A stretch of DNA of 64,000 nt. Source: Azotosporobacter soli (GTDB lineage: Bacteria > Bacillota > Negativicutes > SG130). This document shows, piece by piece, positions 1-64,000 of the stretch. A program made the position numbers and the translations under genes. The stretch covers positions 124,001 to 188,000 of the forward strand of contig NZ_JAUAOA010000002.1 of assembly GCF_030542965.1 (NCBI RefSeq). The letters are read 5' to 3'. The stretch's first letter is position 1; every line of letters starts with the position of its first letter. Under the pieces are notes generated by a model. It was not told where the DNA came from. It saw only the letters and a program-made list of their open reading frames with translations, and did not search any database.

Positions 1-3000
1 GTTACCTTGCGCTAGGTAGACGACGGGCACGAGCGCTTTCTGGCTGGAACCGTCGGGTAGTTTGACGTCTTGTTCGACCAGCCAGACCATATCACTGGTG
101 AGCTTGGCTATCTGGTCTTTAGTCAGAGCCACGCCAAAGGTCAGGTTGAAGGCGGTAGCTTCTGCCGCCGCATGATCGAGCAAGGCTTTGTATTCTTCGT
201 CAGCGCTGGCATAGCCGGTTAGAAATTGCCGTCCGGTCAGTTGGTTGACTTGTTGCGTCACCAGTTGCTGTTCGTAGAAGGCATCGCCGATGCGTTTTGC
301 TGTCGTGGCGGGGTCCAAATGAAGCGCGCTAAGCAAATAGTCGCTGGAAATGAAGCTTTGATAGTTGGCAAAGCGCGAATCGGTTTCTACTAAGAAGTGA
401 GCGGTTGGGTCTTTTTTCATGGTGTACAAACCGTTCAGACTGCCGAGGTTCATGCCTGTTCCCTGCTGCAAGGCGTCTACGGTTGTCGGTTTAACAATGG
501 TCAACGCATGTTGTGCCGCAAAGGTCGGCGCGTTTAGTGTCGGTGTGGAACCTGGCTGCGGTCCCGGCGTACCGTCAGGCCGCTGTTGGATATTGGCAAC
601 GCCGTTACCGACGAGGTTGATGCTGCCGGCAGTAAAGGTGGCCGGTAGCCCGTCGCCGATTGGTTTTGTCACGACAAAGGGTCCTGTCGTCTGCCAGCCG
701 TCCGAGGATTCGGTGTGCCCGTCACCGCCGGTTTGGAAGAGACCGCGAAAGTAAGAACGGACAATCGAGGTCGTCGTCTGTTTTAACTGATAACCCTGGT
801 TTTGCAAGTTGGCGACCTGGCCATTGACCGCACCGCCAACTGCGATTTCGCTATATTTGTTGAGAAACTGCTGGCCGATGTTCAAGTTAAAATCTTGTCC
901 GACGTGAAGTTTGCCTTTAACTGGCGTACCGCTGATGTATTCGGTCGCAATCGATGTGCTGGTGGTACGTGAATTAATCGGGCTGTCACAGTGATAAGTC
1001 GTCATTTTTTGCCAGTCTTTATCCGGATGCAAATATAGGTTTGGATCATAGCCTGGGTAGAAAGAAATCACATAGTTTCCGTTTGCATCAACTTTCATAC
1101 TGTTGCAATAGGCAGTTGTTTGACCTGCAACCTTTCCCGGCCAATCTAGCGGCCCACGTCCATCTGAATACTGAACTGTCGCATTCCAGGTCCACGCACT
1201 AGGCCTTTGCTGTATTATAGGTATCGTAACTGGAACATCGTTAAAAGTAACTTTACTCTGACTTACATCAACTGCAATAACCTTATCCTTGGGCACAGTT
1301 ACACTCACTGGATAATAAGCTGTATATGTAGAACGATCCTCAAAGTCACCATATGATATTAGCTGTTCTCCTTCAGTAGTCCCAAGTCTTGGGCTCTCTT
1401 TTACATAATGCGCCCAATACGTAAAATGGGGCGTCCGCGTCAACACCTTATCCGGCTGCTGTACGGTATTGGTTCCGATTGTCACCGGACTGCTGACGTT
1501 GTTGAGCTGCGTAGCAGTGATGTTCAAATTTTTCCCCGCATCAATCATCGCGCCCTGGTTGGTGACCACGGCAGTCGGATTGGTCAGTTTGCCGTTGCTG
1601 TCCACGGTCTGATCCGCGGCGATGTTGAGGTCGCCCAGAGCGATAATGGTTGCGTTATCTTGGTTGGTCAGCGTGTTTTTCGTCCACAAGTTCATTGTTC
1701 CAGCAGCGCCGATGACGGCCTGACTGCCTTGGTTGGTAAGATTGTTTGAGTTGATGGTGACCTGATTGCCAATAATGGTTGCATTGTTGGTGACGTCTTG
1801 TCCCTTGATTTCGACTTGGTCGCCTTCGATGCGTCCGTTGTTGGTTAAGTTGGCCGCGGCAGTCAAGTTGGTTGTCTTAGCGTTGATTTTCCCTTGGGCC
1901 GCATTGGCTAGGTTGGCTGCATTTATGGTCAAGGTCTCGCCGGATGTCAAGGTACCTTGGTTGGTGAAGTCTCCGTTGACGGTGAGGGTAAAGTCTTTTT
2001 TCGCCGACATGTCGTTGCCGGGATTGGTTATGCTGCCGGCGGTAAGCGCGAGTTTTCCTTCACTGTTAATTTTACCGGCACTGTTGTTTAGGTTGGCGGT
2101 TAGGTCTATTTTTAGGATTCCCGCTGCTTCACTCTTGTCTATGGTTCCGTTTTGGTTATCGAGCGCGGCGGCGCGCAAGGTCATGTCTTGCACGCTTTTT
2201 ATTTCCCCGTTGTCTTTGTTTGTAATTGCGCCTTCGGCGCTGGCCTCCAGTTTACCTGCAGCGTTGAGTTTGCCGGAGTCATTGCGAATTGTCCCTTTGG
2301 CGGTTAGGGTCAAATTGCCGCTGGTTTGGAGTACGGCTTTGTCGCTGTGGTCGATATCACCTTGGGTTGCGGTCAGTTGTACGTCACCGCCGGCAAAGGT
2401 GTTTGCCTTGGCCAGATTTAGGTTCGCTCCGGTTAGGCTGAGGTTGCCGGCGGCTTTATTTTCGCCGTTCAGGCTTAGGGTATTGCTGGCCGTGACGGTC
2501 AGGTTTCCGCTCGCAGCCAGGGTCTTGTCTTGTTTAACGCCCGCTGCCAGAGCGCCCGTGGATTGGACGGTTTGGCCGTTCAAATCCAGATGGCTTCCCG
2601 CGCCAATAAAGCCGCTGTTTTGCAACGCGGCTTGGGTGTTGATTGTCGTCGTACCCGCTGCGTACAAAGTGCCTTGGTTCGTGACGTCGCTTTGTCCGCT
2701 AATCTGTACGTTCCCCCCGGCGGTGGTATTTCCGGTGAGATTGATTTTACCGTTTTGTTCAAGCCGAATATCGCCGCTGGCTTGGATTGTGCCTTGGCTA
2801 TTCACGCCGACGCCGGTTTCGGTGCCGACGAGGGTGATTTTACCGGCGTACATGCCGCCGAGGGCCGCTACGTCGAGGGCGACGGCGGGTTTGGCTTCGC
2901 TGGGGTTAGCACTGATGGCCGCTGCCTGGCTGTTGGTCGCATTGACTTGGTTTGCGCCGGTGATGATGTTGAGTTCGTTGGCGTTGAGTTGTGCGTTGAG

Positions 3001-3618
3001 GTTGACGGAGCGTGCGATGATATCGACGCGGTCGGTCGTACTGGCATCGAGACCGCTGCCTTCGATCGCGATTTGTCCGCCGGTAACGCGAAAGGCTTCG
3101 AGGCTGCCGCTGCCGCCGAAGAAGGGGGTACCGGTGGTGAGGACGGCCCGGTTCACGTTAATAAAACCAAACCCATTGCCGACGATGCCGTTGGGGTTGG
3201 CTAGAATGAGGGTGGCTCTATTGCCGGCGATTTCTTGGAATCCGTTTAGGTTGGTGGGCAGTTTGCCGGTGACTTCGTTTAGAATGATCTGGGCGCTGCC
3301 GCCGCGCAGGTTGGGGTTGCCGGTAATCCAGCCTGCAAGCTTCGTGTTAACGAGACCGACACCGTTGTTGTAGATGATGCCGTTCGGTCCGACTTGGAGG
3401 TTCAGGTATTGGTTGTGCGACAGACCATTGGCGTTGGGCGCTAGGATCTGTACGACGGTGGTTCCGTTGGGCGCTTGGATGACGCCGGGATTTTTCCCGT
3501 TGCTGGGGTCGACGACGACTTCGGTCGCGGCGAGGACAGGTTGGGTGGTGAAGATGAGAATGAGTATCCATACTGCGAGTTGACGGACAAAGCCCACTCC
3601 CTTGTGCTTTGCTTTCAT
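1..3618 (-). CDS. Filamentous haemagglutinin-like exoprotein (TpsA), C-terminus beyond window
   Basis: Large secreted beta-helical adhesin or contact-dependent toxin carrier exported by the adjacent TpsB. The frame is open from the ATG at 3618 to base 1 (1206 codons) and continues outside. Residues 1-30 form a signal peptide (basic start, WILILIF core, cleavage after VLA). The TPS secretion domain follows, with the hallmark NPNL (about 101-104) and NPNGI (about 141-145) motifs, then degenerate Asn/Gly/Thr-rich repeats typical of a right-handed beta-helix. Near the left edge are stretches such as HFLVETDSRFANY and LVPVVYLAQ that recur in FhaB/CdiA proteins. A GGGGAG ribosome site precedes the ATG. 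The segment at about 1000-1400 is visibly richer in A+T than the rest. Whether a C-terminal toxin exists cannot be seen. Identity as TpsA is firm; its activity is unknown. Confidence 0.9.
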   Translation of the reverse strand, partial: MKAKHKGVGFVRQLAVWILILIFTTQPVLAATEVVVDPSNGKNPGVIQAPNGTTVVQILAPNANGLSHNQYLNLQVGPNGIIYNNGVGLVNTKLAGWITGNPNLRGGSAQIILNEVTGKLPTNLNGFQEIAGNRATLILANPNGIVGNGFGFINVNRAVLTTGTPFFGGSGSLEAFRVTGGQIAIEGSGLDASTTDRVDIIARSVNLNAQLNANELNIITGANQVNATNSQAAAISANPSEAKPAVALDVAALGGMYAGKITLVGTETGVGVNSQGTIQASGDIRLEQNGKINLTGNTTAGGNVQISGQSDVTNQGTLYAAGTTTINTQAALQNSGFIGAGSHLDLNGQTVQSTGALAAGVKQDKTLAASGNLTVTASNTLSLNGENKAAGNLSLTGANLNLAKANTFAGGDVQLTATQGDIDHSDKAVLQTSGNLTLTAKGTIRNDSGKLNAAGKLEASAEGAITNKDNGEIKSVQDMTLRAAALDNQNGTIDKSEAAGILKIDLTANLNNSAGKINSEGKLALTAGSITNPGNDMSAKKDFTLTVNGDFTNQGTLTSGETLTINAANLANAAQGKINAKTTNLTAAANLTNNGRIEGDQVEIKGQDVTNNATIIGNQVTINSNNLTNQGSQAVIGAAGTMNLWTKNTLTNQDNATIIALGDLNIAADQTVDSNGKLTNPTAVVTNQGAMIDAGKNLNITATQLNNVSSPVTIGTNTVQQPDKVLTRTPHFTYWAHYVKESPRLGTTEGEQLISYGDFEDRSTYTAYYPVSVTVPKDKVIAVDVSQSKVTFNDVPVTIPIIQQRPSAWTWNATVQYSDGRGPLDWPGKVAGQTTAYCNSMKVDANGNYVISFYPGYDPNLYLHPDKDWQKMTTYHCDSPINSRTTSTSIATEYISGTPVKGKLHVGQDFNLNIGQQFLNKYSEIAVGGAVNGQVANLQNQGYQLKQTTTSIVRSYFRGLFQTGGDGHTESSDGWQTTGPFVVTKPIGDGLPATFTAGSINLVGNGVANIQQRPDGTPGPQPGSTPTLNAPTFAAQHALTIVKPTTVDALQQGTGMNLGSLNGLYTMKKDPTAHFLVETDSRFANYQSFISSDYLLSALHLDPATTAKRIGDAFYEQQLVTQQVNQLTGRQFLTGYASADEEYKALLDHAAAEATAFNLTFGVALTKDQIAKLTSDMVWLVEQDVKLPDGSSQKALVPVVYLAQGN

Positions 3619-3745
3619 GCGTGTAATCTCCCCTTTATTCTTTTTTGCTCCCATTTTGCTTGTGATTTGGGTTTTCTGCTTTGGTTTTTCTTTGTTTTTC
3701 TCGTTTGTTTTTTTATTTATCGCTACGCAAGCTGCGCTCTTCTCC

Positions 3746-5464
3746 CTAGAGCTGCCAGCTGCATTGGAAACCGAAGGTGGGGTTGTCGCTTGTCATGGTC
3801 GGGGGTAGTTTGAGGGGCCAACCGACGAAGAGGTCGAGGTTGGCGCTCCCGATGGGGCCGCGTAGGCCGATGACGGCTCCCATGAGGTCGTTTCTGGTTT
3901 GGCTATTGGCGCTTGGGCCGCTGACGCGTCCATAGTCGAGGCCATAGTAGATTTCGCGTCCGTTTTCGCTAAGGGGAAAGCTGAGTTCGTTGCGCAGGTA
4001 CCAGCCGTTTTCGCCGAGGAGGGTTTGTTCGCCGTCAAAGCCGCGTACGGTATAGCGGTTGCCGATGCTGAAGCATTCGCCGCCGTAGATGCGGCTGTTG
4101 GTGTATTGGCCGCGTAAGGTCATGTTGTAGCGGGCTTCTTTGCCGAATATTGTTACAGGGGCGTTGAGGTCGATTTCGGCAGTCCATAGTCCGTATTGGC
4201 TGGTGTAGGCTCCGCCGGATATGGCGTTGTCGTCTTGGGGACCGAACCAGGGCATGCCGCGCCGGTAGGCGATTTGGTAGTCCCAGGTGGCTTTGCCGAT
4301 GTAGCGACGCTGGGAGAGGCCGAGTTCTAAGGAGGTGGTTTGTTTGCGCTGGTTGGTGATTTCAGCATCGTTGATGAAGTTGTGTCCGTTGTTTAGGGCG
4401 AGTTTCAGGTTGAGGCTGGTTTTGCTGGTTTTGTCGCGTTGTAGAATGCGTTCGATTTTGACCTCACCAGTTTCGCTTTCGCCGCTGTATTTGATGTCGC
4501 CGCCGAAGGCGGGAATGGTTTGTTTGTAGTTGCTGGTGCGGTAGCTGAGGGTGTAGGTGTAGTAGCCGTCGGGTACGGACCAGTAGAGGGAATGGCCGCC
4601 GGTTCCTTTGACGCTGGAATCGTCTTGGGCGTCGTTATTGAGGCTGATGTTGAAGAGGTCGTTTTTGCCGAAGAGGTTGTCGACGCTGTAGGTGTAGGAG
4701 GATTGAAGCTTTCCGGTGGCGCGGCTACCGGAGTCGTCGAGGGAAAGAACGAGTTTGTCGGCGACGCTTCGTTTCATGGTGATGACGACATCACTGGTGC
4801 CAGGCTTTTTACCGGGCAGGAGTTTGAAGTCGACGTCCTGGGAGGGTACGCGTTTGAGTTGTTCGAGGCCTTGTTCGAGGTCGCGCAGGTTTAAAAGGTC
4901 GCCGGTCGTACAGGGGAATGCCCCGCGCCAGTCGGCGCGGGCGACGGGTTCGGCAAAGCGAATGTCGCCAATGTATCCGGCGACAAGCTGAAGTTTTAGG
5001 GTGCCGCTGGCGAGGTCTTGTTCGGGTACGAGAATCCGGCTGGTGATGTAGCCGTGATCGATGAGGGCGTTGCTAAGGCGTTTGACAATGATGTCGATGC
5101 CTTGTTTGCCGATTTTTTTGTTGGCGTAGCGGTTGGCTTCGGCTTGAAGCCAAAAAAAGCGACGTGCATCGTCGCCGCTGATTTGAATGTTGCTGACAAG
5201 AAAGGCGGGGCTTTCGTCGGGCAGACTTTGCTCCTGGCTGGGTTTGTCTTTGGATTGTAGGAATACGTCACGGCTTTGCTGGCGCTGCTGGCGTTCTTGT
5301 TCTTGCTGGCGCGCGCGGCGCAGTTGTTCGTCGTCGTCACCGGGGGCGGCGAGTGCGGTGTTGGCTGCGCAAAAAAGGACGGCAACCGTTAGTACGAGCT
5401 GACTGATGGTCTTTTTCCAGGAGGATTTCGGAGTTTGTTTGGTAAGCAAAAGCATTCTCTCCAT
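3746..5464 (-). CDS. TpsB outer-membrane transporter (ShlB/FhaC family)
   Basis: Omp85-superfamily pore that recognises the TPS domain of its partner in the periplasm and exports it across the outer membrane. The 572-residue length is normal for the family. The N-terminus has a signal peptide with a VLTVAVLFCAA core and likely cleavage after ALA (about residue 40). A charged Gln/Arg-rich linker follows, then a POTRA region (about 90-240, including a YITSRILVPEQDL segment) and a C-terminal beta-barrel with alternating aromatic strands to the end. It lies 127 bases upstream of the haemagglutinin on the same strand, the usual tpsB-tpsA order. An in-frame Met at residue 4 is another possible start. 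Finding this gene in an otherwise Firmicute gene set implies an outer membrane. Confidence 0.93.
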   Translation of the reverse strand: MERMLLLTKQTPKSSWKKTISQLVLTVAVLFCAANTALAAPGDDDEQLRRARQQEQERQQRQQSRDVFLQSKDKPSQEQSLPDESPAFLVSNIQISGDDARRFFWLQAEANRYANKKIGKQGIDIIVKRLSNALIDHGYITSRILVPEQDLASGTLKLQLVAGYIGDIRFAEPVARADWRGAFPCTTGDLLNLRDLEQGLEQLKRVPSQDVDFKLLPGKKPGTSDVVITMKRSVADKLVLSLDDSGSRATGKLQSSYTYSVDNLFGKNDLFNISLNNDAQDDSSVKGTGGHSLYWSVPDGYYTYTLSYRTSNYKQTIPAFGGDIKYSGESETGEVKIERILQRDKTSKTSLNLKLALNNGHNFINDAEITNQRKQTTSLELGLSQRRYIGKATWDYQIAYRRGMPWFGPQDDNAISGGAYTSQYGLWTAEIDLNAPVTIFGKEARYNMTLRGQYTNSRIYGGECFSIGNRYTVRGFDGEQTLLGENGWYLRNELSFPLSENGREIYYGLDYGRVSGPSANSQTRNDLMGAVIGLRGPIGSANLDLFVGWPLKLPPTMTSDNPTFGFQCSWQL

Positions 5465-5490
5465 TCTTATCTTGCTATTCGCATAAAAAA

Positions 5491-5510
5491 AAATAGGCCT
5501 AAGCCTATTT
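5491..5510. terminator. Palindromic hairpin in tpsB leader
   Basis: AAATAGGC and GCCTATTT form a perfect 8-bp stem with a 4-base loop, flanked by A-run and T-run, so it reads the same on both strands. It sits about 30 bases upstream of the tpsB start codon, inside any leader made from the proposed -10 at 5549-5554. It could be an attenuator or a protein-binding palindrome. Confidence 0.4.
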
Positions 5511-5735
5511 TCATGTTTATATGGTTTGTTTTAGGCTAGATTGACCCTATTATAGGACATTTATCTCATTTTTGCTCGCTTAAAAAACTTTTTCAATCAT
5601 TTTTAAGTATGTGTTAAGTTTTGGAAATTGTTTTGATGAGGAAGAGAAGACAGCTTTTTGTAGTTTTTTGTGTGTTTTTTTTGGGGGGAATTCTTTAATA
5701 CTTTGAAAGAAGTATACCTTTGCCGCAAATAAATT

Positions 5736-5776
5736 GGAACCATCTCCTTGCCCGGAGGCAAAGCTATGGTTCCAAT
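5736..5776 (-). terminator. Stem-loop downstream of tmRNA
   Basis: TTGGAACCAT and ATGGTTCCAA can pair as a 10-bp stem around a 20-base loop, about 35 bases after the tmRNA CCA end. The following tract on the minus strand is only moderately T-rich, so it is a probable but not ideal terminator. Confidence 0.6.
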
Positions 5777-5811
5777 CACAATCAAGCGTTACGAATCGAT
5801 TCGATTCGATT

Positions 5812-6159
5812 TGGTGGAGGCGAGGAGAATCGAACTCCTGTCCAGAAGTATCACCATATAGGTTTCTCCGAGCGCAGTCTACAATTTAAATTTCGCCCCG
5901 TTGCCGCCTATAGACAAGCTGCGCTGGCGCTATCTCGTTAAAGTTTCCCAGTCGGCCCGCGGAGAATGAGGCCTCAGGTATCCTGCATTATGACGTCCTA
6001 TCCCGCCCCACAGGACGAGGGAGAGTAGAACGTTAGCATTAAGCTGCTAAAGCGTATTCGTTGTTTGCGTTTACTTATTTTCCACCGTGTCAACGGGCTG
6101 ATGGAACCCCGGCTCGCTGCCTATACCACAACCACCCCTGTCGAAACCAGTACGCCCCC
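5812..6159 (-). ncRNA. ssrA: tmRNA (SsrA), tag ANNEYALAA
   Basis: Transfer-messenger RNA that rescues stalled ribosomes together with SmpB, which is encoded nearby. The 5' end GGGGGCG (from 6159) pairs with CGCCTCC just before the genomic CCA at 5812, forming the acceptor stem. The 3' side carries the T-arm GGAGTTCGATTCTCC. The tag reading frame is at 6068-6039 on the minus strand and encodes ANNEYALAA followed by TAA, with the resume codon GCA. The length of 348 nt is typical. Pseudoknot sequence rich in G and C follows the tag. Confidence 0.97.
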
Positions 6160-6199
6160 TTTTTAATATCGAGGAAATGCGCCCATCTCCTCTTCTTTA

Positions 6200-6228
6200 A
6201 TTATAACACAGCTTACGCCGCTTGAACA
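6200..6228 (-). promoter_or_regulatory. Probable ssrA promoter
   Basis: A TATAAT box (plus-strand ATTATA at 6200-6205) lies 17 bp from a weak -35 TGTTCA (6223-6228). It is about 40 bases upstream of the mature tmRNA 5' end, leaving a short leader for RNase P to remove. Confidence 0.5.
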
Positions 6229-6246
6229 CTGGCAATGCGGCATTCA

Positions 6247-6621
6247 TCAACTGCCGTAACCGATCAGCGGCAGGACTTTTTCGATGCGGAAGAAAACAAG
6301 ATAGAGATTTTCACTCTTCGTCTCATCCTTCGGGCAATAGCGGCGCAGCGAAAAGAGCAGCTCTGTGTTCATTTCCTCGCGCACGCGGCGCAGATAGAGA
6401 CGCTTGCCTCCCATCTTCTCCTTCTCGATGAAGAGATAGCACGCGGACGGATTCTCCGTCACATTGTGATGGCTTTTGCGTTCGCGCATGATGAACGCGA
6501 TCATCCCGTCGTCCATGAAATGCGGCGTCGCATAGACCGCCGAATTGACTACCCCGTGACTGTCGGCCGTGGACAATATGCCATGCCCCTTTACGGCGGC
6601 AAAGTACTCTTTCAGTTCCAT
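6247..6621 (-). CDS. Pyridoxamine 5'-phosphate oxidase-like flavin split-barrel protein, copy 1
   Basis: Small FMN-binding split-barrel protein (124 aa) of the PNPOx-like superfamily; the substrate cannot be told from sequence. The family core reads as a GHGILSTAD strand, then VVNSAVYATPHF and the MRERKSHHNV stretch that in relatives lines the flavin phosphate site. An AGGAGG ribosome site precedes the ATG. A second gene at 6774-7148 encodes a protein about 74% identical by hand count, so this is a tandem duplication; the strong hairpin at 6730-6765 separates the two. It has no signal peptide or membrane segment, so it is cytosolic. The pair sits between ssrA and smpB. Confidence 0.82.
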   Translation of the reverse strand: MELKEYFAAVKGHGILSTADSHGVVNSAVYATPHFMDDGMIAFIMRERKSHHNVTENPSACYLFIEKEKMGGKRLYLRRVREEMNTELLFSLRRYCPKDETKSENLYLVFFRIEKVLPLIGYGS

Positions 6622-6729
6622 GACAAGACCTCCTTTGACTTAAAAAGTGTTTTAACCCATTATAAAAGATATTGGCATAAATTTCTATAGATAATATTTA
6701 TTATTTAGAAATAACTTTGTATACAATTT

Positions 6730-6765
6730 AAAATGACCCCGGCTTTTTTCGCCGGGGTCATTTTT
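6730..6765 (-). terminator. Intrinsic terminator between the two split-barrel genes
   Basis: ATGACCCCGGC and GCCGGGGTCAT form an 11-bp GC-rich stem with A/T runs on both sides, so it can act on either strand. It ends the 6774-7148 gene and separates it from its paralogue. Confidence 0.85.
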
Positions 6766-6773
6766 ATGAAACG

Positions 6774-7148
6774 CTAAGAACCGTAGCCGATCAAAGGGCG
6801 CACTTGTTCGATGCGGAAGAAGACCAGATACAGATCCTCATCGATCGTCTCGTCCTTCGAGCAGCGCCGACGCAGTTTGAAGAGCAGCTCGCTGTTCTTT
6901 TCTTCTTTGATGCGCCGCAGATGCAGACGTTTTCCTTCCATCTTGCCTTCTTCAATGAACATATAACAGGCGGACGGATTGTCGACCACGTTATGATGGC
7001 TGATACGATGGCGCATGATAAAAGCGACGTTATGCTCATCCACGAAATGCGGCGGCGCATAGACCGCCGAATTGACCACGCCGTGCACATCGGCGGTCGA
7101 CAGGATACCGTGCCCGCGCGCAGTGGCAAAGTATTCTTTCAGTGACAT
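6774..7148 (-). CDS. Pyridoxamine 5'-phosphate oxidase-like flavin split-barrel protein, copy 2
   Basis: Second 124-residue member of the tandem pair. It is colinear with copy 1 without gaps and has the same GHGILSTAD, VVNSAVYA and NPSACY segments and the same LIGYGS C-terminus. The two differ mainly in the middle (for example MRHRISHHNV here against MRERKSHHNV). A GGAGGGGG ribosome site precedes the ATG. It is followed immediately by the terminator at 6730-6765, suggesting separate transcription of the two copies. General family assignment is good; no specific reaction is claimed. Confidence 0.82.
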   Translation of the reverse strand: MSLKEYFATARGHGILSTADVHGVVNSAVYAPPHFVDEHNVAFIMRHRISHHNVVDNPSACYMFIEEGKMEGKRLHLRRIKEEKNSELLFKLRRRCSKDETIDEDLYLVFFRIEQVRPLIGYGS

Positions 7149-7295
7149 GATTCATACCCCCTCCATCAAACTAGCCTCTCTTTCCATTATAAAAGATATC
7201 GCCAAAAATTTCCAGAAATAATATTTACAGGTTGACAGACCCGCGTTTTTTTAAAGACGCGGTTTCAACACGACGAGGGGGAGAAGAGATAATGG

Positions 7296-7349
7296 CAAAG
7301 AAAAGCTGTCTTTCGTAGGCTGAAGCCTCTCAAAAGACAGCTTTTCTTT
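7296..7349 (-). terminator. smpB terminator
   Basis: AAAGAAAAGCTGTCTTT and its complement give a 17-bp stem directly after the smpB stop codon, followed by a T-containing tract on the minus strand. Confidence 0.8.
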
Positions 7350-7350
7350 G

Positions 7351-7824
7351 TTATTCGCGCTGCCGGTCGCGCATTTCGCGTTCCATATCGCGTTTGGCGT
7401 CTTTTTCGGCCAAATCGTGACGCTTGTCGTACGTCTTCTTACCGGTCGTCAACGCCAGTTCGACTTTGACTTTGCCGCGCGTAAAGTAAAGTTTCAGCGG
7501 CACGAGCGTGTAGCCTTTTTCCTGCACCTTGCCGACCAGTTTGTTGATTTCATAGCGATGCATCAGCATCTTGCGCACGCGAAGCGGTTCATGATTGAAG
7601 CGGTTGCCCTGCTCATACGGGCTGATGTGCATGTTGTGCAAGAACAGCTCGCCGTTGTCGATCCGGGCATAGGCGTCTTTCAAATTCGCTTTGCCGGCCC
7701 GCAGGGATTTGACCTCGGTGCCGGTGAGGGCGAGACCGGCTTCAAAGGTCTCGTGGATGTGATAGTCATGCCGGGCTTTGCGGTTCTCCGCCGCGATTTT
7801 GATGCCCGCAGCTTTTTTTTCCAA
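7351..7824 (-). CDS. smpB: SsrA-binding protein SmpB
   Basis: Binds the tRNA-like end of tmRNA and delivers it to stalled ribosomes. The 157-residue length is normal. Family features seen are the [10 protein letters not shown] start, the [18 protein letters not shown] strand-helix segment, [15 protein letters not shown], and a basic C-terminal tail ([23 protein letters not shown]) that enters the mRNA channel in known SmpBs. The start is TTG at 7824, placed nine bases after AGGAGG. It lies 31 bases downstream of rnr and close to ssrA, the conserved Firmicute arrangement. Confidence 0.97.
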
Positions 7825-7855
7825 GGGCTGCGCCCTCCTTTCGTTAGCTTACTCT

Positions 7856-10228
7856 TTATTCTTTCGTCTTTTTCGCTTTTTTCGGGCCGCGCCGCCGTTT
7901 CTTGTGATGCTTCTTGCCGGATTCGGCTTTCGCCGCCGGTGCGGTCAAATCGAGCAGCTGCGGTGCAGCGCCTTCGATTTTTGCTTTGCCCAGCTTATCG
8001 CTGCGCTTTTTATCGCGTCCCCGATCCAACTTGGCTCGTCCGCGTCCCTGCCCTTTCTTGGACGGCGCAAACGCTTTGCCGCGCGAGGTGTGTCCTTCCT
8101 TCAGCAGCAGGAAATCGATCTGGCGGTCATCGACGCTAACGCGGTAGACTTTGACCTTGACTGCGTCGCCCAAACGATAGACGTTTTTCGTCCGCTGGCC
8201 GATCAGGCAAAACTGGTCTTCGATGTATTGATAATAGTCGTCATCCATCGTCGCCAGGCGCACCATGCCTTCGATGCCGATTTCCAGTTCGACGAACATG
8301 CCAAACGACGTGACGCCGCTGACAAAGCCGGGCATAGTTTCGCCGACGAAGCGGGCCATGTACTCGGCCGCCTTAAGATCGACCGTGTCGCGCTCGGCTT
8401 CAGCTGCCGCACGTTCGCGCTGCGAGCAGTGCTGTACGAGTGGAGGCAGTTCCGCAGTCAGCTGTTCTTTGCGCTTTTCCGAAATGCCGCCGCTCTGCCA
8501 ACTTTCGCGCAGCAAGCGGTGCACGATCAAATCCGGATAGCGACGGATCGGCGAGGTAAAATGCGTGTAAAATTCGGCCGCCAGGCCAAAATGCCCAAGA
8601 TTGGCCGCTTCGTAACGCGCCTGCTTGAGCGAACGCAGCATCACGGTGCTGAGCATCCGTTCTTCCGGTCGGCCAATCAAACCCTGGAGTACTTTTTGCA
8701 GCGCCATCGGCTTGATCTCGGCGATGTTTGGAATCGTATGGCCGAAGTTATGCAACATGTTGTTGAGGCGGATCATCTTGTCTTCGTCCGGTTCTTCATG
8801 CACGCGATAGACAAAGGGAACTTTTAATTTGTTCATATGCTCAGCCACGGTTTCATTGGCAATGAGCATGAATTCTTCGACGATCGATTCGGCCAGCGTT
8901 CGTTCGCGTTTTGTAACGGCGACCGGCACGCCCTGTTCGTCGAGTTTTATCTTAAGTTCCGGGAAATCAAAATCGATCGCGCCGCGTTTCATCCGCCGCT
9001 TGCGCAGAATCGCGCAGAGCGTTGCCATGTTTTCCATGTGCGGCACAAGTTCCTTGTATTCTTCCGCCAGCGCCGCATCCTTGTCGACGAGAATTTTTTT
9101 CACGATCGTATAGGAAAGGCGACGGCAGACGCGGATCACACCGGGAAAGAGTTCATGCTTCACAACCTGGCCATGCGCGTCGATCTCCATGTGCGCGCCG
9201 AGAATCAGGCGGTCTTCGTTGGCGTTCAAACTGCAGATGCCGTTCGAAAGACGGGTCGGCAGCATCGGCACGACGCGGTCGGCCAGATAGACGCTGGTGG
9301 CGCGATTGCGGCCCTCGACGTCGAGCACCGAATTTTCCTTGATGTAATAGCTGACGTCGGCAATATAGACGCCGAGCAGATGATTGCCGTTCGCAAGCGG
9401 TTCGACATAGACGGCGTCATCGAGATCCTTTGCGTCTTCGCCGTCAATCGTGACGACCGGCAAGTGGCGCAGATCTTTGCGTTGCGTGAGCTCGTCTTCT
9501 TTGATCGTGAGCGGTACGCGCTTGGCGGCGTTCAAGACCTCCTCGGGAAAATCGACCGGCAGGCCGTGCTGCTTGATGATCGACAGCACTTCGACGCCCG
9601 CCTCGCCCTTTTGCCCGAGGAATTCGACGATGACGCCTTCGGCGCTGCGCCGCGCTTGCGGCCAGGAAGTGATCTCCACGACGACCTTGGCGCCGGTTTT
9701 CATATCACCGACATTGCTCTGCGTGATAAAGATATCCTGCCCGATTCGTTTGTCATCGGGCGTAACGAAACCGAGACGCGCGTTGGCTTCAAACGTGCCG
9801 ACGATGCGGCTGTTGGCGCGTTCCACGATGCGCACGATCTCACCCTCGCGCGATCGCCCGCCCGCCGTACCGCCGCGCCCCAGACGCACGACGACCCGGT
9901 CGTTGTGCATGCCGCTGGCCAGATTGTCGGTTGCGATATAGACATCCTCTTCCTTGACGCCGTCAGGCGGCAGATCGGGAATGACAAAGCCAAAACCTTT
10001 TGCGGTCAGCGTAAGACGTCCGACGACGAAGCCGAGCCGTTCCGGCAGACCGTATTTCCCCTCTTCGCTTTTGCAAAGCGCCGCTTCGTCTTCGAGTTCC
10101 TGCAAAACTTCCCAGACCTCTTTTAGCGCATTGCCTTTTAACGCCAGTCCCTCGATCAACGTTTCGGCGCTGATCGCCTTGGCCTTCTCCTGTTTAAAAA
10201 AGGCCAGCACTTGTTGGCGCATCTTCAT
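7856..10228 (-). CDS. rnr: Ribonuclease R
   Basis: Processive 3'-5' exoribonuclease that degrades structured RNA and takes part in trans-translation with SmpB-tmRNA. At 790 residues it carries an N-terminal helix-turn-helix-like region (about 1-70), cold-shock OB domains (about 75-225), the RNB catalytic domain with the metal-binding DAKDLDDAVYV motif (about 265-600), an S1 domain (about 635-720) and a long Lys/Arg-rich tail ending KKAKKTKE. AAGGAGG lies seven bases before the ATG, which overlaps the TGA of the upstream thioesterase gene, indicating coupled translation. Confidence 0.97.
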   Translation of the reverse strand: MKMRQQVLAFFKQEKAKAISAETLIEGLALKGNALKEVWEVLQELEDEAALCKSEEGKYGLPERLGFVVGRLTLTAKGFGFVIPDLPPDGVKEEDVYIATDNLASGMHNDRVVVRLGRGGTAGGRSREGEIVRIVERANSRIVGTFEANARLGFVTPDDKRIGQDIFITQSNVGDMKTGAKVVVEITSWPQARRSAEGVIVEFLGQKGEAGVEVLSIIKQHGLPVDFPEEVLNAAKRVPLTIKEDELTQRKDLRHLPVVTIDGEDAKDLDDAVYVEPLANGNHLLGVYIADVSYYIKENSVLDVEGRNRATSVYLADRVVPMLPTRLSNGICSLNANEDRLILGAHMEIDAHGQVVKHELFPGVIRVCRRLSYTIVKKILVDKDAALAEEYKELVPHMENMATLCAILRKRRMKRGAIDFDFPELKIKLDEQGVPVAVTKRERTLAESIVEEFMLIANETVAEHMNKLKVPFVYRVHEEPDEDKMIRLNNMLHNFGHTIPNIAEIKPMALQKVLQGLIGRPEERMLSTVMLRSLKQARYEAANLGHFGLAAEFYTHFTSPIRRYPDLIVHRLLRESWQSGGISEKRKEQLTAELPPLVQHCSQRERAAAEAERDTVDLKAAEYMARFVGETMPGFVSGVTSFGMFVELEIGIEGMVRLATMDDDYYQYIEDQFCLIGQRTKNVYRLGDAVKVKVYRVSVDDRQIDFLLLKEGHTSRGKAFAPSKKGQGRGRAKLDRGRDKKRSDKLGKAKIEGAAPQLLDLTAPAAKAESGKKHHKKRRRGPKKAKKTKE

Positions 10229-10626
10229 ATTGATTCCTCCTTGGCCGCCATCACGGTGGCCTTGCCTTCGGCTGTAATTGTGCCATCCGGCAATCGTATT
10301 TCTCCTGCCATTTCATACATTCGGCCGCGCTTTTGCACGATGCGCGCCGTCGCGGTCAGCGGCTGACCGATCGGTGTCGGTTTTCGGTAGCGTACCTCAA
10401 GGCGCGCCGTGACCGCATTGAAGCCCAACGCATATATATAGCCAGCCATCACTTCATCCAGCACGGTGCTGACCAAGCCGCCGTGCATAATGCCGTCATA
10501 GCCCTGATGTTCCTGTTTCGGGGTCAGCGTCGTGCGATACTCTTCGCCGACTTGTTCAAATTCCAACTGCAAGCCGATCGGATTCAGTTTGCCGCAGGCA
10601 AAACACCAGTGATTGCGTTCTTCCAT
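10225..10626 (-). CDS. PaaI-type hotdog thioesterase
   Basis: Probable acyl-CoA thioesterase with a single hotdog fold (133 aa). The HWCFACGKLNPIGLQ opening and the central GIMHGGLVSTVLDEVM helix are typical of the PaaI/YbdB-like family, where the HGG segment and the following Asp/Glu form the active site. The substrate is unknown. The ATG at 10632 lies directly against the GGAGGG ribosome site, so the second ATG at 10626 is preferred. It sits between the esterase and rnr in what looks like one transcript. Confidence 0.85.
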   Translation of the reverse strand: MEERNHWCFACGKLNPIGLQLEFEQVGEEYRTTLTPKQEHQGYDGIMHGGLVSTVLDEVMAGYIYALGFNAVTARLEVRYRKPTPIGQPLTATARIVQKRGRMYEMAGEIRLPDGTITAEGKATVMAAKEESI

Positions 10627-10628
10627 CT

Positions 10629-11363
10629 TCATCCCTCCAAAAAGCGGGTCACGGCCTCGTAGACCTGATCCCGTTCCATATCGAGCGTCACGATATGTCC
10701 CGATCTTTCCAGCCAGACAATTTCCTTCTCTTTACTGGCAATCCGCGCATATATATATTCAACGCTTTCCGGCTTCACCGTATGCTCGCGCCGCCCTTGC
10801 ACCAAAAGCGCCGGTACGCTGACGCGCGGTAAAAATTCTTCCGCCTGCCTGATCAAGTCCAAAAGGCTGCTCAGGCTTCTGAGCGGCGTATAATCGTAAT
10901 GAACCAGGTAGCAATCTTCGATTCCGGCGTAACGTCGCCGTTTCTTCGGCGCATAGCTGCGAAAAATCCGGTAGAACGGCAAACGCGCAATCCGTTTATC
11001 ATAAAGAAAAATCGGCGCGCTCAGAGCCGCGACCTTCTCCACCGGCTGCAGCGCAGCCAAACGCAGCGACAGCAACGCACCGAGCGACAAACCGACGACC
11101 TGAACCGAATCGCAAAGGCCGCGCAACAAATGATAACCGTCTTCCACGCAGGCGTACCACTGATGCCAGTTTGTCTGCGCCAGTTCTTCCACCTTCGTTC
11201 CGTGTCCGGTCAGACGCACGCCGAGCACAGTAAAGCCGCGGCCATGCAGATGATCGCCTAAGAGTCTCATTTCAGCCGGTGTTCCGGTAAAACCATGCAC
11301 CAGCAGCACGCCGCGCCGTCCGCCCGGCAATAAAAAGGGCTCAGCCCCCGTCATCAGAGCCAA
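10629..11363 (-). CDS. est: Carboxylesterase of the Est30/YvaK family
   Basis: Alpha/beta-hydrolase that cleaves short-chain carboxyl esters. Features seen are LLVHGFTGTP (oxyanion loop), GLSLG nucleophile elbow (Ser about 93) and SGHIVTLD with the catalytic His (about 223). The position that is Asp in the Est30 triad appears to be Glu here (GRREHTV, about 193). The longer frame opens with GTG at 11381, but AAGGAGG lies inside those first codons and is eight bases before TTG at 11363, so TTG is chosen (244 aa); ATG at 11354 is a third option. The secG-esterase-rnr-smpB order matches Bacillus, where this gene is yvaK. Confidence 0.9.
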   Translation of the reverse strand: MALMTGAEPFLLPGGRRGVLLVHGFTGTPAEMRLLGDHLHGRGFTVLGVRLTGHGTKVEELAQTNWHQWYACVEDGYHLLRGLCDSVQVVGLSLGALLSLRLAALQPVEKVAALSAPIFLYDKRIARLPFYRIFRSYAPKKRRRYAGIEDCYLVHYDYTPLRSLSSLLDLIRQAEEFLPRVSVPALLVQGRREHTVKPESVEYIYARIASKEKEIVWLERSGHIVTLDMERDQVYEAVTRFLEG

Positions 11364-11438
11364 CGGCAGCGCCTCCTTCACATAAGCATTAATACTTTAT
11401 TATACCATAAAGAAATTAATGTATGGTGGTAACGTTAT

Positions 11439-11568
11439 TGAACCACAGATGCCTTTGCTATCACAGAAGTTACAGCGCGGCTTATCAGTACAATAAAAGG
11501 AAGACACGAAGAAGTTCGTTTATAGAAACATCTTCGTGTCTTCCCATTCTTCCTAGCTTCGTGTTAAA
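11439..11568. repeat. Modular intergenic repeat, copy B
   Basis: Starts with the AACCACAG core module (shared with 12976-13102 and 47005-47156), continues through ATCACAGAAG and GCGGCTTA, and ends in CTTCGTGTTAAAA, the right-end motif shared with the other copies. Confidence 0.7.
11499..11544 (-). terminator. Hairpin downstream of trpB2
   Basis: GGAAGACACGAAGA and TCTTCGTGTCTTCC pair perfectly over 14 bp around an 18-base loop. It lies inside repeat copy B, 37 bases after the trpB2 stop, and probably ends that transcript, although no long T-run follows. Confidence 0.55.
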
Positions 11569-11580
11569 ACTCCACCGTTC

Positions 11581-12936
11581 CTATACGTTCGGCAGCGACT
11601 CCAAGCTGGCGGCGAGATCTTGCGCGCCGCAGGGAACGTCCTGCAGATCGCCTGCGAAATAGCGGTCGTACGCCCCCATATCGAAGTGCCCGTGACCGGA
11701 GAGGCAAAAGAGAATCGTCCTGGCTTCGCCCGCTTCCTTCGCCGCCAGCGCTTCGACTATCGCGCCCTGAATCGCATGCGCGGATTCAGGCGCAGGCACC
11801 AGTCCTTCCGTGCGGGCGAAGAGGAGCGCCGCTTCAAACACTTCCTGCTGATTATAGGCACGGCCTTCGATAAAGCCGTCGTGGTACAGCTGGCTCACGA
11901 GCGCCGATTCACCGTGGTAGCGCAGTCCGCCCGCATGGATGCCGGACGGCATGAAGTTATGTCCCAGCGTATACATTTTCGTCAGCGGCGTCAGTTTGCC
12001 AAGATCGCCGTAATCGTAAGCGAACGTCCCCTTTGTCAGCGTCGGGCAGGCGGTCGGCTCGACGCCAACGGCTCTGACCTTGCCGCCGTTAAAGCGGTCT
12101 TTAAGGAACGGAAAGGCAATGCCGGCAAAATTGCTGCCGCCGCCGCACGCTCCGACAATCACGTCGGGATAGGCGTCGAGTTTTTCCAGTTGCTTCTTGG
12201 CTTCGAGCCCGATCACCGTTTGATGCAGTATGACATGGTTCAATACACTGCCCAGCGCATAATTCGTATCGGCGCGCCCGGCAGCTTCTTCGACCGCTTC
12301 CGAGATCGCGACGCCCAAACTGCCGTGTGAATCGGGATCTTTCGCCAAGAGACTGCGACCCGCTTCCGTCAGATTCGACGGGCTTGGAATCACGTCCGCA
12401 CCGAAGATTTTCATAAAGGAACGGCGGTACGGCTTTTGATGGTAGCTGACTTTTACCATGTACACCTTGCATTCCATGTCGTAGAAACTGGCCGCAAGAC
12501 TGATCGAACTACCCCATTGTCCGGCGCCGGTCTCGGTCGTCAGGCGGGTAATCCCGGCCTGCTTGTTATAATACGCCTGCGGAATCGCAGTGTTAACCTT
12601 GTGACTGCCCGCCGGACTGGTTCCTTCATTCTTATAGTAAATCTTAGCCGGCGTGCCGAGCGCTTTTTCCAAACCATAGGCGCGCACCAGCGGCGTCGGT
12701 CTCCAGATGCGGTACTTTTCCACCACTTCTTCCGGTATATCGATCCAGCGTTCCTGGCTCACTTCCTGTTTAATCAGTTCCATCGGAAAGATCGGCGCCA
12801 AGTCTTCCGCCTTTAGAGGCTGCATCGTTCCCGGATGCAGCGCCGGAGCCAATTTGTTCGGCATATCGGCTTGAATGTTGTACCACTGGCGCGGAATCTC
12901 CGCTTCGCTTAACGTCACTTTCTTTTCCATCGTCAT
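11581..12936 (-). CDS. trpB: Tryptophan synthase beta chain, TrpB2 type
   Basis: PLP enzyme that condenses indole with serine to give tryptophan. At 451 residues it is longer than classical TrpB, and its N-terminal segment ([24 protein letters not shown]) is characteristic of the TrpB2 class. The PLP lysine is in [11 protein letters not shown], the phosphate-binding loop is GGGSNF, and GAGQWGSS is the substrate-side loop. There is no trpA or other trp gene beside it, which fits indole salvage by a free-standing TrpB2. Upstream lies a T-box leader with a likely Trp specifier, so expression should rise when charged tRNA-Trp is scarce. A repeat unit separates that leader from the start codon. 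Confidence 0.93.
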
Positions 12937-12975
12937 ATAGTCTGCCTCCCAATTATTATTGTTTTAAAAATTATT

Positions 12976-13102
12976 TTGAACCACAGATGGCTTCGCCATC
13001 ACGGAAGCCGCATTGCGGCTTAACGGTTTACACCATGGCGGCCAACGGACGCCTGCGTTTCGCGCAGCGAACTGTGTCGCCGCAGGCGACTGTGGTTAAA
13101 AC
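12976..13102. repeat. Modular intergenic repeat, copy C (between T-box and trpB2)
   Basis: AACCACAG followed by a GATGGCTTCGCCATC hairpin, then GAAGCCGCATTGCGGCTTA (nearly identical to the copy at 47005-47156), ending with ACTGTGGTTAAAA, which is the inverse of the left end. It contains several short hairpins and lies wholly inside the trpB2 leader transcript. Confidence 0.7.
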
Positions 13103-13109
13103 GGCCAAT

Positions 13110-13415
13110 AAAAAAACTCCCGTCGCTCTTGCTTATGCAAAAGGGACGAGAGTTATCTCTCGCGGTGCCACCCTAGTTGATCATTCTACGAATGATCCTC
13201 TCCGTCAAAGTACGGGACAAAACGTCCGATACCCGCTTCCTGATAACGGCGGAAGAATCCCGGCAGCGCCTACCCCAAAAGGCTCGGACTGCATCTCCTG
13301 GGCCCATTCCATGAACTGAGCTTTATCGGCCTCCCACCCCCGCCGACTCGCTGAAAACCTCTTTTTTCATGTACTCTTCCCATTCGTCGATGTTGTTGTT
13401 TTCAATTCGTAAACT
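13110..13415 (-). promoter_or_regulatory. T-box riboswitch, probable tRNA-Trp specifier
   Basis: Leader that senses uncharged tRNA and controls trpB2. The invariant T-box AGGGTGGCACCGCG is at 13174-13161. It is followed by a terminator hairpin (13155-13117, AACTCTCGTCCC against CGACGGGAGTT) and a T-run to about 13110. The Stem I distal region (GAGTCGGC, GGGGGTGGGAG, GCCGAT) is recognisable at about 13360-13325. The specifier is read as TGG at 13306-13304 in GGAATGGGCC; this is inferred from position and from the downstream Trp gene. Confidence 0.92.
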
Positions 13416-13421
13416 ATTGTC

Positions 13422-13451
13422 ATTTTAACAGAGACATCATTCTTCTGTCAA
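13422..13451 (-). promoter_or_regulatory. Promoter of the T-box/trpB2 transcript
   Basis: -35 TTGACA (13451-13446), 18-bp spacer, -10 TAAAAT (13427-13422) on the minus strand, placing the start near 13415 just ahead of the T-box leader. Confidence 0.75.
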
Positions 13452-13465
13452 GAAACTTTTCTGGA

Positions 13466-13816
13466 TTAATCGCCGATGGCTACGCAATCTTCGCAGGGTA
13501 TCGTCATGGCCATTCCTCTGCGTTTCCCAAGCCCCGCGTCAGTGGTTTTTCCTGGCCATGGAGGACAAGGATGTCGGACAGGGAATGATTGGCAAGTTCG
13601 CCGAAACTGGCGACAGGGATGTCGCCGGCAGGCAGCGCGCCCGGACGGCGCATTCTGCCTGGAATTTCGCTGGACGCAGCCTTTCATGACCATGTCCGAC
13701 CCGACGTCCGTTTGGGCCAGGTAAAACCACTTCTGCGGACAGAGCTAAAGACCTCATTATTTTCATCATTACCAAGTTAAATTTGCTAAAGCAAGCACCT
13801 CTCACGCTTCTCGCAC
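13466..13816. other. Unassigned intergenic block between T-box promoter and hppA
   Basis: No frame reads like a real protein. The sequence has repeated, partly palindromic words (GGACAAGGATGTC, GGCGACAGGGATGTCGCC) and looks like a decayed or repetitive intergenic element. The function is unknown. Confidence 0.4.
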
Positions 13817-13859
13817 AAAAAGACGCCCTTGCCAGCAATATGCCGACAAAGGCGTCTTC
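13817..13859 (-). terminator. hppA terminator
   Basis: AAGACGCC and GGCGTCTT pair around a 25-base loop just after the hppA stop, followed by TTTTTG on the minus strand. Confidence 0.75.
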
Positions 13860-13866
13860 TCATTTC

Positions 13867-15867
13867 TTACATGTACAAAAGCGGCGCAATGATCAAGGAA
13901 ATCGTACCGGCAACTTTGATCAATGGGTTCATTGCCGGTCCGGAGGTATCCTTGAACGGGTCGCCTACGGTGTCGCCGATAACGGCAGCCGCATGCGTCG
14001 GGGTTCCTTTGCCGCCATGATGGCCGCTCTCGATGTATTTCTTCGCATTGTCCCAAGCGCCGCCGGCGTTGGACATGAAGATTGCCATCAACACGCCCGC
14101 CACGGTTGCGCCCGCTAAGAAGCCTGCCAACGCTTTCGCTCCCATGATGAAACCAACCGCCAGCGGACAGCCGACTGCCAAAAGACCGGGAACCAGCATC
14201 TCTTTGATCGCTGCCTTGGTGCTAATATCGACGCAAGCCGCATAATCCGGCTTGCCGGTGCCTTCCATGATGCCAGGAATTTCCCGGAACTGACGGCGCA
14301 CTTCGCCGATCATTTCAAACGCCGCTTTGCCGACCGCTTCCATCGTCAGCGCACAAACCAGGAACGGCAGCGTGCCGCCGAGGAAGAGGCCGATGATGAC
14401 GTTCGGTTCGGTCAGGTTGATGACCAAGTGGCCATTCGAAAGTAAATGGCCCAGTTTCGGATTTTTCGTGATTTCTTCACCGAACGCGGTAAACAATGCC
14501 AGTGCGGTCAGCGCCGCCGAACCGATTGCAAAGCCTTTGGCAATCGCCGCGGTGGTGTTGCCGACCGAGTCCAGCTTGTCCGTCGTCTTGCGCACTTCCG
14601 GACCAAGTTCCGCCATTTCCGCAATGCCGCCTGCATTGTCGGCCACAGGACCGAACGAGTCTACCGCAACCACCATGCCGGCGGTGCAGAGCATGCCCAT
14701 CGCAGCCATTGCGATGCCGTAGATGCCAGCCTGGTTGAACGAGACCCAAATCGCCACGGCAAAGACGAGAATTGGCAGCGCCGTGCTGCGCAAGCCATTG
14801 GCTACGCCGGAAATGATATTCGTCGCCGCGCCGGTTTCCGAGGCAGCAGCAATATTTCTCGTCGGCTGATGCGCCGATGACGTGTAATATTCGGTGATTG
14901 CGCCTACGGCCACGTTGACGACCAAGCCGCAAACGATCGCGATGAAGATGCCGAAGCCCTTATCGCCGAAAATATGAGTAGCCAACCCGTAAGCCAGGGC
15001 GGCGGTAATGATATTTGTGCCCCACAATCCGCGATTGAGCGCGGCTTGGGGATCGCCGTCCTCACCGGTACGGACGAAGAAGGTGCTGATAATCGCCGCG
15101 GCAATGCCGATTGCGCCGATTAAGAGCGGGAAAATGACGCCGTTAATGCCGTACAGCGTATTGCCGATCAGCATCGCTGCAATCGCGGTCGCGCCGTACG
15201 ATTCGAACAGGTCAGCGCCCATACCGGCAGTGTCGCCGACGTTATCGCCAACGTTATCCGCAATAACGGCCGGGTTGCGCGGATCGTCTTCCGGTATGCC
15301 CGCTTCTATCTTGCCGACCAAGTCTGCGCCAACGTCAGCCGCTTTGGTATAAATACCGCCGCCGATTCTCGCGAAGAACGCGATTGCGCTGGCGCCAAAG
15401 GCAAAGCTGTTGATGACGACCGGATCGCGGAAGATGATGTAAAGCACCGATACGCCGAGCAATCCGAGACCTGCGACCGACATGCCCATGACGACGCCTG
15501 CCCGAAAAGAAACACTAAGCGCCTTGTTCAAGCTGCTGCGCGCCGCCTCTGTGGTGCGGGCATTTGCCTTGGTAGTGGACGTCATGCCTACATACCCGGC
15601 TACAGCTGAACAAACGGCGCCTACTAAAAAGGACACTGCCAGTTTATAACCTTCTACATAAAACAATACGCAGAAGATGATGACGGTGAAGGGGATCAAC
15701 GTCTTGTATTGACGGTTTAAGAATGCCATCGCCCCTTCAAAGATCGCCTGAGATAAATACTGCATTCTTTCATTGCCAGGATCTTCACTTAACACGCTGT
15801 TCATACAATATGCTGCAAACAATAATGCCACAATACCTGCCAGTGGTGCAATAAATACTAATTCCAT
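13867..15867 (-). CDS. hppA: Membrane-bound K+-dependent pyrophosphatase (ion-pumping)
   Basis: Multi-spanning inner-membrane enzyme that couples PPi hydrolysis to export of Na+ or H+. The 666-residue length and about 16 hydrophobic segments fit the family. The catalytic loop [35 protein letters not shown] is complete and a second acidic loop near the C-terminus includes [13 protein letters not shown]. The GNTTAA segment has Ala where K+-independent enzymes have Lys, indicating K+ dependence. The ion pumped cannot be decided by eye. The frame extends to 15912, but GGGAGG seven bases before the ATG at 15867 and the [11 protein letters not shown] start support the shorter form. It lies between secG and the T-box unit. 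Confidence 0.94.
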
Positions 15868-16023
15868 TCCTTTTCCTCCCTTATCATGGTAACCGGAACA
15901 AACCGAATCCAAATTTGGCGAAAAAGACCCACTCCTGAACCACTTCTACTACACCTAGCTCAATGGTTACCTAGCACGTTTTCTAGCGCGGCTATATCCT
16001 GTTTTCTGCTGCAAAGATTGCTG

Positions 16024-16254
16024 CTAACGCATCAATTTGGCCAATGCCAACGTGAGAATGACAAACAATGCTCCCAAGATCATGGTCAGTTTGGCTAAAG
16101 CTTGATCCATGCCCTTTTTCCGACCGCCGAAGAGAACATCGGCGCCACCTGCGATGGAACCGGACAAACCTTGGCTTTTACCGGACTGCAGTACGACAAC
16201 GGCAATCAGCGCCAAGGAAACGATGGCTTCTAAAATCATTAATGTGGTAACCAA
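16024..16254 (-). CDS. secG: Preprotein translocase subunit SecG
   Basis: Small inner-membrane component of the SecYEG channel (76 aa). Two hydrophobic helices (about 3-22 and 52-72) flank the conserved QSGKSQGLSGSIAGGADVLFGGRKK loop. The frame opens with ATG at 16281, but AAGGAGG falls inside its first codons. TTG at 16254, eleven bases after that site, gives the normal length and the usual hydrophobic start. In Bacillus secG also precedes the esterase-rnr-smpB-ssrA group; here hppA and trpB2 lie between. Confidence 0.93.
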   Translation of the reverse strand: MVTTLMILEAIVSLALIAVVVLQSGKSQGLSGSIAGGADVLFGGRKKGMDQALAKLTMILGALFVILTLALAKLMR

Positions 16255-16495
16255 CTTAGTAACACCCTCCTTCCAGTACATGCTTCTCTTATTTTAGCAC
16301 ATGTAACATTCTTTTGTATACAGCTGCTCTCGCGTTTTCCTAAATTTCAGAATAATCTTTCATAATAACTTTACTAATTGCACTACCCATGTTTGAGAAG
16401 ATCTCCCAGTAAAAAGAATTCTATTTTATGACGTCTTTCCAGTGTAACATAAAAAATGAAAATCGATGCGCCTTCCATTAAAACTGACGACGAGA

Positions 16496-16602
16496 TTTTA
16501 ACGCGAAAAGGGGAAGAAAGGCAACGCTAGAAAAAATTCAATTTTATTTTTTCTTTGCACTCTTCTCAGCTTTCTTTTTCGCTTCGCAGCTTCGTGTTGA
16601 AT
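16496..16602. repeat. Modular intergenic repeat, copy D
   Basis: Bounded by TTTTAACGCGAA on the left and TTCGTGTTGAA on the right, variants of the AACACGAA/TTCGTGTT ends of the other copies. The interior is purine-rich then pyrimidine-rich and can form a long weak hairpin. Confidence 0.55.
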
Positions 16603-16646
16603 CCCCCACGTTCCATAACAAGCCACTTCTTGCATGCCTTTAGTTC

Positions 16647-16677
16647 AAAAAAGCAGCCCGCTTGCGCGGACTGCTTT
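16647..16677 (-). terminator. Terminator of the glycolytic operon (after eno)
   Basis: AAAGCAGTCCGC, GCAA loop, GCGGGCTGCTTT then TTTT on the minus strand: a strong intrinsic terminator. Confidence 0.9.
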
Positions 16678-16766
16678 CAGCACTCTTTCTCACCATCCTG
16701 TTGATCTCAGACAGGCAAGCCTGTTTGAGGACCGGCCAACAGCAACGAAAAGAATCAACTTCTATC

Positions 16767-18062
<1,296 letters not shown>

Positions 18063-18071
18063 TTATCTTTC

Positions 18072-19607
18072 TTATTTTTCGATCAGGCTGACGCCATCCA
18101 TTTCCTGCGGCGTTTTCAGACCGGCCATTTCGAGAATGGTCGGCGCAATATCCGCCAGAATGCCGGAGCGCAGCTTGACGCCTTTGTATTTTTCCGAAAC
18201 CAGCACGAACGGCACCACATTGGTGGTATGCGCGGTAAACGGTTCACCCGAGACATGATCGAGCATGATGTCGGCATTGCCGTGATCCGCCGTGATACAA
18301 ACGACGCCGCCCTTGGCGCGAATCGCTTCGACCACGCGGCCCACACAGTTATCGACCGTGCGGATCGCAGTCTTTGCCGCATCGAGAATGCCGGTATGTC
18401 CGACCATATCGCCATTGGCATAGTTAAGAATGATCAGATCATGCGTACCGGCTTTGATCTGTTCCAGCAAACGGTCGGTGACTTCCACCGCGCTCATTTC
18501 CGGTTTCAGATCATAGGTTGCAACCTTCGGCGACGGTACCAACAGCCGTTCTTCGCCTGCACTCGGCTTTTCATCGCCGCCATTGAAGAAGAACGTCACA
18601 TGCGCGTATTTTTCCGTTTCGGCGATGCGCAGTTGTTTCAAACCGGCATCGGCAAACACTTCGCCCAGCGTGTTCTTCAGGTATTGAGGCTTGTAAGCGA
18701 CTTCAACCGCAAGATTTTCTTCATACTGCGTCAGCGTCGCGAACTGGAGCGGGAAATAGCGGCGAGCAAAGCCGTTAAACTCCGGATCGACAAACACCTG
18801 CGTCAGTTCTCTCGCCCGGTCAGGGCGGAAGTTAAAGAAGACAACCCCATCCTTTTCCTTGATGGCGCCTTCCTTGCCGTTGCCGATTACGGTCGGCAGG
18901 ACAAACTCGTCAGTTTCTCCTTTGGCATAGGACTGCTCTACGGCCTGCTTTGCGCTGGCGGCTGTTTCCCCCTGCCGCAGCACCAAAGCCTGATACGCTT
19001 TTTCCACCCGTTCCCACCGCTTGTCGCGGTCCATAGCATAGTAACGGCCGGATACGGTTGCAATTTTGCCGATGCCCATTTCCGCCAGCTTAGCTTCCAA
19101 TGCGGCAACATAGTCAATGCCGCTTGAAGGCGGCACATCACGGCCATCCAGGAATGCATGCACATATACTTCGCGCAGCCCCTTCTCTTTGGCCAACGCC
19201 AAGAGCGCATAGACATGATCGATGTGACTGTGGACGCCGCCGTCAGACAGCAGGCCCATTAAGTGCAGAGCGCCGCCCGCGGCTTTGGTCTTCTCGACCA
19301 CATCGCACAGCACAGGATTGGTGAAAAACTGGCCGTCGCGAATCGCTTTGGTAATGCGCGTCAATTCCTGATAGACCACACGGCCTGCGCCAATATTGAG
19401 ATGTCCCACTTCGGAGTTTCCCATTTGCCCCTCCGGCAAGCCTACGGCTTCGCCGGAACACTGCAGCGTCGTATGGGGATACATCTCCATGAGCAGATCC
19501 ATATGCGGGGTCGCGGTCTGCGCAATCGCATTATATGCGTCTTGCTGATCGCCAATCCCCCAGCCATCTAAAATCAACAATGCAATCGGTGCCTGCAATT
19601 TAGCCAC
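18072..19607 (-). CDS. gpmI: 2,3-bisphosphoglycerate-independent phosphoglycerate mutase
   Basis: Interconverts 3- and 2-phosphoglycerate through a phosphoserine. The 511-residue length fits GpmI. The alkaline-phosphatase-like metal site is seen as LLILDGWG near the start and DHGNAD near the end; the catalytic Ser is in [15 protein letters not shown]. The frame opens at TTG 19613, but AGGAGG is only two bases before it and eight before the in-frame GTG at 19607, which is chosen. It lies 12 bases after tpiA and 24 before eno. Confidence 0.97.
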
Positions 19608-19619
19608 AATCAATTCCTC

Positions 19620-20369
19620 CTAAAACTTTACAATCTTGCTGAAACCTTCAGCGTCAAGGCTTGCGCCGCCGACCAATGCGCCGTCGATATCGCTTTTGCC
19701 CATCAGCTCGGCAATATTGTCGGCTTTTACGCTGCCGCCGTATTGGATACGGACTTTGTCCGCTACCGCTTGGCTAAACTGAGCAGCCACGGTGCGACGC
19801 ACAAACGCGCAAACGTCGTTTGCCTGGTCAGCCGAGGCAGTCAGGCCGGTACCGATCGCCCAGATCGGCTCGTAAGCGATGACGACTTTTTCCACTTCTT
19901 CGTTGGACAGGCCAGCAAGGCCCGCTTTGACCTGAGCGCCGACAACGGCTTCGGTGGTGCCGCCTTGACGTTCTTCGAGGCTTTCGCCGCAGCACATGAT
20001 CGGGATCAGTTTGCCGTCGAGAGCCGCTTTGACTTTCTTGTTAACGGTTTCGTCGGTTTCCGCGAAGTACTGGCGACGCTCGGAGTGGCCGACCAAGACA
20101 TATTCGCAGCAAACGTCGCGCAGCATTTCAGCGGTTACTTCGCCGGTGAAAGCGCCTTTTTTCTCGAAATGCATGTTTTGTGCACCCATGTGAATGTTCG
20201 TGTTGTTCAGCGCATTGGCCACTGCGACCAGCGTGGTGAACGGAGGGCAAACTACGATATCCACGTTTTTTGCATCGGCAGTCAGCTTGGCTAATTCCTG
20301 TACCAAAGTCACGCCTTCGCTGCTGGTTTTGTGCATTTTCCAGTTACCTGCAATAATCGGTCTACGCAT
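19620..20369 (-). CDS. tpiA: Triosephosphate isomerase
   Basis: Interconverts dihydroxyacetone phosphate and glyceraldehyde 3-phosphate. It has 249 residues. Visible are the substrate Lys in GNWKMHK, the electrophilic His in VGHSERR, the catalytic Glu in the AYEPIWAIGTG signature and the phosphate-binding IQYGGSV segment. A GGAGG site precedes the ATG. It sits within the glycolytic operon between pgk and gpmI. Confidence 0.98.
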   Translation of the reverse strand: MRRPIIAGNWKMHKTSSEGVTLVQELAKLTADAKNVDIVVCPPFTTLVAVANALNNTNIHMGAQNMHFEKKGAFTGEVTAEMLRDVCCEYVLVGHSERRQYFAETDETVNKKVKAALDGKLIPIMCCGESLEERQGGTTEAVVGAQVKAGLAGLSNEEVEKVVIAYEPIWAIGTGLTASADQANDVCAFVRRTVAAQFSQAVADKVRIQYGGSVKADNIAELMGKSDIDGALVGGASLDAEGFSKIVKF

Positions 20370-20397
20370 GATTCATACCTCCACTGTTTTGTTATTT

Positions 20398-21582
20398 TTA
20401 CTTGTCAGCCAAAGCCGCGATGCCCGGCAGAATTTTGCCTTCGAGATATTCGAGCGATGCGCCGCCGCCGGTGGAGATGTGAGTGATCTTGGCTGCAAGG
20501 CCCACTTTTTCCAAGGCTGCGATCGAATCGCCGCCGCCGACGATGCTGGTCGCGCTCGACGCAGCAACCGCTTTGGCAACGGTTTCGGTGCCGTTAGCAA
20601 ACGCGTCCATTTCAAATACGCCCATCGGTCCGTTCCAGACAACCGTCTTCGAACCTTCGAGCGCTTTCGCGTAAATCTCAGCAGTCTTCGGTCCGATATC
20701 GAGCGCCATCCACTCGGGATCAATCGCATCGATCGCCACCGCTTTATGAGCCGCATCCGCCGCGAATTTCTCCGCGATGACCACGTCTACCGGCAAGAGC
20801 AGGTTGACGCCGCGTTTCTTGGCCATTTCAATCAGGCTCTTAGCCAGCTCGAGCTTGTCCGCTTCCACTAAGGACTTGCCGGTCTGATAGCCTTGTGCGG
20901 CCAGGAACGTATTGGCCATGCCGCCGCCGATAATCAGCGTGTTGACTTTCGAGAGCAGATTTTCGATGACGCCGATCTTGTCCGATACTTTAGCGCCGCC
21001 AATGATCGCAACAAACGGAGCGACCGGGTTGGCAACGGTATTGCCGACGAACAGGATTTCTTTTTCCATCAGGAAGCCGGCCACAGCCGGAATGAATTTT
21101 GTGATCCCTTCGACCGAAGCATGCGCCCGGTGCGAAACGCCAAATGCGTCATTGACCAGCACATCGGCCAATACAGATAATTGACGGGAGAATTCCGGAT
21201 CGTTCTTTTCTTCTTCCTTATGAAAACGCAGGTTTTCTAACAGCAGGATCTGGCCGCCTTTGAGGGCTTTGGCCTTTTCTTCCGCTTCCGGGCCTACGCA
21301 ATCATTGGCGAATAAGACTTCGCGTCCGAGCAGCTTTGCCAGACGCTCCGCTACCGGTTTCAGCGAAAACTCAGGGACGACCGCACCTTTCGGACGGCCC
21401 AGATGACTGGCCAGAATGACCGCTGCATTTTGCGCAAGCAAGAATTCCAAAGTGGGCAGCGTTGCGCGAATACGGGTATCTTCGGTGATATTGCCGGCCT
21501 TGTCCATGGGGACGTTATAGTCTACCCGGACGAGGACCTTCTTGCCCATGACCACGATATCCTTAAGACTTTTCTTCTCCAT
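20398..21582 (-). CDS. pgk: Phosphoglycerate kinase
   Basis: Transfers the acyl phosphate of 1,3-bisphosphoglycerate to ADP. The protein has 394 residues from the ATG at 21582; the open frame runs to 21714, but that part crosses a hairpin and the gap stop and has no ribosome site. The family signature [12 protein letters not shown], the ASHLGRPKG substrate loop, the ENLRFHKEE segment, the [10 protein letters not shown] hinge and the C-terminal nucleotide loop GGGDSIAAL are all present. GGAGGG immediately follows the T-run of an intercistronic hairpin. Confidence 0.98.
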
Positions 21583-21597
21583 GCTTATCCCTCCAAA

Positions 21598-21623
21598 AAG
21601 GGTCACAGCAGAGTGTGACCCTT
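21598..21623 (-). terminator. Hairpin between gap and pgk
   Basis: AAGGGTCACA and TGTGACCCTT form a 10-bp stem with a 6-base loop, followed by a T-run and at once by the pgk ribosome site. It may be a partial terminator or mRNA processing/stability element that sets gap expression above the distal genes. Confidence 0.75.
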
Positions 21624-21653
21624 CTTCTGTTCGTTTTTCAATTACGAAACGAC

Positions 21654-22685
<1,032 letters not shown>

Positions 22686-22734
22686 TTAATTTTTATATGC
22701 CTAACAACGCCGCCGGACGGCGGCATGTTGCTGC

Positions 22735-23757
22735 CTAAACAATCTCCCGGATCGCTTTCGCGCCTGCCTCATCGGTGATGAGAACGTCCTGGCCTCCGGC
22801 TCTGGTCACCGCGACGATGGCTTCGGCTTTGCGCCGTCCACCCGCTACCGCAATGACAAGTCCGATTCCCGCCAGGTCATCCAGGTGCAGCCCCAGGCTG
22901 CTGGTGATATAGATCGCCTTACCCTCGAGGGTAAAATAATGTCCCAGAACCTCGCCCACCGCGCCGCTGCTTTCCAGTTTGGCGATGAACTCTTCGTCAA
23001 AGCCGCGTCGCGCCGCCATTTCTCTGGCCTGCCCGATGCCGTTGACCAAAATGTTCGCCTGTTTGATCAGTTCGGTCACTTCGAGAATATTGCTGTTCTT
23101 GGCCCAGACCGGACCGACCATATCCTCGCTGACGCCTTCCGGCACATGCAGCAAGCGGTATCGTCCACCCAGTTTGTTGGCCATCGCCGCCGCAATGGTG
23201 TTGGCTTGGTATTCCACCCGTTCGCCAAGACCGCCTCGGGCCGGTACCACTGTGGTACTGGTTTTATTGTAATGGATGGCCGCTGCGACTTGCGCCATTA
23301 GCGACCCGCCGCTGACCGCCACCGTCATATTTTCCTGTAAGCACTGGTAAAGCATCTGCGCCGCTGCGCGCCCCAAATCCTGGTTGACGCCGCTGTCGGC
23401 TTCACAGTCGCCGGGAATGATCATCACCCGTTTCAAGCCGAGCTTTTGACAAAGTTCCGTCTCTAACGCGCTCAAACCATGAAGTTCGCGGACATACTCG
23501 GCCAGTTCAAGAACCAACTGCTGCCCTTCCGGTGTGATCGTCATGCCAAGCGGCGATAAATCAATCAATCCCGCCTGCTTAAGAAAGTCGATCTGCGCAC
23601 GCACGATTCGCTCGCTGCGATCCATCTGCGCCGCAAGACCGCGCCGTCCTACCGGACCGACATTGGCGATGTGGCGTAGCAGTTCATAGCGTTGCGCCAA
23701 ACTTTCCACCAGCTCAGGAGCAATTTTGCGTTGTAATCTGACCACTTGATTCCACAT
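22735..23757 (-). CDS. cggR: Central glycolytic genes repressor CggR
   Basis: SorC-family repressor that in Bacillus responds to fructose-1,6-bisphosphate and represses its own operon. It has 340 residues. The N-terminal part (about 1-85) is a winged helix-turn-helix (LLRHIANVGPVGRRGLAAQM, SERIVRAQIDFLKQAGLID); the rest is the sugar-phosphate-binding domain with the VAVSGGSLMAQVA loop. AGGGAGA lies upstream of the ATG. Two GGGAC-type palindromes directly in front of the gene are the probable autoregulatory operator. Confidence 0.96.
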   Translation of the reverse strand: MWNQVVRLQRKIAPELVESLAQRYELLRHIANVGPVGRRGLAAQMDRSERIVRAQIDFLKQAGLIDLSPLGMTITPEGQQLVLELAEYVRELHGLSALETELCQKLGLKRVMIIPGDCEADSGVNQDLGRAAAQMLYQCLQENMTVAVSGGSLMAQVAAAIHYNKTSTTVVPARGGLGERVEYQANTIAAAMANKLGGRYRLLHVPEGVSEDMVGPVWAKNSNILEVTELIKQANILVNGIGQAREMAARRGFDEEFIAKLESSGAVGEVLGHYFTLEGKAIYITSSLGLHLDDLAGIGLVIAVAGGRRKAEAIVAVTRAGGQDVLITDEAGAKAIREIV

Positions 23758-23768
23758 TTATTCTCCCT

Positions 23769-23805
23769 GGGACTTTTTATGTCCCCCTGGAACATTTTAT
23801 GTCCC
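23769..23805 (-). promoter_or_regulatory. Probable CggR operator (tandem sites)
   Basis: Two hyphenated palindromes on the minus strand, GGGACATAAAATGTTCC (23805-23789) and GGGACATAAAAAGTCCC (23785-23769), repeat every 20 bp. They resemble the tandem GGGAC-N6-TGTC sites bound by Bacillus CggR and end about 11 bases before the cggR start. Confidence 0.82.
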
Positions 23806-23945
23806 ATAAGCATAAAAAAATATATGCCGGTATTTTATTTCCTCTATCTATCTCTCTTTTTAAGTTTCGCTGTTGGAAATAAAACTCCTGCCGCCAGACG
23901 AAGAAAATTAAATATATACAAAATACCAAATAATTACATAATGTA

Positions 23946-24022
23946 CAATAAAAATACGAAGACCCTACGCAAAGCAGGAGAATGCCAGAAGCGGCAGATC
24001 CGTTTCTCGGGCCTTCGTTATT
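23946..24022 (-). terminator. pyk terminator
   Basis: ACGAAGGCCC pairs with GGGTCTTCGT around a 40-base structured loop, followed by ATTTTTATT on the minus strand, 28 bases after the pyk stop. Confidence 0.7.
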
Positions 24023-24049
24023 TTATTTTAGCAACAGTCCAAAACGAGT

Positions 24050-25792
24050 TTAGCGCGCGTTGGTTTCACCACGGTAGACCAGACCGCGGCTGGTGTCAAC
24101 CGTGACAATGCTGCCGTCCGTCAGGCGTTCGGTCGCGCCATCGACGCCGACCAAGACCGGGATACTGCAATTGATGCCGACGATCGCCGCATGTGAGGTC
24201 AGGCCGCCTTCTTCCGCAATAACCGCGGAAGCTTTTGCCGCATAGGCCGCCGTTTCTTCGTCAACGCCGCTGATGACCAGAATGTCACCGGCTTTGAACT
24301 TCGTCTGAACGTCTTTGAACGAATGCGCTACGCAAACTTTGCCGGTAGCGGAGGTTTGGCCGATGCCTACGCCGCGCAGCAGCACATTGCCGACCACATG
24401 AACGCGAACCATGTTCGTCGTGCCGCTCATGCCCATCGGCACGCCCGCAGTGATGACGACCAAGTCGCCTTCTTTGACAACGCCGGATTCCAGCGAACTT
24501 GCCACTGCCTTTTCAACCATCTCGTCGCTGTTTTTGACAGCGCCGCGCAGGATCGGCTGTACGCCCCAGAGGAGCAGCATTTTACGCAGTGCGGATTCGC
24601 TCGGCGTAACCGCGAGAATATTGGCTTGCGGACGATATTTCGATACCATGCGAGCCGTGTAGCCTGTTGTCGTATCGGTCAGGATCGCAGCCGCGTTCAG
24701 TTCTTGCGCGATTTGTACTGTCGCGTGGCTGATTGCCTCCGTCGTGGTACGCTGCGTTGCCGCGGTTATTTCTTTGTATTTCAAGGCCGCTTCGGTACGG
24801 ATCGCGATACGCGCCATCGTTTCAACGGCTTCTACCGGATAATCGCCCTGTGCGGTTTCACCGCTCAGCATGATCGCATCGGTGCCGTCCATGATTGCAT
24901 TGGCCACGTCGCTTGCTTCGGCACGGGTCGGACGCGGGTTATTGACCATCGATTCGAGCATTTGCGTCGCGGTGATAACCGGTTTGCCGGCCTTATTGCA
25001 TTTCTCGATGATTTCTTTTTGTACGAGCGGCACTTCTTCGGCCGGGATTTCAACGCCCAGATCGCCGCGCGCAACCATGATGCCGTCGGAAACTTTGATA
25101 ATTTCGTCGACATTCTTTACGCCTTCAGCATTTTCGATTTTAGGAATGATCAACATATCTACGCCGGCTTCTTCGAGCAGCTTGCGGATCGTAAGCACGT
25201 CAGCCGCACGTTGTACGAACGAAGGCGCAACGATGTCCATGCCCAGTTTCGCGCCGAACAGCACATCGGCAATGTCCTGCTCGGACAAAGGCGGCAGATT
25301 CAAAGCTACGCCAGGCGCAGCAACGCGTTTGCGGTTGCCGATGCCGCCCGTATTGAGAACGGTCGTATGGATGTCATCGCCTTCGATCTTGTCGACATTC
25401 AGGCAGACAAGGCCGTCGGAAAGCAGAATCTGGTCGCCGGCTTTCACTTCCTGCGGCAGGTATTTATGGTTGACGGAACAAATTTCAACCGTACCTTCCA
25501 CGTCACGCGAAGTCAGGATGAATTTTTGATCCTTTTTCAAAACGACTTTGCCTTCTTTAAAGAGACCGAGACGCATTTCAGGTCCCTTGGTGTCAAGCAG
25601 CAACGCGACCGGCTTGCCTACTTTGGCAGAAGCGGCACGCACCATCTCGATACGGGCGCCATGTTCGGCATGATCGCCATGGGAGAAGTTAAAACGAGCG
25701 ACATTCATGCCGGCTTCGATCATTTTTTCCATAATCCCCGGTTTTTCGGTACTAGGACCTTGGGTACAAACGATTTTAGTTTTTTTCATCAT
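24050..25792 (-). CDS. pyk: Pyruvate kinase with C-terminal PEP-utiliser domain
   Basis: Makes ATP and pyruvate from PEP. At 580 residues it exceeds the roughly 470 of a minimal enzyme because of an added C-terminal swivelling PEP-utilising domain (about 480-580, with the EEGGLTSHAAIVG motif), as in Geobacillus pyruvate kinase. The core shows KIVCTQGPS, MNVARFNFSHGD, DTKGPEMR, the catalytic MVARGDLGVEIPAEEVP signature and SGETAQGDYPVE. The two adjacent ATGs at 25792 and 25789 are both possible starts. It is transcribed separately from the cggR operon, ending in its own terminator. Confidence 0.97.
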   Translation of the reverse strand: MMKKTKIVCTQGPSTEKPGIMEKMIEAGMNVARFNFSHGDHAEHGARIEMVRAASAKVGKPVALLLDTKGPEMRLGLFKEGKVVLKKDQKFILTSRDVEGTVEICSVNHKYLPQEVKAGDQILLSDGLVCLNVDKIEGDDIHTTVLNTGGIGNRKRVAAPGVALNLPPLSEQDIADVLFGAKLGMDIVAPSFVQRAADVLTIRKLLEEAGVDMLIIPKIENAEGVKNVDEIIKVSDGIMVARGDLGVEIPAEEVPLVQKEIIEKCNKAGKPVITATQMLESMVNNPRPTRAEASDVANAIMDGTDAIMLSGETAQGDYPVEAVETMARIAIRTEAALKYKEITAATQRTTTEAISHATVQIAQELNAAAILTDTTTGYTARMVSKYRPQANILAVTPSESALRKMLLLWGVQPILRGAVKNSDEMVEKAVASSLESGVVKEGDLVVITAGVPMGMSGTTNMVRVHVVGNVLLRGVGIGQTSATGKVCVAHSFKDVQTKFKAGDILVISGVDEETAAYAAKASAVIAEEGGLTSHAAIVGINCSIPVLVGVDGATERLTDGSIVTVDTSRGLVYRGETNAR

Positions 25793-25815
25793 GTTTTTAC
25801 ATACACTCCACTTAT

Positions 25816-27735
25816 TTATTTTGTTGCTTTGGCGGCTTTACGTATGACGTCGTAGACTTCGTCCTTCGCCTCAATAAAGCCGTTGAGATTGACGCGTTTC
25901 ATCAAATCGGCCTGTCGGCCGACGCGATCGGTCGTTTCCATGAACGCCGTCTTGAGATCCGCCAGCAGCTTGGCATCCAAGCCGCCGCGCGCCGCAATCG
26001 CATCTTTAGGAATCGGCTCGGTGCGCGCGAGAATTGTCAGGCCTTGCACCTTGGCGCCATGCGCTTTCGCCGTATCAAAAGCTTCCGAGTAAGTTCCGCC
26101 GGCATCGACGACACCTTCGAGAATTCCGTCGATGACCCGGTTGTGACTGCCTAAGAAAGATGTCTCGCCGAAGAACGTATCCGGGTTTTTCCCCTGTTCC
26201 AACAGCATCGCCCTGGGATATACATACCCGGACGCCGACTGGCGGTCTACAAAGGCAAAACGTTTGCCCCGCAAGCTATCCAACGATGCAAATTCATTAC
26301 GCGCCACAATATAACCGATATAGGAAGCATTGTTGTTGACCACCGCCGTTACCAGCGGAATAACATTGCCTCGTTCCTTAGCGGAAACATAGGCAAATGG
26401 AGAAAACCAGCCTACATCGATCGTTCCGTTCAACAAGGAACGTCCCAACGAATCATAGTCTGAAACGATGATCACCCTTGCCTGTCGGCCGACTTTTTTG
26501 GCGACTTCCTCCAAAATCGGACCATAGGTTTCTTTGATGATCTTCGGTGAAGTAAACGGATTAAAGCCGAATACCAGTTCATGCGGTTTCTTAAACAATA
26601 CGGCCACTTCCTGGATCTTGTCAACCGCACGCGTCATCTCCGTCGTGAATTCACTGATTTCATCGATGCTCCGTTCCTGTTGACCGATGCTGGCCAGCGC
26701 CTCTTGCGTGCTGCCGGCGATTTCGACCGTACCATTGCCGATTGTCTCAACCGCGACCGCCATCTGTTCGGTTGTCGACTGTTGATCGGACGACAGTTGG
26801 CACAGACGGCTGACCGTCTCTTCAATACTGCGCACCGTGCCTACAATGCTGTCCATACTGGAGGCGGACTGCTGCGCCATCTGTTCCATGCCGTCAATTT
26901 TCGTCTTGCCGGCCTGCATGCTCAGTGTGGCATTATGCGTTTTTTCCGTGATATCTTTTACCGTAGTTTCGACTTCATGCGTGATCGCTTCGCTCTCACT
27001 GGCCAGTTTACGCACTTCCTCGGCTACGACGGCAAAACCGCGCCCTTGCTCACCGGCCCGGGCCGCTTCGATCGCCGCATTCAGCGCCAGCAGATTCGTC
27101 TGGCTGGCAATGCCTTGGATCTTGCCGACAAACTCGCCGATTTTCTTAGTTGCAGCGTTCAGCTCTTCCATCGCTGTTACCGAAGCCTGCACGACCTGCG
27201 CCACTTCGAGCATCGTACGGCTCGATGCCAAAATGGCCTGTTGACTTTGCGCCGCCATTTCCGACGATTCACGGCATTGTTTCATCGCATCGCGGGAGGC
27301 ATTGGCCACAACGGCCGAGTTGGCCGCGATTTCCTCGACGCCCGCCGAAGTTTCTTCCGCACTGCTCGCTGTCGTCTCGCTTTCGCGCGCGATCTCTTTC
27401 GCCTTATTCGCCAATCTGTTGAGCGCTGTCCGGCTTTGACCGACCAACCATGCCAATTGCTGCGAAATAAAAGATAAGTTCTCGGCAATATCATACATAT
27501 TGGCATCGGGACAATCATTGCTCACTGACGTTTGCGCCAAGGTCGCCGCCGGGCGCGTCTCTTTTTCTCCCGCCTCCGGCGTTATACCCTTGAGCACTGC
27601 CGCCGAGATTCCCGCAAGAATCACGACGAGCAGCATACTCCACAGACTACCGACAGACTGCGCCAGCCATACGGCCAGAGCGCCCGTCACCATGATCGCC
27701 GCCAGATGGAAAAACATCACCTTTCTCCCGTTCAC
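25816..27735 (-). CDS. Chemoreceptor fused to a C-terminal PhnD-like binding domain
   Basis: 639-residue hybrid. Two adjacent transmembrane helices (about 7-26 and 31-49) with only a few residues between them leave no periplasmic sensor. A methyl-accepting signalling helix pair follows (about 80-380), with the conserved hairpin tip [40 protein letters not shown] at about 207-245. Residues about 386-639 match the PhnD phosphate/phosphite/phosphonate-binding fold ([39 protein letters not shown]). With both ends on the same side as the signalling tip, the binding domain is predicted to be cytoplasmic. The start is GTG at 27735, seven bases after AAGGGGG. The true ligand is unknown. Confidence 0.9.
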
Positions 27736-27818
27736 TGGTAATCCCCCTTAACTTTCTACGAATTTATATCGCATTTTTAGCTTAGGTTCCTCTGGAGATC
27801 GATAGGGTTCGATAGACA

Positions 27819-29030
27819 TTACTTTTTCGCTTCATACGCCTGACGCAACAGACTCATCGGATGAACAGCCTTAACGCCGGCACCGTGCGTAATCTGCAGA
27901 CGGCAAGTGCCGCAATCGCAAACCGCAGTATCCACGCCGCTTTCTTTGATCGTTTCAAACAGTTTTGCGCCTACGGTCATTGCGATGTCATACTTATCCG
28001 CTTTGAAACCGTAATTGCCCGAGATGCCGCAGCAGCCCGCATCGGCGTTTTCGATCGTCAGGCCAGGAATCATTTCCAGCAAATCAAGCGCCGGCAAGCC
28101 GTAACCCTGCACGCGCAGATGGCAAGGCGCATGGTACATGTAGCGATGCTCGATTGCGCCGAATTCTTTATTCAAACGGCCTTTTTCGTCCAGGTTCACA
28201 AGGAATTCCGTCGCATCATAAAGCATCTTGGCATTTTCCGCCAGACCATCGATCTCGAACAGTTCCTGGTATTCCTGTTTCAGCATCAGACCGCAGCTGG
28301 TGCAGCAGGTGATCACAGGAATTCCTTTGTCAGTCCATTTTTTCATAATCGCGGTATTCTTCTTGGCGTTTTGCTCGCACTCTTCCAAATAACCGGTGAC
28401 CAAAAGCGGCGAACCGCAGCAGACAAAATCTTCTTCGACAATCACTTCATACTTATTGGCCTGCATGACGGCGACGAAGTCCATGCCGACCTGCGGATCC
28501 TGATAGTTAATGAAGCAACCGGGATAAAAAACAACTTTGTCAGGGTAGCTGGTTTGCTTCAGTTCTTTGAATTGCTTAATAAACGAAGTGCCCGCGTAAG
28601 TCAGCGGCAGTTTGTCGGAAATACCGATCGCATTCATTATGCCGAACGCTTTGCCGACCTGCATGCCGAGGTTGGCAAAAAAAGCGCCCGCCGGCAATGC
28701 ACTGATCAGTTTACCCATTTTTTCGCCGTGACCCAGCATCTCGTCGCGCATCGACTGCTTGCGCGTCTTAAAGTACTGCGCACGTGCCTTCATATTCAGC
28801 GTCGAGATCGGCACGCCGGACGGGCAAGCCATATCACAGTTCTTACAGTTCGAGCAATACTCGAGCGAAGGCTCCACGTCGTCTTGCGACAGACGCATCC
28901 GTTCCAAGGCAGGGCCCATCATTTTGGGACCGCGAAATTTGCGCGTCGCTGCCGTTACCGGGCAATGAGAAATACAAGACGTGCAAGCTGTACAACTATC
29001 TGGATTTATATCATTATGATGTTTGCTCAT
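27819..29030 (-). CDS. glpC: Anaerobic glycerol-3-phosphate dehydrogenase subunit C
   Basis: Iron-sulfur subunit that passes electrons from GlpAB to membrane quinone. It has 403 residues. Two [4Fe-4S] motifs lie near the N-terminus (CTACTSCISHCP and CSNCKNCDMACP), followed by two CCG domains (CCGSPLLV, about 205; CCGISGNYG, about 335) typical of the HdrD/GlpC family. It is last in the glpA-glpB-glpC operon, 17 bases after glpB. Confidence 0.96.
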   Translation of the reverse strand: MSKHHNDINPDSCTACTSCISHCPVTAATRKFRGPKMMGPALERMRLSQDDVEPSLEYCSNCKNCDMACPSGVPISTLNMKARAQYFKTRKQSMRDEMLGHGEKMGKLISALPAGAFFANLGMQVGKAFGIMNAIGISDKLPLTYAGTSFIKQFKELKQTSYPDKVVFYPGCFINYQDPQVGMDFVAVMQANKYEVIVEEDFVCCGSPLLVTGYLEECEQNAKKNTAIMKKWTDKGIPVITCCTSCGLMLKQEYQELFEIDGLAENAKMLYDATEFLVNLDEKGRLNKEFGAIEHRYMYHAPCHLRVQGYGLPALDLLEMIPGLTIENADAGCCGISGNYGFKADKYDIAMTVGAKLFETIKESGVDTAVCDCGTCRLQITHGAGVKAVHPMSLLRQAYEAKK

Positions 29031-29047
29031 TTTTTCGTTTCCTCTCC

Positions 29048-30292
29048 TTACACCGACATAGCTGCTTTATAACCGGAAGCCATTGCCACGCCGTTGCCGG
29101 ATTTTTCAAAGCAGAAATCGTAGCCGCACAGATTACGTCCGGCGATGAAGACATTATTTAATAAAACCTTGCCGTCGGCATCTACAGGACGCATCGTCTC
29201 ATCCACTGCGATACCGATTTTTTCAAACGGTTGAGCCTCATTAGAGAACATTTGAAAATTGGACCAATCTTCCTGCGTCGTCGGTGCTGCAATCGGCAGG
29301 TTGAAGACCGGCTCGATCGCCTGACCAGGTTCCGCAACCAGACCGCCGCCGTAGAAACCGCCGCTGGCCAGGATGAAACTCTTCGCCTGGTAGGTACGTT
29401 CGCGATCAATCGCTTCCGTAACAACAGCCGTACATTGACCATTTTCCACGATACCGCGCGTAACCACCGCATGTTCGACGACCTTGACGCCCAGTTTCTT
29501 TACATGATTGAGCATCATGATGCGCAGACGGTGACCGGTGATGCCCGGCGGAACGACAACGCTTTCCACAAACTTGCAGTTGAGCGCCTGTTCCAGCTCG
29601 TCGCGCACAGCATGGCTCGGCGCAGTGCCCAGCACCGGCGCAATCACAGCAACGCTACCCGGTTTGATCGTAGCGCGCAATTGCGCCACAAACGCCTTGC
29701 GGCCTTCAGCGCTGTCGAGCCAACGTGCGATATCGAGATTGGTTACATCGCGGCCAGCCGGCAGTTTCGGATCCACCATCAGCATTTCATACTCCTGGTC
29801 ATAACCCGGCATATTGCGCAGATTTTTCGCCACCAAATGCGGATAAAAATCCTTCAATGATTCAAAGCCAATGATATAAGCCTTGGACGCGTTCTTCAGC
29901 GCACTGGTGTCCATCGTCATCGGCACCAGGCAGGTCGGTTTAAGCGTACCGGCCGCGGTCGGGATCCATTGTTGCTGATCCAGGCTGCCTTTGTATGCGT
30001 AGCCTTCCTCTTTCGTCAGTTCAAGAAAGAACTGGACCGCTTCTTCGAGGCTCTTTTGACCGATCTTATTGTACGGATGGTCCGCCGCAACGGACGACAA
30101 ACCGGCTTTCGGATTGGCCACCGGTTTACCGTTTTTGTCATAGCCCAGCACATCGACATTGCCGCTGGCAATCGACAGGGTGCCTGCTCCTAACGATAAG
30201 ACCGTAACTTTTTTCCCGCGTTTCGCGGCAACAGCGGCAGCCATCAGGCCGGAAAATCCGCCGCCGATTACAATTACATCATTTTCCTTCAT
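29048..30292 (-). CDS. glpB: Anaerobic glycerol-3-phosphate dehydrogenase subunit B
   Basis: Flavin subunit of the GlpABC complex (414 aa). It opens with the FAD-binding VIVIGGGFSGLMAAAVAAKRG fold and has a LASGGFYGGGLVAEPG segment near residue 320. The frame extends to 30307, but GGAG nine bases before the ATG at 30292 supports that start; it overlaps the glpA end by 14 bases, implying coupled translation. Confidence 0.94.
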   Translation of the reverse strand: MKENDVIVIGGGFSGLMAAAVAAKRGKKVTVLSLGAGTLSIASGNVDVLGYDKNGKPVANPKAGLSSVAADHPYNKIGQKSLEEAVQFFLELTKEEGYAYKGSLDQQQWIPTAAGTLKPTCLVPMTMDTSALKNASKAYIIGFESLKDFYPHLVAKNLRNMPGYDQEYEMLMVDPKLPAGRDVTNLDIARWLDSAEGRKAFVAQLRATIKPGSVAVIAPVLGTAPSHAVRDELEQALNCKFVESVVVPPGITGHRLRIMMLNHVKKLGVKVVEHAVVTRGIVENGQCTAVVTEAIDRERTYQAKSFILASGGFYGGGLVAEPGQAIEPVFNLPIAAPTTQEDWSNFQMFSNEAQPFEKIGIAVDETMRPVDADGKVLLNNVFIAGRNLCGYDFCFEKSGNGVAMASGYKAAMSV

Positions 30293-31895
30293 CGCTGATC
30301 GCTCCATTTATGTTTAAAGTTCCTTCGTAAATTCCGCGCGTCAGTTGCGTTTCACGCATCACGTTGCCCCACAGGATCGGACGAATGCCTTTCCAGCGCG
30401 CTTGCAAAAATTCCTTGAACAAACCTTGCGTGTCCTTGCCCCAGGCCAAACCAGCGGCATCGACCGCGCCGACGCTGCGGAACGTGCAGAATGCGCCCTG
30501 GCAAGTGCCCATGCCCATGCGCGTCTTACGCCGCACATCGCTCAGCATATGACTGGTTTCATCGGCCGCCGCTTCTTCCACTTCGGCCATCGTGACGTTT
30601 TCACATTCGCAAAGCAATTGGCATTTTTCCGGATTGTCCTGCATGCGCTTGACAACCTTTTCCAGCCCTTCGGAGCCAAGCCGAGACGCAGCCAGTTCGG
30701 TGCCGTAAGCCGGGAAATATTGTTTCGCCTTGCTGATCAGCGCCGGCGACGCATCTTCCACGAGCGGTTCTTCCGCCGTGCGGCAAGCCGTCTTGTTGTT
30801 TAAGTACTGGCAAACCAAGTCCGTTACTTTTTCCGCCATCAGGCGATAAGTGGTAAATTTGCCGCCAACTACGCTGATGAAGCCTTTCAGTCCGTCATGC
30901 GCATGGTCAAGCGTCACGAAACCGCGCGACGCGCCGCGACCCTTGGCATTCGGATCCGCGCTGTAGAGCGGACGGGTACCGGCAAACGCACGCAGCATCC
31001 GGTAGCTATGAATGTCTTCAAACAACGCTTCGCCGATCTTGAGAAGCTCAACGACTTCTTTCGCGGTCGGAACATTGTCATCCGGATTCTTAACCGAAGC
31101 CGATGTGGTACCGAGAATCGTAATCGAGCCGTGCGGCACGAAAATGTCGCCGTCGGACGCCGGGCGCAGACGGTTCACAATACGACTCGTAATTCGATGG
31201 TTGAACGCGACCAAGGTGCCGCGGTCCGGTTGAACGTTAACGTCGATGCCAGCCAAATGTGCAATTTCGCCAGCCCACGAGCCGGCAGCGCTGACAACGA
31301 ATTCACAGGCAATCTTCGTAACGACGCCGCTCAGCGTGTTGCGTACCGTAATTCCAGTCACTTCACCATTCGTTTGTTCGATGCCAACCACCGTGGTGTA
31401 GGTCATAACACGGCCGCCGTATTTACGGGCCGAAGCCACGTTCTGCCAAACCATGCGGAAGCCGTCGATCGCAGCGTCAGGCACGCGGTAAACCGCTTGT
31501 ATCTTAGGGCTCAGGTTGGGTTCCAAGCGGCGCGCTTCTTCCACGGAAATAGGAATCGTGGGAATGCCGACGTTCTTACATGCTTCCAGCCATTTGCCTT
31601 CAAAGTCTTCTGGATCTAAAGGAGTTCGTACAAAAAACCCTTCGGTTTGCTCAACGCAATGTCTGCCGATTTTTCGTAAAATCGTATTTTCTTCAATACA
31701 TTCTTTGCCTGCTTCGGCATCTTTTACCGCATAACGTCCGCCGCTATGCAAGAGTCCATGATAACGGGAGCTTGTCCCGTAAGCCAAATCCTGCTGTTCA
31801 ACCAGAACAGCATCAATACCGCGCATACACAGGTCGCGCAGGATACCAACCCCGGTGGCGCCGCCACCAATGACAACTACTGTAGCCTTTTGCAT
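30279..31895 (-). CDS. glpA: Anaerobic glycerol-3-phosphate dehydrogenase subunit A
   Basis: Catalytic FAD subunit oxidising sn-glycerol 3-phosphate to dihydroxyacetone phosphate. It has 538 residues: N-terminal VVVIGGGATGVGILRDL nucleotide fold, YGTSSRYHGLLHSGGRYAV substrate region, and a C-terminal BFD-like [2Fe-2S] domain with CECENVT and TCQGAFC (about 430-480), absent from aerobic GlpD. GAAGGGG precedes the ATG. It is the first gene of glpA-glpB-glpC. Confidence 0.96.
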   Translation of the reverse strand: MQKATVVVIGGGATGVGILRDLCMRGIDAVLVEQQDLAYGTSSRYHGLLHSGGRYAVKDAEAGKECIEENTILRKIGRHCVEQTEGFFVRTPLDPEDFEGKWLEACKNVGIPTIPISVEEARRLEPNLSPKIQAVYRVPDAAIDGFRMVWQNVASARKYGGRVMTYTTVVGIEQTNGEVTGITVRNTLSGVVTKIACEFVVSAAGSWAGEIAHLAGIDVNVQPDRGTLVAFNHRITSRIVNRLRPASDGDIFVPHGSITILGTTSASVKNPDDNVPTAKEVVELLKIGEALFEDIHSYRMLRAFAGTRPLYSADPNAKGRGASRGFVTLDHAHDGLKGFISVVGGKFTTYRLMAEKVTDLVCQYLNNKTACRTAEEPLVEDASPALISKAKQYFPAYGTELAASRLGSEGLEKVVKRMQDNPEKCQLLCECENVTMAEVEEAAADETSHMLSDVRRKTRMGMGTCQGAFCTFRSVGAVDAAGLAWGKDTQGLFKEFLQARWKGIRPILWGNVMRETQLTRGIYEGTLNINGAISDEGK

Positions 31896-32212
31896 CGCAA
31901 TACCCCTTCTATGAAATTAAATAACATTACCCATATTTCTCGATTACTTCGCCAGAAAACCAGGCCATTGACAATATAATGGCCTAGCTTCTCGCAATTT
32001 TTTTCTCAAAGTTGTATACTATTCAACATCTTTTGCTAAAATCCTGTTTCGCTTTTCTTTTTTTCGACGTGCCATTTGTCGCTCGTTACATAAGCATTCA
32101 TTTCATAAAGACAAAAGGACAGAGGGAATCCCCTTGCATCCGCATGATTCGCCGAACGCAAAGGGACTCTCTTTCACTTTAAGCCCTTACGACTTATGCA
32201 GTTAAGGGGATA
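31896..32212. other. Intergenic region between glpK and glpA
   Basis: Contains the glpK terminator and, at 31961-31984, a short AGGCCATT/AATGGCCT palindrome that may be regulatory for glpA. No gene is seen. Confidence 0.5.
32124..32172 (-). terminator. glpK terminator
   Basis: AGAGAGTCCCTTTGC and GCAAGGGGATTCCCTCT can form an imperfect long stem 40 bases after glpK, followed by a T-containing tract on the minus strand. Confidence 0.55.
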
Positions 32213-33715
<1,503 letters not shown>

Positions 33716-33821
33716 TCACTCCTCTTATTTTCTCTTTTTCAAAACAGGAATTACGTGGGTTTTCTCTTTTAACTCACCATTTGCTTCAAAAGGAACCGAT
33801 ACGAGATACTTTAGTTACTAC

Positions 33822-34562
33822 TTATACCAAACCGATCGCTCTGCAGACCACGAAGGCCAGCGTAGCGCCGAGCATTGGTCCAACAACAGGAATCCAGGAA
33901 TAACCCCAATCCGAATCACCTTTGCCAGCGATCGGCAGAATGAAGTGAGCGATACGCGGGCCAAGGTCACGCGCCGGATTCAACGCATAACCGGTAGGAC
34001 CACCCAAGCTCAAGCCCAATGCCCAGATCAGCATAGCAACCATGTACGGGCCAACGCCGGCTTGGAAACCTTCTTTGCCCATTACGCCTTTGCTGAAGAT
34101 AATGAAGATGCCGATCAGCAGGAACGCAGTGGCCAAGATTTCGCAAAGCAGGTTAGCCATCGTGTTGCGGATAGCCGGGCCAGTCGAGAATACAGCCAAT
34201 TTCAGGCCTTTGTCAGCGGTAGGCTCCCAATGCGGCAGGTACATCAGCCAAGTGATGATGCCGCCGGCAATGCCGCCAGCGATTTCTGCAAACATGGTAG
34301 CGATCGCGCCGCCCCAGCTGCCGTAAGTACCAAACGCCAATTGTTTGAACAGGGTAACTGCAGGGTTCAAGTCAGCTTGCGGAGCTCCGGTCGCGATAGC
34401 GCCGAAAACACCAAGTAAAACTGCCAAAGCCCAGCCTGTGGTAATAACGATCCAGCCACCGCCATTACCTTTCGAATCTTTCAGCAGGACGTTAGCAACA
34501 ACGCCGCAACCGAAGGTCAGCAAAATCATCGTTCCAAAAAATTCACCAAACAAATTTGTCAT
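33822..34562 (-). CDS. glpF: Glycerol uptake facilitator (aquaporin family)
   Basis: Inner-membrane channel for glycerol entry (246 aa, six hydrophobic helices). The pore motifs are visible: first half-helix around DLNPAVTLF (NPA) and second GYALNPARDLGPR (NPAR). The frame runs up to 34658, but GAGGAGG nine bases before the ATG at 34562 and the MTNLFGEFFGTMIL start fix the shorter form. A GlpP-type hairpin lies 120 bases upstream. Confidence 0.95.
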   Translation of the reverse strand: MTNLFGEFFGTMILLTFGCGVVANVLLKDSKGNGGGWIVITTGWALAVLLGVFGAIATGAPQADLNPAVTLFKQLAFGTYGSWGGAIATMFAEIAGGIAGGIITWLMYLPHWEPTADKGLKLAVFSTGPAIRNTMANLLCEILATAFLLIGIFIIFSKGVMGKEGFQAGVGPYMVAMLIWALGLSLGGPTGYALNPARDLGPRIAHFILPIAGKGDSDWGYSWIPVVGPMLGATLAFVVCRAIGLV

Positions 34563-34686
34563 AAGTCCAATCCTCCTCATATTTTGTGATACCGGCGAAA
34601 AAGTCCCTCCATCAATAACCAATAAGTCCAAATGACACGTCCTCTGTTTTACCACCACCTTTCACAGCTTGCTATCTAGATAAAAA

Positions 34687-34755
34687 AGAAGTCCCGTTTC
34701 AAATCGCTGCGATTGACATCACAACGCCAATCACAGCAAAATAAAACGGACTTCT
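34687..34755 (-). promoter_or_regulatory. GlpP-type leader terminator hairpin of glpFK
   Basis: On the minus strand AGAAGTCCGTTT at 34755 pairs with AAACGGGACTTCT ending at 34687, followed by a T6 run. This is a long interrupted hairpin in the glpF leader. In Bacillus the antiterminator GlpP, with glycerol 3-phosphate, allows read-through of such a leader; glpP is the next gene upstream. Confidence 0.82.
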
Positions 34756-34866
34756 CTTCATCCCTGTCCAACGATATTCCATTACAGTCAGCATCAAAGC
34801 TGCGGCGCACAAGCATAAACACCCGACGCCAGACCGGTTAGTTGCATCATCCATTGCCGCATCGTT

Positions 34867-35133
34867 TTACACTTTTCGTAAGACAAATCCGGTTCCCTGT
34901 AGGAACATCGATCCTTCCGCTGTAGCAATCGATTGGTTGTCAGCAGTGAAAACTCGCCAAGATAAATCAAACATCGACTTTTTCTCTGTAGGATAATTTC
35001 TCCACGTTCTTGCTGATATCCTGCCCGAATTTACCGAAAATTGAAAAACATTTATCGACATAAAACTACATCCATGTGAAATTATTCGATTACTTCGCTT
35101 TTGACTGAATTCAGCGACTTCTTTTTCGGGCAT
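34867..35133 (-). pseudogene. Unassigned short frame between the two glp hairpins
   Basis: An open frame of about 88 codons ends RTWRNYPTEKKSMFDLSWRVFTADNQSIATAEG and so on, with a composition that could be the end of a hotdog-fold thioesterase. It has no ribosome site, begins directly at the T-run of a terminator and lacks a family N-terminus. It is either a gene remnant or chance. Confidence is low. Confidence 0.2.
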
Positions 35134-35197
35134 AAAAAAAGAAGTCAGTTCCATAGACCGCCAAGTGATTGCTTGCGGTTCGATAAAACGGACTTCT
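35133..35197 (-). promoter_or_regulatory. Second GlpP-type leader hairpin
   Basis: The 5' arm AGAAGTCCGTTTTAT is identical to that of the glpF hairpin. It closes with GACTTCT and a T7 run, and an inner ACCGC/GCGGT stem strengthens it. It lies about 440 bases upstream of the glpF-proximal hairpin and about 190 bases after glpP. Confidence 0.72.
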
Positions 35198-35391
35198 CTC
35201 CCTTACGGACTCTAGCCCACTATTCCTTTGTCAAGAAAACAGCTAGTTTTTTAACTTCAGCATGGCACTTTTAAAACTTTTTTAACTTCTCTCTGTTACA
35301 TTTCGTCATCGTTTTCCATTTTCCTGCTGCGCTTTCCGATTTTTTCTGCACATTTTCAAACGATTGGCAAAATAATAACAACAGGGATTGA

Positions 35392-35976
35392 TCAAGTCAA
35401 TAATATGTCTTTCCACAATTCCTGGCGACTGGTCGTTACCGCCGCAATGCCATTTTGCACCGCATGATTCACATCATCCATCGTGCGGATCAATCCGCCT
35501 GCCAACACGGGCAGTCCGGTTTCATCCTGAATTTCTTTTACGACGCTGGCGGGCACCGATCCCGGCAGAACTTCAATCGCATCCGGTTTAAAATTGCGGA
35601 TTAGATTCAACCCAGTGCGCAGTGATTCCGAATCCATTAAGAACAAACGCTGTACGACAATCATGCCCTCTTCTCTGGCAAAACGGCAAAGATGCGATTT
35701 CGTCGTGATAATCGCGGTAAGACCCAAACGAGCCAAAAACTTGATGCCCGCTTTGTCCTTGCCTACGCCGTCAAACAGATCGAGATGAAGCACGATCCGC
35801 TTCTTATGCTCCTGCGCCTGCGCTAAGAGCATCGGCAGGCTGTTGATGTCGCCGAATAACAAAACAACGCTGGGGGAAACCGTCTGGGTCAACGCCGCCT
35901 TGAAATCATCCATGGAACGTGCCGCCGGAATAACCGGGCCACTGGCTAAAATTTTAAGAACATCTAAAGACGCCAA
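35392..35976 (-). CDS. glpP: Glycerol-3-phosphate-responsive antiterminator GlpP
   Basis: Regulator that binds leader RNA of glycerol genes when glycerol 3-phosphate is present. The 194-residue protein is a TIM-barrel-like fold with LLFGDINSLPMLL, HLDLFDGVGKDKAGIKFLA, TKSHLCRFAREEG and IEVLPGSVP, all typical. Three starts compete (35997 TTG, 35985 GTG, 35976 TTG). AAAGAGGTG eight bases before 35976 is the best ribosome site, so that TTG is chosen. Both candidate target hairpins lie immediately downstream, ahead of glpF. Confidence 0.93.
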   Translation of the reverse strand: MASLDVLKILASGPVIPAARSMDDFKAALTQTVSPSVVLLFGDINSLPMLLAQAQEHKKRIVLHLDLFDGVGKDKAGIKFLARLGLTAIITTKSHLCRFAREEGMIVVQRLFLMDSESLRTGLNLIRNFKPDAIEVLPGSVPASVVKEIQDETGLPVLAGGLIRTMDDVNHAVQNGIAAVTTSRQELWKDILLT

Positions 35977-36071
35977 GATATGCACCTCTTTCTCCAAATT
36001 TCAATTTCCGCCTGCCTGAAGCAGCAAAGTTACTGCTTCATCTTATCACAGGGTTTCGGGACTGGCAACCG

Positions 36072-36728
36072 TCAGTATTCCCGCTGAATGCTGTGTACGC
36101 CGGGAATTTCAACCAACTCGCTCGTCATGTCATTATAAGGTAATTTCTCCGGCGCTTCAAGAATAAAATGAATAATCAACCGCGCTTCATTTTGATCGAT
36201 GCGGATGTCGCGGATGCTCACGCCGTACCGGCCGAGCAAACTGGTTATTTTTCCGATCTGCCCAGGCGCATCCAACGTCAGCACCGCTAAGCTCAAAAGT
36301 TTTCCATGGTGATGTTTCTCAATGCGCTGTAAAATCGACAACGTCAAAAAGACCAGCGCCGTCGTCATCAACGCGCCCATATAATAACCGCAACCGACCG
36401 CCAGACCGACGCCGGAGACGACCCACAGGCTGGCCGCCGTAGTCAGGCCTTTGATATTGGGGCCTTCCTTCATGATGCTGCCGGCGCCGAGAAAGCCTAT
36501 GCCGCTGACAACCTGCGCGGCCAGTCGCGCCGGATCGGCATTCGTCATTCCCTGCACCGATTCATAGAGCTTAATTGATAAGATCATAATCAGGCAGGAG
36601 CCTACGCAAACCAAAATATGCGTCCTCAGTCCCGCCGCTTTTTGGTGGGACTGCCGTTCGTAGCCGATCACGCCGGCGAGCAACGCCGAAACCAAGAGTC
36701 GGCTTCCCATTTCCCATTCAATCGACAT
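36072..36728 (-). CDS. mgtC: MgtC/SapB family membrane protein
   Basis: Inner-membrane protein of the MgtC family (218 aa). Four or five helices occupy residues 8-135, with the family motifs GYERQSHQKAAGLRTHILVCVGS and GIGFLGAGSIMKEG. A C-terminal ACT-like domain (about 145-218) follows. Members are linked to Mg2+ limitation, P-type ATPase modulation or acid tolerance; the role here is undetermined. It is divergent from the cad operon. Confidence 0.9.
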   Translation of the reverse strand: MSIEWEMGSRLLVSALLAGVIGYERQSHQKAAGLRTHILVCVGSCLIMILSIKLYESVQGMTNADPARLAAQVVSGIGFLGAGSIMKEGPNIKGLTTAASLWVVSGVGLAVGCGYYMGALMTTALVFLTLSILQRIEKHHHGKLLSLAVLTLDAPGQIGKITSLLGRYGVSIRDIRIDQNEARLIIHFILEAPEKLPYNDMTSELVEIPGVHSIQREY

Positions 36729-36808
36729 CTGCGTTCTCCTCTCTTTTTGTCATTTTTATCATTCTACCTTTTTGCTAAAAATTCCTTGTTTTCGCAGTTG
36801 CACACCTC

Positions 36809-36837
36809 TTGACACTCCGTTCGCCGCGCGTTATGAT
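36809..36837 (+). promoter_or_regulatory. cad operon promoter
   Basis: -35 TTGACA (36809-36814), 17-bp spacer, -10 TATGAT (36832-36837), a near-consensus sigma-A promoter whose start point falls at the edge of the operator palindrome. Confidence 0.85.
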
Positions 36838-36844
36838 TTAAGAA

Positions 36845-36868
36845 ACATATGAATATATGTTCATATGT
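36845..36868 (+). promoter_or_regulatory. CadC/SmtB-type operator
   Basis: Perfect 24-base palindrome containing TGAA-N6-TTCA, centred about 20 bases after the -10. It matches the 12-2-12 operator type of ArsR/SmtB metal repressors, suggesting repression by CadC without metal. Confidence 0.82.
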
Positions 36869-36887
36869 AGAAGGGGAGGGGATTCTA

Positions 36888-37250
36888 ATGGACCGCGAAG
36901 AATGCGCCACTTGTGAACAATTATGTGAACATCCGCACATCATTTGCAGCGCCAAGCAACAACTGCCGAATGATGCCGCGATTCGAGACCTATCCGAACT
37001 GTTCAAGCTGGTCGGCGACCCGACTCGCCTTAAAATCTTAACGTTGCTGCAAAGTCACGAACTTTGCGTCTGCGATATCGCGGCCGCACTGAGCATGGGC
37101 CAATCCGCGATCTCGCATCAGCTTCGCCTGTTGCGCGGCGCCCGTCTTGTTAAATTTCGCAAAGAAGGAAAATCAGCGTGGTATGCACTGGATGATGAGC
37201 ATGTGCTGCGCTTGATTCTGCACGGTTTGGATCATGTACAGCATGACTGA
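36888..37250 (+). CDS. cadC: ArsR/SmtB-family metal-responsive repressor (CadC-like)
   Basis: Dimeric winged-helix repressor released by soft metals (120 aa). The N-terminus has a Cys/His-rich metal site (CATCEQLCEHPHIIC). The recognition region is ELCVCDIAAALSMGQSAISHQLRLLRGARLVKFRKEG, with the ELCVCD metal motif of the CadC/ArsR alpha3 site. The frame starts at 36849, but that part is the operator; AGGGGAGGGG before the ATG at 36888 decides the start. It is cotranscribed with cadA 19 bases downstream. Confidence 0.93.
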   Translation: MDREECATCEQLCEHPHIICSAKQQLPNDAAIRDLSELFKLVGDPTRLKILTLLQSHELCVCDIAAALSMGQSAISHQLRLLRGARLVKFRKEGKSAWYALDDEHVLRLILHGLDHVQHD

Positions 37251-37269
37251 AGAAAGGGGGCGCGTTACG

Positions 37270-39339
37270 ATGAAAGACGCAACCATTTCCACTTATTACG
37301 TTTCCGACTTAGACTGCGCCGATTGCGCAGCCAAACTCGAATCACGCATTGTCGCACTGCCCGGGGTGACGCAAGCCTCGCTTAATTTTGCCTCCTCGCG
37401 TCTCGTCGTACGCCACAGCGCAGCGAAGGCAACAATCGAAAGCGCGATTGTTCAGGCCGGTTATAAGGTGCGCCAGGCCCCGCCCTTAGCGGAAAAGAAG
37501 AAACGCTATCTGGTTCCGTTCACCGCTGCGTTCAGTTTTCTCGTCGCCTTCTCTCTCGAAACACAACCCCTCGCCACGCTAAGCACGATGTTCTACGCGA
37601 TCGCAATCCTGATTGGCGGCTTTTCGATCGCGCGCAAAGCATTCTACAATCTCAGCAATTACAGCATCGATAGCAATTTCCTGATGGTCATCGCAGTCGG
37701 CGGCGCTATTTTCATCGATCAATGGAGCGAAGCCGCTGCCGTCGTCGTTTTATTCTCGCTCGGACACGCGCTGGAACATTATACTTTGGAAAAAACTCGC
37801 CGGGCCGTGGGCAATCTGATGGCCCTGGCGCCGGAACGCGCGACCTTGCTTTCTGACGACGACAAACAACAGGACGTCGACGCCCGCCAGGTCAAGCCCG
37901 GCGAACGCATCCTAATCCGTCCCGGCGAGCGCATTCCGCTCGATGGTCAGGTTAGTGCGGGGATTTCCGCCGTTGATCAATCGCCTATCACCGGTGAATC
38001 GCTGCCGTGTGAAAAGGAACCCGGTTCGCTGGTTTTCGCAGGCAGCCTAAATCAAAACGGCGCACTCTATGTAACGGTCAGTAGTGCGTACCAGGATTCG
38101 ACATTGGCATCGCTTGCCCGCCTCACGGAAGAAGCGCAAAGCAAGAAAGCGCCGATCCAGCAAGCCATCGACCATTTCGCCCGTTATTACACGCCATGCG
38201 TAATTATCGCCGCCACGTTGACTCTTTTGCTTCCCTGGTTGCTTTTTCAAGAACCGTTTTCCCTCTGGCTCTATAAAGCATTGCTGCTGCTCGTTATCGC
38301 CTGCCCCTGCGCACTGGTGATTTCCACCCCGGTTGCCGTCGTGGCCGCACTTGGCAACGCGTCAGCCCGCGGCATCCTGATTAAGGGCGGCGTCTTTCTC
38401 GAAGCCTTCGGCAACATACGCAGTCTGGCGTTTGACAAAACCGGCACACTGACGCACGGCAGCCTCAGCGTAACGCAGGTCATAACCGACGGCAGTTTAT
38501 CGGAAAAAGAGCTTTTATCGCTGGCCGCGAGACTGGAGGCAGCCTCCGAACATCCGCTCGCGCGAGCCATTCGCAATGCCTGTCCTGACCAGACTCCCGC
38601 CGATGATTTCCATGCGCTGCCGGGACTCGGCGCCGTCGGACGGATTGCCGGCGAGCACTATCAGATCGGTTCGCCGCGTCTGGTCGCCGACCTCTTGCGC
38701 GGCGACGCCTTAGAAGCCTCAGTCGCTGCGGCGATGCAAGAAGGCAACAGCGTCATCTGGCTTAGCAACGAAAGCCGCCTGCTCGGCGCGATTCTGTTTC
38801 AGGATACGCCGCGTCCGGAAGCCGCGGCAACGCTGCGCGAACTAAAAGATTTGCTGCCCGGTTCGATCGTCCTCCTGAGCGGCGATCAACCGTCGACCGC
38901 CTCTGCAATCGGCAGACAGCTCGGTTTATCCGACATCCGCGCCGGATTGCTGCCGGCAGAAAAAGTAAAGGAACTGCGCAACCTTCAGTTGCAGCATGGC
39001 CGCGTCGCAATGATCGGCGACGGAATCAATGACGCACCGGCCTTGGCTGCCGCGGATATCGGCGTCGCGATGGGCACCGGCGGCAGCGACGTCGCTTTGG
39101 CAGCCGCCGATATCGCACTGGCCGGCGATGATCTCAGCCAACTGCCGTATCTGATTCGCCTCAGCCGACGGACGATGCGCCTGATCAAGCAAAATATCGT
39201 CTTCGCTTTACTCCTAAAAGCCATTTTCATTCTCGCGGCTTTCAGCGGTCACGCCACCTTGTGGATGGCGGTCTTCGCCGACACCGGCGCGACGCTGCTC
39301 GTCGTCGCCAACAGCATGCGACTGATGAAAGCCCAATAA
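37270..39339 (+). CDS. cadA: Cd2+/Zn2+/Pb2+-exporting P1B-type ATPase
   Basis: Inner-membrane heavy-metal efflux pump (689 aa). It has an N-terminal metal-binding domain with a DCADC motif (about residue 15), membrane helices at about 75-180 and 300-375, the actuator TGES loop, the intramembranous CPC metal site in VIACPCALVIS, the phosphorylation motif DKTGTL, and GDGINDAPALAAADIG. CPC plus the CadC partner points to Cd/Zn/Pb rather than Cu. The start is ATG 37270 preceded by GGGGG. Confidence 0.96.
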   Translation: MKDATISTYYVSDLDCADCAAKLESRIVALPGVTQASLNFASSRLVVRHSAAKATIESAIVQAGYKVRQAPPLAEKKKRYLVPFTAAFSFLVAFSLETQPLATLSTMFYAIAILIGGFSIARKAFYNLSNYSIDSNFLMVIAVGGAIFIDQWSEAAAVVVLFSLGHALEHYTLEKTRRAVGNLMALAPERATLLSDDDKQQDVDARQVKPGERILIRPGERIPLDGQVSAGISAVDQSPITGESLPCEKEPGSLVFAGSLNQNGALYVTVSSAYQDSTLASLARLTEEAQSKKAPIQQAIDHFARYYTPCVIIAATLTLLLPWLLFQEPFSLWLYKALLLLVIACPCALVISTPVAVVAALGNASARGILIKGGVFLEAFGNIRSLAFDKTGTLTHGSLSVTQVITDGSLSEKELLSLAARLEAASEHPLARAIRNACPDQTPADDFHALPGLGAVGRIAGEHYQIGSPRLVADLLRGDALEASVAAAMQEGNSVIWLSNESRLLGAILFQDTPRPEAAATLRELKDLLPGSIVLLSGDQPSTASAIGRQLGLSDIRAGLLPAEKVKELRNLQLQHGRVAMIGDGINDAPALAAADIGVAMGTGGSDVALAAADIALAGDDLSQLPYLIRLSRRTMRLIKQNIVFALLLKAIFILAAFSGHATLWMAVFADTGATLLVVANSMRLMKAQ

Positions 39340-39351
39340 AACGAACGAAGC

Positions 39352-39427
39352 TTTCAACACGAAGGCGCGAAGATGTTTTGCAAATAAAGCTTCGCGCCTT
39401 TCTTTTTTCTCCCCCTCTTCGTGTTAA
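39352..39427. repeat. Modular intergenic repeat, copy E, acting as cadA terminator
   Basis: Bounded by TTTCAACACGAAG and CTTCGTGTTAAA. An AAGGCGCGAAG/CTTCGCGCCTT stem (39362-39372 and 39390-39400) followed by CTTTTTT provides an intrinsic terminator for cadA on the plus strand. Confidence 0.72.
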
Positions 39428-39437
39428 ATCCCCATAA

Positions 39438-39483
39438 AAAAAAGCGTCTACGCACCGGATTCGGTACATAGACGCTTTTCTTT
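39438..39483. terminator. Bidirectional terminator between cadA and rpoN
   Basis: AAAAGCGTCTA and TAGACGCTTTT form an 11-bp stem with an inner ACCG/CGGT stem and A/T runs on both sides. It ends rpoN and backs up termination of cadA. Confidence 0.88.
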
Positions 39484-40845
39484 TTAGTAGCGTTTACGAC
39501 GGCTGGAAGTAGCAATACCCATTTCTTCGCGATACTTTGCTACAGTACGCCGTGACAATTTAATGCCTTTGCCGTCGAGCAGTTCCGCCAGATCCTGATC
39601 GCTGAACGGACGGTTCGTATCTTCTTTGGCGATCAAATCGCGCAGGTTTTGCTTGACGTTGGCCGCCGCCATATCGGTTCCGGAATCGGTATGCACCGGT
39701 GTCGGGAAAAAGCTGCGCAAGCTGAGCAGACCGCGCGGCGTCGCCGCGTATTTTCCGGCAATCGCCCGACTGACCGTCGATTCATGTACGCTGATGATTT
39801 CGGCAACCTGACGCAGCGTCAGCGGTTGCAGGTACGCCGGGCCATGATCGAAGAATTCGCGCTGTAATTCGACGATCGTCTCCATCACGCGAAATAAGGT
39901 CCGCCGCCGCTGTTCGATGCTGCGAATCAGACCAACCGCGGCCTGCAAGCGGCCCGAGACGAATTTTTTCAGATCCTCATCGCCGTTTTGTACCATGCGT
40001 CGATACGCGGAATTGATCGTCAGGCGCGGCACCACGGTGTCATTGACCAGAATCACATACTGATCATCGATCTTTTCCACCGTAAGATCCGGCAAGACAT
40101 AGTTGGCGGTGCTGCCGCCGAAAGCCAGGCCCGGTTTGGGGTCAAGACGACGAATCAGATCGACCGCCTCCTGCACTTTAAGCGGGCTGCACTTCAGCTT
40201 GAGCGCCAAGGTTCGGTAATGTCCCTGGCCCACTTCATCAAGATGCGATTCCACCAGTTGCAGCACCAGCGGATCGCAGCACTCTTTCTGTCGCAATTGC
40301 AGGAGCAGACATTCGCGCAAATCACGCGCCGCAACGCCGGCGGGATCGAAGCCTTGCAACAAAGCCAATACTTTTTCCACTGCTTCCGGCGCTACGCCGA
40401 TGCTTTCGGCCGCCTCATCAATGCTGCCCGACAAATATCCGTTATCGTCGATGCAGCCAATCAGATATTCGCCGATGCAGTTTTCCTTTTTATTCAAAGA
40501 CAGCAAGCTCAGCTGCAATTCCAAATGTTGATGCAGCGTGCTTTCCTGGCTTAAGAAGCGCTCCAGCGGGTTGCCGTTGTCTTCCCGTTCGATTCGCCCG
40601 CCGCCTTCCGCAGCGCTGCGCTCGCCGGACTGTAAGTATTCGGCCAGTTTCACGATATTTTCCGGCGAAAATTCTTCGCGTTCCTCTTCCATTTCCAGGA
40701 CAGGGTTTTCCAATAATTCCTGCTCTACCATGGTCGCCAGTTCAAGCGCCGGCAACTGCAAAATGGCAATCGCTTGCCGTAATTGCGGCGTCATCACCAG
40801 TTTCTGGCTGAGATCCATGCGCAAGCCATATTCCATTTGGGGCAT
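39484..40845 (-). CDS. rpoN: RNA polymerase sigma-54 factor
   Basis: Alternative sigma factor needing enhancer-binding ATPases and recognising -24/-12 promoters (453 aa). Region I is the Gln/Leu-rich LSQKLVMTPQLRQAIAILQLPALEL, region II is acidic, the core-binding region spans about 100-300, the helix-turn-helix is near 360-380 and the RpoN box LSRRTVAKYREEMGI lies near the C-terminus. The frame runs to 40890, but GGAGGAGG before the ATG at 40845 and the MPQMEYGLRMDLSQ start are preferred. It is 67 bases downstream of hypE, possibly cotranscribed. Confidence 0.96.
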   Translation of the reverse strand: MPQMEYGLRMDLSQKLVMTPQLRQAIAILQLPALELATMVEQELLENPVLEMEEEREEFSPENIVKLAEYLQSGERSAAEGGGRIEREDNGNPLERFLSQESTLHQHLELQLSLLSLNKKENCIGEYLIGCIDDNGYLSGSIDEAAESIGVAPEAVEKVLALLQGFDPAGVAARDLRECLLLQLRQKECCDPLVLQLVESHLDEVGQGHYRTLALKLKCSPLKVQEAVDLIRRLDPKPGLAFGGSTANYVLPDLTVEKIDDQYVILVNDTVVPRLTINSAYRRMVQNGDEDLKKFVSGRLQAAVGLIRSIEQRRRTLFRVMETIVELQREFFDHGPAYLQPLTLRQVAEIISVHESTVSRAIAGKYAATPRGLLSLRSFFPTPVHTDSGTDMAAANVKQNLRDLIAKEDTNRPFSDQDLAELLDGKGIKLSRRTVAKYREEMGIATSSRRKRY

Positions 40846-40912
40846 GATGCGGTCCTCCTCCAGCCTCTCAGAGACTATTGCACGACACAAACTCTGTCGA
40901 AACAGTCTCGTC

Positions 40913-41923
40913 TCAACAAATTCGCGGCAGCAAATCCCCCAGCGGCATATCGAGTATCCGTTCTCCGCCCACCAGAGTCTTCAGCACCACGCGGCCAGGC
41001 AATCCATTGCCGACCGTCCCAATGATGCTCGCGTCACCGCTCTTTGCATGTTGCTGCAAAATATCTACAACTCTTTGACTGTAAGTAGATTCGACACAAA
41101 TCAGAAATTTCCCTTCATTCGCTAAATATAAAGGATCGAAACCTAACATGTCTGCCGCGGCACGGACTGCCGGATGCACAACGATCGCCTCTTCTGCGAT
41201 CGTAAGCGTCACGCCGGACTGCTCTGCGATCTCATGCAAAGTGGTCGCCAGGCCGCCGCGCGTCACATCGCGCAGCACGCTGATCTGCGGCACGGCCTGC
41301 AACAATTCTTCAATCACGCCATTTAAGGGCGCGCAGTCACTGCGGATTTCCTCCGGCAATGTCAGTCCATGCCGCTGCGCCATGACCGTCATCGCGTGCT
41401 CGCCCAAGCTGCCGCTGAGAATGATATCCTGCCCTGCTTTCGCAAGACTTCCTGATACCGTGATTCCGGGCAGACGCTGTCCGATTCCGGCAGTCGTGAT
41501 ATAGAGCCCGTCGACATTGCCGCGTTCGACGACCTTCGTATCGCCGGTGACAATCTGAACACCCGCCTCTTTCGCCGCCTGCGCCATCGATGCTACGATC
41601 TCGCTCAATTCGCGCCGGGAAAAACCTTCTTCGATAATGAACGCTACGCTAAGATAGAGCGGTTTCGCACCGCAGACCGCTATATCGTTGACGGTGCCGC
41701 AGACCGCAAGTTTGCCGATGTCGCCGCCGGGAAAAAAGCGCGGTTTCACCACATAGGCATCCGTAGAAAAAACCAGCTCCGTGCCTGAAATTTGCACTAG
41801 CGCGCCGTCGTCCCTCGCCGCTAAGGCAGAATTTTTAAACGCGGGCAGCATAATCTCTTCCACCAGTTCTTGCGTCAATAGGCCTCCGCCGCCATGCGCC
41901 AGTAAGATCAAATCATCCTTCAT
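40913..41923 (-). CDS. hypE: Hydrogenase maturation protein HypE
   Basis: Dehydrates the carbamoyl group received from HypF on its C-terminal Cys to give the cyanide ligand of [NiFe] hydrogenase. It has 336 residues; the PurM-like start is LLAHGGGGLLTQELVEEIMLP and the protein ends in the obligatory PRIC. The ATG overlaps the hypD stop (ATGA). Confidence 0.97.
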   Translation of the reverse strand: MKDDLILLAHGGGGLLTQELVEEIMLPAFKNSALAARDDGALVQISGTELVFSTDAYVVKPRFFPGGDIGKLAVCGTVNDIAVCGAKPLYLSVAFIIEEGFSRRELSEIVASMAQAAKEAGVQIVTGDTKVVERGNVDGLYITTAGIGQRLPGITVSGSLAKAGQDIILSGSLGEHAMTVMAQRHGLTLPEEIRSDCAPLNGVIEELLQAVPQISVLRDVTRGGLATTLHEIAEQSGVTLTIAEEAIVVHPAVRAAADMLGFDPLYLANEGKFLICVESTYSQRVVDILQQHAKSGDASIIGTVGNGLPGRVVLKTLVGGERILDMPLGDLLPRIC

Positions 41924-43017
41924 GCGCCTTCGCCCCTTTTCCCGTAATTATACCAGGCACTGCAAGCGCCTTCACGCGATACCATGCAGGCTCCGACCGG
42001 TTTTAGCGGCGTACACTCCCGCGCAAAAAGCGGACATTGCGCCGGTTGCATGCGACCCTGCAGGACAAGACCGCAGCAGCAGCCTTTCGGTTCCACCGCA
42101 GGCTGCGTCTTCAGCTGTAGTACGAGCGAGGCATCGTACACTTGGTATGCGGGGCGCAGGACGAGTCCTGATTCTTTTAATAAGCCGAGACCGCGCCATT
42201 CGACATCGACAGGCTGATACACATCCAGTAAAATCTTCATCGCCTGCGGATTGCCCTGCGGCAAGACGACGCGCCGATACTGATTCTCCAGTTCCGCTCG
42301 TCCAGCGGCGATCTGCCGGGCTAGCGCACGAATCGCCGTTAAAATGTCCAGCGCTTCAAAGCCTGCCACTACGCTCGGCAGCGCGAACTCATCGACTAAA
42401 AAGCGATACGGCGCGAGGCCGATGACTGCACTGACATGCCCCGGCAGCAAAAGACCGTCGAGACAGGCCCCTTGCGTCAGCAAGCTGCGCAGCGCCGGCG
42501 GCACCGTCTTATGCGCGGAGAGCAGCAAAAAATTCTCCACACCCGCTTGTCTTGCCGAAAGCAGCGCCGCCGCCGCGGTCGGCGCGGTCGTCTCAAAGCC
42601 GACCGCGAGAAAGACAACCTTGCGCTGCGGCTCTTGCCGCGCAATCGCCAATGCATCAAGCGGCGAAACGACAACCCGCACATCCGCGCCTTGCGCCTTA
42701 GCCTCAGCCAGACTCTCACGGCTGCCCGGCACGCGCAGCAAATCGCCGTAACTCGTAAGAATAACGCCGGGCTGTTTTGCGCAAGCCAGCGCAGCATCGA
42801 TGTAATTCGCCGGCGTCACGCAGACTGGGCAGCCCGGGCCGCTGATCAGTTCGACCGCATCGCCAAGCAGTTGACGGATGCCATGGCGAAAGATCGCCAC
42901 CGTATGCGTGCCGCACACTTCCATGATTCGGATTGTCCGCCCGCCAGCGAGCTTTTTGATCTCAGCCGTCAGACGGGCCGCTGCGCGACCGGTTTCCTCA
43001 GCCGTCAACATCTGCAT
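41920..43017 (-). CDS. hypD: Hydrogenase maturation protein HypD
   Basis: Iron-sulfur scaffold on which the Fe(CN)2CO group is built with HypC. Length is 365 residues from the ATG at 43017 (43011 is also possible; the open frame to 43113 lacks a ribosome site). Conserved motifs seen are MEVCGTHTVAIFRHG, SGPGCPVCVTP, a GFETTAPTAAA segment and Cys-rich GCCCGLVLQGRMQPAQCPLF near the C-terminus. It overlaps hypC by 20 bases and hypE by 4. Confidence 0.96.
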   Translation of the reverse strand: MQMLTAEETGRAAARLTAEIKKLAGGRTIRIMEVCGTHTVAIFRHGIRQLLGDAVELISGPGCPVCVTPANYIDAALACAKQPGVILTSYGDLLRVPGSRESLAEAKAQGADVRVVVSPLDALAIARQEPQRKVVFLAVGFETTAPTAAAALLSARQAGVENFLLLSAHKTVPPALRSLLTQGACLDGLLLPGHVSAVIGLAPYRFLVDEFALPSVVAGFEALDILTAIRALARQIAAGRAELENQYRRVVLPQGNPQAMKILLDVYQPVDVEWRGLGLLKESGLVLRPAYQVYDASLVLQLKTQPAVEPKGCCCGLVLQGRMQPAQCPLFARECTPLKPVGACMVSREGACSAWYNYGKRGEGA

Positions 43018-43228
43018 GATTTTCCAACTCCCGCCACAAAGCCAATGTCTCTTCCGCTTCCTGTTCATTGATACGCTGCACGGCAAATCCGGCATGCAAC
43101 AAGACAAAATCACCGACCTGCGCCTCCGGCAACAGCATCAGGCTTGCCTCTCGTCGCACACCGTTAATTTCCAACGTCGCCATATATTCCTTCCGCTCTA
43201 CAATCCGTCCCGGTATCGCTAAACACAT
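42998..43228 (-). CDS. hypC: Hydrogenase maturation chaperone HypC
   Basis: Small chaperone that shuttles the Fe(CN)2CO unit between HypD and the hydrogenase large subunit (76 aa). It begins MCLAIPGRIVE, with the essential Cys2, and has VGDFVLLHAGFAVQRINEQEAEETL. The start at 43228 follows GGAGGAAGAG and overlaps the end of hypF by 10 bases. Confidence 0.96.
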   Translation of the reverse strand: MCLAIPGRIVERKEYMATLEINGVRREASLMLLPEAQVGDFVLLHAGFAVQRINEQEAEETLALWRELENHADVDG

Positions 43229-45483
43229 GACTCTTCCTCCTTCAACCGCGAAGCGGCAATCCATGCTTGCCCCAAGGATAGCCCGCCATCGTTGGCAGGC
43301 ACTTGCTGATTGCAGTATACCGCAAAACCATCCTCCGGTAAACAGAGCAAGGCCCGCGCCAGCAAATGACGATTCTGCCAGACGCCGCCGCTCAACAAGA
43401 GGGTGTTAAGACCCGTTTCAACGCGCAGCAAGAGCAGCATTTCGCGCAGCGCCTGAAACAGCGTCAGATGAAAGGACGCCGCGAGATGAGCGGTTTCTTT
43501 TCCGGCAAGAACGCCTTCCGCTAAATCTTTGAGCAGCGGCAGCAGATCGATCTGGCGCGGCGTTCCCGGCAAGATGGCGTAGTGCAGCAATTCGCCTTCG
43601 CCTTGCACCGCTTCCGTCAGCAGTCCCGCCAAATGACCTTCATACTGATTCTCCCTTCCCAAACCCAAGATGACGGCCGCTGCATCAAACCAACGCCCCG
43701 CGCCGCAGGCAGGCACGCTCGCCAAACCCTGGCGGACCGCTTGACGCAAAACTGGCCAGCCTTCAGGCAGTTCCAGCTGAATCGGCCACGCTACCGGATT
43801 GTCGCCGTACAGTTCGCTCAGAATCCAGGCCGCCAAGCGCCAGGGTTGCCGGACAGCCTGTTCGCCGCCCGGCAACGGCAGATAAGAAAAGTGAGCCAAG
43901 CGTTTGAACGAAGCGCCGCTTAGCGCTAAAAACTCGCTGCCCCACAGGCTGCCGTCCGTCCCGTAACCGGTACCGTCAAGCACGACGCCAAGCGCCGGTC
44001 CGGTGAGGCGATGTTCGGCCAAAACCGACGCGGCATGCGCATGATGGTGTTGGATCGAAAGCGACGGCAGCAACGTTTTCCGAAACAGGCGCTGCGAATG
44101 ATAAGCCGGATGAAGATCATACACCACTGCCGTCGGTGAACAATCGAGCAGCTTCTGCAATTCCTCTTGCTGTTGCCGATAATTTTCCTGCGCGGACGCC
44201 TCCGCCAGATCGCCCATATGGCCGCTCAGAAAAGCCATCCCTTCGTCAGCCAGACAGAAAGTGTTTTTCAAATCGCCGCCTGCCGCCAAAATCGTCTGCG
44301 TCGCTGGCAGGCACGGCAGCGGCTGCGGCGCAAAGCCTCGACTGCGACGGATCATACAGACGCGCGCTGCGACGATTTGCAAGACCGAGTCGTCAATCGG
44401 CCTGACAATCGGACGATCATTCAACAGCCACGCGTCTGCCAGACCGAGTAAACCGCTGCGCATTTCCGCATCGCGATACAGCATCGGAGCATCCGCGTCG
44501 TTGCCGCTCGTCATTACCCAGACGTCCTCTTTTTCGAGAAGCAGCGCATGCAGCGGCGTATAAGGCAGCATCACGCCGAGGCGTCGCTGTCCGGGCGCGA
44601 CCCCTTCGGCTACAAGAACGCTCTCCTGTCGCTCCAATAGGACGATCGGACGCGCCGGACCGCTCAGCGCCTCTTCCTCCTGTTGCGAAACCCTGCACAG
44701 TTCCCGCGCCGTCTCAAGACTGCCCGCCATAAGCGCGAACGGTTTCAAGAGGCGCTTCTTGCGCCGACGCAGCTTCGACACCGCGTCCTCCTGTCGGGCA
44801 TCGCAGGCCAGATGGCAGCCGCCGATTCCCTTAATCGCCAAAATCCCTCCAGCGGCGATCAATTGTCGCGCGGCCTCGATCGCCGCCTTGCCTTCGCTGC
44901 GACTTCCGTCCTCTCGTTCCAGCCAGTACGATGGGCCGCACTTTGGACAGGCGATCGGCTGCGCATGAAAACGACGGTCAGCCGTGTTTTCATATTCTTT
45001 TTTGCAGTCCGGGCAGAGCGTGAAATCCGCCAGCGAAGTATGCGGCCGATCATAGGGCATTTGTCGGATGATGCTGTAGCGAGGGCCGCACTGCGTACAG
45101 TTCAGGAACGGATAACGATGACGCCGTTCTGACGGATCGCGCAGTTCACGCAAACAATCCGAACAAGTCGCCAGATCGGCCGCTACCCAGGCGCGCCCCG
45201 CCCGCTTAGCTTGGCTCGGCAAAATAACAAAGTCTTCTTCTTCTATTTCTTCGCGATAGAACTGCTGCAGTTCACCGATAAGCGCGGCGGGCGGCGCTTC
45301 TTCCTGCAGCGCATGCAAAAAAAGGCTCAGGTCTGCTTTTCGCCCCTGAACCTCTATTTCTACGCCATGGTTATCATTGCGCACCCAACCGCTGAGTCGG
45401 TGCGCACATGCCAAACGATAGACAAAGGGACGAAAACCGACCCCTTGTACGATACCGCTTATGCAAATTTGCAGACGAGGCAT
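43219..45483 (-). CDS. hypF: Carbamoyltransferase HypF
   Basis: Makes the cyanide precursor from carbamoyl phosphate and transfers it to HypE. It has 754 residues: acylphosphatase domain (1-90, GIVQGVGFRPFVYRLA), two zinc-finger-like Cys pairs each (CSDC with CTQC, CPDC with CPKC, about 105-185), a YrdC-like domain (about 200-385) and a Kae1-like domain with the HHHAHAASVLAEH metal site. AGGAGG precedes the ATG. It is the first gene of hypF-hypC-hypD-hypE; hypA, hypB and hydrogenase structural genes are not in the window. Confidence 0.97.
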   Translation of the reverse strand: MPRLQICISGIVQGVGFRPFVYRLACAHRLSGWVRNDNHGVEIEVQGRKADLSLFLHALQEEAPPAALIGELQQFYREEIEEEDFVILPSQAKRAGRAWVAADLATCSDCLRELRDPSERRHRYPFLNCTQCGPRYSIIRQMPYDRPHTSLADFTLCPDCKKEYENTADRRFHAQPIACPKCGPSYWLEREDGSRSEGKAAIEAARQLIAAGGILAIKGIGGCHLACDARQEDAVSKLRRRKKRLLKPFALMAGSLETARELCRVSQQEEEALSGPARPIVLLERQESVLVAEGVAPGQRRLGVMLPYTPLHALLLEKEDVWVMTSGNDADAPMLYRDAEMRSGLLGLADAWLLNDRPIVRPIDDSVLQIVAARVCMIRRSRGFAPQPLPCLPATQTILAAGGDLKNTFCLADEGMAFLSGHMGDLAEASAQENYRQQQEELQKLLDCSPTAVVYDLHPAYHSQRLFRKTLLPSLSIQHHHAHAASVLAEHRLTGPALGVVLDGTGYGTDGSLWGSEFLALSGASFKRLAHFSYLPLPGGEQAVRQPWRLAAWILSELYGDNPVAWPIQLELPEGWPVLRQAVRQGLASVPACGAGRWFDAAAVILGLGRENQYEGHLAGLLTEAVQGEGELLHYAILPGTPRQIDLLPLLKDLAEGVLAGKETAHLAASFHLTLFQALREMLLLLRVETGLNTLLLSGGVWQNRHLLARALLCLPEDGFAVYCNQQVPANDGGLSLGQAWIAASRLKEEESCV

Positions 45484-45580
45484 ACGACCGCCTCCTTCAG
45501 ATATTGGCTAATAACTATCGGCAGTACGGCTGGCTCATCGCCATTAGCCGTTTCCGCCCACAGCCAGCAACTTTTCGCCG

Positions 45581-46930
45581 TTACCCTTCAATCGCCCGAA
45601 TCGCCTGAATCATAATCGCGCATTCGAGACGTTTCTTTTGCAGTTCACAGCCGATTTCATACGGCTGCTCGATCGTGCCGTGGAACTGATGGGCATTGGC
45701 ATGGCAGCCGCCGCTGCAATAAAGACGTGCCCAACAGGTGCTGCACGCTTCTTTTTTCATGACGTGCGTCTGCCGGAATTGTTGCGGCAGTTCTTGATTC
45801 TGCACGCCGGTGAACACGTCGCCGAGTTTGAACTCTTCCCGCCCGACAAATTGATGGCAGGGGTAGAGATCGCCTTCCGGCGTCACGGCCATATACTCAT
45901 GTCCCGCGCCGCAGCCGCTGAGCCGTTTCGCGACGCAGGGACCGTTGCTGAGGTCGAGATTGAAATGGAAGAAATCAAAGCCGTTACCGGCCTTGCGCCG
46001 CGCCAAATACGCTTCAGCCAGTTTCTCATATTCCGCAAACAGTTGCGGCAAATGTTCCTCGGTAATTGCATAATCGACATCTTTGCCGACGACCGGTTCA
46101 ACCGACAGCTGGCTGAAGCCGGCATCGGCCATTGATAGCACATCGGCGGCAAAATCGAGATTATGCGCCGTAAACGTACCGCGCAGATAATAGTTTTGAT
46201 CATTGCGCGACTGAACGGCAGCCTGCAGGTTCGCCAGCACTTTGTCATAGCTGCCGACCCCTTCGGTAAACGGACGCATCTTGTCATGCACTTCCTTGCG
46301 ACCATCAAGGCTGAGCACCAGGCTGATCTCATTGGCGTTAAGATATTCGGTGATTTCCGGCGTCAGCAGTACGCCGTTCGTCGTCAGCGTGAGTTTAAAT
46401 TTCTTGCCGGTTTCCTGTTCGCGGCGTCTGACATGTTCGATCGCCGCTTTTACGGTCGGCATATTCATCAGCGGCTCGCCGCCAAAAAAGTCGATTTCGC
46501 TGTTGCGGCGCGAACCGCCGTTTTCAATGATGAAATCGATCGCCCGGCAGGCGACTTCCGGCGACATCAAGCCGCGGTCATGGCCGAAATCACCGGTTCC
46601 GGCGAAACAGTAGCCGCAGCGCAGATTGCAGTCATGCGCCACATGCAGGCAGAGTGATTTCAGCAGCGGTTTTTCCTGAAACGTGGTCGGGATCGGCAGA
46701 TCCGGGGAAAACAGACGCTCTGCCGTCACCAGTTCCGCCAGCTCAGCCAATGCCTCGTTCAGTTCGGCCTGCGGATAACGTCCCGTCAAAGCCTGCGCGG
46801 CCGCTTCACCATTTTCGCCGTCGTATACGTCAAGCAGGTCGTATACCATCTTATCGACGATATGGACCGCCCCGCTGTTGATATCCAGTACGATATAGAG
46901 TCCGTTGAGAAAAAACTTGTGAATCTTCAT
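45581..46930 (-). CDS. scfB: SCIFF peptide radical SAM maturase (thioether-forming)
   Basis: Radical SAM/SPASM enzyme that installs Cys-Thr thioether bonds in the SCIFF peptide encoded at 47243-47383. It has 449 residues: an N-terminal leader-binding domain (about 1-85), the cluster motif CNLRCGYC (about 105-112), EIDFFGGEPLMN and a C-terminal SPASM region with Cys-rich GCGAGHEYMAV, LYPCHQF and CSTCWARLYCSGGCH. The partner peptide 300 bases upstream on the same strand makes the assignment secure. Confidence 0.94.
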   Translation of the reverse strand: MKIHKFFLNGLYIVLDINSGAVHIVDKMVYDLLDVYDGENGEAAAQALTGRYPQAELNEALAELAELVTAERLFSPDLPIPTTFQEKPLLKSLCLHVAHDCNLRCGYCFAGTGDFGHDRGLMSPEVACRAIDFIIENGGSRRNSEIDFFGGEPLMNMPTVKAAIEHVRRREQETGKKFKLTLTTNGVLLTPEITEYLNANEISLVLSLDGRKEVHDKMRPFTEGVGSYDKVLANLQAAVQSRNDQNYYLRGTFTAHNLDFAADVLSMADAGFSQLSVEPVVGKDVDYAITEEHLPQLFAEYEKLAEAYLARRKAGNGFDFFHFNLDLSNGPCVAKRLSGCGAGHEYMAVTPEGDLYPCHQFVGREEFKLGDVFTGVQNQELPQQFRQTHVMKKEACSTCWARLYCSGGCHANAHQFHGTIEQPYEIGCELQKKRLECAIMIQAIRAIEG

Positions 46931-47004
46931 CTTTTTGCTTAATTCCTTTCATTTTAAGAAAACCGCCGCGCGGTCTTTTAGATAACAAGAAGGCTTACGG
47001 CGCA

Positions 47005-47156
47005 ATTTTAACACGAACAGAGAAAGAAAGGCAAAGATAGAAAAAACTGTTTTAAAACCACAGCTGGCCGCACCATCACAGAAGCCGCATTGCGGCTTAG
47101 CGATTACATTTCTTCTCCCTGCCTTTCGTCTCTTCCCTTCCCTTTTTCGTGTTAAC
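47005..47156. repeat. Modular intergenic repeat, copy F
   Basis: The most complete copy: left end TTTTAACACGAA, an internal AACCACAG module with GAAGCCGCATTGCGGCTTA (nearly identical to the copy before trpB2), right end TTCGTGTTAACC. The interior between these is purine-rich then pyrimidine-rich. Confidence 0.75.
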
Positions 47157-47200
47157 CGTTCTACTCTGCAACCCTCGCCAAGAATGTTTTCTTACACACA

Positions 47201-47233
47201 AAACCCCATGCCAGGGTCCCTGGCATGGGGTTT
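47201..47233 (-). terminator. Hairpin after the SCIFF gene
   Basis: AAACCCCATGCCAGGG and its exact complement form a 16-bp stem with almost no loop, followed by TTTTG on the minus strand, ten bases after the SCIFF stop. It probably ends most scfA transcripts before scfB. Confidence 0.75.
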
Positions 47234-47242
47234 CCTTGCAGC

Positions 47243-47383
47243 CTACTTCTGGCAGACCTGGTTGCCAACGGTGCAAGACGTCTTGCAAGCCGACTGGCAG
47301 GAAGTTTGGCATTCGCCGCAGCCGCCGGTGTGTACCGTCTGTTGCAGGGAAAGCTTGTTTACCGTGATGATGTGCTTTGCCAT
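47243..47383 (-). CDS. scfA: SCIFF ribosomally made thioether peptide precursor
   Basis: 46-residue precursor with six cysteines in its C-terminal half (GGCGECQTSCQSACKTSC, then VC near the end), the defining pattern of the six-Cys-in-forty-five family. The N-terminal MAKHIITVNKLSLQQ is the leader read by the maturase. Thr/Ser residues between the Cys are the usual thioether acceptors. AAGGAGGG precedes the ATG at 47383. The product's function is unknown in the family. It is close downstream of the CheX-like gene. Confidence 0.95.
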   Translation of the reverse strand: MAKHIITVNKLSLQQTVHTGGCGECQTSCQSACKTSCTVGNQVCQK

Positions 47384-47446
47384 CAATGTATCCCTCCTTG
47401 CCGAAATAGTTCACTGCTTTCATTGTACTGTTTTTTTCTTCAATAA

Positions 47447-47947
47447 TCAATAGTCAATCCGCTCCGTCCATTCGTTTTCCTTGGCAAAAGCAGATGCTTG
47501 CTTCTCTTTCGGTTGATGCCAACTGACGGAAAGAATTTTTTCTTCCTGCTCGAAACGGCAGCTGACGCTGCAACTTTCCCGCTCGCCGCCTATCCGTTCC
47601 TTTGCTTTGTCAAACGCTTTGACCGCTTTCGTCTGCAGCACTTTTTCCGCGACCGCGTTAAGAATATCCGCCAGCACTTCGTTTTCCATATCTTGCGTTA
47701 CTTCCTCCTTTTCTGCGCCATAGAGAATTTGCACAAGATCCGCCAAGAGCAGCTTCGTGATCAAAACCTGGAACTCGGCATACTGCGGCGAACAAATCGT
47801 CAGGCTGGCCCGTTCGACCCGCTCCTTTTGCAGCGGCACTTGCAACGGCTCCTCCACACAGCAACCGCCCTCCAACAAAGACATGTTTTCAATGGTCTCG
47901 ATCACGGCTTTTTGCAAAATTCCGCGCCGTTCCTGCATCGTTTTCAT
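47447..47947 (-). CDS. CheX-like chemotaxis phosphatase-family protein
   Basis: 166-residue protein resembling the CheC/CheX fold: AVIETIENMSLLEGG opening helix, then a helix with LADILNAVAEKVL where active CheX/CheC have GExxN. The expected Glu is Asp here, so phosphatase activity toward a CheY is possible but not certain. AGGAGG before the ATG at 47947 decides the start (the frame extends to 47992). It is 69 bases after cheD. The family call rests on motif and context. Confidence 0.6.
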   Translation of the reverse strand: MKTMQERRGILQKAVIETIENMSLLEGGCCVEEPLQVPLQKERVERASLTICSPQYAEFQVLITKLLLADLVQILYGAEKEEVTQDMENEVLADILNAVAEKVLQTKAVKAFDKAKERIGGERESCSVSCRFEQEEKILSVSWHQPKEKQASAFAKENEWTERIDY

Positions 47948-48016
47948 GCCTGCACCTCCTTTTGCTTTCCCGTTCGTGCCCGAATTCGCCACCCTTGTCT
48001 TTGCGCTGCTTTGCTC

Positions 48017-48499
48017 TTATAACAGCCACTCGCCGCGGCCCGGCGAAGAGAGCAGCACCGCTCCGTCACTGACGCGTACGGTGACGGTGCGACTGTAATC
48101 AGCCCCGACATCTTCCGCCGCAGCGCCAAGACGATAGTACTGCAGCGTCTCACGCACCGCCAGAATATTGCGTTTGCCGATCGCAAAAAAGCTTTCCTGA
48201 TCCTTGATCGTAGCACCGCCTGCGAGTTTGATGATCATATCGCACGGCCGGCAGCCGTACTGCGCCATGAGTTCTAAGAGCAACGGAACGCCGGTATCGG
48301 CAAAACGCGCCGGTTCACGCCTGGCCAGCTCCCTGTTGATCTTCGATTCCGGCAAAGCCAGATGCAAGAGCGCCGCCGCTTTGATTTTCGGTGCAAAGGC
48401 GATCACGCCGACGCAAGAACCAAGCGCAAAGGTGCGGAGCGAATCTTCTTCGCGATTGGAGCATTTCAGTTCACCCACTCCGACAATCAGCATGCTCAT
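48017..48499 (-). CDS. cheD: Chemoreceptor glutamine deamidase CheD
   Basis: Deamidates Gln residues of chemoreceptors and, in Bacillus, works with CheC (160 aa). The catalytic Cys is in FALGSCVGV (about 29), the His in LLHLALPES (about 46), and a KLAGGATI strand with a GKRNILAVRETL helix follows, as in the family. Its ATG overlaps the cheB stop, so the two are translationally coupled. Confidence 0.94.
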   Translation of the reverse strand: MSMLIVGVGELKCSNREEDSLRTFALGSCVGVIAFAPKIKAAALLHLALPESKINRELARREPARFADTGVPLLLELMAQYGCRPCDMIIKLAGGATIKDQESFFAIGKRNILAVRETLQYYRLGAAAEDVGADYSRTVTVRVSDGAVLLSSPGRGEWLL

Positions 48500-49170
48500 G
48501 GCCAGACACCGCCCAGGCAGCGCACGATCGAAGCGGCAATGCCTTCGAGCGGCTGCACCACTTCCACACCGCCCAGATCATCGGCGACCTTTGGCATTCC
48601 ATACACGATGGAACTTCCTTCATCCTGGCCGATCGTCTTCGCACCGGCCCGGCGCATCGCAACCAGACCGGCAGCGCCATCGGCGCCCATGCCGGTAAGG
48701 ATTACACCGACCGCGTTGGCCGCCGCAGCGTTGGCAACCGAATGAAAGAGCACATCGACCGACGGACGATGTCCGTTAACAGTAGCGCCGTCACTGCACT
48801 GTACAATGTAGACGTCGCCAGAACGCCGCACCGTCATATGCTGCCCGCTTGGCGCAATCAAGACCTGCCCCGGCCTGACGCAGTCTCCATTCTTGGCTTC
48901 CGCGACTTTAAAACGCCCCTCTTGATTCAGGCTGTCCGCAAAACGTCTGGTAAAGCCGATCGGCATATGCTGTACGATGAGCATGCCCGGCAAATCGAGC
49001 GGCAGTTCGCGAATCAGCCGCCGGATCGCTTCCGTTCCTCCCGTTGAAGCGCCGATCGCAACAATCTTTTCGCCTTTGCCGCTGCTTTTCACCTTCTGTT
49101 CCGGCCTGCGGGAGAGCATCTCCCTAAACAAAGCCGAGTCAGTCGCGCTGTTCGCCCGGATCTGTGTCAT
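48496..49170 (-). CDS. cheB: CheB-type methylesterase without receiver domain
   Basis: Removes methyl groups from chemoreceptors (and deamidates in some species). The 224-residue protein contains only the catalytic domain: Ser in VAIGASTGGTEAI, His in LIVQHMPIGFT, Asp in GVILTGMGADGA. Only about 33 residues precede it, so the usual phosphoryl-receiver regulatory domain is absent. TTG at 49194 is upstream, but AAAGGGGG precedes the ATG at 49170. It may instead be controlled by the separate receiver encoded next to it. Confidence 0.92.
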   Translation of the reverse strand: MTQIRANSATDSALFREMLSRRPEQKVKSSGKGEKIVAIGASTGGTEAIRRLIRELPLDLPGMLIVQHMPIGFTRRFADSLNQEGRFKVAEAKNGDCVRPGQVLIAPSGQHMTVRRSGDVYIVQCSDGATVNGHRPSVDVLFHSVANAAAANAVGVILTGMGADGAAGLVAMRRAGAKTIGQDEGSSIVYGMPKVADDLGGVEVVQPLEGIAASIVRCLGGVWP

Positions 49171-49288
49171 ACGCCCTTCCCCCTTTGCAATCAAGCGTGC
49201 TTAGCTTTCTTTACGAAGGCGGCGCAATGTTTCTCTGTCTGCCTTGCTGTACGAGCCGCCCGCCAAATAGATAGGCAGCGCCATAGCT

Positions 49289-49645
49289 TCATTCGCGTGC
49301 GATTCTTTCCAGCACTTCAATGATTTCATCAATATTCACCGGTTTGCTGAAGAAATAGTAAGCGCCATAGTTGACCGCGGCGATCGCCGTATCGACATCG
49401 CCGTAACCGGTCATCAGCAAGACCTTCGCTTTGCCGTTCTTCGCTTTGATAAGACGCAGGACCTGGATGCCGCTTAAACCCGGCATTTTGATATCGGTAA
49501 TGACCGCCTGATGCTTCACGCCATCATAAGCGGCTACCGCCTCTTCCGGCACCGTATAAATATCACAGCTATGTCCGGCCGGTTCAATCACTGCCGCCAG
49601 ACTTTCCAAACAATCCCTGTCATCGTCAATCAGCAAAATATTCAT
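49289..49645 (-). CDS. Single-domain response regulator
   Basis: CheY-like receiver (118 aa). The acidic pocket LLIDDDRD, phospho-Asp in ITDIKMPG (about 51), Thr in LLMTGYGD and Lys in FFSKPVNIDE are all present. No output domain, so it acts by protein contact. It lies 35 bases after the histidine kinase and before cheB; it could be the kinase's partner and the missing receiver of CheB. Confidence 0.93.
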   Translation of the reverse strand: MNILLIDDDRDCLESLAAVIEPAGHSCDIYTVPEEAVAAYDGVKHQAVITDIKMPGLSGIQVLRLIKAKNGKAKVLLMTGYGDVDTAIAAVNYGAYYFFSKPVNIDEIIEVLERIARE

Positions 49646-49680
49646 CCTGCTCGCCGCTCTCCTTTCCGTCGCTTGCGTTT

Positions 49681-52071
49681 TCAGCCCCGTCTGAGAACAG
49701 GCAGTCGAATCGTAAACAAAGCGCCGCCGCCCGTCCGGTCTTGCACTTCGATAGAACCTTCCAACGAGCGAATGATATTGTTGACAATCGCCAGTCCCAG
49801 CCCCATGCCGTTCCCCGCCCCTTTCGTCGTGAAGAACGGTTCGAAAATCCGCTCACGCAGGCTGCTGTCGACGCCCGGACCGTTATCGGCCATTTCCAGC
49901 ACGACGCAATCGTCCTGGCAAAACGTCTTTAAACTGATTTCCTTATCCGGCTTTTGCAGTTTGTCCAGTTCCTGCATTGCATTGATCAGCATATTAATGA
50001 CCGCTTCTTCCAATCGTTTGGCGTCCGCATTGATCTTTGGCAATTCGGCGGCAAACTGGCGGCTGATGCTGATGCCGTGCGCCTGCATTTGAGCTCCCAC
50101 CAGTTCCAAGGCATCGTATACCGCCTGGTTGCAGTCGCAGACACCTTCTTTAACGTCAACCTGACCGGAAAATACGCTGCGCAGATGCTTGATGATGTTG
50201 TCGATGCGGTTTACCGCACCCGATATTTTTTGCAAACTCGTCGTCAACTTTTCCAACTCCGGCGCTTTGCCTTTTTCCTGCCAGTATAAGAAACCGTCCG
50301 CCGCCAATTTGATCGCATGTAACGGCTGATTGATTTCATGTGCGATGCTGGCCGTCATCGCACCGAGCGATGCCATGCGTTCCGCTTTTTCCGCCATTTT
50401 CAACGCCTGCAAGCGATCTATCTCGGCTTGCTTCATATCGCTGATATCATAACAAGCGCCAATGTGACCTGCAAAATGTCCCTCTAAATCATAAAAAGGC
50501 ATTCCCATCGCCACAATCCAGCGATATCCGTGATCTTGAGCGCGCAAGCGGTATTCGATTCTAAAAGGAGTCTGGCGTTCCATGTTTTCACGATACACCA
50601 ATTGGCACAACTGACGTTCCTCCGGATGGACGCCTTCCAACCAGCCGGAGCCTTCTTCTTCCGTTTTACTCCGTCCGGTAAATTCGAGCCATTTCTTATT
50701 AAAGTAATCCAGTTGCCCATTACGATCCGCCCGCCAAATCAAGGTCGGGAAATCCTCGAATAATTGAATATAATAATTTAGCGACTGACGAACTTTTTCC
50801 TGCGCCTCGTGCCGTTCGGTGACATCCTGCTTGATCGCAATGAATGCGCTGATTTCTTTATGCTCATCCAACACCGGCGTGATGCTCATTTCTTCGACGT
50901 ACAGACTGCCGTCCTTACGCCGGTTGACTATTTCTCCGCGCCACAAGTTTCCGCTCAATATTTGTCGCCACAGCTGCTGGTAAAAATTCTTGTCTTGATA
51001 GCCGCTCTTGAATATTGCCATACTCTTGCCGACAAGTTCCTCGGCAGCATAGCCGCTAAGGCGACAAAAAGCCGGATTCGCCCACTGGATCACAGCCGCA
51101 CAGTCGGTAACGACAATGCCGTCGCCGGCATATTTTACAACCGTCGACAGCAAGTTTACCCGTTTGCGCTTTTCCGCCGCTTCCAGCGCAACAGCCGTCT
51201 GACTGGCAAAATGCTCAATCTGCTGCAGCAAGCCCGTATCAAAATATCGTTCCTGATTCGAATAGAGATTGATCGTGCCGATCACGTTATCACGGCAAAT
51301 CAAGGGCACCGCCGCAATCGTACGAAAGCCGAACTGTGCGGCTCGCTCGCGCCATGGTTTAAAGTCAGGGTGATCGACGTCGAACAATTGCGTGCTGGCG
51401 CTGCGAATACTCTTGCCTGCCGGCCCCTGGCTTTCCGGTCCTTCGTCCCAGCAAACCTTTATATCTTCCAGATAGTCAACGCTCTCACCGGCCCAGGCCT
51501 GCACGGTGAGCGAGCCAGCCGCCTCTTTGCTGCCCACCCAGACCAGTTCCAGCTGATAAATATTGACTAGCGAGCGACAGATCAGTTGCAAAATTTCCTG
51601 CGCCGGTTCTTCCGTCAAGACGCGCATCGCCACTTCATTGAGCAATAGATGGCAGACATTGCTGCGCACCAGATCCGTTTCAATTCTGCGCTGCTCTTTT
51701 TCGGCCGCCTTGCGGTCGCTGATGTCGCGCACCACGCTGACAATGTACTCTTCACCGTCCAGTGTGATGCCCTGACTGCTGACCTCTACCGGAAAAAACG
51801 TACCGTTCTTGCGATAATGAACCGCTTCAAATAGAATGGAGCCGGTATGCGCCTGCTTCATTTGCTTGCTTATCTTTTCTATCGAATCCTGCCGCCTCAA
51901 TTGATGGATGCTCATGCCAATCAGTTCTTCCCGCGTATAGCCGTATGTCTGCAGGGCAGCCCGGTTCACTTCCTGAAACAAACCGTCCGGATTGATGAGA
52001 AAAACACTGTCGCGCGCATATTCACCCAGACACCAGCCGTAGTCACGCGCCTTGACCGTTTCCTCTTGCAT
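49681..52071 (-). CDS. Cytosolic PAS/GAF multi-sensor histidine kinase
   Basis: 796-residue sensor kinase without transmembrane segments. In order: PAS with PAC (about 15-125), GAF (about 150-300), PAS-PAC (about 310-430), PAS-PAC (about 440-560), HisKA with AHEINQPLHAIK (phospho-His about 588), and HATPase with INMLINAMQEL, DNGPGVD and GNGMGLGLAIV. The open frame to 52227 has no ribosome site before the earlier ATGs; GCAGGTG before ATG 52071 supports the start. It is the first gene of the chemosensory group running to the SCIFF gene. Confidence 0.92.
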   Translation of the reverse strand: MQEETVKARDYGWCLGEYARDSVFLINPDGLFQEVNRAALQTYGYTREELIGMSIHQLRRQDSIEKISKQMKQAHTGSILFEAVHYRKNGTFFPVEVSSQGITLDGEEYIVSVVRDISDRKAAEKEQRRIETDLVRSNVCHLLLNEVAMRVLTEEPAQEILQLICRSLVNIYQLELVWVGSKEAAGSLTVQAWAGESVDYLEDIKVCWDEGPESQGPAGKSIRSASTQLFDVDHPDFKPWRERAAQFGFRTIAAVPLICRDNVIGTINLYSNQERYFDTGLLQQIEHFASQTAVALEAAEKRKRVNLLSTVVKYAGDGIVVTDCAAVIQWANPAFCRLSGYAAEELVGKSMAIFKSGYQDKNFYQQLWRQILSGNLWRGEIVNRRKDGSLYVEEMSITPVLDEHKEISAFIAIKQDVTERHEAQEKVRQSLNYYIQLFEDFPTLIWRADRNGQLDYFNKKWLEFTGRSKTEEEGSGWLEGVHPEERQLCQLVYRENMERQTPFRIEYRLRAQDHGYRWIVAMGMPFYDLEGHFAGHIGACYDISDMKQAEIDRLQALKMAEKAERMASLGAMTASIAHEINQPLHAIKLAADGFLYWQEKGKAPELEKLTTSLQKISGAVNRIDNIIKHLRSVFSGQVDVKEGVCDCNQAVYDALELVGAQMQAHGISISRQFAAELPKINADAKRLEEAVINMLINAMQELDKLQKPDKEISLKTFCQDDCVVLEMADNGPGVDSSLRERIFEPFFTTKGAGNGMGLGLAIVNNIIRSLEGSIEVQDRTGGGALFTIRLPVLRRG

Positions 52072-52202
52072 ACGCTTCACCTGCCTTTTTTTCAACTTGC
52101 CGCGCGCAGTTCGCGCATAAAAAGGAGAAGAAGAAAGAGAGTTTATTTTTATCCCTTCGACATTATTCCATTTTTTACCTGCTCTTTTTTTAGCGCACGT
52201 TG

Positions 52203-52252
52203 AAACTAAAAGCATCCCAATCGACAAAGCCGATCGAGATGCTTTTATAGTT
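52203..52252 (-). terminator. whiA terminator
   Basis: AAAAGCATC and GATGCTTTT with an inner GATCG/CGAT pairing form a hairpin overlapping the last codons of whiA, followed by AGTTTC on the minus strand. The T-run is short. Confidence 0.6.
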
Positions 52253-53171
52253 TCAACGCCAATTCTTCCAGTTTACGCAGCCGGTGATTGAGGCCGGAGC
52301 GACTCACTTTTCCATCCAGCAAATCGACCAGTTCCTGGAGACTCGCTTCCGGGTGCGTGATGCGCAGATGCGCGGTCTCCTGCAACGTTTTCGGCAGTTT
52401 TTCCAATTCTCCCCGGCTGGCCAGACGCTGAATCCCTGCCGCCTGGCGTACGGCGGCATTCACGGTTTTTTGCAGATTGGCCGTCTCGCAGTTGACCAGG
52501 CGGTTCACCTGGTTGCGCATGCCTTTGACCACTCTGACATTTTCAAAATCAAGCAGCGCATTATGCGCGCCGATAATTTGCAGAAACTCGGTGATCGCAT
52601 CGCCGCCCTTTAAGTAGACCACATAATCCTGTTTACGTTCGGTCAGTCCGACCGGCAGCGAGAAGCCCTTCATCACCTTCGCCAGCGTCCGGGCGAAATC
52701 AGGATTGGCGCTGACAAGTTCCAAATGATAATCGCCTTCCGGTCGATTGACTGAACCGCCGCCGAGAAAAGCGCCGCGCAGATACGCGCGCCGGCAGCAT
52801 TGTTTCCTGAGCAGCGGACTGTCCTGGCCGATGTTCAGGCCTTCACCGCCCAAGATGCCAAGCGAGAGCAGCACCTCTTTCACATGCGGCGACGGTGTGA
52901 CCTTGACCAGATAACTGTTGTTCTTTTTCAAGCGTCTCGCCCGACTGACTACGACTTCGGTACGCAGCGAAACGCCGCGTTTGATCAGGCTCAGTACTTT
53001 TCGGGCGACCGCCGCGTTTTCACTGGTAAAATTCATGCCAACGCCGCCGCCGCCCAGCACCATCGCGCCGCCCATGCGGAGCAGCGCCGCCAGTTCGGCC
53101 CGCTGACAGCAGGTACTTTCCTCATTCAGCCGGGCCAGTTCATTGCGTACTTCGGTAGAAAAGGACGCCAT
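52245..53171 (-). CDS. whiA: DNA-binding protein WhiA
   Basis: Conserved Gram-positive regulator linked to cell division and, in Streptomyces, sporulation (308 aa). The N-terminal part is degenerate LAGLIDADG homing-endonuclease fold (AELAALLRMGGAMVL ... YLRGAFLGGGSVNRPEGDYHLE), the C-terminal part a helix-turn-helix (ITHPEASLQELVDLLDGKVSRSGLNHRLRKLEELA). AAGGAG precedes the ATG at 53171, which overlaps the yvcK TGA. It is third in rapZ-yvcK-whiA. Confidence 0.96.
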   Translation of the reverse strand: MASFSTEVRNELARLNEESTCCQRAELAALLRMGGAMVLGGGGVGMNFTSENAAVARKVLSLIKRGVSLRTEVVVSRARRLKKNNSYLVKVTPSPHVKEVLLSLGILGGEGLNIGQDSPLLRKQCCRRAYLRGAFLGGGSVNRPEGDYHLELVSANPDFARTLAKVMKGFSLPVGLTERKQDYVVYLKGGDAITEFLQIIGAHNALLDFENVRVVKGMRNQVNRLVNCETANLQKTVNAAVRQAAGIQRLASRGELEKLPKTLQETAHLRITHPEASLQELVDLLDGKVSRSGLNHRLRKLEELALKL

Positions 53172-54547
53172 CACTCCAACTCCTTGCTGCCGCTTTTCTG
53201 CAACTTCTTCAATTGATTGCCCAGCAGATAATAATCGAGTATCCTGACGCCTTCCGGATTCGGCTTGCATTTATAGATCGTTCCCATCAGCGTGCGACAG
53301 AGTTTCAGCGGATCGTGGCGCACCAAATCGGTTTCGCTGATGATGTTTGCGCCGACGACCTTGACGCCCAGCGCTTCAATCGCCGCCGCATCGGCCAGGA
53401 CCGCTTCCGCTCCCTGATCCGCATAACGCGCTTTTTGATCTTCGGCGACTGCCTGCGTATTAACGATAACATAATCAATAATTCCCGGACCGCCGTGTTT
53501 CAGGATCGCCCGGACATGTTCCAATGCGCCATAGCCGTCTGTTTCGCCCGGCTGCGTCATGACATTGCAGATATAGATCTTGACCGCTTTCGCCTGGCGC
53601 AGCGCATCGGCGACGCCGTCCACCAAAAGGTTCGGAATGACGCTGGTATACAGGCTGCCCGGCCCAAGCACGATCGCATCGGCCTTCGCAATCGCCTCAA
53701 GCGCGCCCGCGAGCGGCGCGGGATTTTCCGGCTGCATCCGGATGCTGCGGATTTTCTTGCCTGACTTCGGAATCGCAGATTCCCCTTCCACGAGGCTGCC
53801 GTCAGTCATCTGTGCGATCAAGCGAACTTCCTCCAGCGTAGAGGGCAGCACCTGACCTTTGACAGCCAGAACCTTGCTGGCTTCCTTTAACGCCTGTTCC
53901 ATATCGCCGGCTACTTCGGTCATTGCCGCGAGAAAGAGATTGCCGAAGCTATGTCCGCCCAGATCTCCTTCGCCTTTAAAGCGATGCTGAAACAGTTTTT
54001 CCATCAACGGTTCGGTGTCGGCGAGCGCAACTAGGCAGTTCCTCAGATCGCCCGGCGGAATCATGTGCCGTTCGCGGCGCAAACGGCCGGAAGAACCGCC
54101 GTCATCGGCTACGGTGACAATCGCAGTGATATTGCTGGTCACGCCTTTGATGCCGCGCAACAGCACCGACAGTCCGGTGCCGCCGCCGATGACCGCGACG
54201 TTCGGCCCCTTGTTCAACTTACGTTTTTGAAAAATCATCTCGATCAAACTGTCCGAACCGTCCGGAATCATCACTTCGACGACGGAACGCACGATGCGGC
54301 GCGTCGCAAGCAGCATCAGACCCAAACCTGCGGCCACAATCAAGCTGCCGACGATCGTCGTCACCGCGTAATAATATTGGCCGGTCGTCCGGTATACCAT
54401 GCGAAAGATCGCTTCTTCCAGCGTACCGGCGTATTGATAATTAAAGACGATCGCCAAGCCCATACTGGCAGAAACCACGCCGAGGGAGAAAAGAAACAGC
54501 CAGCGTTTCAGGCGAATGCCAGGATACAGCCATTTTAAAAAATGCAT
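53171..54547 (-). CDS. yvcK: YvcK/CofD-like protein with N-terminal membrane anchor
   Basis: Protein needed in Bacillus for growth on gluconeogenic carbon and for cell-wall precursor control; related to CofD. It has 458 residues, longer than Bacillus YvcK because of two N-terminal transmembrane helices (about 17-36 and 62-82). The conserved domain begins at about 112 with VAVIGGGTGLSVLLRGIK, then TVADDGGSSGRLRRE, PPGDLRNCL, GHSFGNLFLAAM and VLGPGSLYTSVIPNLLV. It lies 10 bases downstream of rapZ. Confidence 0.95.
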   Translation of the reverse strand: MHFLKWLYPGIRLKRWLFLFSLGVVSASMGLAIVFNYQYAGTLEEAIFRMVYRTTGQYYYAVTTIVGSLIVAAGLGLMLLATRRIVRSVVEVMIPDGSDSLIEMIFQKRKLNKGPNVAVIGGGTGLSVLLRGIKGVTSNITAIVTVADDGGSSGRLRRERHMIPPGDLRNCLVALADTEPLMEKLFQHRFKGEGDLGGHSFGNLFLAAMTEVAGDMEQALKEASKVLAVKGQVLPSTLEEVRLIAQMTDGSLVEGESAIPKSGKKIRSIRMQPENPAPLAGALEAIAKADAIVLGPGSLYTSVIPNLLVDGVADALRQAKAVKIYICNVMTQPGETDGYGALEHVRAILKHGGPGIIDYVIVNTQAVAEDQKARYADQGAEAVLADAAAIEALGVKVVGANIISETDLVRHDPLKLCRTLMGTIYKCKPNPEGVRILDYYLLGNQLKKLQKSGSKELE

Positions 54548-54557
54548 CTTCAGATCC

Positions 54558-55451
54558 TCACACTTCCTCGATATGTTCTTCGACGACGTTCTGCTTCACA
54601 TCCCGGTGTTCCAGCGTGACTTTCATGCCCATCTTCTTCACCTGCTCGTAGACTTTGCTGGCGACATAGACCGAGCGATGCATGCCGCCGGTACAGCCGA
54701 TGGCGATGACCAGCTGGCTCTTGCCTTCTTTTGTATAGTTCGGCACAAGGAACTCGATCATGCCGGATAACTTCTCCATGAACTGCTGCGTCACCGGCCA
54801 TTTCGAAATATAGTCGCGCACCGCCGGAACCATGCCGGTCTTGCGGCGTAAGTTTTCCACATAATAAGGATTCGGCAGGAAGCGGACGTCAAAGACCATA
54901 TCGGCATCCATCGGCATACCGAATTTGAAACCGAACGAAACGACGGTGATGTTCATCTTTCCCATGTCACTGCCGTTGGCAAATAAACCAGTGACTTTTT
55001 CTTTCAGCTGCGCGGTCGTCATATCGCTGGTGTCGATGATATGCGTCGCCCGGCCGCGAAGCGGCGCGACCTTCTGCTGTTCGCGCTCGATTCCCTCGCT
55101 AATCCGGCCGTGCGGCGCCAGCGGATGGCGCAGACGGGTCTCCTTGTAGCGACGGATCAACGCCTGATCGGAAGCCTCAAGAAAAATCATTTCATATTGA
55201 ATGCCCTGCTCTTCCATATCTTCAAGCACCTGCACCAGATGGTCAAAAAAGCCGCGTCCCCGGCTGTCGACCACCAGCGCCACTTTGCTGACCTGTCCGG
55301 CAGACTGCGAACACAGTTCGGCAAACTTCGGAATCAGCATCGGCGGCAAATTGTCCACGCAAAAATAGCCCAGTTCTTCCAGCGCCCGCACGACCTGCGT
55401 CTTGCCCGCGCCGGACAGGCCGGTGATAATCACTAATCTTACAGCCTCCAT
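54558..55451 (-). CDS. rapZ: Nucleotide-binding RNase adapter RapZ (YvcJ)
   Basis: P-loop NTPase; in E. coli it adapts RNase E for GlmZ cleavage, in Bacillus YvcJ acts with YvcK. The 297-residue protein shows VIITGLSGAGKTQVVRALE (P-loop), YFCVDNLPPMLIP, DSRGR and a C-terminal GCTGGMHRSVYVASKV segment. TTG at 55457 is too near AAGGAGG; the ATG seven bases after it (55451) is chosen. Confidence 0.96.
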   Translation of the reverse strand: MEAVRLVIITGLSGAGKTQVVRALEELGYFCVDNLPPMLIPKFAELCSQSAGQVSKVALVVDSRGRGFFDHLVQVLEDMEEQGIQYEMIFLEASDQALIRRYKETRLRHPLAPHGRISEGIEREQQKVAPLRGRATHIIDTSDMTTAQLKEKVTGLFANGSDMGKMNITVVSFGFKFGMPMDADMVFDVRFLPNPYYVENLRRKTGMVPAVRDYISKWPVTQQFMEKLSGMIEFLVPNYTKEGKSQLVIAIGCTGGMHRSVYVASKVYEQVKKMGMKVTLEHRDVKQNVVEEHIEEV

Positions 55452-55463
55452 ATGCAATCCTCC

Positions 55464-56183
55464 TTATTTCGGAGCGCGATGCCGCGCCAAATGCGCCAGC
55501 ACCCGTTCCGGCATCGTGTTCAAGACATAATCGAGCGGTACGCCCGCTTCTTCAAGCAGCACCAACGCTTCGCCAAAATCGCCGACCGCATCGGCAAAGT
55601 GGCTGTCGGTGCCCAGCACCAGCTTCGTGCCGGACTGGTAAGCGAGTCTGGCGAATTCCAGGCAAAGCGGGCGGCTGCCGCAGCGCGATTGTTTCAAGGA
55701 ACTGTTGTTGATTTCAAGCGCCACATCGTTCGCCTTCGCCGCTTCGACGACCGCGCGAATATCGACCGGATACTCCGGGTTTCCCGGGTGGACGATGACG
55801 TCGACCAGCGGATTGCGCATGACCGCGATCAGCATCGCCGTATTGGCTTCGCACCCCTGATTTGGCGCGCATTTGGTATGCAATCCGGCCAGGACGATAT
55901 CGAGCTTATTGAGGCGTCCCACCGGCAAATCCAGTTTTCCCGCCGCATCGAGCACATTCGCTTCAATGCCTTTTAGGATACGCACACCCGACAGATATTC
56001 CGGAATCACCTTTTGATTGCCGAAATGATATTCGTGCGGCCCACCCGGCATCGCCGGCCCATGATCGGTCATTGCCAGCATCGTTATGCCGCGCTTGGCG
56101 GCCGCCTGCGCATTTTCCATTATCGTACTGTACGCATGGCCGCTGGAAACGGTATGCGTATGCAAGTCCACTAAAATCTGCAT
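55464..56183 (-). CDS. PHP-domain phosphoesterase (YcdX-like)
   Basis: Metal-dependent phosphoesterase of the PHP family (239 aa). Motifs: VDLHTHTVSSGHAYST (first metal His pair), MTDHGPAMPG, LKGIEANVLD, DVIVHPGNPEYPVD, LEINNSSL and LGTDSHFADAVG, giving the trinuclear metal site of YcdX-like enzymes. The substrate is not known. It lies 12 bases upstream of rapZ and may be cotranscribed with it. A terminator in the repeat unit at 56266-56345 separates it from the bio operon. Confidence 0.88.
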   Translation of the reverse strand: MQILVDLHTHTVSSGHAYSTIMENAQAAAKRGITMLAMTDHGPAMPGGPHEYHFGNQKVIPEYLSGVRILKGIEANVLDAAGKLDLPVGRLNKLDIVLAGLHTKCAPNQGCEANTAMLIAVMRNPLVDVIVHPGNPEYPVDIRAVVEAAKANDVALEINNSSLKQSRCGSRPLCLEFARLAYQSGTKLVLGTDSHFADAVGDFGEALVLLEEAGVPLDYVLNTMPERVLAHLARHRAPK

Positions 56184-56265
56184 GCAAAATCACCTTCCTT
56201 ATATTTCTCCAATTATAGGGGAAAAGGCGAAAAAAAGCAAAAGCAGCCGAAAACTGCACCTGACT

Positions 56266-56345
56266 TCAACACGAAAAAAGAAGGGAAGGATTTTTTATAA
56301 AAACCCTTCCCTTCTTTATTTTTTTCTTCTCTCTTCGTGTTAAAG
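56266..56345. repeat. Modular intergenic repeat, copy G, with bio operon terminator
   Basis: Bounded by TTCAACACGAA and TTCGTGTTAAA. An AAAGAAGGGAAGG/CCTTCCCTTCTTT stem (about 56277-56317) followed by a T-run on the minus strand forms the terminator after bioA. Confidence 0.72.
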
Positions 56346-56360
56346 CCTTCCCGCTTGCCG

Positions 56361-57737
56361 TTAAATAAACACCGCCGGACTGTCTTGGCCTGCGCCATCT
56401 TCCGTTACGCTGCGGATCGCTTTTTCCAGGATTGCGGTCATTTCCGCCAGTTCTGTTTCCTTGCTGGCGAGCGGCGGCATAAAGACAACGATGTTGCCGA
56501 GCGGGCGGATAATCATGCCCAGCCGTCTCGCTTCGGCGCAAACGCGCGCGCCGACTGCGGCTTCCCAGGGATACGGCGTCTTCGTTTTGGCGTCAGCCAT
56601 CAGCTCGATGCCGACCATCAGGCCGCACTGCCGAATATCGCCGACATGCTTTAGCTTACCAATCTTGTCTAATGCCGTTTTTACCTGCACCACCTTGCCT
56701 GGCAGACTCTCCAACAGGCGCTCTTCGCGAAAGACCTGCAGATTGCCGAGCGCCGCCGCACAAGCCAGCGGGTTTCCCGTATAGGAATGGCCATGAAAAA
56801 ATGTTTTTTGCTCGCCATAGTCGCCCAGAAAAGCCTCATAGATTTCCTGCGTCATGAAGGTGGCGGCCAGAGGCAGATATCCGCCGGTGATTCCTTTGGC
56901 CACCATCAGGAAATCCGGCGTAACTCCTTCATGTTCACAGGCGAACATCTTCCCGGTACGACCGAAACCGGTCGCCACTTCGTCGACCAAGAGGAGCACA
57001 TCATACTTTTTCGTCAGCTCACGCAAACCTTTCAGATATCCCTTCGGCTGCGTCAGCATGCCGGCGGCAGCCTGGATCAGAGGCTCCACGACCAATGCGG
57101 CGATTTCTTCATGCCGCTCTTTCAGCACGGTTTCGACAGCCGTCAGACAAGCCATCGCACAAGATTCTTCCGTCTTTGCCAATTGGCAGTGATAGCAGTT
57201 CGGACAGGGCACCTGGATGCTGGGAAAGAGCAGCGACTTGAAGATGCGATGAAAGAGATCGATGCCGCCGACGCTGACGGTTCCGACCGTATCGCCATGA
57301 TACGCGTTGGCCAGCGTGACAAACGTTTTCTTTTTCGCTTTGCCTTTCAACTGCCAATACTGATACGCCTGCTTGATCGCAATTTCAACGGCGGTCGATC
57401 CGTCGTCGGAATAAAAGACCTTCTTCAGACCGGCCGGGACAACCTCCATCAGCTCCGCCGCCAGACGGGCAGCCGGTTCATTGATCAGCCCCAGCAAGCT
57501 GGAATGGGCGATCTTATCGAGCTGTTCGACAATCGCGCGGTTAATCGTCGGATGGCGATGCCCATGCAGATTGACCCAGAGCGACGAGACGCCGTCATAG
57601 TAGCTTCGACCCTCATCATCGATCAGCTTGACGCCTTCGCCGCCGACAATCGTGAGCTGAGGCTGCGCCACCCACTCTTTCATTTGCGTAAACGGATGCC
57701 AGACATACTCCTTATCCCACTGTTCCACCTGTTTCAT
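56361..57737 (-). CDS. bioA: Adenosylmethionine-8-amino-7-oxononanoate aminotransferase
   Basis: PLP aminotransferase converting KAPA to DAPA in biotin synthesis (458 aa). WHPFTQMKEW near the start, SSLWVNLHGHRHP, the VFYSDDGSTAVEIAIKQAYQYW segment, LLLVDEVATGFGRTGKMFA and the PLP Lys in VAKGITGGYLPLAAT are all seen. AAGGAG lies within the end of bioD; the genes are separated by one base. Last gene of the bio operon. Confidence 0.97.
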   Translation of the reverse strand: MKQVEQWDKEYVWHPFTQMKEWVAQPQLTIVGGEGVKLIDDEGRSYYDGVSSLWVNLHGHRHPTINRAIVEQLDKIAHSSLLGLINEPAARLAAELMEVVPAGLKKVFYSDDGSTAVEIAIKQAYQYWQLKGKAKKKTFVTLANAYHGDTVGTVSVGGIDLFHRIFKSLLFPSIQVPCPNCYHCQLAKTEESCAMACLTAVETVLKERHEEIAALVVEPLIQAAAGMLTQPKGYLKGLRELTKKYDVLLLVDEVATGFGRTGKMFACEHEGVTPDFLMVAKGITGGYLPLAATFMTQEIYEAFLGDYGEQKTFFHGHSYTGNPLACAAALGNLQVFREERLLESLPGKVVQVKTALDKIGKLKHVGDIRQCGLMVGIELMADAKTKTPYPWEAAVGARVCAEARRLGMIIRPLGNIVVFMPPLASKETELAEMTAILEKAIRSVTEDGAGQDSPAVFI

Positions 57738-57738
57738 T

Positions 57739-58476
<738 letters not shown>

Positions 58477-58485
58477 TTATCTACT

Positions 58486-59643
58486 TTATTGCAAAGCCCG
58501 CCAGCAACGGATGATTTCATTCGCCGCATAATCGAGCTGTGTTCGGCTATGCGCGGCTGAGACCGTCAGGCGCAGCCGACTTTCGCCGCGCGGCACCGTC
58601 GGCGGTCGAATCGCACTGACCAGGATAGAGGCGCTTTCCAGTCGCTTCGACATTTCGCTGGCAGCAGTAGCAGAACCCAGCAAAAGCGGTAGGATTGGCG
58701 TCTCGCCCTCAGGAATCGGCAAACCGGCCGCGCGCAGCGTTTGCCGCAGATACTGTCCGTTAGCCTGCAACTTCGTCAGATGCTGCGGTTCGCGCCGCAA
58801 TACGGTCAGCGCCTCGCGCGCCGCCGCCAGCGTCATCGGCGAAGGCGCGGTCGAAAAAATGAAGCTTCGACTGCAGTTCACCAGATACTCGATGACCTCA
58901 CGCGAGGCAGCGACATATCCGCCCATGCCCGCCAAACTCTTACTCATCGTCCCCAGCTGGATCGTCACTTCTTTGCCCACGCCGAAATGATGCGCCGTAC
59001 CGCGCCCCTCGCCGAGCGTGCCCAGCGCATGTGCATCATCCACCATCAGCATGGCGTCATGTGCCTTCGCCAGCGCCGCCAGCTTGTCGAGCGGCGCGAC
59101 ATCGCCGTCCATGCTGAAAACGCCGTCCGTCACGATCAAGCGTCGTCTGACATTCTTGCGTGCAGCGAGTTTTCGCGCCAGGTCGGCCAGATCCAGGTGT
59201 TCATAGACGGACACCGCTGCGCCCGATAAACGACAGCCGTCGATAATGCTGGCATGGTTCAGCCGGTCGCTGAACACCGCATCGCCCGCACCGACCAGCG
59301 CGCTGATCGTACCGACATTCGCCGCGTAGCCGCTGCTGAAAACAAGCGCCGCTTCGGTCCCTTTCCACGCCGCCAAGTCGTGTTCCAACGCCTGACATAA
59401 AGGATGGCTGCCGCTGATCAGGCGCGATCCGCCCGCGCCGACTCCCTCTTCTTGCGCCGCCAACTGCGCTTTTTGCGCAAGCGCCGGGTGCTGCGTCAGA
59501 CCGAGATAGTCGTTGCCGCATAAGAGCAAACATTCGCGGCCCTGGCGCAGCACCCGTACGGCGTCAAGCGCCTTTGTTTCGACCACTGCGCGATATAGAC
59601 CGTCGCTGCGCCGTCTTGCCAGATATTCACGGCAGAACTTCAT
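58486..59643 (-). CDS. bioF: 8-amino-7-oxononanoate synthase
   Basis: PLP enzyme joining pimeloyl-CoA and alanine to KAPA (385 aa). Seen: NDYLGLTQHPAL, GAGGSRLISGSHPLCQALE, VFSSGYAANVGTISALVG, MDGDVAPLDKL, MLMVDDAHALGTLGEGRG and the PLP Lys in QLGTMSKSLAGMGGYVA. It overlaps the bioW end by 17 bases; GGAG lies eleven bases before the ATG. Confidence 0.97.
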   Translation of the reverse strand: MKFCREYLARRRSDGLYRAVVETKALDAVRVLRQGRECLLLCGNDYLGLTQHPALAQKAQLAAQEEGVGAGGSRLISGSHPLCQALEHDLAAWKGTEAALVFSSGYAANVGTISALVGAGDAVFSDRLNHASIIDGCRLSGAAVSVYEHLDLADLARKLAARKNVRRRLIVTDGVFSMDGDVAPLDKLAALAKAHDAMLMVDDAHALGTLGEGRGTAHHFGVGKEVTIQLGTMSKSLAGMGGYVAASREVIEYLVNCSRSFIFSTAPSPMTLAAAREALTVLRREPQHLTKLQANGQYLRQTLRAAGLPIPEGETPILPLLLGSATAASEMSKRLESASILVSAIRPPTVPRGESRLRLTVSAAHSRTQLDYAANEIIRCWRALQ

Positions 59644-60427
59644 GCTGCAGCCAACTCCTTTCCGTCGCCTCCGGCACGTTCACCAACACCGCCGTCTCTT
59701 CCAGATAAAGGCGCAGCGCTCTAAGATCGGCCTCCGGACGAACAAAAAAAATACGGCCGCCGACAGGACTTCCCAAGACTTTGAGATGCGGCAAACGGAC
59801 ATAGCCTGTTTTTGCGGCGACATAGCCTGTCGTATATTCCGGGTCATCCGACCAGCAAAGTTCCGCGACCATACCTGGCGCGGCCGCCACTTTACTCGCC
59901 AAAAGAAGTGCTTCTCTTACATGCACGCCGCGCATCGCATGCTGATGCAGCCAGTCGGCAAACGCAGCCGGCTCCGCGCTGCCAATTCGGCTTACTCGTA
60001 TGCCGCGCGCACCGCTTTCATCAAGACGACAACCTGTTTTTGCGCAGACCAGCATCGCACCGCGCATGCTGTCAGACAAGCCATCCAGCATATTTAGTCC
60101 GGAGAGCGCCGCCTCTTTGGCAACGCCCATACGCGTCAACGCCTTTAAGGCCAAACGCCGTCCCTGCTCTATATCCGAATTCGCCTGCGCATAAACCGGC
60201 AGCAACGGCGTCGTTTGCAATTCTTCCGGCGTCACACATTCGACTACCAGTTGCAAAAAATCAGCCTTGCCCCGGCTATGGCCCAGCGCGCGTTCCAGCA
60301 TCGCAAGCGCAGCGCTTTTCAGTTCCGCTTCCGGCAATATCGCTTCCGCGCCGGAAATATGGCGTCCGCCAGCTTCATGCGCTCCGCCCTGCGCGGCGCG
60401 CATACGCAAACTATAGAGTTCGCTCAT
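59627..60427 (-). CDS. bioW: 6-carboxyhexanoate--CoA ligase (pimeloyl-CoA synthetase)
   Basis: Activates free pimelate to pimeloyl-CoA (266 aa). The family start YSLRMRAAQGGAHEAGGRHISGAE, the ARGIRVSRIG segment and a C-terminal YTTGYVAAKTGYVRLPHLK ... GGRIFFVRP motif are seen. Its presence means biotin is made by the BioW route rather than BioC/BioH. It overlaps bioB (ATGA). Confidence 0.95.
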   Translation of the reverse strand: MSELYSLRMRAAQGGAHEAGGRHISGAEAILPEAELKSAALAMLERALGHSRGKADFLQLVVECVTPEELQTTPLLPVYAQANSDIEQGRRLALKALTRMGVAKEAALSGLNMLDGLSDSMRGAMLVCAKTGCRLDESGARGIRVSRIGSAEPAAFADWLHQHAMRGVHVREALLLASKVAAAPGMVAELCWSDDPEYTTGYVAAKTGYVRLPHLKVLGSPVGGRIFFVRPEADLRALRLYLEETAVLVNVPEATERSWLQHEVLP

Positions 60428-61413
60428 GGCGCGACCACCCGATTCAAGTCGGCAATCATCCTCAGGTCGGCTTGCGGCTCGCGTCCGCCTGTCGTCAGAT
60501 AACCGCCGATCAGCATGCCGCTGACGCCGCCCAAGAGTGCCGTTCCCTGCAGATCGCGCAAGTTCACTTCCCGCCCGCCGGCAGTGCGGATGCCGCGTTC
60601 CGGCAGCAAAAAACGAAAGACAGCCAGCGTTTTGAGAATCTCCTGCGGCGCGAGCGGCGGCTGTCCGGCAAGCGGCGTACCGGGAATCGGGTTGAGGATA
60701 TTGACCGGCACCGAATGAACGCCGAGCCTACGCAGCGTCAACGCCAATTCGATTCGCTGCGCAAAGCTCTCGCCCAGACCGATGATTCCGCCCGCGCAAA
60801 CCTCGAGTCCCGCCGCCATCGCATGCTGTATTGTCACGACCCGGTCTTCGTAAGTATGCGTGCTGCAAATGCGCGGATAAAAGCTACGCCCGGTCTCCAG
60901 GTTATGATGGTATCGGCTGACGCCCGCCTGTTTCAACTGCAGTGCATGTTCCTGCGTCAGCGTCCCGAGCGAAGCGCAGACTTTAAGCCCCGTCTTTTCT
61001 TTGATCGCCTGCAGCGCTTCAAGAATTAGAGAAAACTCCTTATCCTTTTCCGTGCCGCGCCCGCTCGTCACAATGCTGAAACGGCGCGCCCCGGCTTCTT
61101 TCGCTTGCAGCGCGGCCGCGACAAGCTCCTGTTTTTCCAGGAGCGGGTAGACCTTGACCTGCGCCCCATAATGCGCCGACTGCGCGCAAAAACGACAATC
61201 TTCCGAACATTTCCCCGAACGTCCGTTGATGATCGCGCAGAGATCGACCTCCGCGCCGACAAATTCCTGCCGGATCCGATCCGCCATCGCCAACAGGAAC
61301 GGCAGATCTTCATACGGCACCGCCGCCAGTTGCAGCGCTTCCTCTTCCTTTAAAGTTCCGCCCTCGAGGACCTTTTCGCCTAAGCGCAGGATGTTTTGTA
61401 AGTGTTCATTCAT
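60424..61413 (-). CDS. bioB: Biotin synthase
   Basis: Radical SAM enzyme inserting sulfur into dethiobiotin (329 aa). CSEDCRFCAQSAHY carries the radical cluster Cys motif; YHHNLETGRSFYPRIC, GLEVCAGGIIGLGE and NILNPIPGTPL are typical. GAGGAG is too near the ATG at 61419; the next ATG at 61413, eight bases on, is chosen. First gene of the bioB-W-F-D-A operon; a BirA-like operator lies just upstream. Confidence 0.97.
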   Translation of the reverse strand: MNEHLQNILRLGEKVLEGGTLKEEEALQLAAVPYEDLPFLLAMADRIRQEFVGAEVDLCAIINGRSGKCSEDCRFCAQSAHYGAQVKVYPLLEKQELVAAALQAKEAGARRFSIVTSGRGTEKDKEFSLILEALQAIKEKTGLKVCASLGTLTQEHALQLKQAGVSRYHHNLETGRSFYPRICSTHTYEDRVVTIQHAMAAGLEVCAGGIIGLGESFAQRIELALTLRRLGVHSVPVNILNPIPGTPLAGQPPLAPQEILKTLAVFRFLLPERGIRTAGGREVNLRDLQGTALLGGVSGMLIGGYLTTGGREPQADLRMIADLNRVVAP

Positions 61414-61425
61414 TTTCATTGCTCC

Positions 61426-61456
61426 TCGTAAACTATTTTATTTTCAAAGTTAACCA
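61426..61456 (-). promoter_or_regulatory. BirA-type biotin operator
   Basis: On the minus strand TGGTTAAC, 15 bases, GTTTACGA: the two half-sites match the BirA pattern TTGTTAAC-N15-GTTAACAA with two differences. It overlaps the bioB ribosome-site region, so repression by biotinyl-AMP-bound BirA is likely. Confidence 0.7.
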
Positions 61457-61548
61457 TGTCTCTAAAAAAAATTACCATTCTATATTTAGAAAGCAATTTA
61501 AAGCACGCTTCCCTAAAACAGAATCCGCCCAACTGCTCTCTGAAAAGC

Positions 61549-61587
61549 AAAGACGTTAACTGTTTTAAAAATACAGTTAACGTCTTT
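61549..61587 (-). terminator. Terminator after the HAD phosphatase gene
   Basis: AAAGACGTTAACTG and CAGTTAACGTCTTT form a perfect 14-bp stem with an 11-base loop about 35 bases after the HAD stop. It separates that gene from bioB. Confidence 0.8.
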
Positions 61588-61622
61588 TATCATACCGCAA
61601 CGTTACTTATTTGTAAAGGCCG

Positions 61623-62420
61623 CTAGGCTAAGATAAACTGTTCAATCGCCTGCGCGACGCCGTCCGCGTCATTGCCGTCGGTCACGAATTGCGCCACTTT
61701 TTTTACCCGCTCTGAAGCATTGCCCATCGCAACACCAAGCCCTGCATATTCAAGCATCGCATAGTCGTTGTTGGAATCGCCAATCGCCATGATTTCGTCG
61801 CGTTCGACGCCCAAATGTTCGCCCAGCATGGCAAGCGCCCGTCCCTTATTGACGTCGGGATGCATCAGTTCGAGATAGGTCGGCTTCGAGGTGGCAGTAA
61901 AAATCCGCCCGCCTAATGCCGCATTGACCGTCGCTTCTATTTCCGCCAACAGCTCCGGTTCAGCCATCGCCAGCATTTTGGTCGGCGCCTGCGCCTGCGC
62001 AAAAAAGTCGTCGCCCAAAGCGATCGAACGGATGCCCGCCAAGGCTTCATAAGACTTCGCTTCCCTGCCCCGTTCTTTCACATATAATTGGTCATTCACA
62101 TACGCCTGCAGATACCAGCCACGCTCTTTGAAGAGCTGCCTGACCTTCGTCGCCGCTTCGTCTTCGATCGTCTGATGAAAAAGCGTGGCATCCGTTTGCG
62201 GATGGCGGATCAGAGCGCCGTTGTAAGTGATGATCGGCACCTGCATCGCCAGCTGTTTCGCATACGGCAGTGCGGAGGAAAACATCCGCCCGGTCGCAAT
62301 CGCCACTGCGACGCCTTTTGCCTGTGCGGCCGTCACTGCGGCAAATGTCCTTTCACTGATCGCCAGTTCGCTGTTTAAGAGCGTGTCATCCATGTCAATT
62401 GCGATTAATTTGATTTTCAT
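61623..62420 (-). CDS. Cof-type HAD-IIB phosphatase
   Basis: Sugar-phosphate/flavin-type phosphatase of the Cof subfamily (265 aa). Motif I IAIDMDDTLLNSE with the nucleophile Asp, motif II TYNGA, a IIB cap domain (about 85-190), motif III Lys in VNKGRALAMLGEHL and motif IV MAIGDSNNDYAML are present. AGGAGG precedes the ATG. The substrate is not predictable. Confidence 0.93.
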   Translation of the reverse strand: MKIKLIAIDMDDTLLNSELAISERTFAAVTAAQAKGVAVAIATGRMFSSALPYAKQLAMQVPIITYNGALIRHPQTDATLFHQTIEDEAATKVRQLFKERGWYLQAYVNDQLYVKERGREAKSYEALAGIRSIALGDDFFAQAQAPTKMLAMAEPELLAEIEATVNAALGGRIFTATSKPTYLELMHPDVNKGRALAMLGEHLGVERDEIMAIGDSNNDYAMLEYAGLGVAMGNASERVKKVAQFVTDGNDADGVAQAIEQFILA

Positions 62421-62585
62421 CGTGTTCCTCCTAAATAGTGTGTGACGAATGGCTATGGGCTATGGGCTTTGGGCCCGTGGCTCGAAGTCGTTCTGCCCAT
62501 CCTGCCATTAACTATGCGCCATGCGCTATGAGCCGTCCTGCCATGTGTCCGTTCAAACTAAAAACAGGCGCCTCGGCGCCTGCTG
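62421..62585. other. Low-complexity intergenic region with holin-gene terminator
   Basis: Contains tandem-like GGCTATGG and ATGCGC words (62448-62530) of no recognised function, and the GGCGCC hairpin at 62561-62582. Confidence 0.5.
62561..62582 (-). terminator. Terminator of the holin-like gene
   Basis: CAGGCGCC/GGCGCCTG, 2-base loop, followed by TTTTTAG on the minus strand, three bases after the gene's stop. Confidence 0.85.
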
Positions 62586-62936
62586 TTATCGGTCTTGTAC
62601 AACTTTGCTCAGCGCTGCACTAGAAGCGCTCAGGAGCAGTAGTGCCGCCGCGGCCTGGATCGCGCTGTCCACGCGAAAGCCCGGTAGCAGTTTCATCAGC
62701 ATACCAGGAACAATCATATTTACGAGCAACGCCGCGCCAACCAGCCATGCGCCCTTCATCGGCCAGCCTTTACGGGCAAAGACGGGACGCAATATTCCAT
62801 TCGCCAGGCCAACAACCAGTGCGGCAACCAGCAAAGCGCCGAGCGTATCGACAAACAGCCCCGGCAATTCGAGCGCGACCAGCATCACCAATAGCGCGAT
62901 CGCCAAGATTCGCAGTAAAAACCCGCTCATAATCAA
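62586..62936 (-). CDS. Small membrane protein of the phage-holin 4 (DUF360) superfamily
   Basis: 116-residue protein with four hydrophobic helices (about 4-24, 32-52, 62-82, 90-112) and the LANGILRPVF segment common in this family. Despite the name these are widespread chromosomal proteins of unknown role. Starts TTG 62936 (six bases after AAGGAGG) and ATG 62930 are both possible. Confidence 0.75.
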   Translation of the reverse strand: MIMSGFLLRILAIALLVMLVALELPGLFVDTLGALLVAALVVGLANGILRPVFARKGWPMKGAWLVGAALLVNMIVPGMLMKLLPGFRVDSAIQAAAALLLLSASSAALSKVVQDR

Positions 62937-63018
62937 TGATATCCTCCTTGCACTGCATCAAGCTAGCCCCTATTATACTCTCTCTTGCAGTCCAAGACAA
63001 TGCCTTCTTTGCCAGCAT

Positions 63019-63369
63019 TCATACTTTCTGCAGCCAAATTTCAAGTTCTGCCGCGGCCAGCGCATATTGCCGCCGAACCGGCTCGATCCTCGTCGCCGCA
63101 TCGGCCACATTCTCTGCGTTCGCGAACGCTTCGATCGCCGCCAGTTCACCGGCCAGATCAACCGCTCCCACGTAATGGCTGGAGGATTTGAAACTGTGCG
63201 CAACGCGCTTTAAGTTCAGCGCATCTTCCGTTTCCACAGCCTGCGCCAGTTTAGCCACACAGTCCGAGCCGGCAGCCAGATATTCTCGGACGATCTCCGT
63301 TACGCACGCCTGATCGCCGTCCATCATTTCCAAGAGTTCCTGCAGTTTTTCCACCTGTATGCAGTTCAT
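63019..63369 (-). CDS. Histidine phosphotransfer (Hpt) domain protein
   Basis: 116-residue all-helical Hpt domain. The phospho-His lies in LKRVAHSFKSSSHYVGA (about 57), the classic H-x-[FL]-K-[GS]-S pattern, and a second helix LAAIEAFANAENVADAATRIEPV follows. No other domain. It is 19 bases after the phosphatase gene; together they look like part of a multistep relay controlling the PP2C enzyme, whose upstream part is outside the window. Confidence 0.92.
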   Translation of the reverse strand: MNCIQVEKLQELLEMMDGDQACVTEIVREYLAAGSDCVAKLAQAVETEDALNLKRVAHSFKSSSHYVGAVDLAGELAAIEAFANAENVADAATRIEPVRRQYALAAAELEIWLQKV

Positions 63370-63388
63370 CGTCCGCGCCTCCTCCCGA

Positions 63389-64000
63389 TTACTCTAAGCG
63401 CACCAAGGCCATCGCCACATCGTCTTTTAGCTCCGCTTCGGCTAAGAAGGCCTGACGCAAATATTCCAGCACTTCCTTTTCCCGTCCGGGCAACCAGTCC
63501 CTGCAGTCGTGGAGCAAACTCGTCAGGCGACGCTTGACGTCCGCCTGAAACCAATTGCCTTCCGTCAGCAAGCCGTCCGTATATAAAAGCAGCCAGGCAC
63601 CGTCTTTGATCGGGCACGTCTCCTCTTCGTACACGGCTTCGGCAAACAGGCCGAGCGGCAAACTGTCCTGTCCGAGAAAATCAGGCGCCGCGTCTTCTCT
63701 CCACCAGGCAGGATTCGGATGTCCAGCATTGGCATAACGAAATACACCGTCGCTTGCCTGACCGACAAAAGCGGTCAGAAAGACATCGCCTTCTGTCAGA
63801 TGGTGAAAAACCGCATTCATCTGCATTAAGATCTCTGCCGGACTGCCGCCGCGCATCACGCAATGATAAAATTCCAATTTGACCATCGAAGCCACCATCG
63901 CCGAGACCATGCCGTGCCCGGAAACGTCGGCCATCATCACCCAGAACGCGTCGCCGACCTGCAGACAATCGTAGACATCGCCGCCGATCATCTGGCAGGG
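63389..64000 (-). CDS. SpoIIE/RsbU-type PP2C phosphatase, C-terminal part
   Basis: Serine phosphatase domain open to the window edge (204 codons seen). Metal-site segments MIGGDVYDCLQVGD and MADVSGHGMVSAMVASMVK, the RYANAGHPNP strand and the LLLYTDGLLTEG motif are typical of SpoIIE/RsbU enzymes that act on anti-sigma-factor antagonists. Upstream sensor or receiver domains probably exist beyond base 64000. An Hpt gene follows at 63369. Confidence 0.92.
   Translation of the reverse strand, partial: PCQMIGGDVYDCLQVGDAFWVMMADVSGHGMVSAMVASMVKLEFYHCVMRGGSPAEILMQMNAVFHHLTEGDVFLTAFVGQASDGVFRYANAGHPNPAWWREDAAPDFLGQDSLPLGLFAEAVYEEETCPIKDGAWLLLYTDGLLTEGNWFQADVKRRLTSLLHDCRDWLPGREKEVLEYLRQAFLAEAELKDDVAMALVRLE

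Follow-up and report, generated by a model that had tools for sequence, protein, structure and literature searches.

Metabolism-dependent taxis is usually attributed to indirect signals, such as the redox state or the PTS. Sensing by PhnD-type domains is represented by ArrX and AioX, both of which are stand-alone proteins outside the cytoplasm with histidine kinases as partners. In E. coli, glycerol taxis requires glpK (PMC4996493), so a response to glycerol that depends on its phosphorylation is a real phenomenon. The authors of PacP, described in 2025, presented it as the first family of receptors with specificity for phosphorylated compounds (PMC12395807), and the CZB family is the most populated among the chemoreceptors that have C-terminal cytosolic ligand domains (PMC7390727). 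Within the PhnD family of binding proteins, GpxB binds G1P and G3P with a Kd of ~1-2 µM (PMC12718374). Here we describe a chemoreceptor in which a PhnD-type domain follows the signalling hairpin; our literature search, which covered the CC-licensed part of PubMed Central, returned no earlier report of an MCP-PhnD receptor.

The gene occupies positions 25816-27735 of the window (the whole 64,000-nt stretch of Azotosporobacter soli DNA analyzed), as initially annotated, and is encoded on the minus strand, with a GTG start at 27735, a GGGGGA ribosome site and a stop at 25816. The open reading frame and the Pfam and NCBIfam profiles describe a protein of 639 aa composed of two membrane helices, an MCP signalling hairpin and a complete PhnD-type domain, in that order. 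The two transmembrane helices (residues 2-27 and 30-49; 27589-27732, minus strand) are back to back and leave no periplasmic loop. On this point the hydropathy, with maxima at ~7-25 and 34-52, and the helices of the full-length AlphaFold2 model agree with each other and with the initial annotation; this model is of low confidence (mean pLDDT 69) and was used for helix limits only. The signalling hairpin (residues ~80-381; 26593-27498, minus strand) was delimited from PF00015, a motif scan and the AlphaFold2 helices, and consists of arm helices 80-226 and 228-381 with the tip near Glu223. The MCPsignal domain (PF00015, residues 174-332, 139 bits) includes the conserved hairpin tip, and the motif scan located methylation-type motifs of strict consensus on both arms, at residues 123 and 340. 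By its sequence features, then, the protein classifies as a methyl-accepting chemotaxis protein with predicted methylation sites on both arms of the hairpin.

The remaining residues, 382-639 (25819-26592, minus strand), form the PhnD-type binding domain, as delimited by PF12974, AlphaFold2, Foldseek and conservation. PF12974 (Phosphonate-bd) matches residues 389-628 with an E-value of 5.5e-61 and 206.5 bits (Pfam cut-off 27), and the profile is covered end to end (positions 1-242 of 242). NCBIfam TIGR01098 (phosphate/phosphite/phosphonate SBP) is above its cut-off, and the score for the NCBIfam PhnD equivalog is well below the cut-off. The AlphaFold2 model of the domain has a mean pLDDT of 93, and Foldseek groups it with HtxB, PtxB, ArrX, AioX, PhnD and GpxB. 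Sequence, profile and fold searches thus concur on the PhnD-type fold that had been proposed for this domain, and the suggested search against PhnD structures returned the expected family.

Since members of the PhnD-type family are normally periplasmic, one might expect the C-terminal domain to be exported and to sense outside the cell. However, no long protein of the fused family has a convincing hydrophobic segment between the hairpin and the binding domain; the highest 19-residue Kyte-Doolittle mean in this interval was 1.61, and it falls inside a coiled-coil arm. In addition, at least nine orthologues (L049, L075, L108, L114, L115, L116, L131, L141 and L144) lack any N-terminal membrane helix; these are spread over several separate branches of the tree. 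Because there is no intervening helix and some orthologues are soluble, we rejected export, which we regard as scarcely credible, and the placement of the domain on the hairpin's side of the membrane, in the cytoplasm, as predicted from topology in the initial annotation, is well supported by the sequences. In this receptor, a binding protein of the periplasmic type has been redeployed as a switch in the cytoplasm.

A scan of GTDB gave 77 loci, comprising 71 of the fused family and 6 stand-alone binding proteins. The fused family is found in Negativicutes, Clostridia, Spirochaetota (Spirochaetes) and one member of Synergistota, and the fusion lies within one frame at 68 of its 71 loci; the remaining three are cut by contig ends (L099 and L125) or frameshifted (L134). 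The latter belongs to Propionispora sp. 2/2-37 (L134 / L053), in which the orthologue is split over two frames by a frameshift or a sequencing error. Within 60 genomes of the same class we found 15 relatives that are 54-73% identical over the domain (the one in G044 is frameshifted), and the next matches were ordinary binding proteins with no more than 29% identity. Given this drop and the 71 loci, a fusion arising by chance or through assembly was rejected. In a maximum-likelihood tree, in which the distant outgroup rows sit on very long branches and only the split between fused and stand-alone proteins can be read from them, the fused domains form one group (support 94/92) separate from the stand-alone binding proteins, so the listing of MCP-then-PhnD proteins that had been called for yields a single clade. 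The stand-alone proteins nearest to the family (L136-L139, L142 and L145) have varied neighbors and were uninformative as a clue to the ligand, the fused clade being separate in the tree. One Sporomusaceae MAG carries a second, more divergent copy (L078, 54%) in addition to L072.

The phosphoryl ligands of PtxB are Y55, Y100, S130, S132 and H160 (PMC5700983). When the chemoreceptor is aligned with Te_PtxB and E. coli PhnD, its residues Y427, Y472, S500, S502 and H531 coincide with the phosphoryl-binding residues, and the Tyr/Tyr/Ser/Ser/His set of PF12974 proteins is therefore complete. All five are identical in 78/78 fused-family sequences and are among the strictly invariant positions of the binding domain (27/258); in 75/78, the STS motif has Ala501 in place of its middle Thr. 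These residues provide good support for a phosphoryl group as the predicted head of the ligand. On the tail side, the phosphite-capping tyrosine of PtxB (Te_PtxB Y208) aligns to Asp578 in 78/78 sequences, which would suggest a ligand with a polar tail. Phosphite, one of the candidates named in the initial annotation, is therefore unlikely. Asp578 is the counterpart of Asp205 of PhnD, and Glu551, the counterpart of PhnD Glu177, is present in 68/78 sequences; the Geosporobacter/Anaerosolibacter group has Val at this position despite its glycerol linkage. In E. coli PhnD, Glu177 and Asp205 bind the amine of 2-aminoethylphosphonate. The corresponding pair in GpxB, the one PhnD relative of solved structure that binds glycerol phosphate, is Arg223/Thr247 (PMC12718374), mapped via PhnD Glu177/Asp205 as equated in that paper; this pair is absent from the chemoreceptor. 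Taken alone, the tail residues would fit an amine and a diol equally well.

The genomic context points to glycerol metabolism. The receptor gene is part of a minus-strand series that begins with glpP, for the glycerol-3-phosphate responsive antiterminator (35392-35997; PF04309, 185 bits), a glpF-like glycerol channel gene (33822-34658; 50-53% identity to Clostridium MIP channel proteins, with a listed start that may be too far upstream) and glpK, for glycerol kinase (32213-33706; NCBIfam TIGR01311 above cut-off). These are followed by glpA (30279-31895; TIGR03377 above cut-off), glpB (29048-30307; TIGR03378 above cut-off) and glpC, for subunit C of anaerobic glycerol-3-phosphate dehydrogenase (27819-29030; NCBIfam equivalog), which ends 83 nt upstream of the receptor. 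Pyruvate kinase is encoded 23 nt downstream by pyk (24050-25792; NCBIfam TIGR01064), and the series continues with a cggR-like regulator, named by sequence reading, gap, pgk and tpi. Equivalog matches thus confirm the flanking genes initially named, and no terminator-like site was found on the minus strand in the glpC-receptor and receptor-pyk gaps. None of the genes identified directly beside the receptor encodes a transporter, and the PhnD-type domain, being cytoplasmic and fused to an MCP, does not qualify as the periplasmic partner of an ABC transporter.

Some other genes of the window and genome are recorded here as separate observations. A minus-strand cluster at 48017-49645 encodes CheD, a stand-alone CheB methylesterase domain and a single-domain response regulator, and adjoins both a 181-aa ORF without a Pfam match (47447-47992) and a multi-PAS/GAF histidine kinase gene (49681-52227). 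A membrane H+-translocating pyrophosphatase is encoded at 13867-15912, also on the minus strand (PF03030, 916 bits). Elsewhere in the same genome (L007, 1306-3261, minus strand), sequence reading indicated a MoeA-like molybdopterin-biosynthesis protein with a C-terminal periplasmic-binding-protein-like domain, possibly another cytoplasmic domain of this kind.

Across the family, glycerol or dihydroxyacetone genes lie within 6 kb of the receptor at 19/71 loci, in about seven gene orders and in both Negativicutes and Clostridia. Pelosinus and Sporomusa have glpKABC-MCP-pyk, and in a Selenomonadales MAG the receptor is flanked by enolase on one side and glpABC on the other. Clostridium carboxidivorans and C. 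muellerianum have glpF-glpP-glpK-MCP. Several of the other loci include a trio of FAD dehydrogenase/Pyr_redox/DUF1667 genes: C. bovifaecis and C. thermopalmarium (where glpP, glpF and glpK accompany it), Alkaliphilus (glpP-MCP with glpK and the trio), Tepidanaerobacter (trio-dhaR-MCP-dhaKLM), and Geosporobacter and Anaerosolibacter (trio-dhaR-MCP); glpFK-MCP-glpP-trio is also among the gene orders. An Epulonipiscium MAG is also among the glycerol-linked loci, and two loci were left out of the count (L133, with an FGGY kinase at 23% identity, and L134, with a sigma-54 regulator at 38%). The linkage is present in each of the tree's two main branches and requires ten changes, so it was gained or lost many times. 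In seven linked genomes, none of the other MCPs listed (~140) had glpK or the dehydrogenase within 6 kb; as these genomes were picked for linkage and the comparison covers the MCPs listed, this shows specificity and not rate. Similarly, among 30 MCP loci of the A. soli genome (1.5 kb flanks), only this chemoreceptor touches glp genes. We also found glpK in 15/15 receptor genomes compared with 16/26 other MCP-bearing genomes of the same class (Fisher p 0.005, uncorrected for kinship). The proximity of glpABC, offered as a hint in the initial annotation, became the main lead, since Clostridia show the same association in gene orders that are unrelated. The other 52/71 loci have no glycerol gene in the flank available, some flanks being short, and include most Selenomonadaceae; in this group (L082-L100 and L143; Anaerovibrio and relatives) two DUF445 genes mostly precede the receptor, usually together with a DUF2229 gene, which is CoA-enzyme activase-like. 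The ligand may not be the same in every lineage.

Glycerol-3-phosphate is what glpK, glpP, glpABC and the trio have in common, and dhaKLM adds dihydroxyacetone phosphate (DHAP). For this reason we propose glycerol-3-phosphate as the most likely ligand, with DHAP next. That the ligand would be a phosphorylated metabolite, as first conceived, is supported by both the conserved phosphoryl pocket and the glycerol-gene neighborhood. The best explanation overall, to which we give about an even chance, is that glycerol-3-phosphate (or DHAP) is sensed directly inside the cell and confers metabolism-dependent glycerol taxis. Several points count against glycerol-3-phosphate: the Glu551/Asp578 pair resembles the tail pair of E. 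coli PhnD and not that of GpxB, 52/71 loci show no glycerol gene in the flank available, Glu551 is Val in one glycerol-linked group, and the cytoplasmic concentration of glycerol-3-phosphate may exceed the range suited to a binder of micromolar affinity. The resemblance to PhnD, together with the many loci without glycerol neighbors, would fit a cytoplasmic receptor for a different internal phosphorus compound whose tail is positively charged or otherwise polar, such as phosphoethanolamine, an aminophosphonate or another phosphate ester, in which case the glycerol linkage would reflect shared regulation only. Nevertheless, the linkage has been repeated independently, and there are no phosphonate or C-P lyase genes among the identified neighbors; we therefore consider such a ligand unlikely, although it deserves attention.

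The presence of phosphate/arsenate-binding ArrX and AioX among the nearest solved structures could instead indicate a cytoplasmic sensor of inorganic phosphate or an oxyanion. Cytoplasmic phosphate, however, is millimolar and would be expected to saturate such a sensor, the acidic Asp578 would disfavor an anion that has no donor tail, and no phosphate-uptake genes are among the identified neighbors, all of which make this improbable. We attach a similarly low probability to the domain being a structural or protein-docking module that senses no small molecule, or to the receptor acting outside chemotaxis. Strict invariance of 27/258 positions alone would not prove binding, but the invariant set holds the family's phosphoryl-binding residues, unlike that of a degenerate domain, and the methylation-type motifs and hairpin tip are intact.

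Our computations establish the architecture, the compartment, the conserved phosphoryl pocket and the recurrent glycerol-gene linkage; the identity of the ligand, the sign of the response, the signalling mechanism, its coupling and its role in taxis are what we infer. For direct sensing of glycerol-3-phosphate or DHAP, the loop-less membrane hairpin would anchor the receptor (some relatives having no anchor), and the PhnD-type domain, C-terminal to the signalling hairpin, would close on a phosphorylated small molecule made in the cell. Closure would be passed through the returning hairpin helix to CheA, and methylation would adapt the signal. The outcome would be taxis toward usable glycerol, dependent on GlpF uptake and GlpK phosphorylation. 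With somewhat less assurance, and short of an even chance, we suggest that the family is a widespread class of anaerobe chemoreceptors that measure intracellular glycerol-3-phosphate or DHAP through a captured PhnD protein, providing a dedicated basis for metabolism-dependent glycerol taxis. If so, a receptor that binds a pathway intermediate through a binding protein of its own, and whose gene lies in the cluster of that pathway, would make direct metabolite reading testable, and would be an internal counterpart, unrelated to PacP, across anaerobic Firmicutes.

The chemoreceptor domain shares with the periplasmic binding proteins PhnD, PtxB, HtxB and GpxB (PF12974, PhnT family) the fold, a full-length profile match and the phosphoryl-binding residues, but it is cytoplasmic, is fused C-terminally to an MCP and has neither a signal peptide nor a transporter partner; its tail residues are unlike those of both PtxB and GpxB. 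ArrX and AioX are likewise near relatives in fold by Foldseek. As in other chemoreceptors with C-terminal cytosolic ligand domains, the ligand domain comes after the signalling hairpin and inside the cell, but here it is a two-lobed closing binding protein instead of the zinc-binding domain of CZB receptors. The response of E. coli to glycerol similarly needs GlpK, whereas its route is indirect, through the phosphorylation state of the PTS, without a dedicated receptor domain (PMC4996493). The PacP / sCache_PC3 glycerol-3-phosphate chemoreceptors share the proposed ligand class, phosphorylated C3 compounds, but they sense the external compound with an N-terminal periplasmic sCache domain that is unrelated to the PhnD-type domain described here (PMC12395807).
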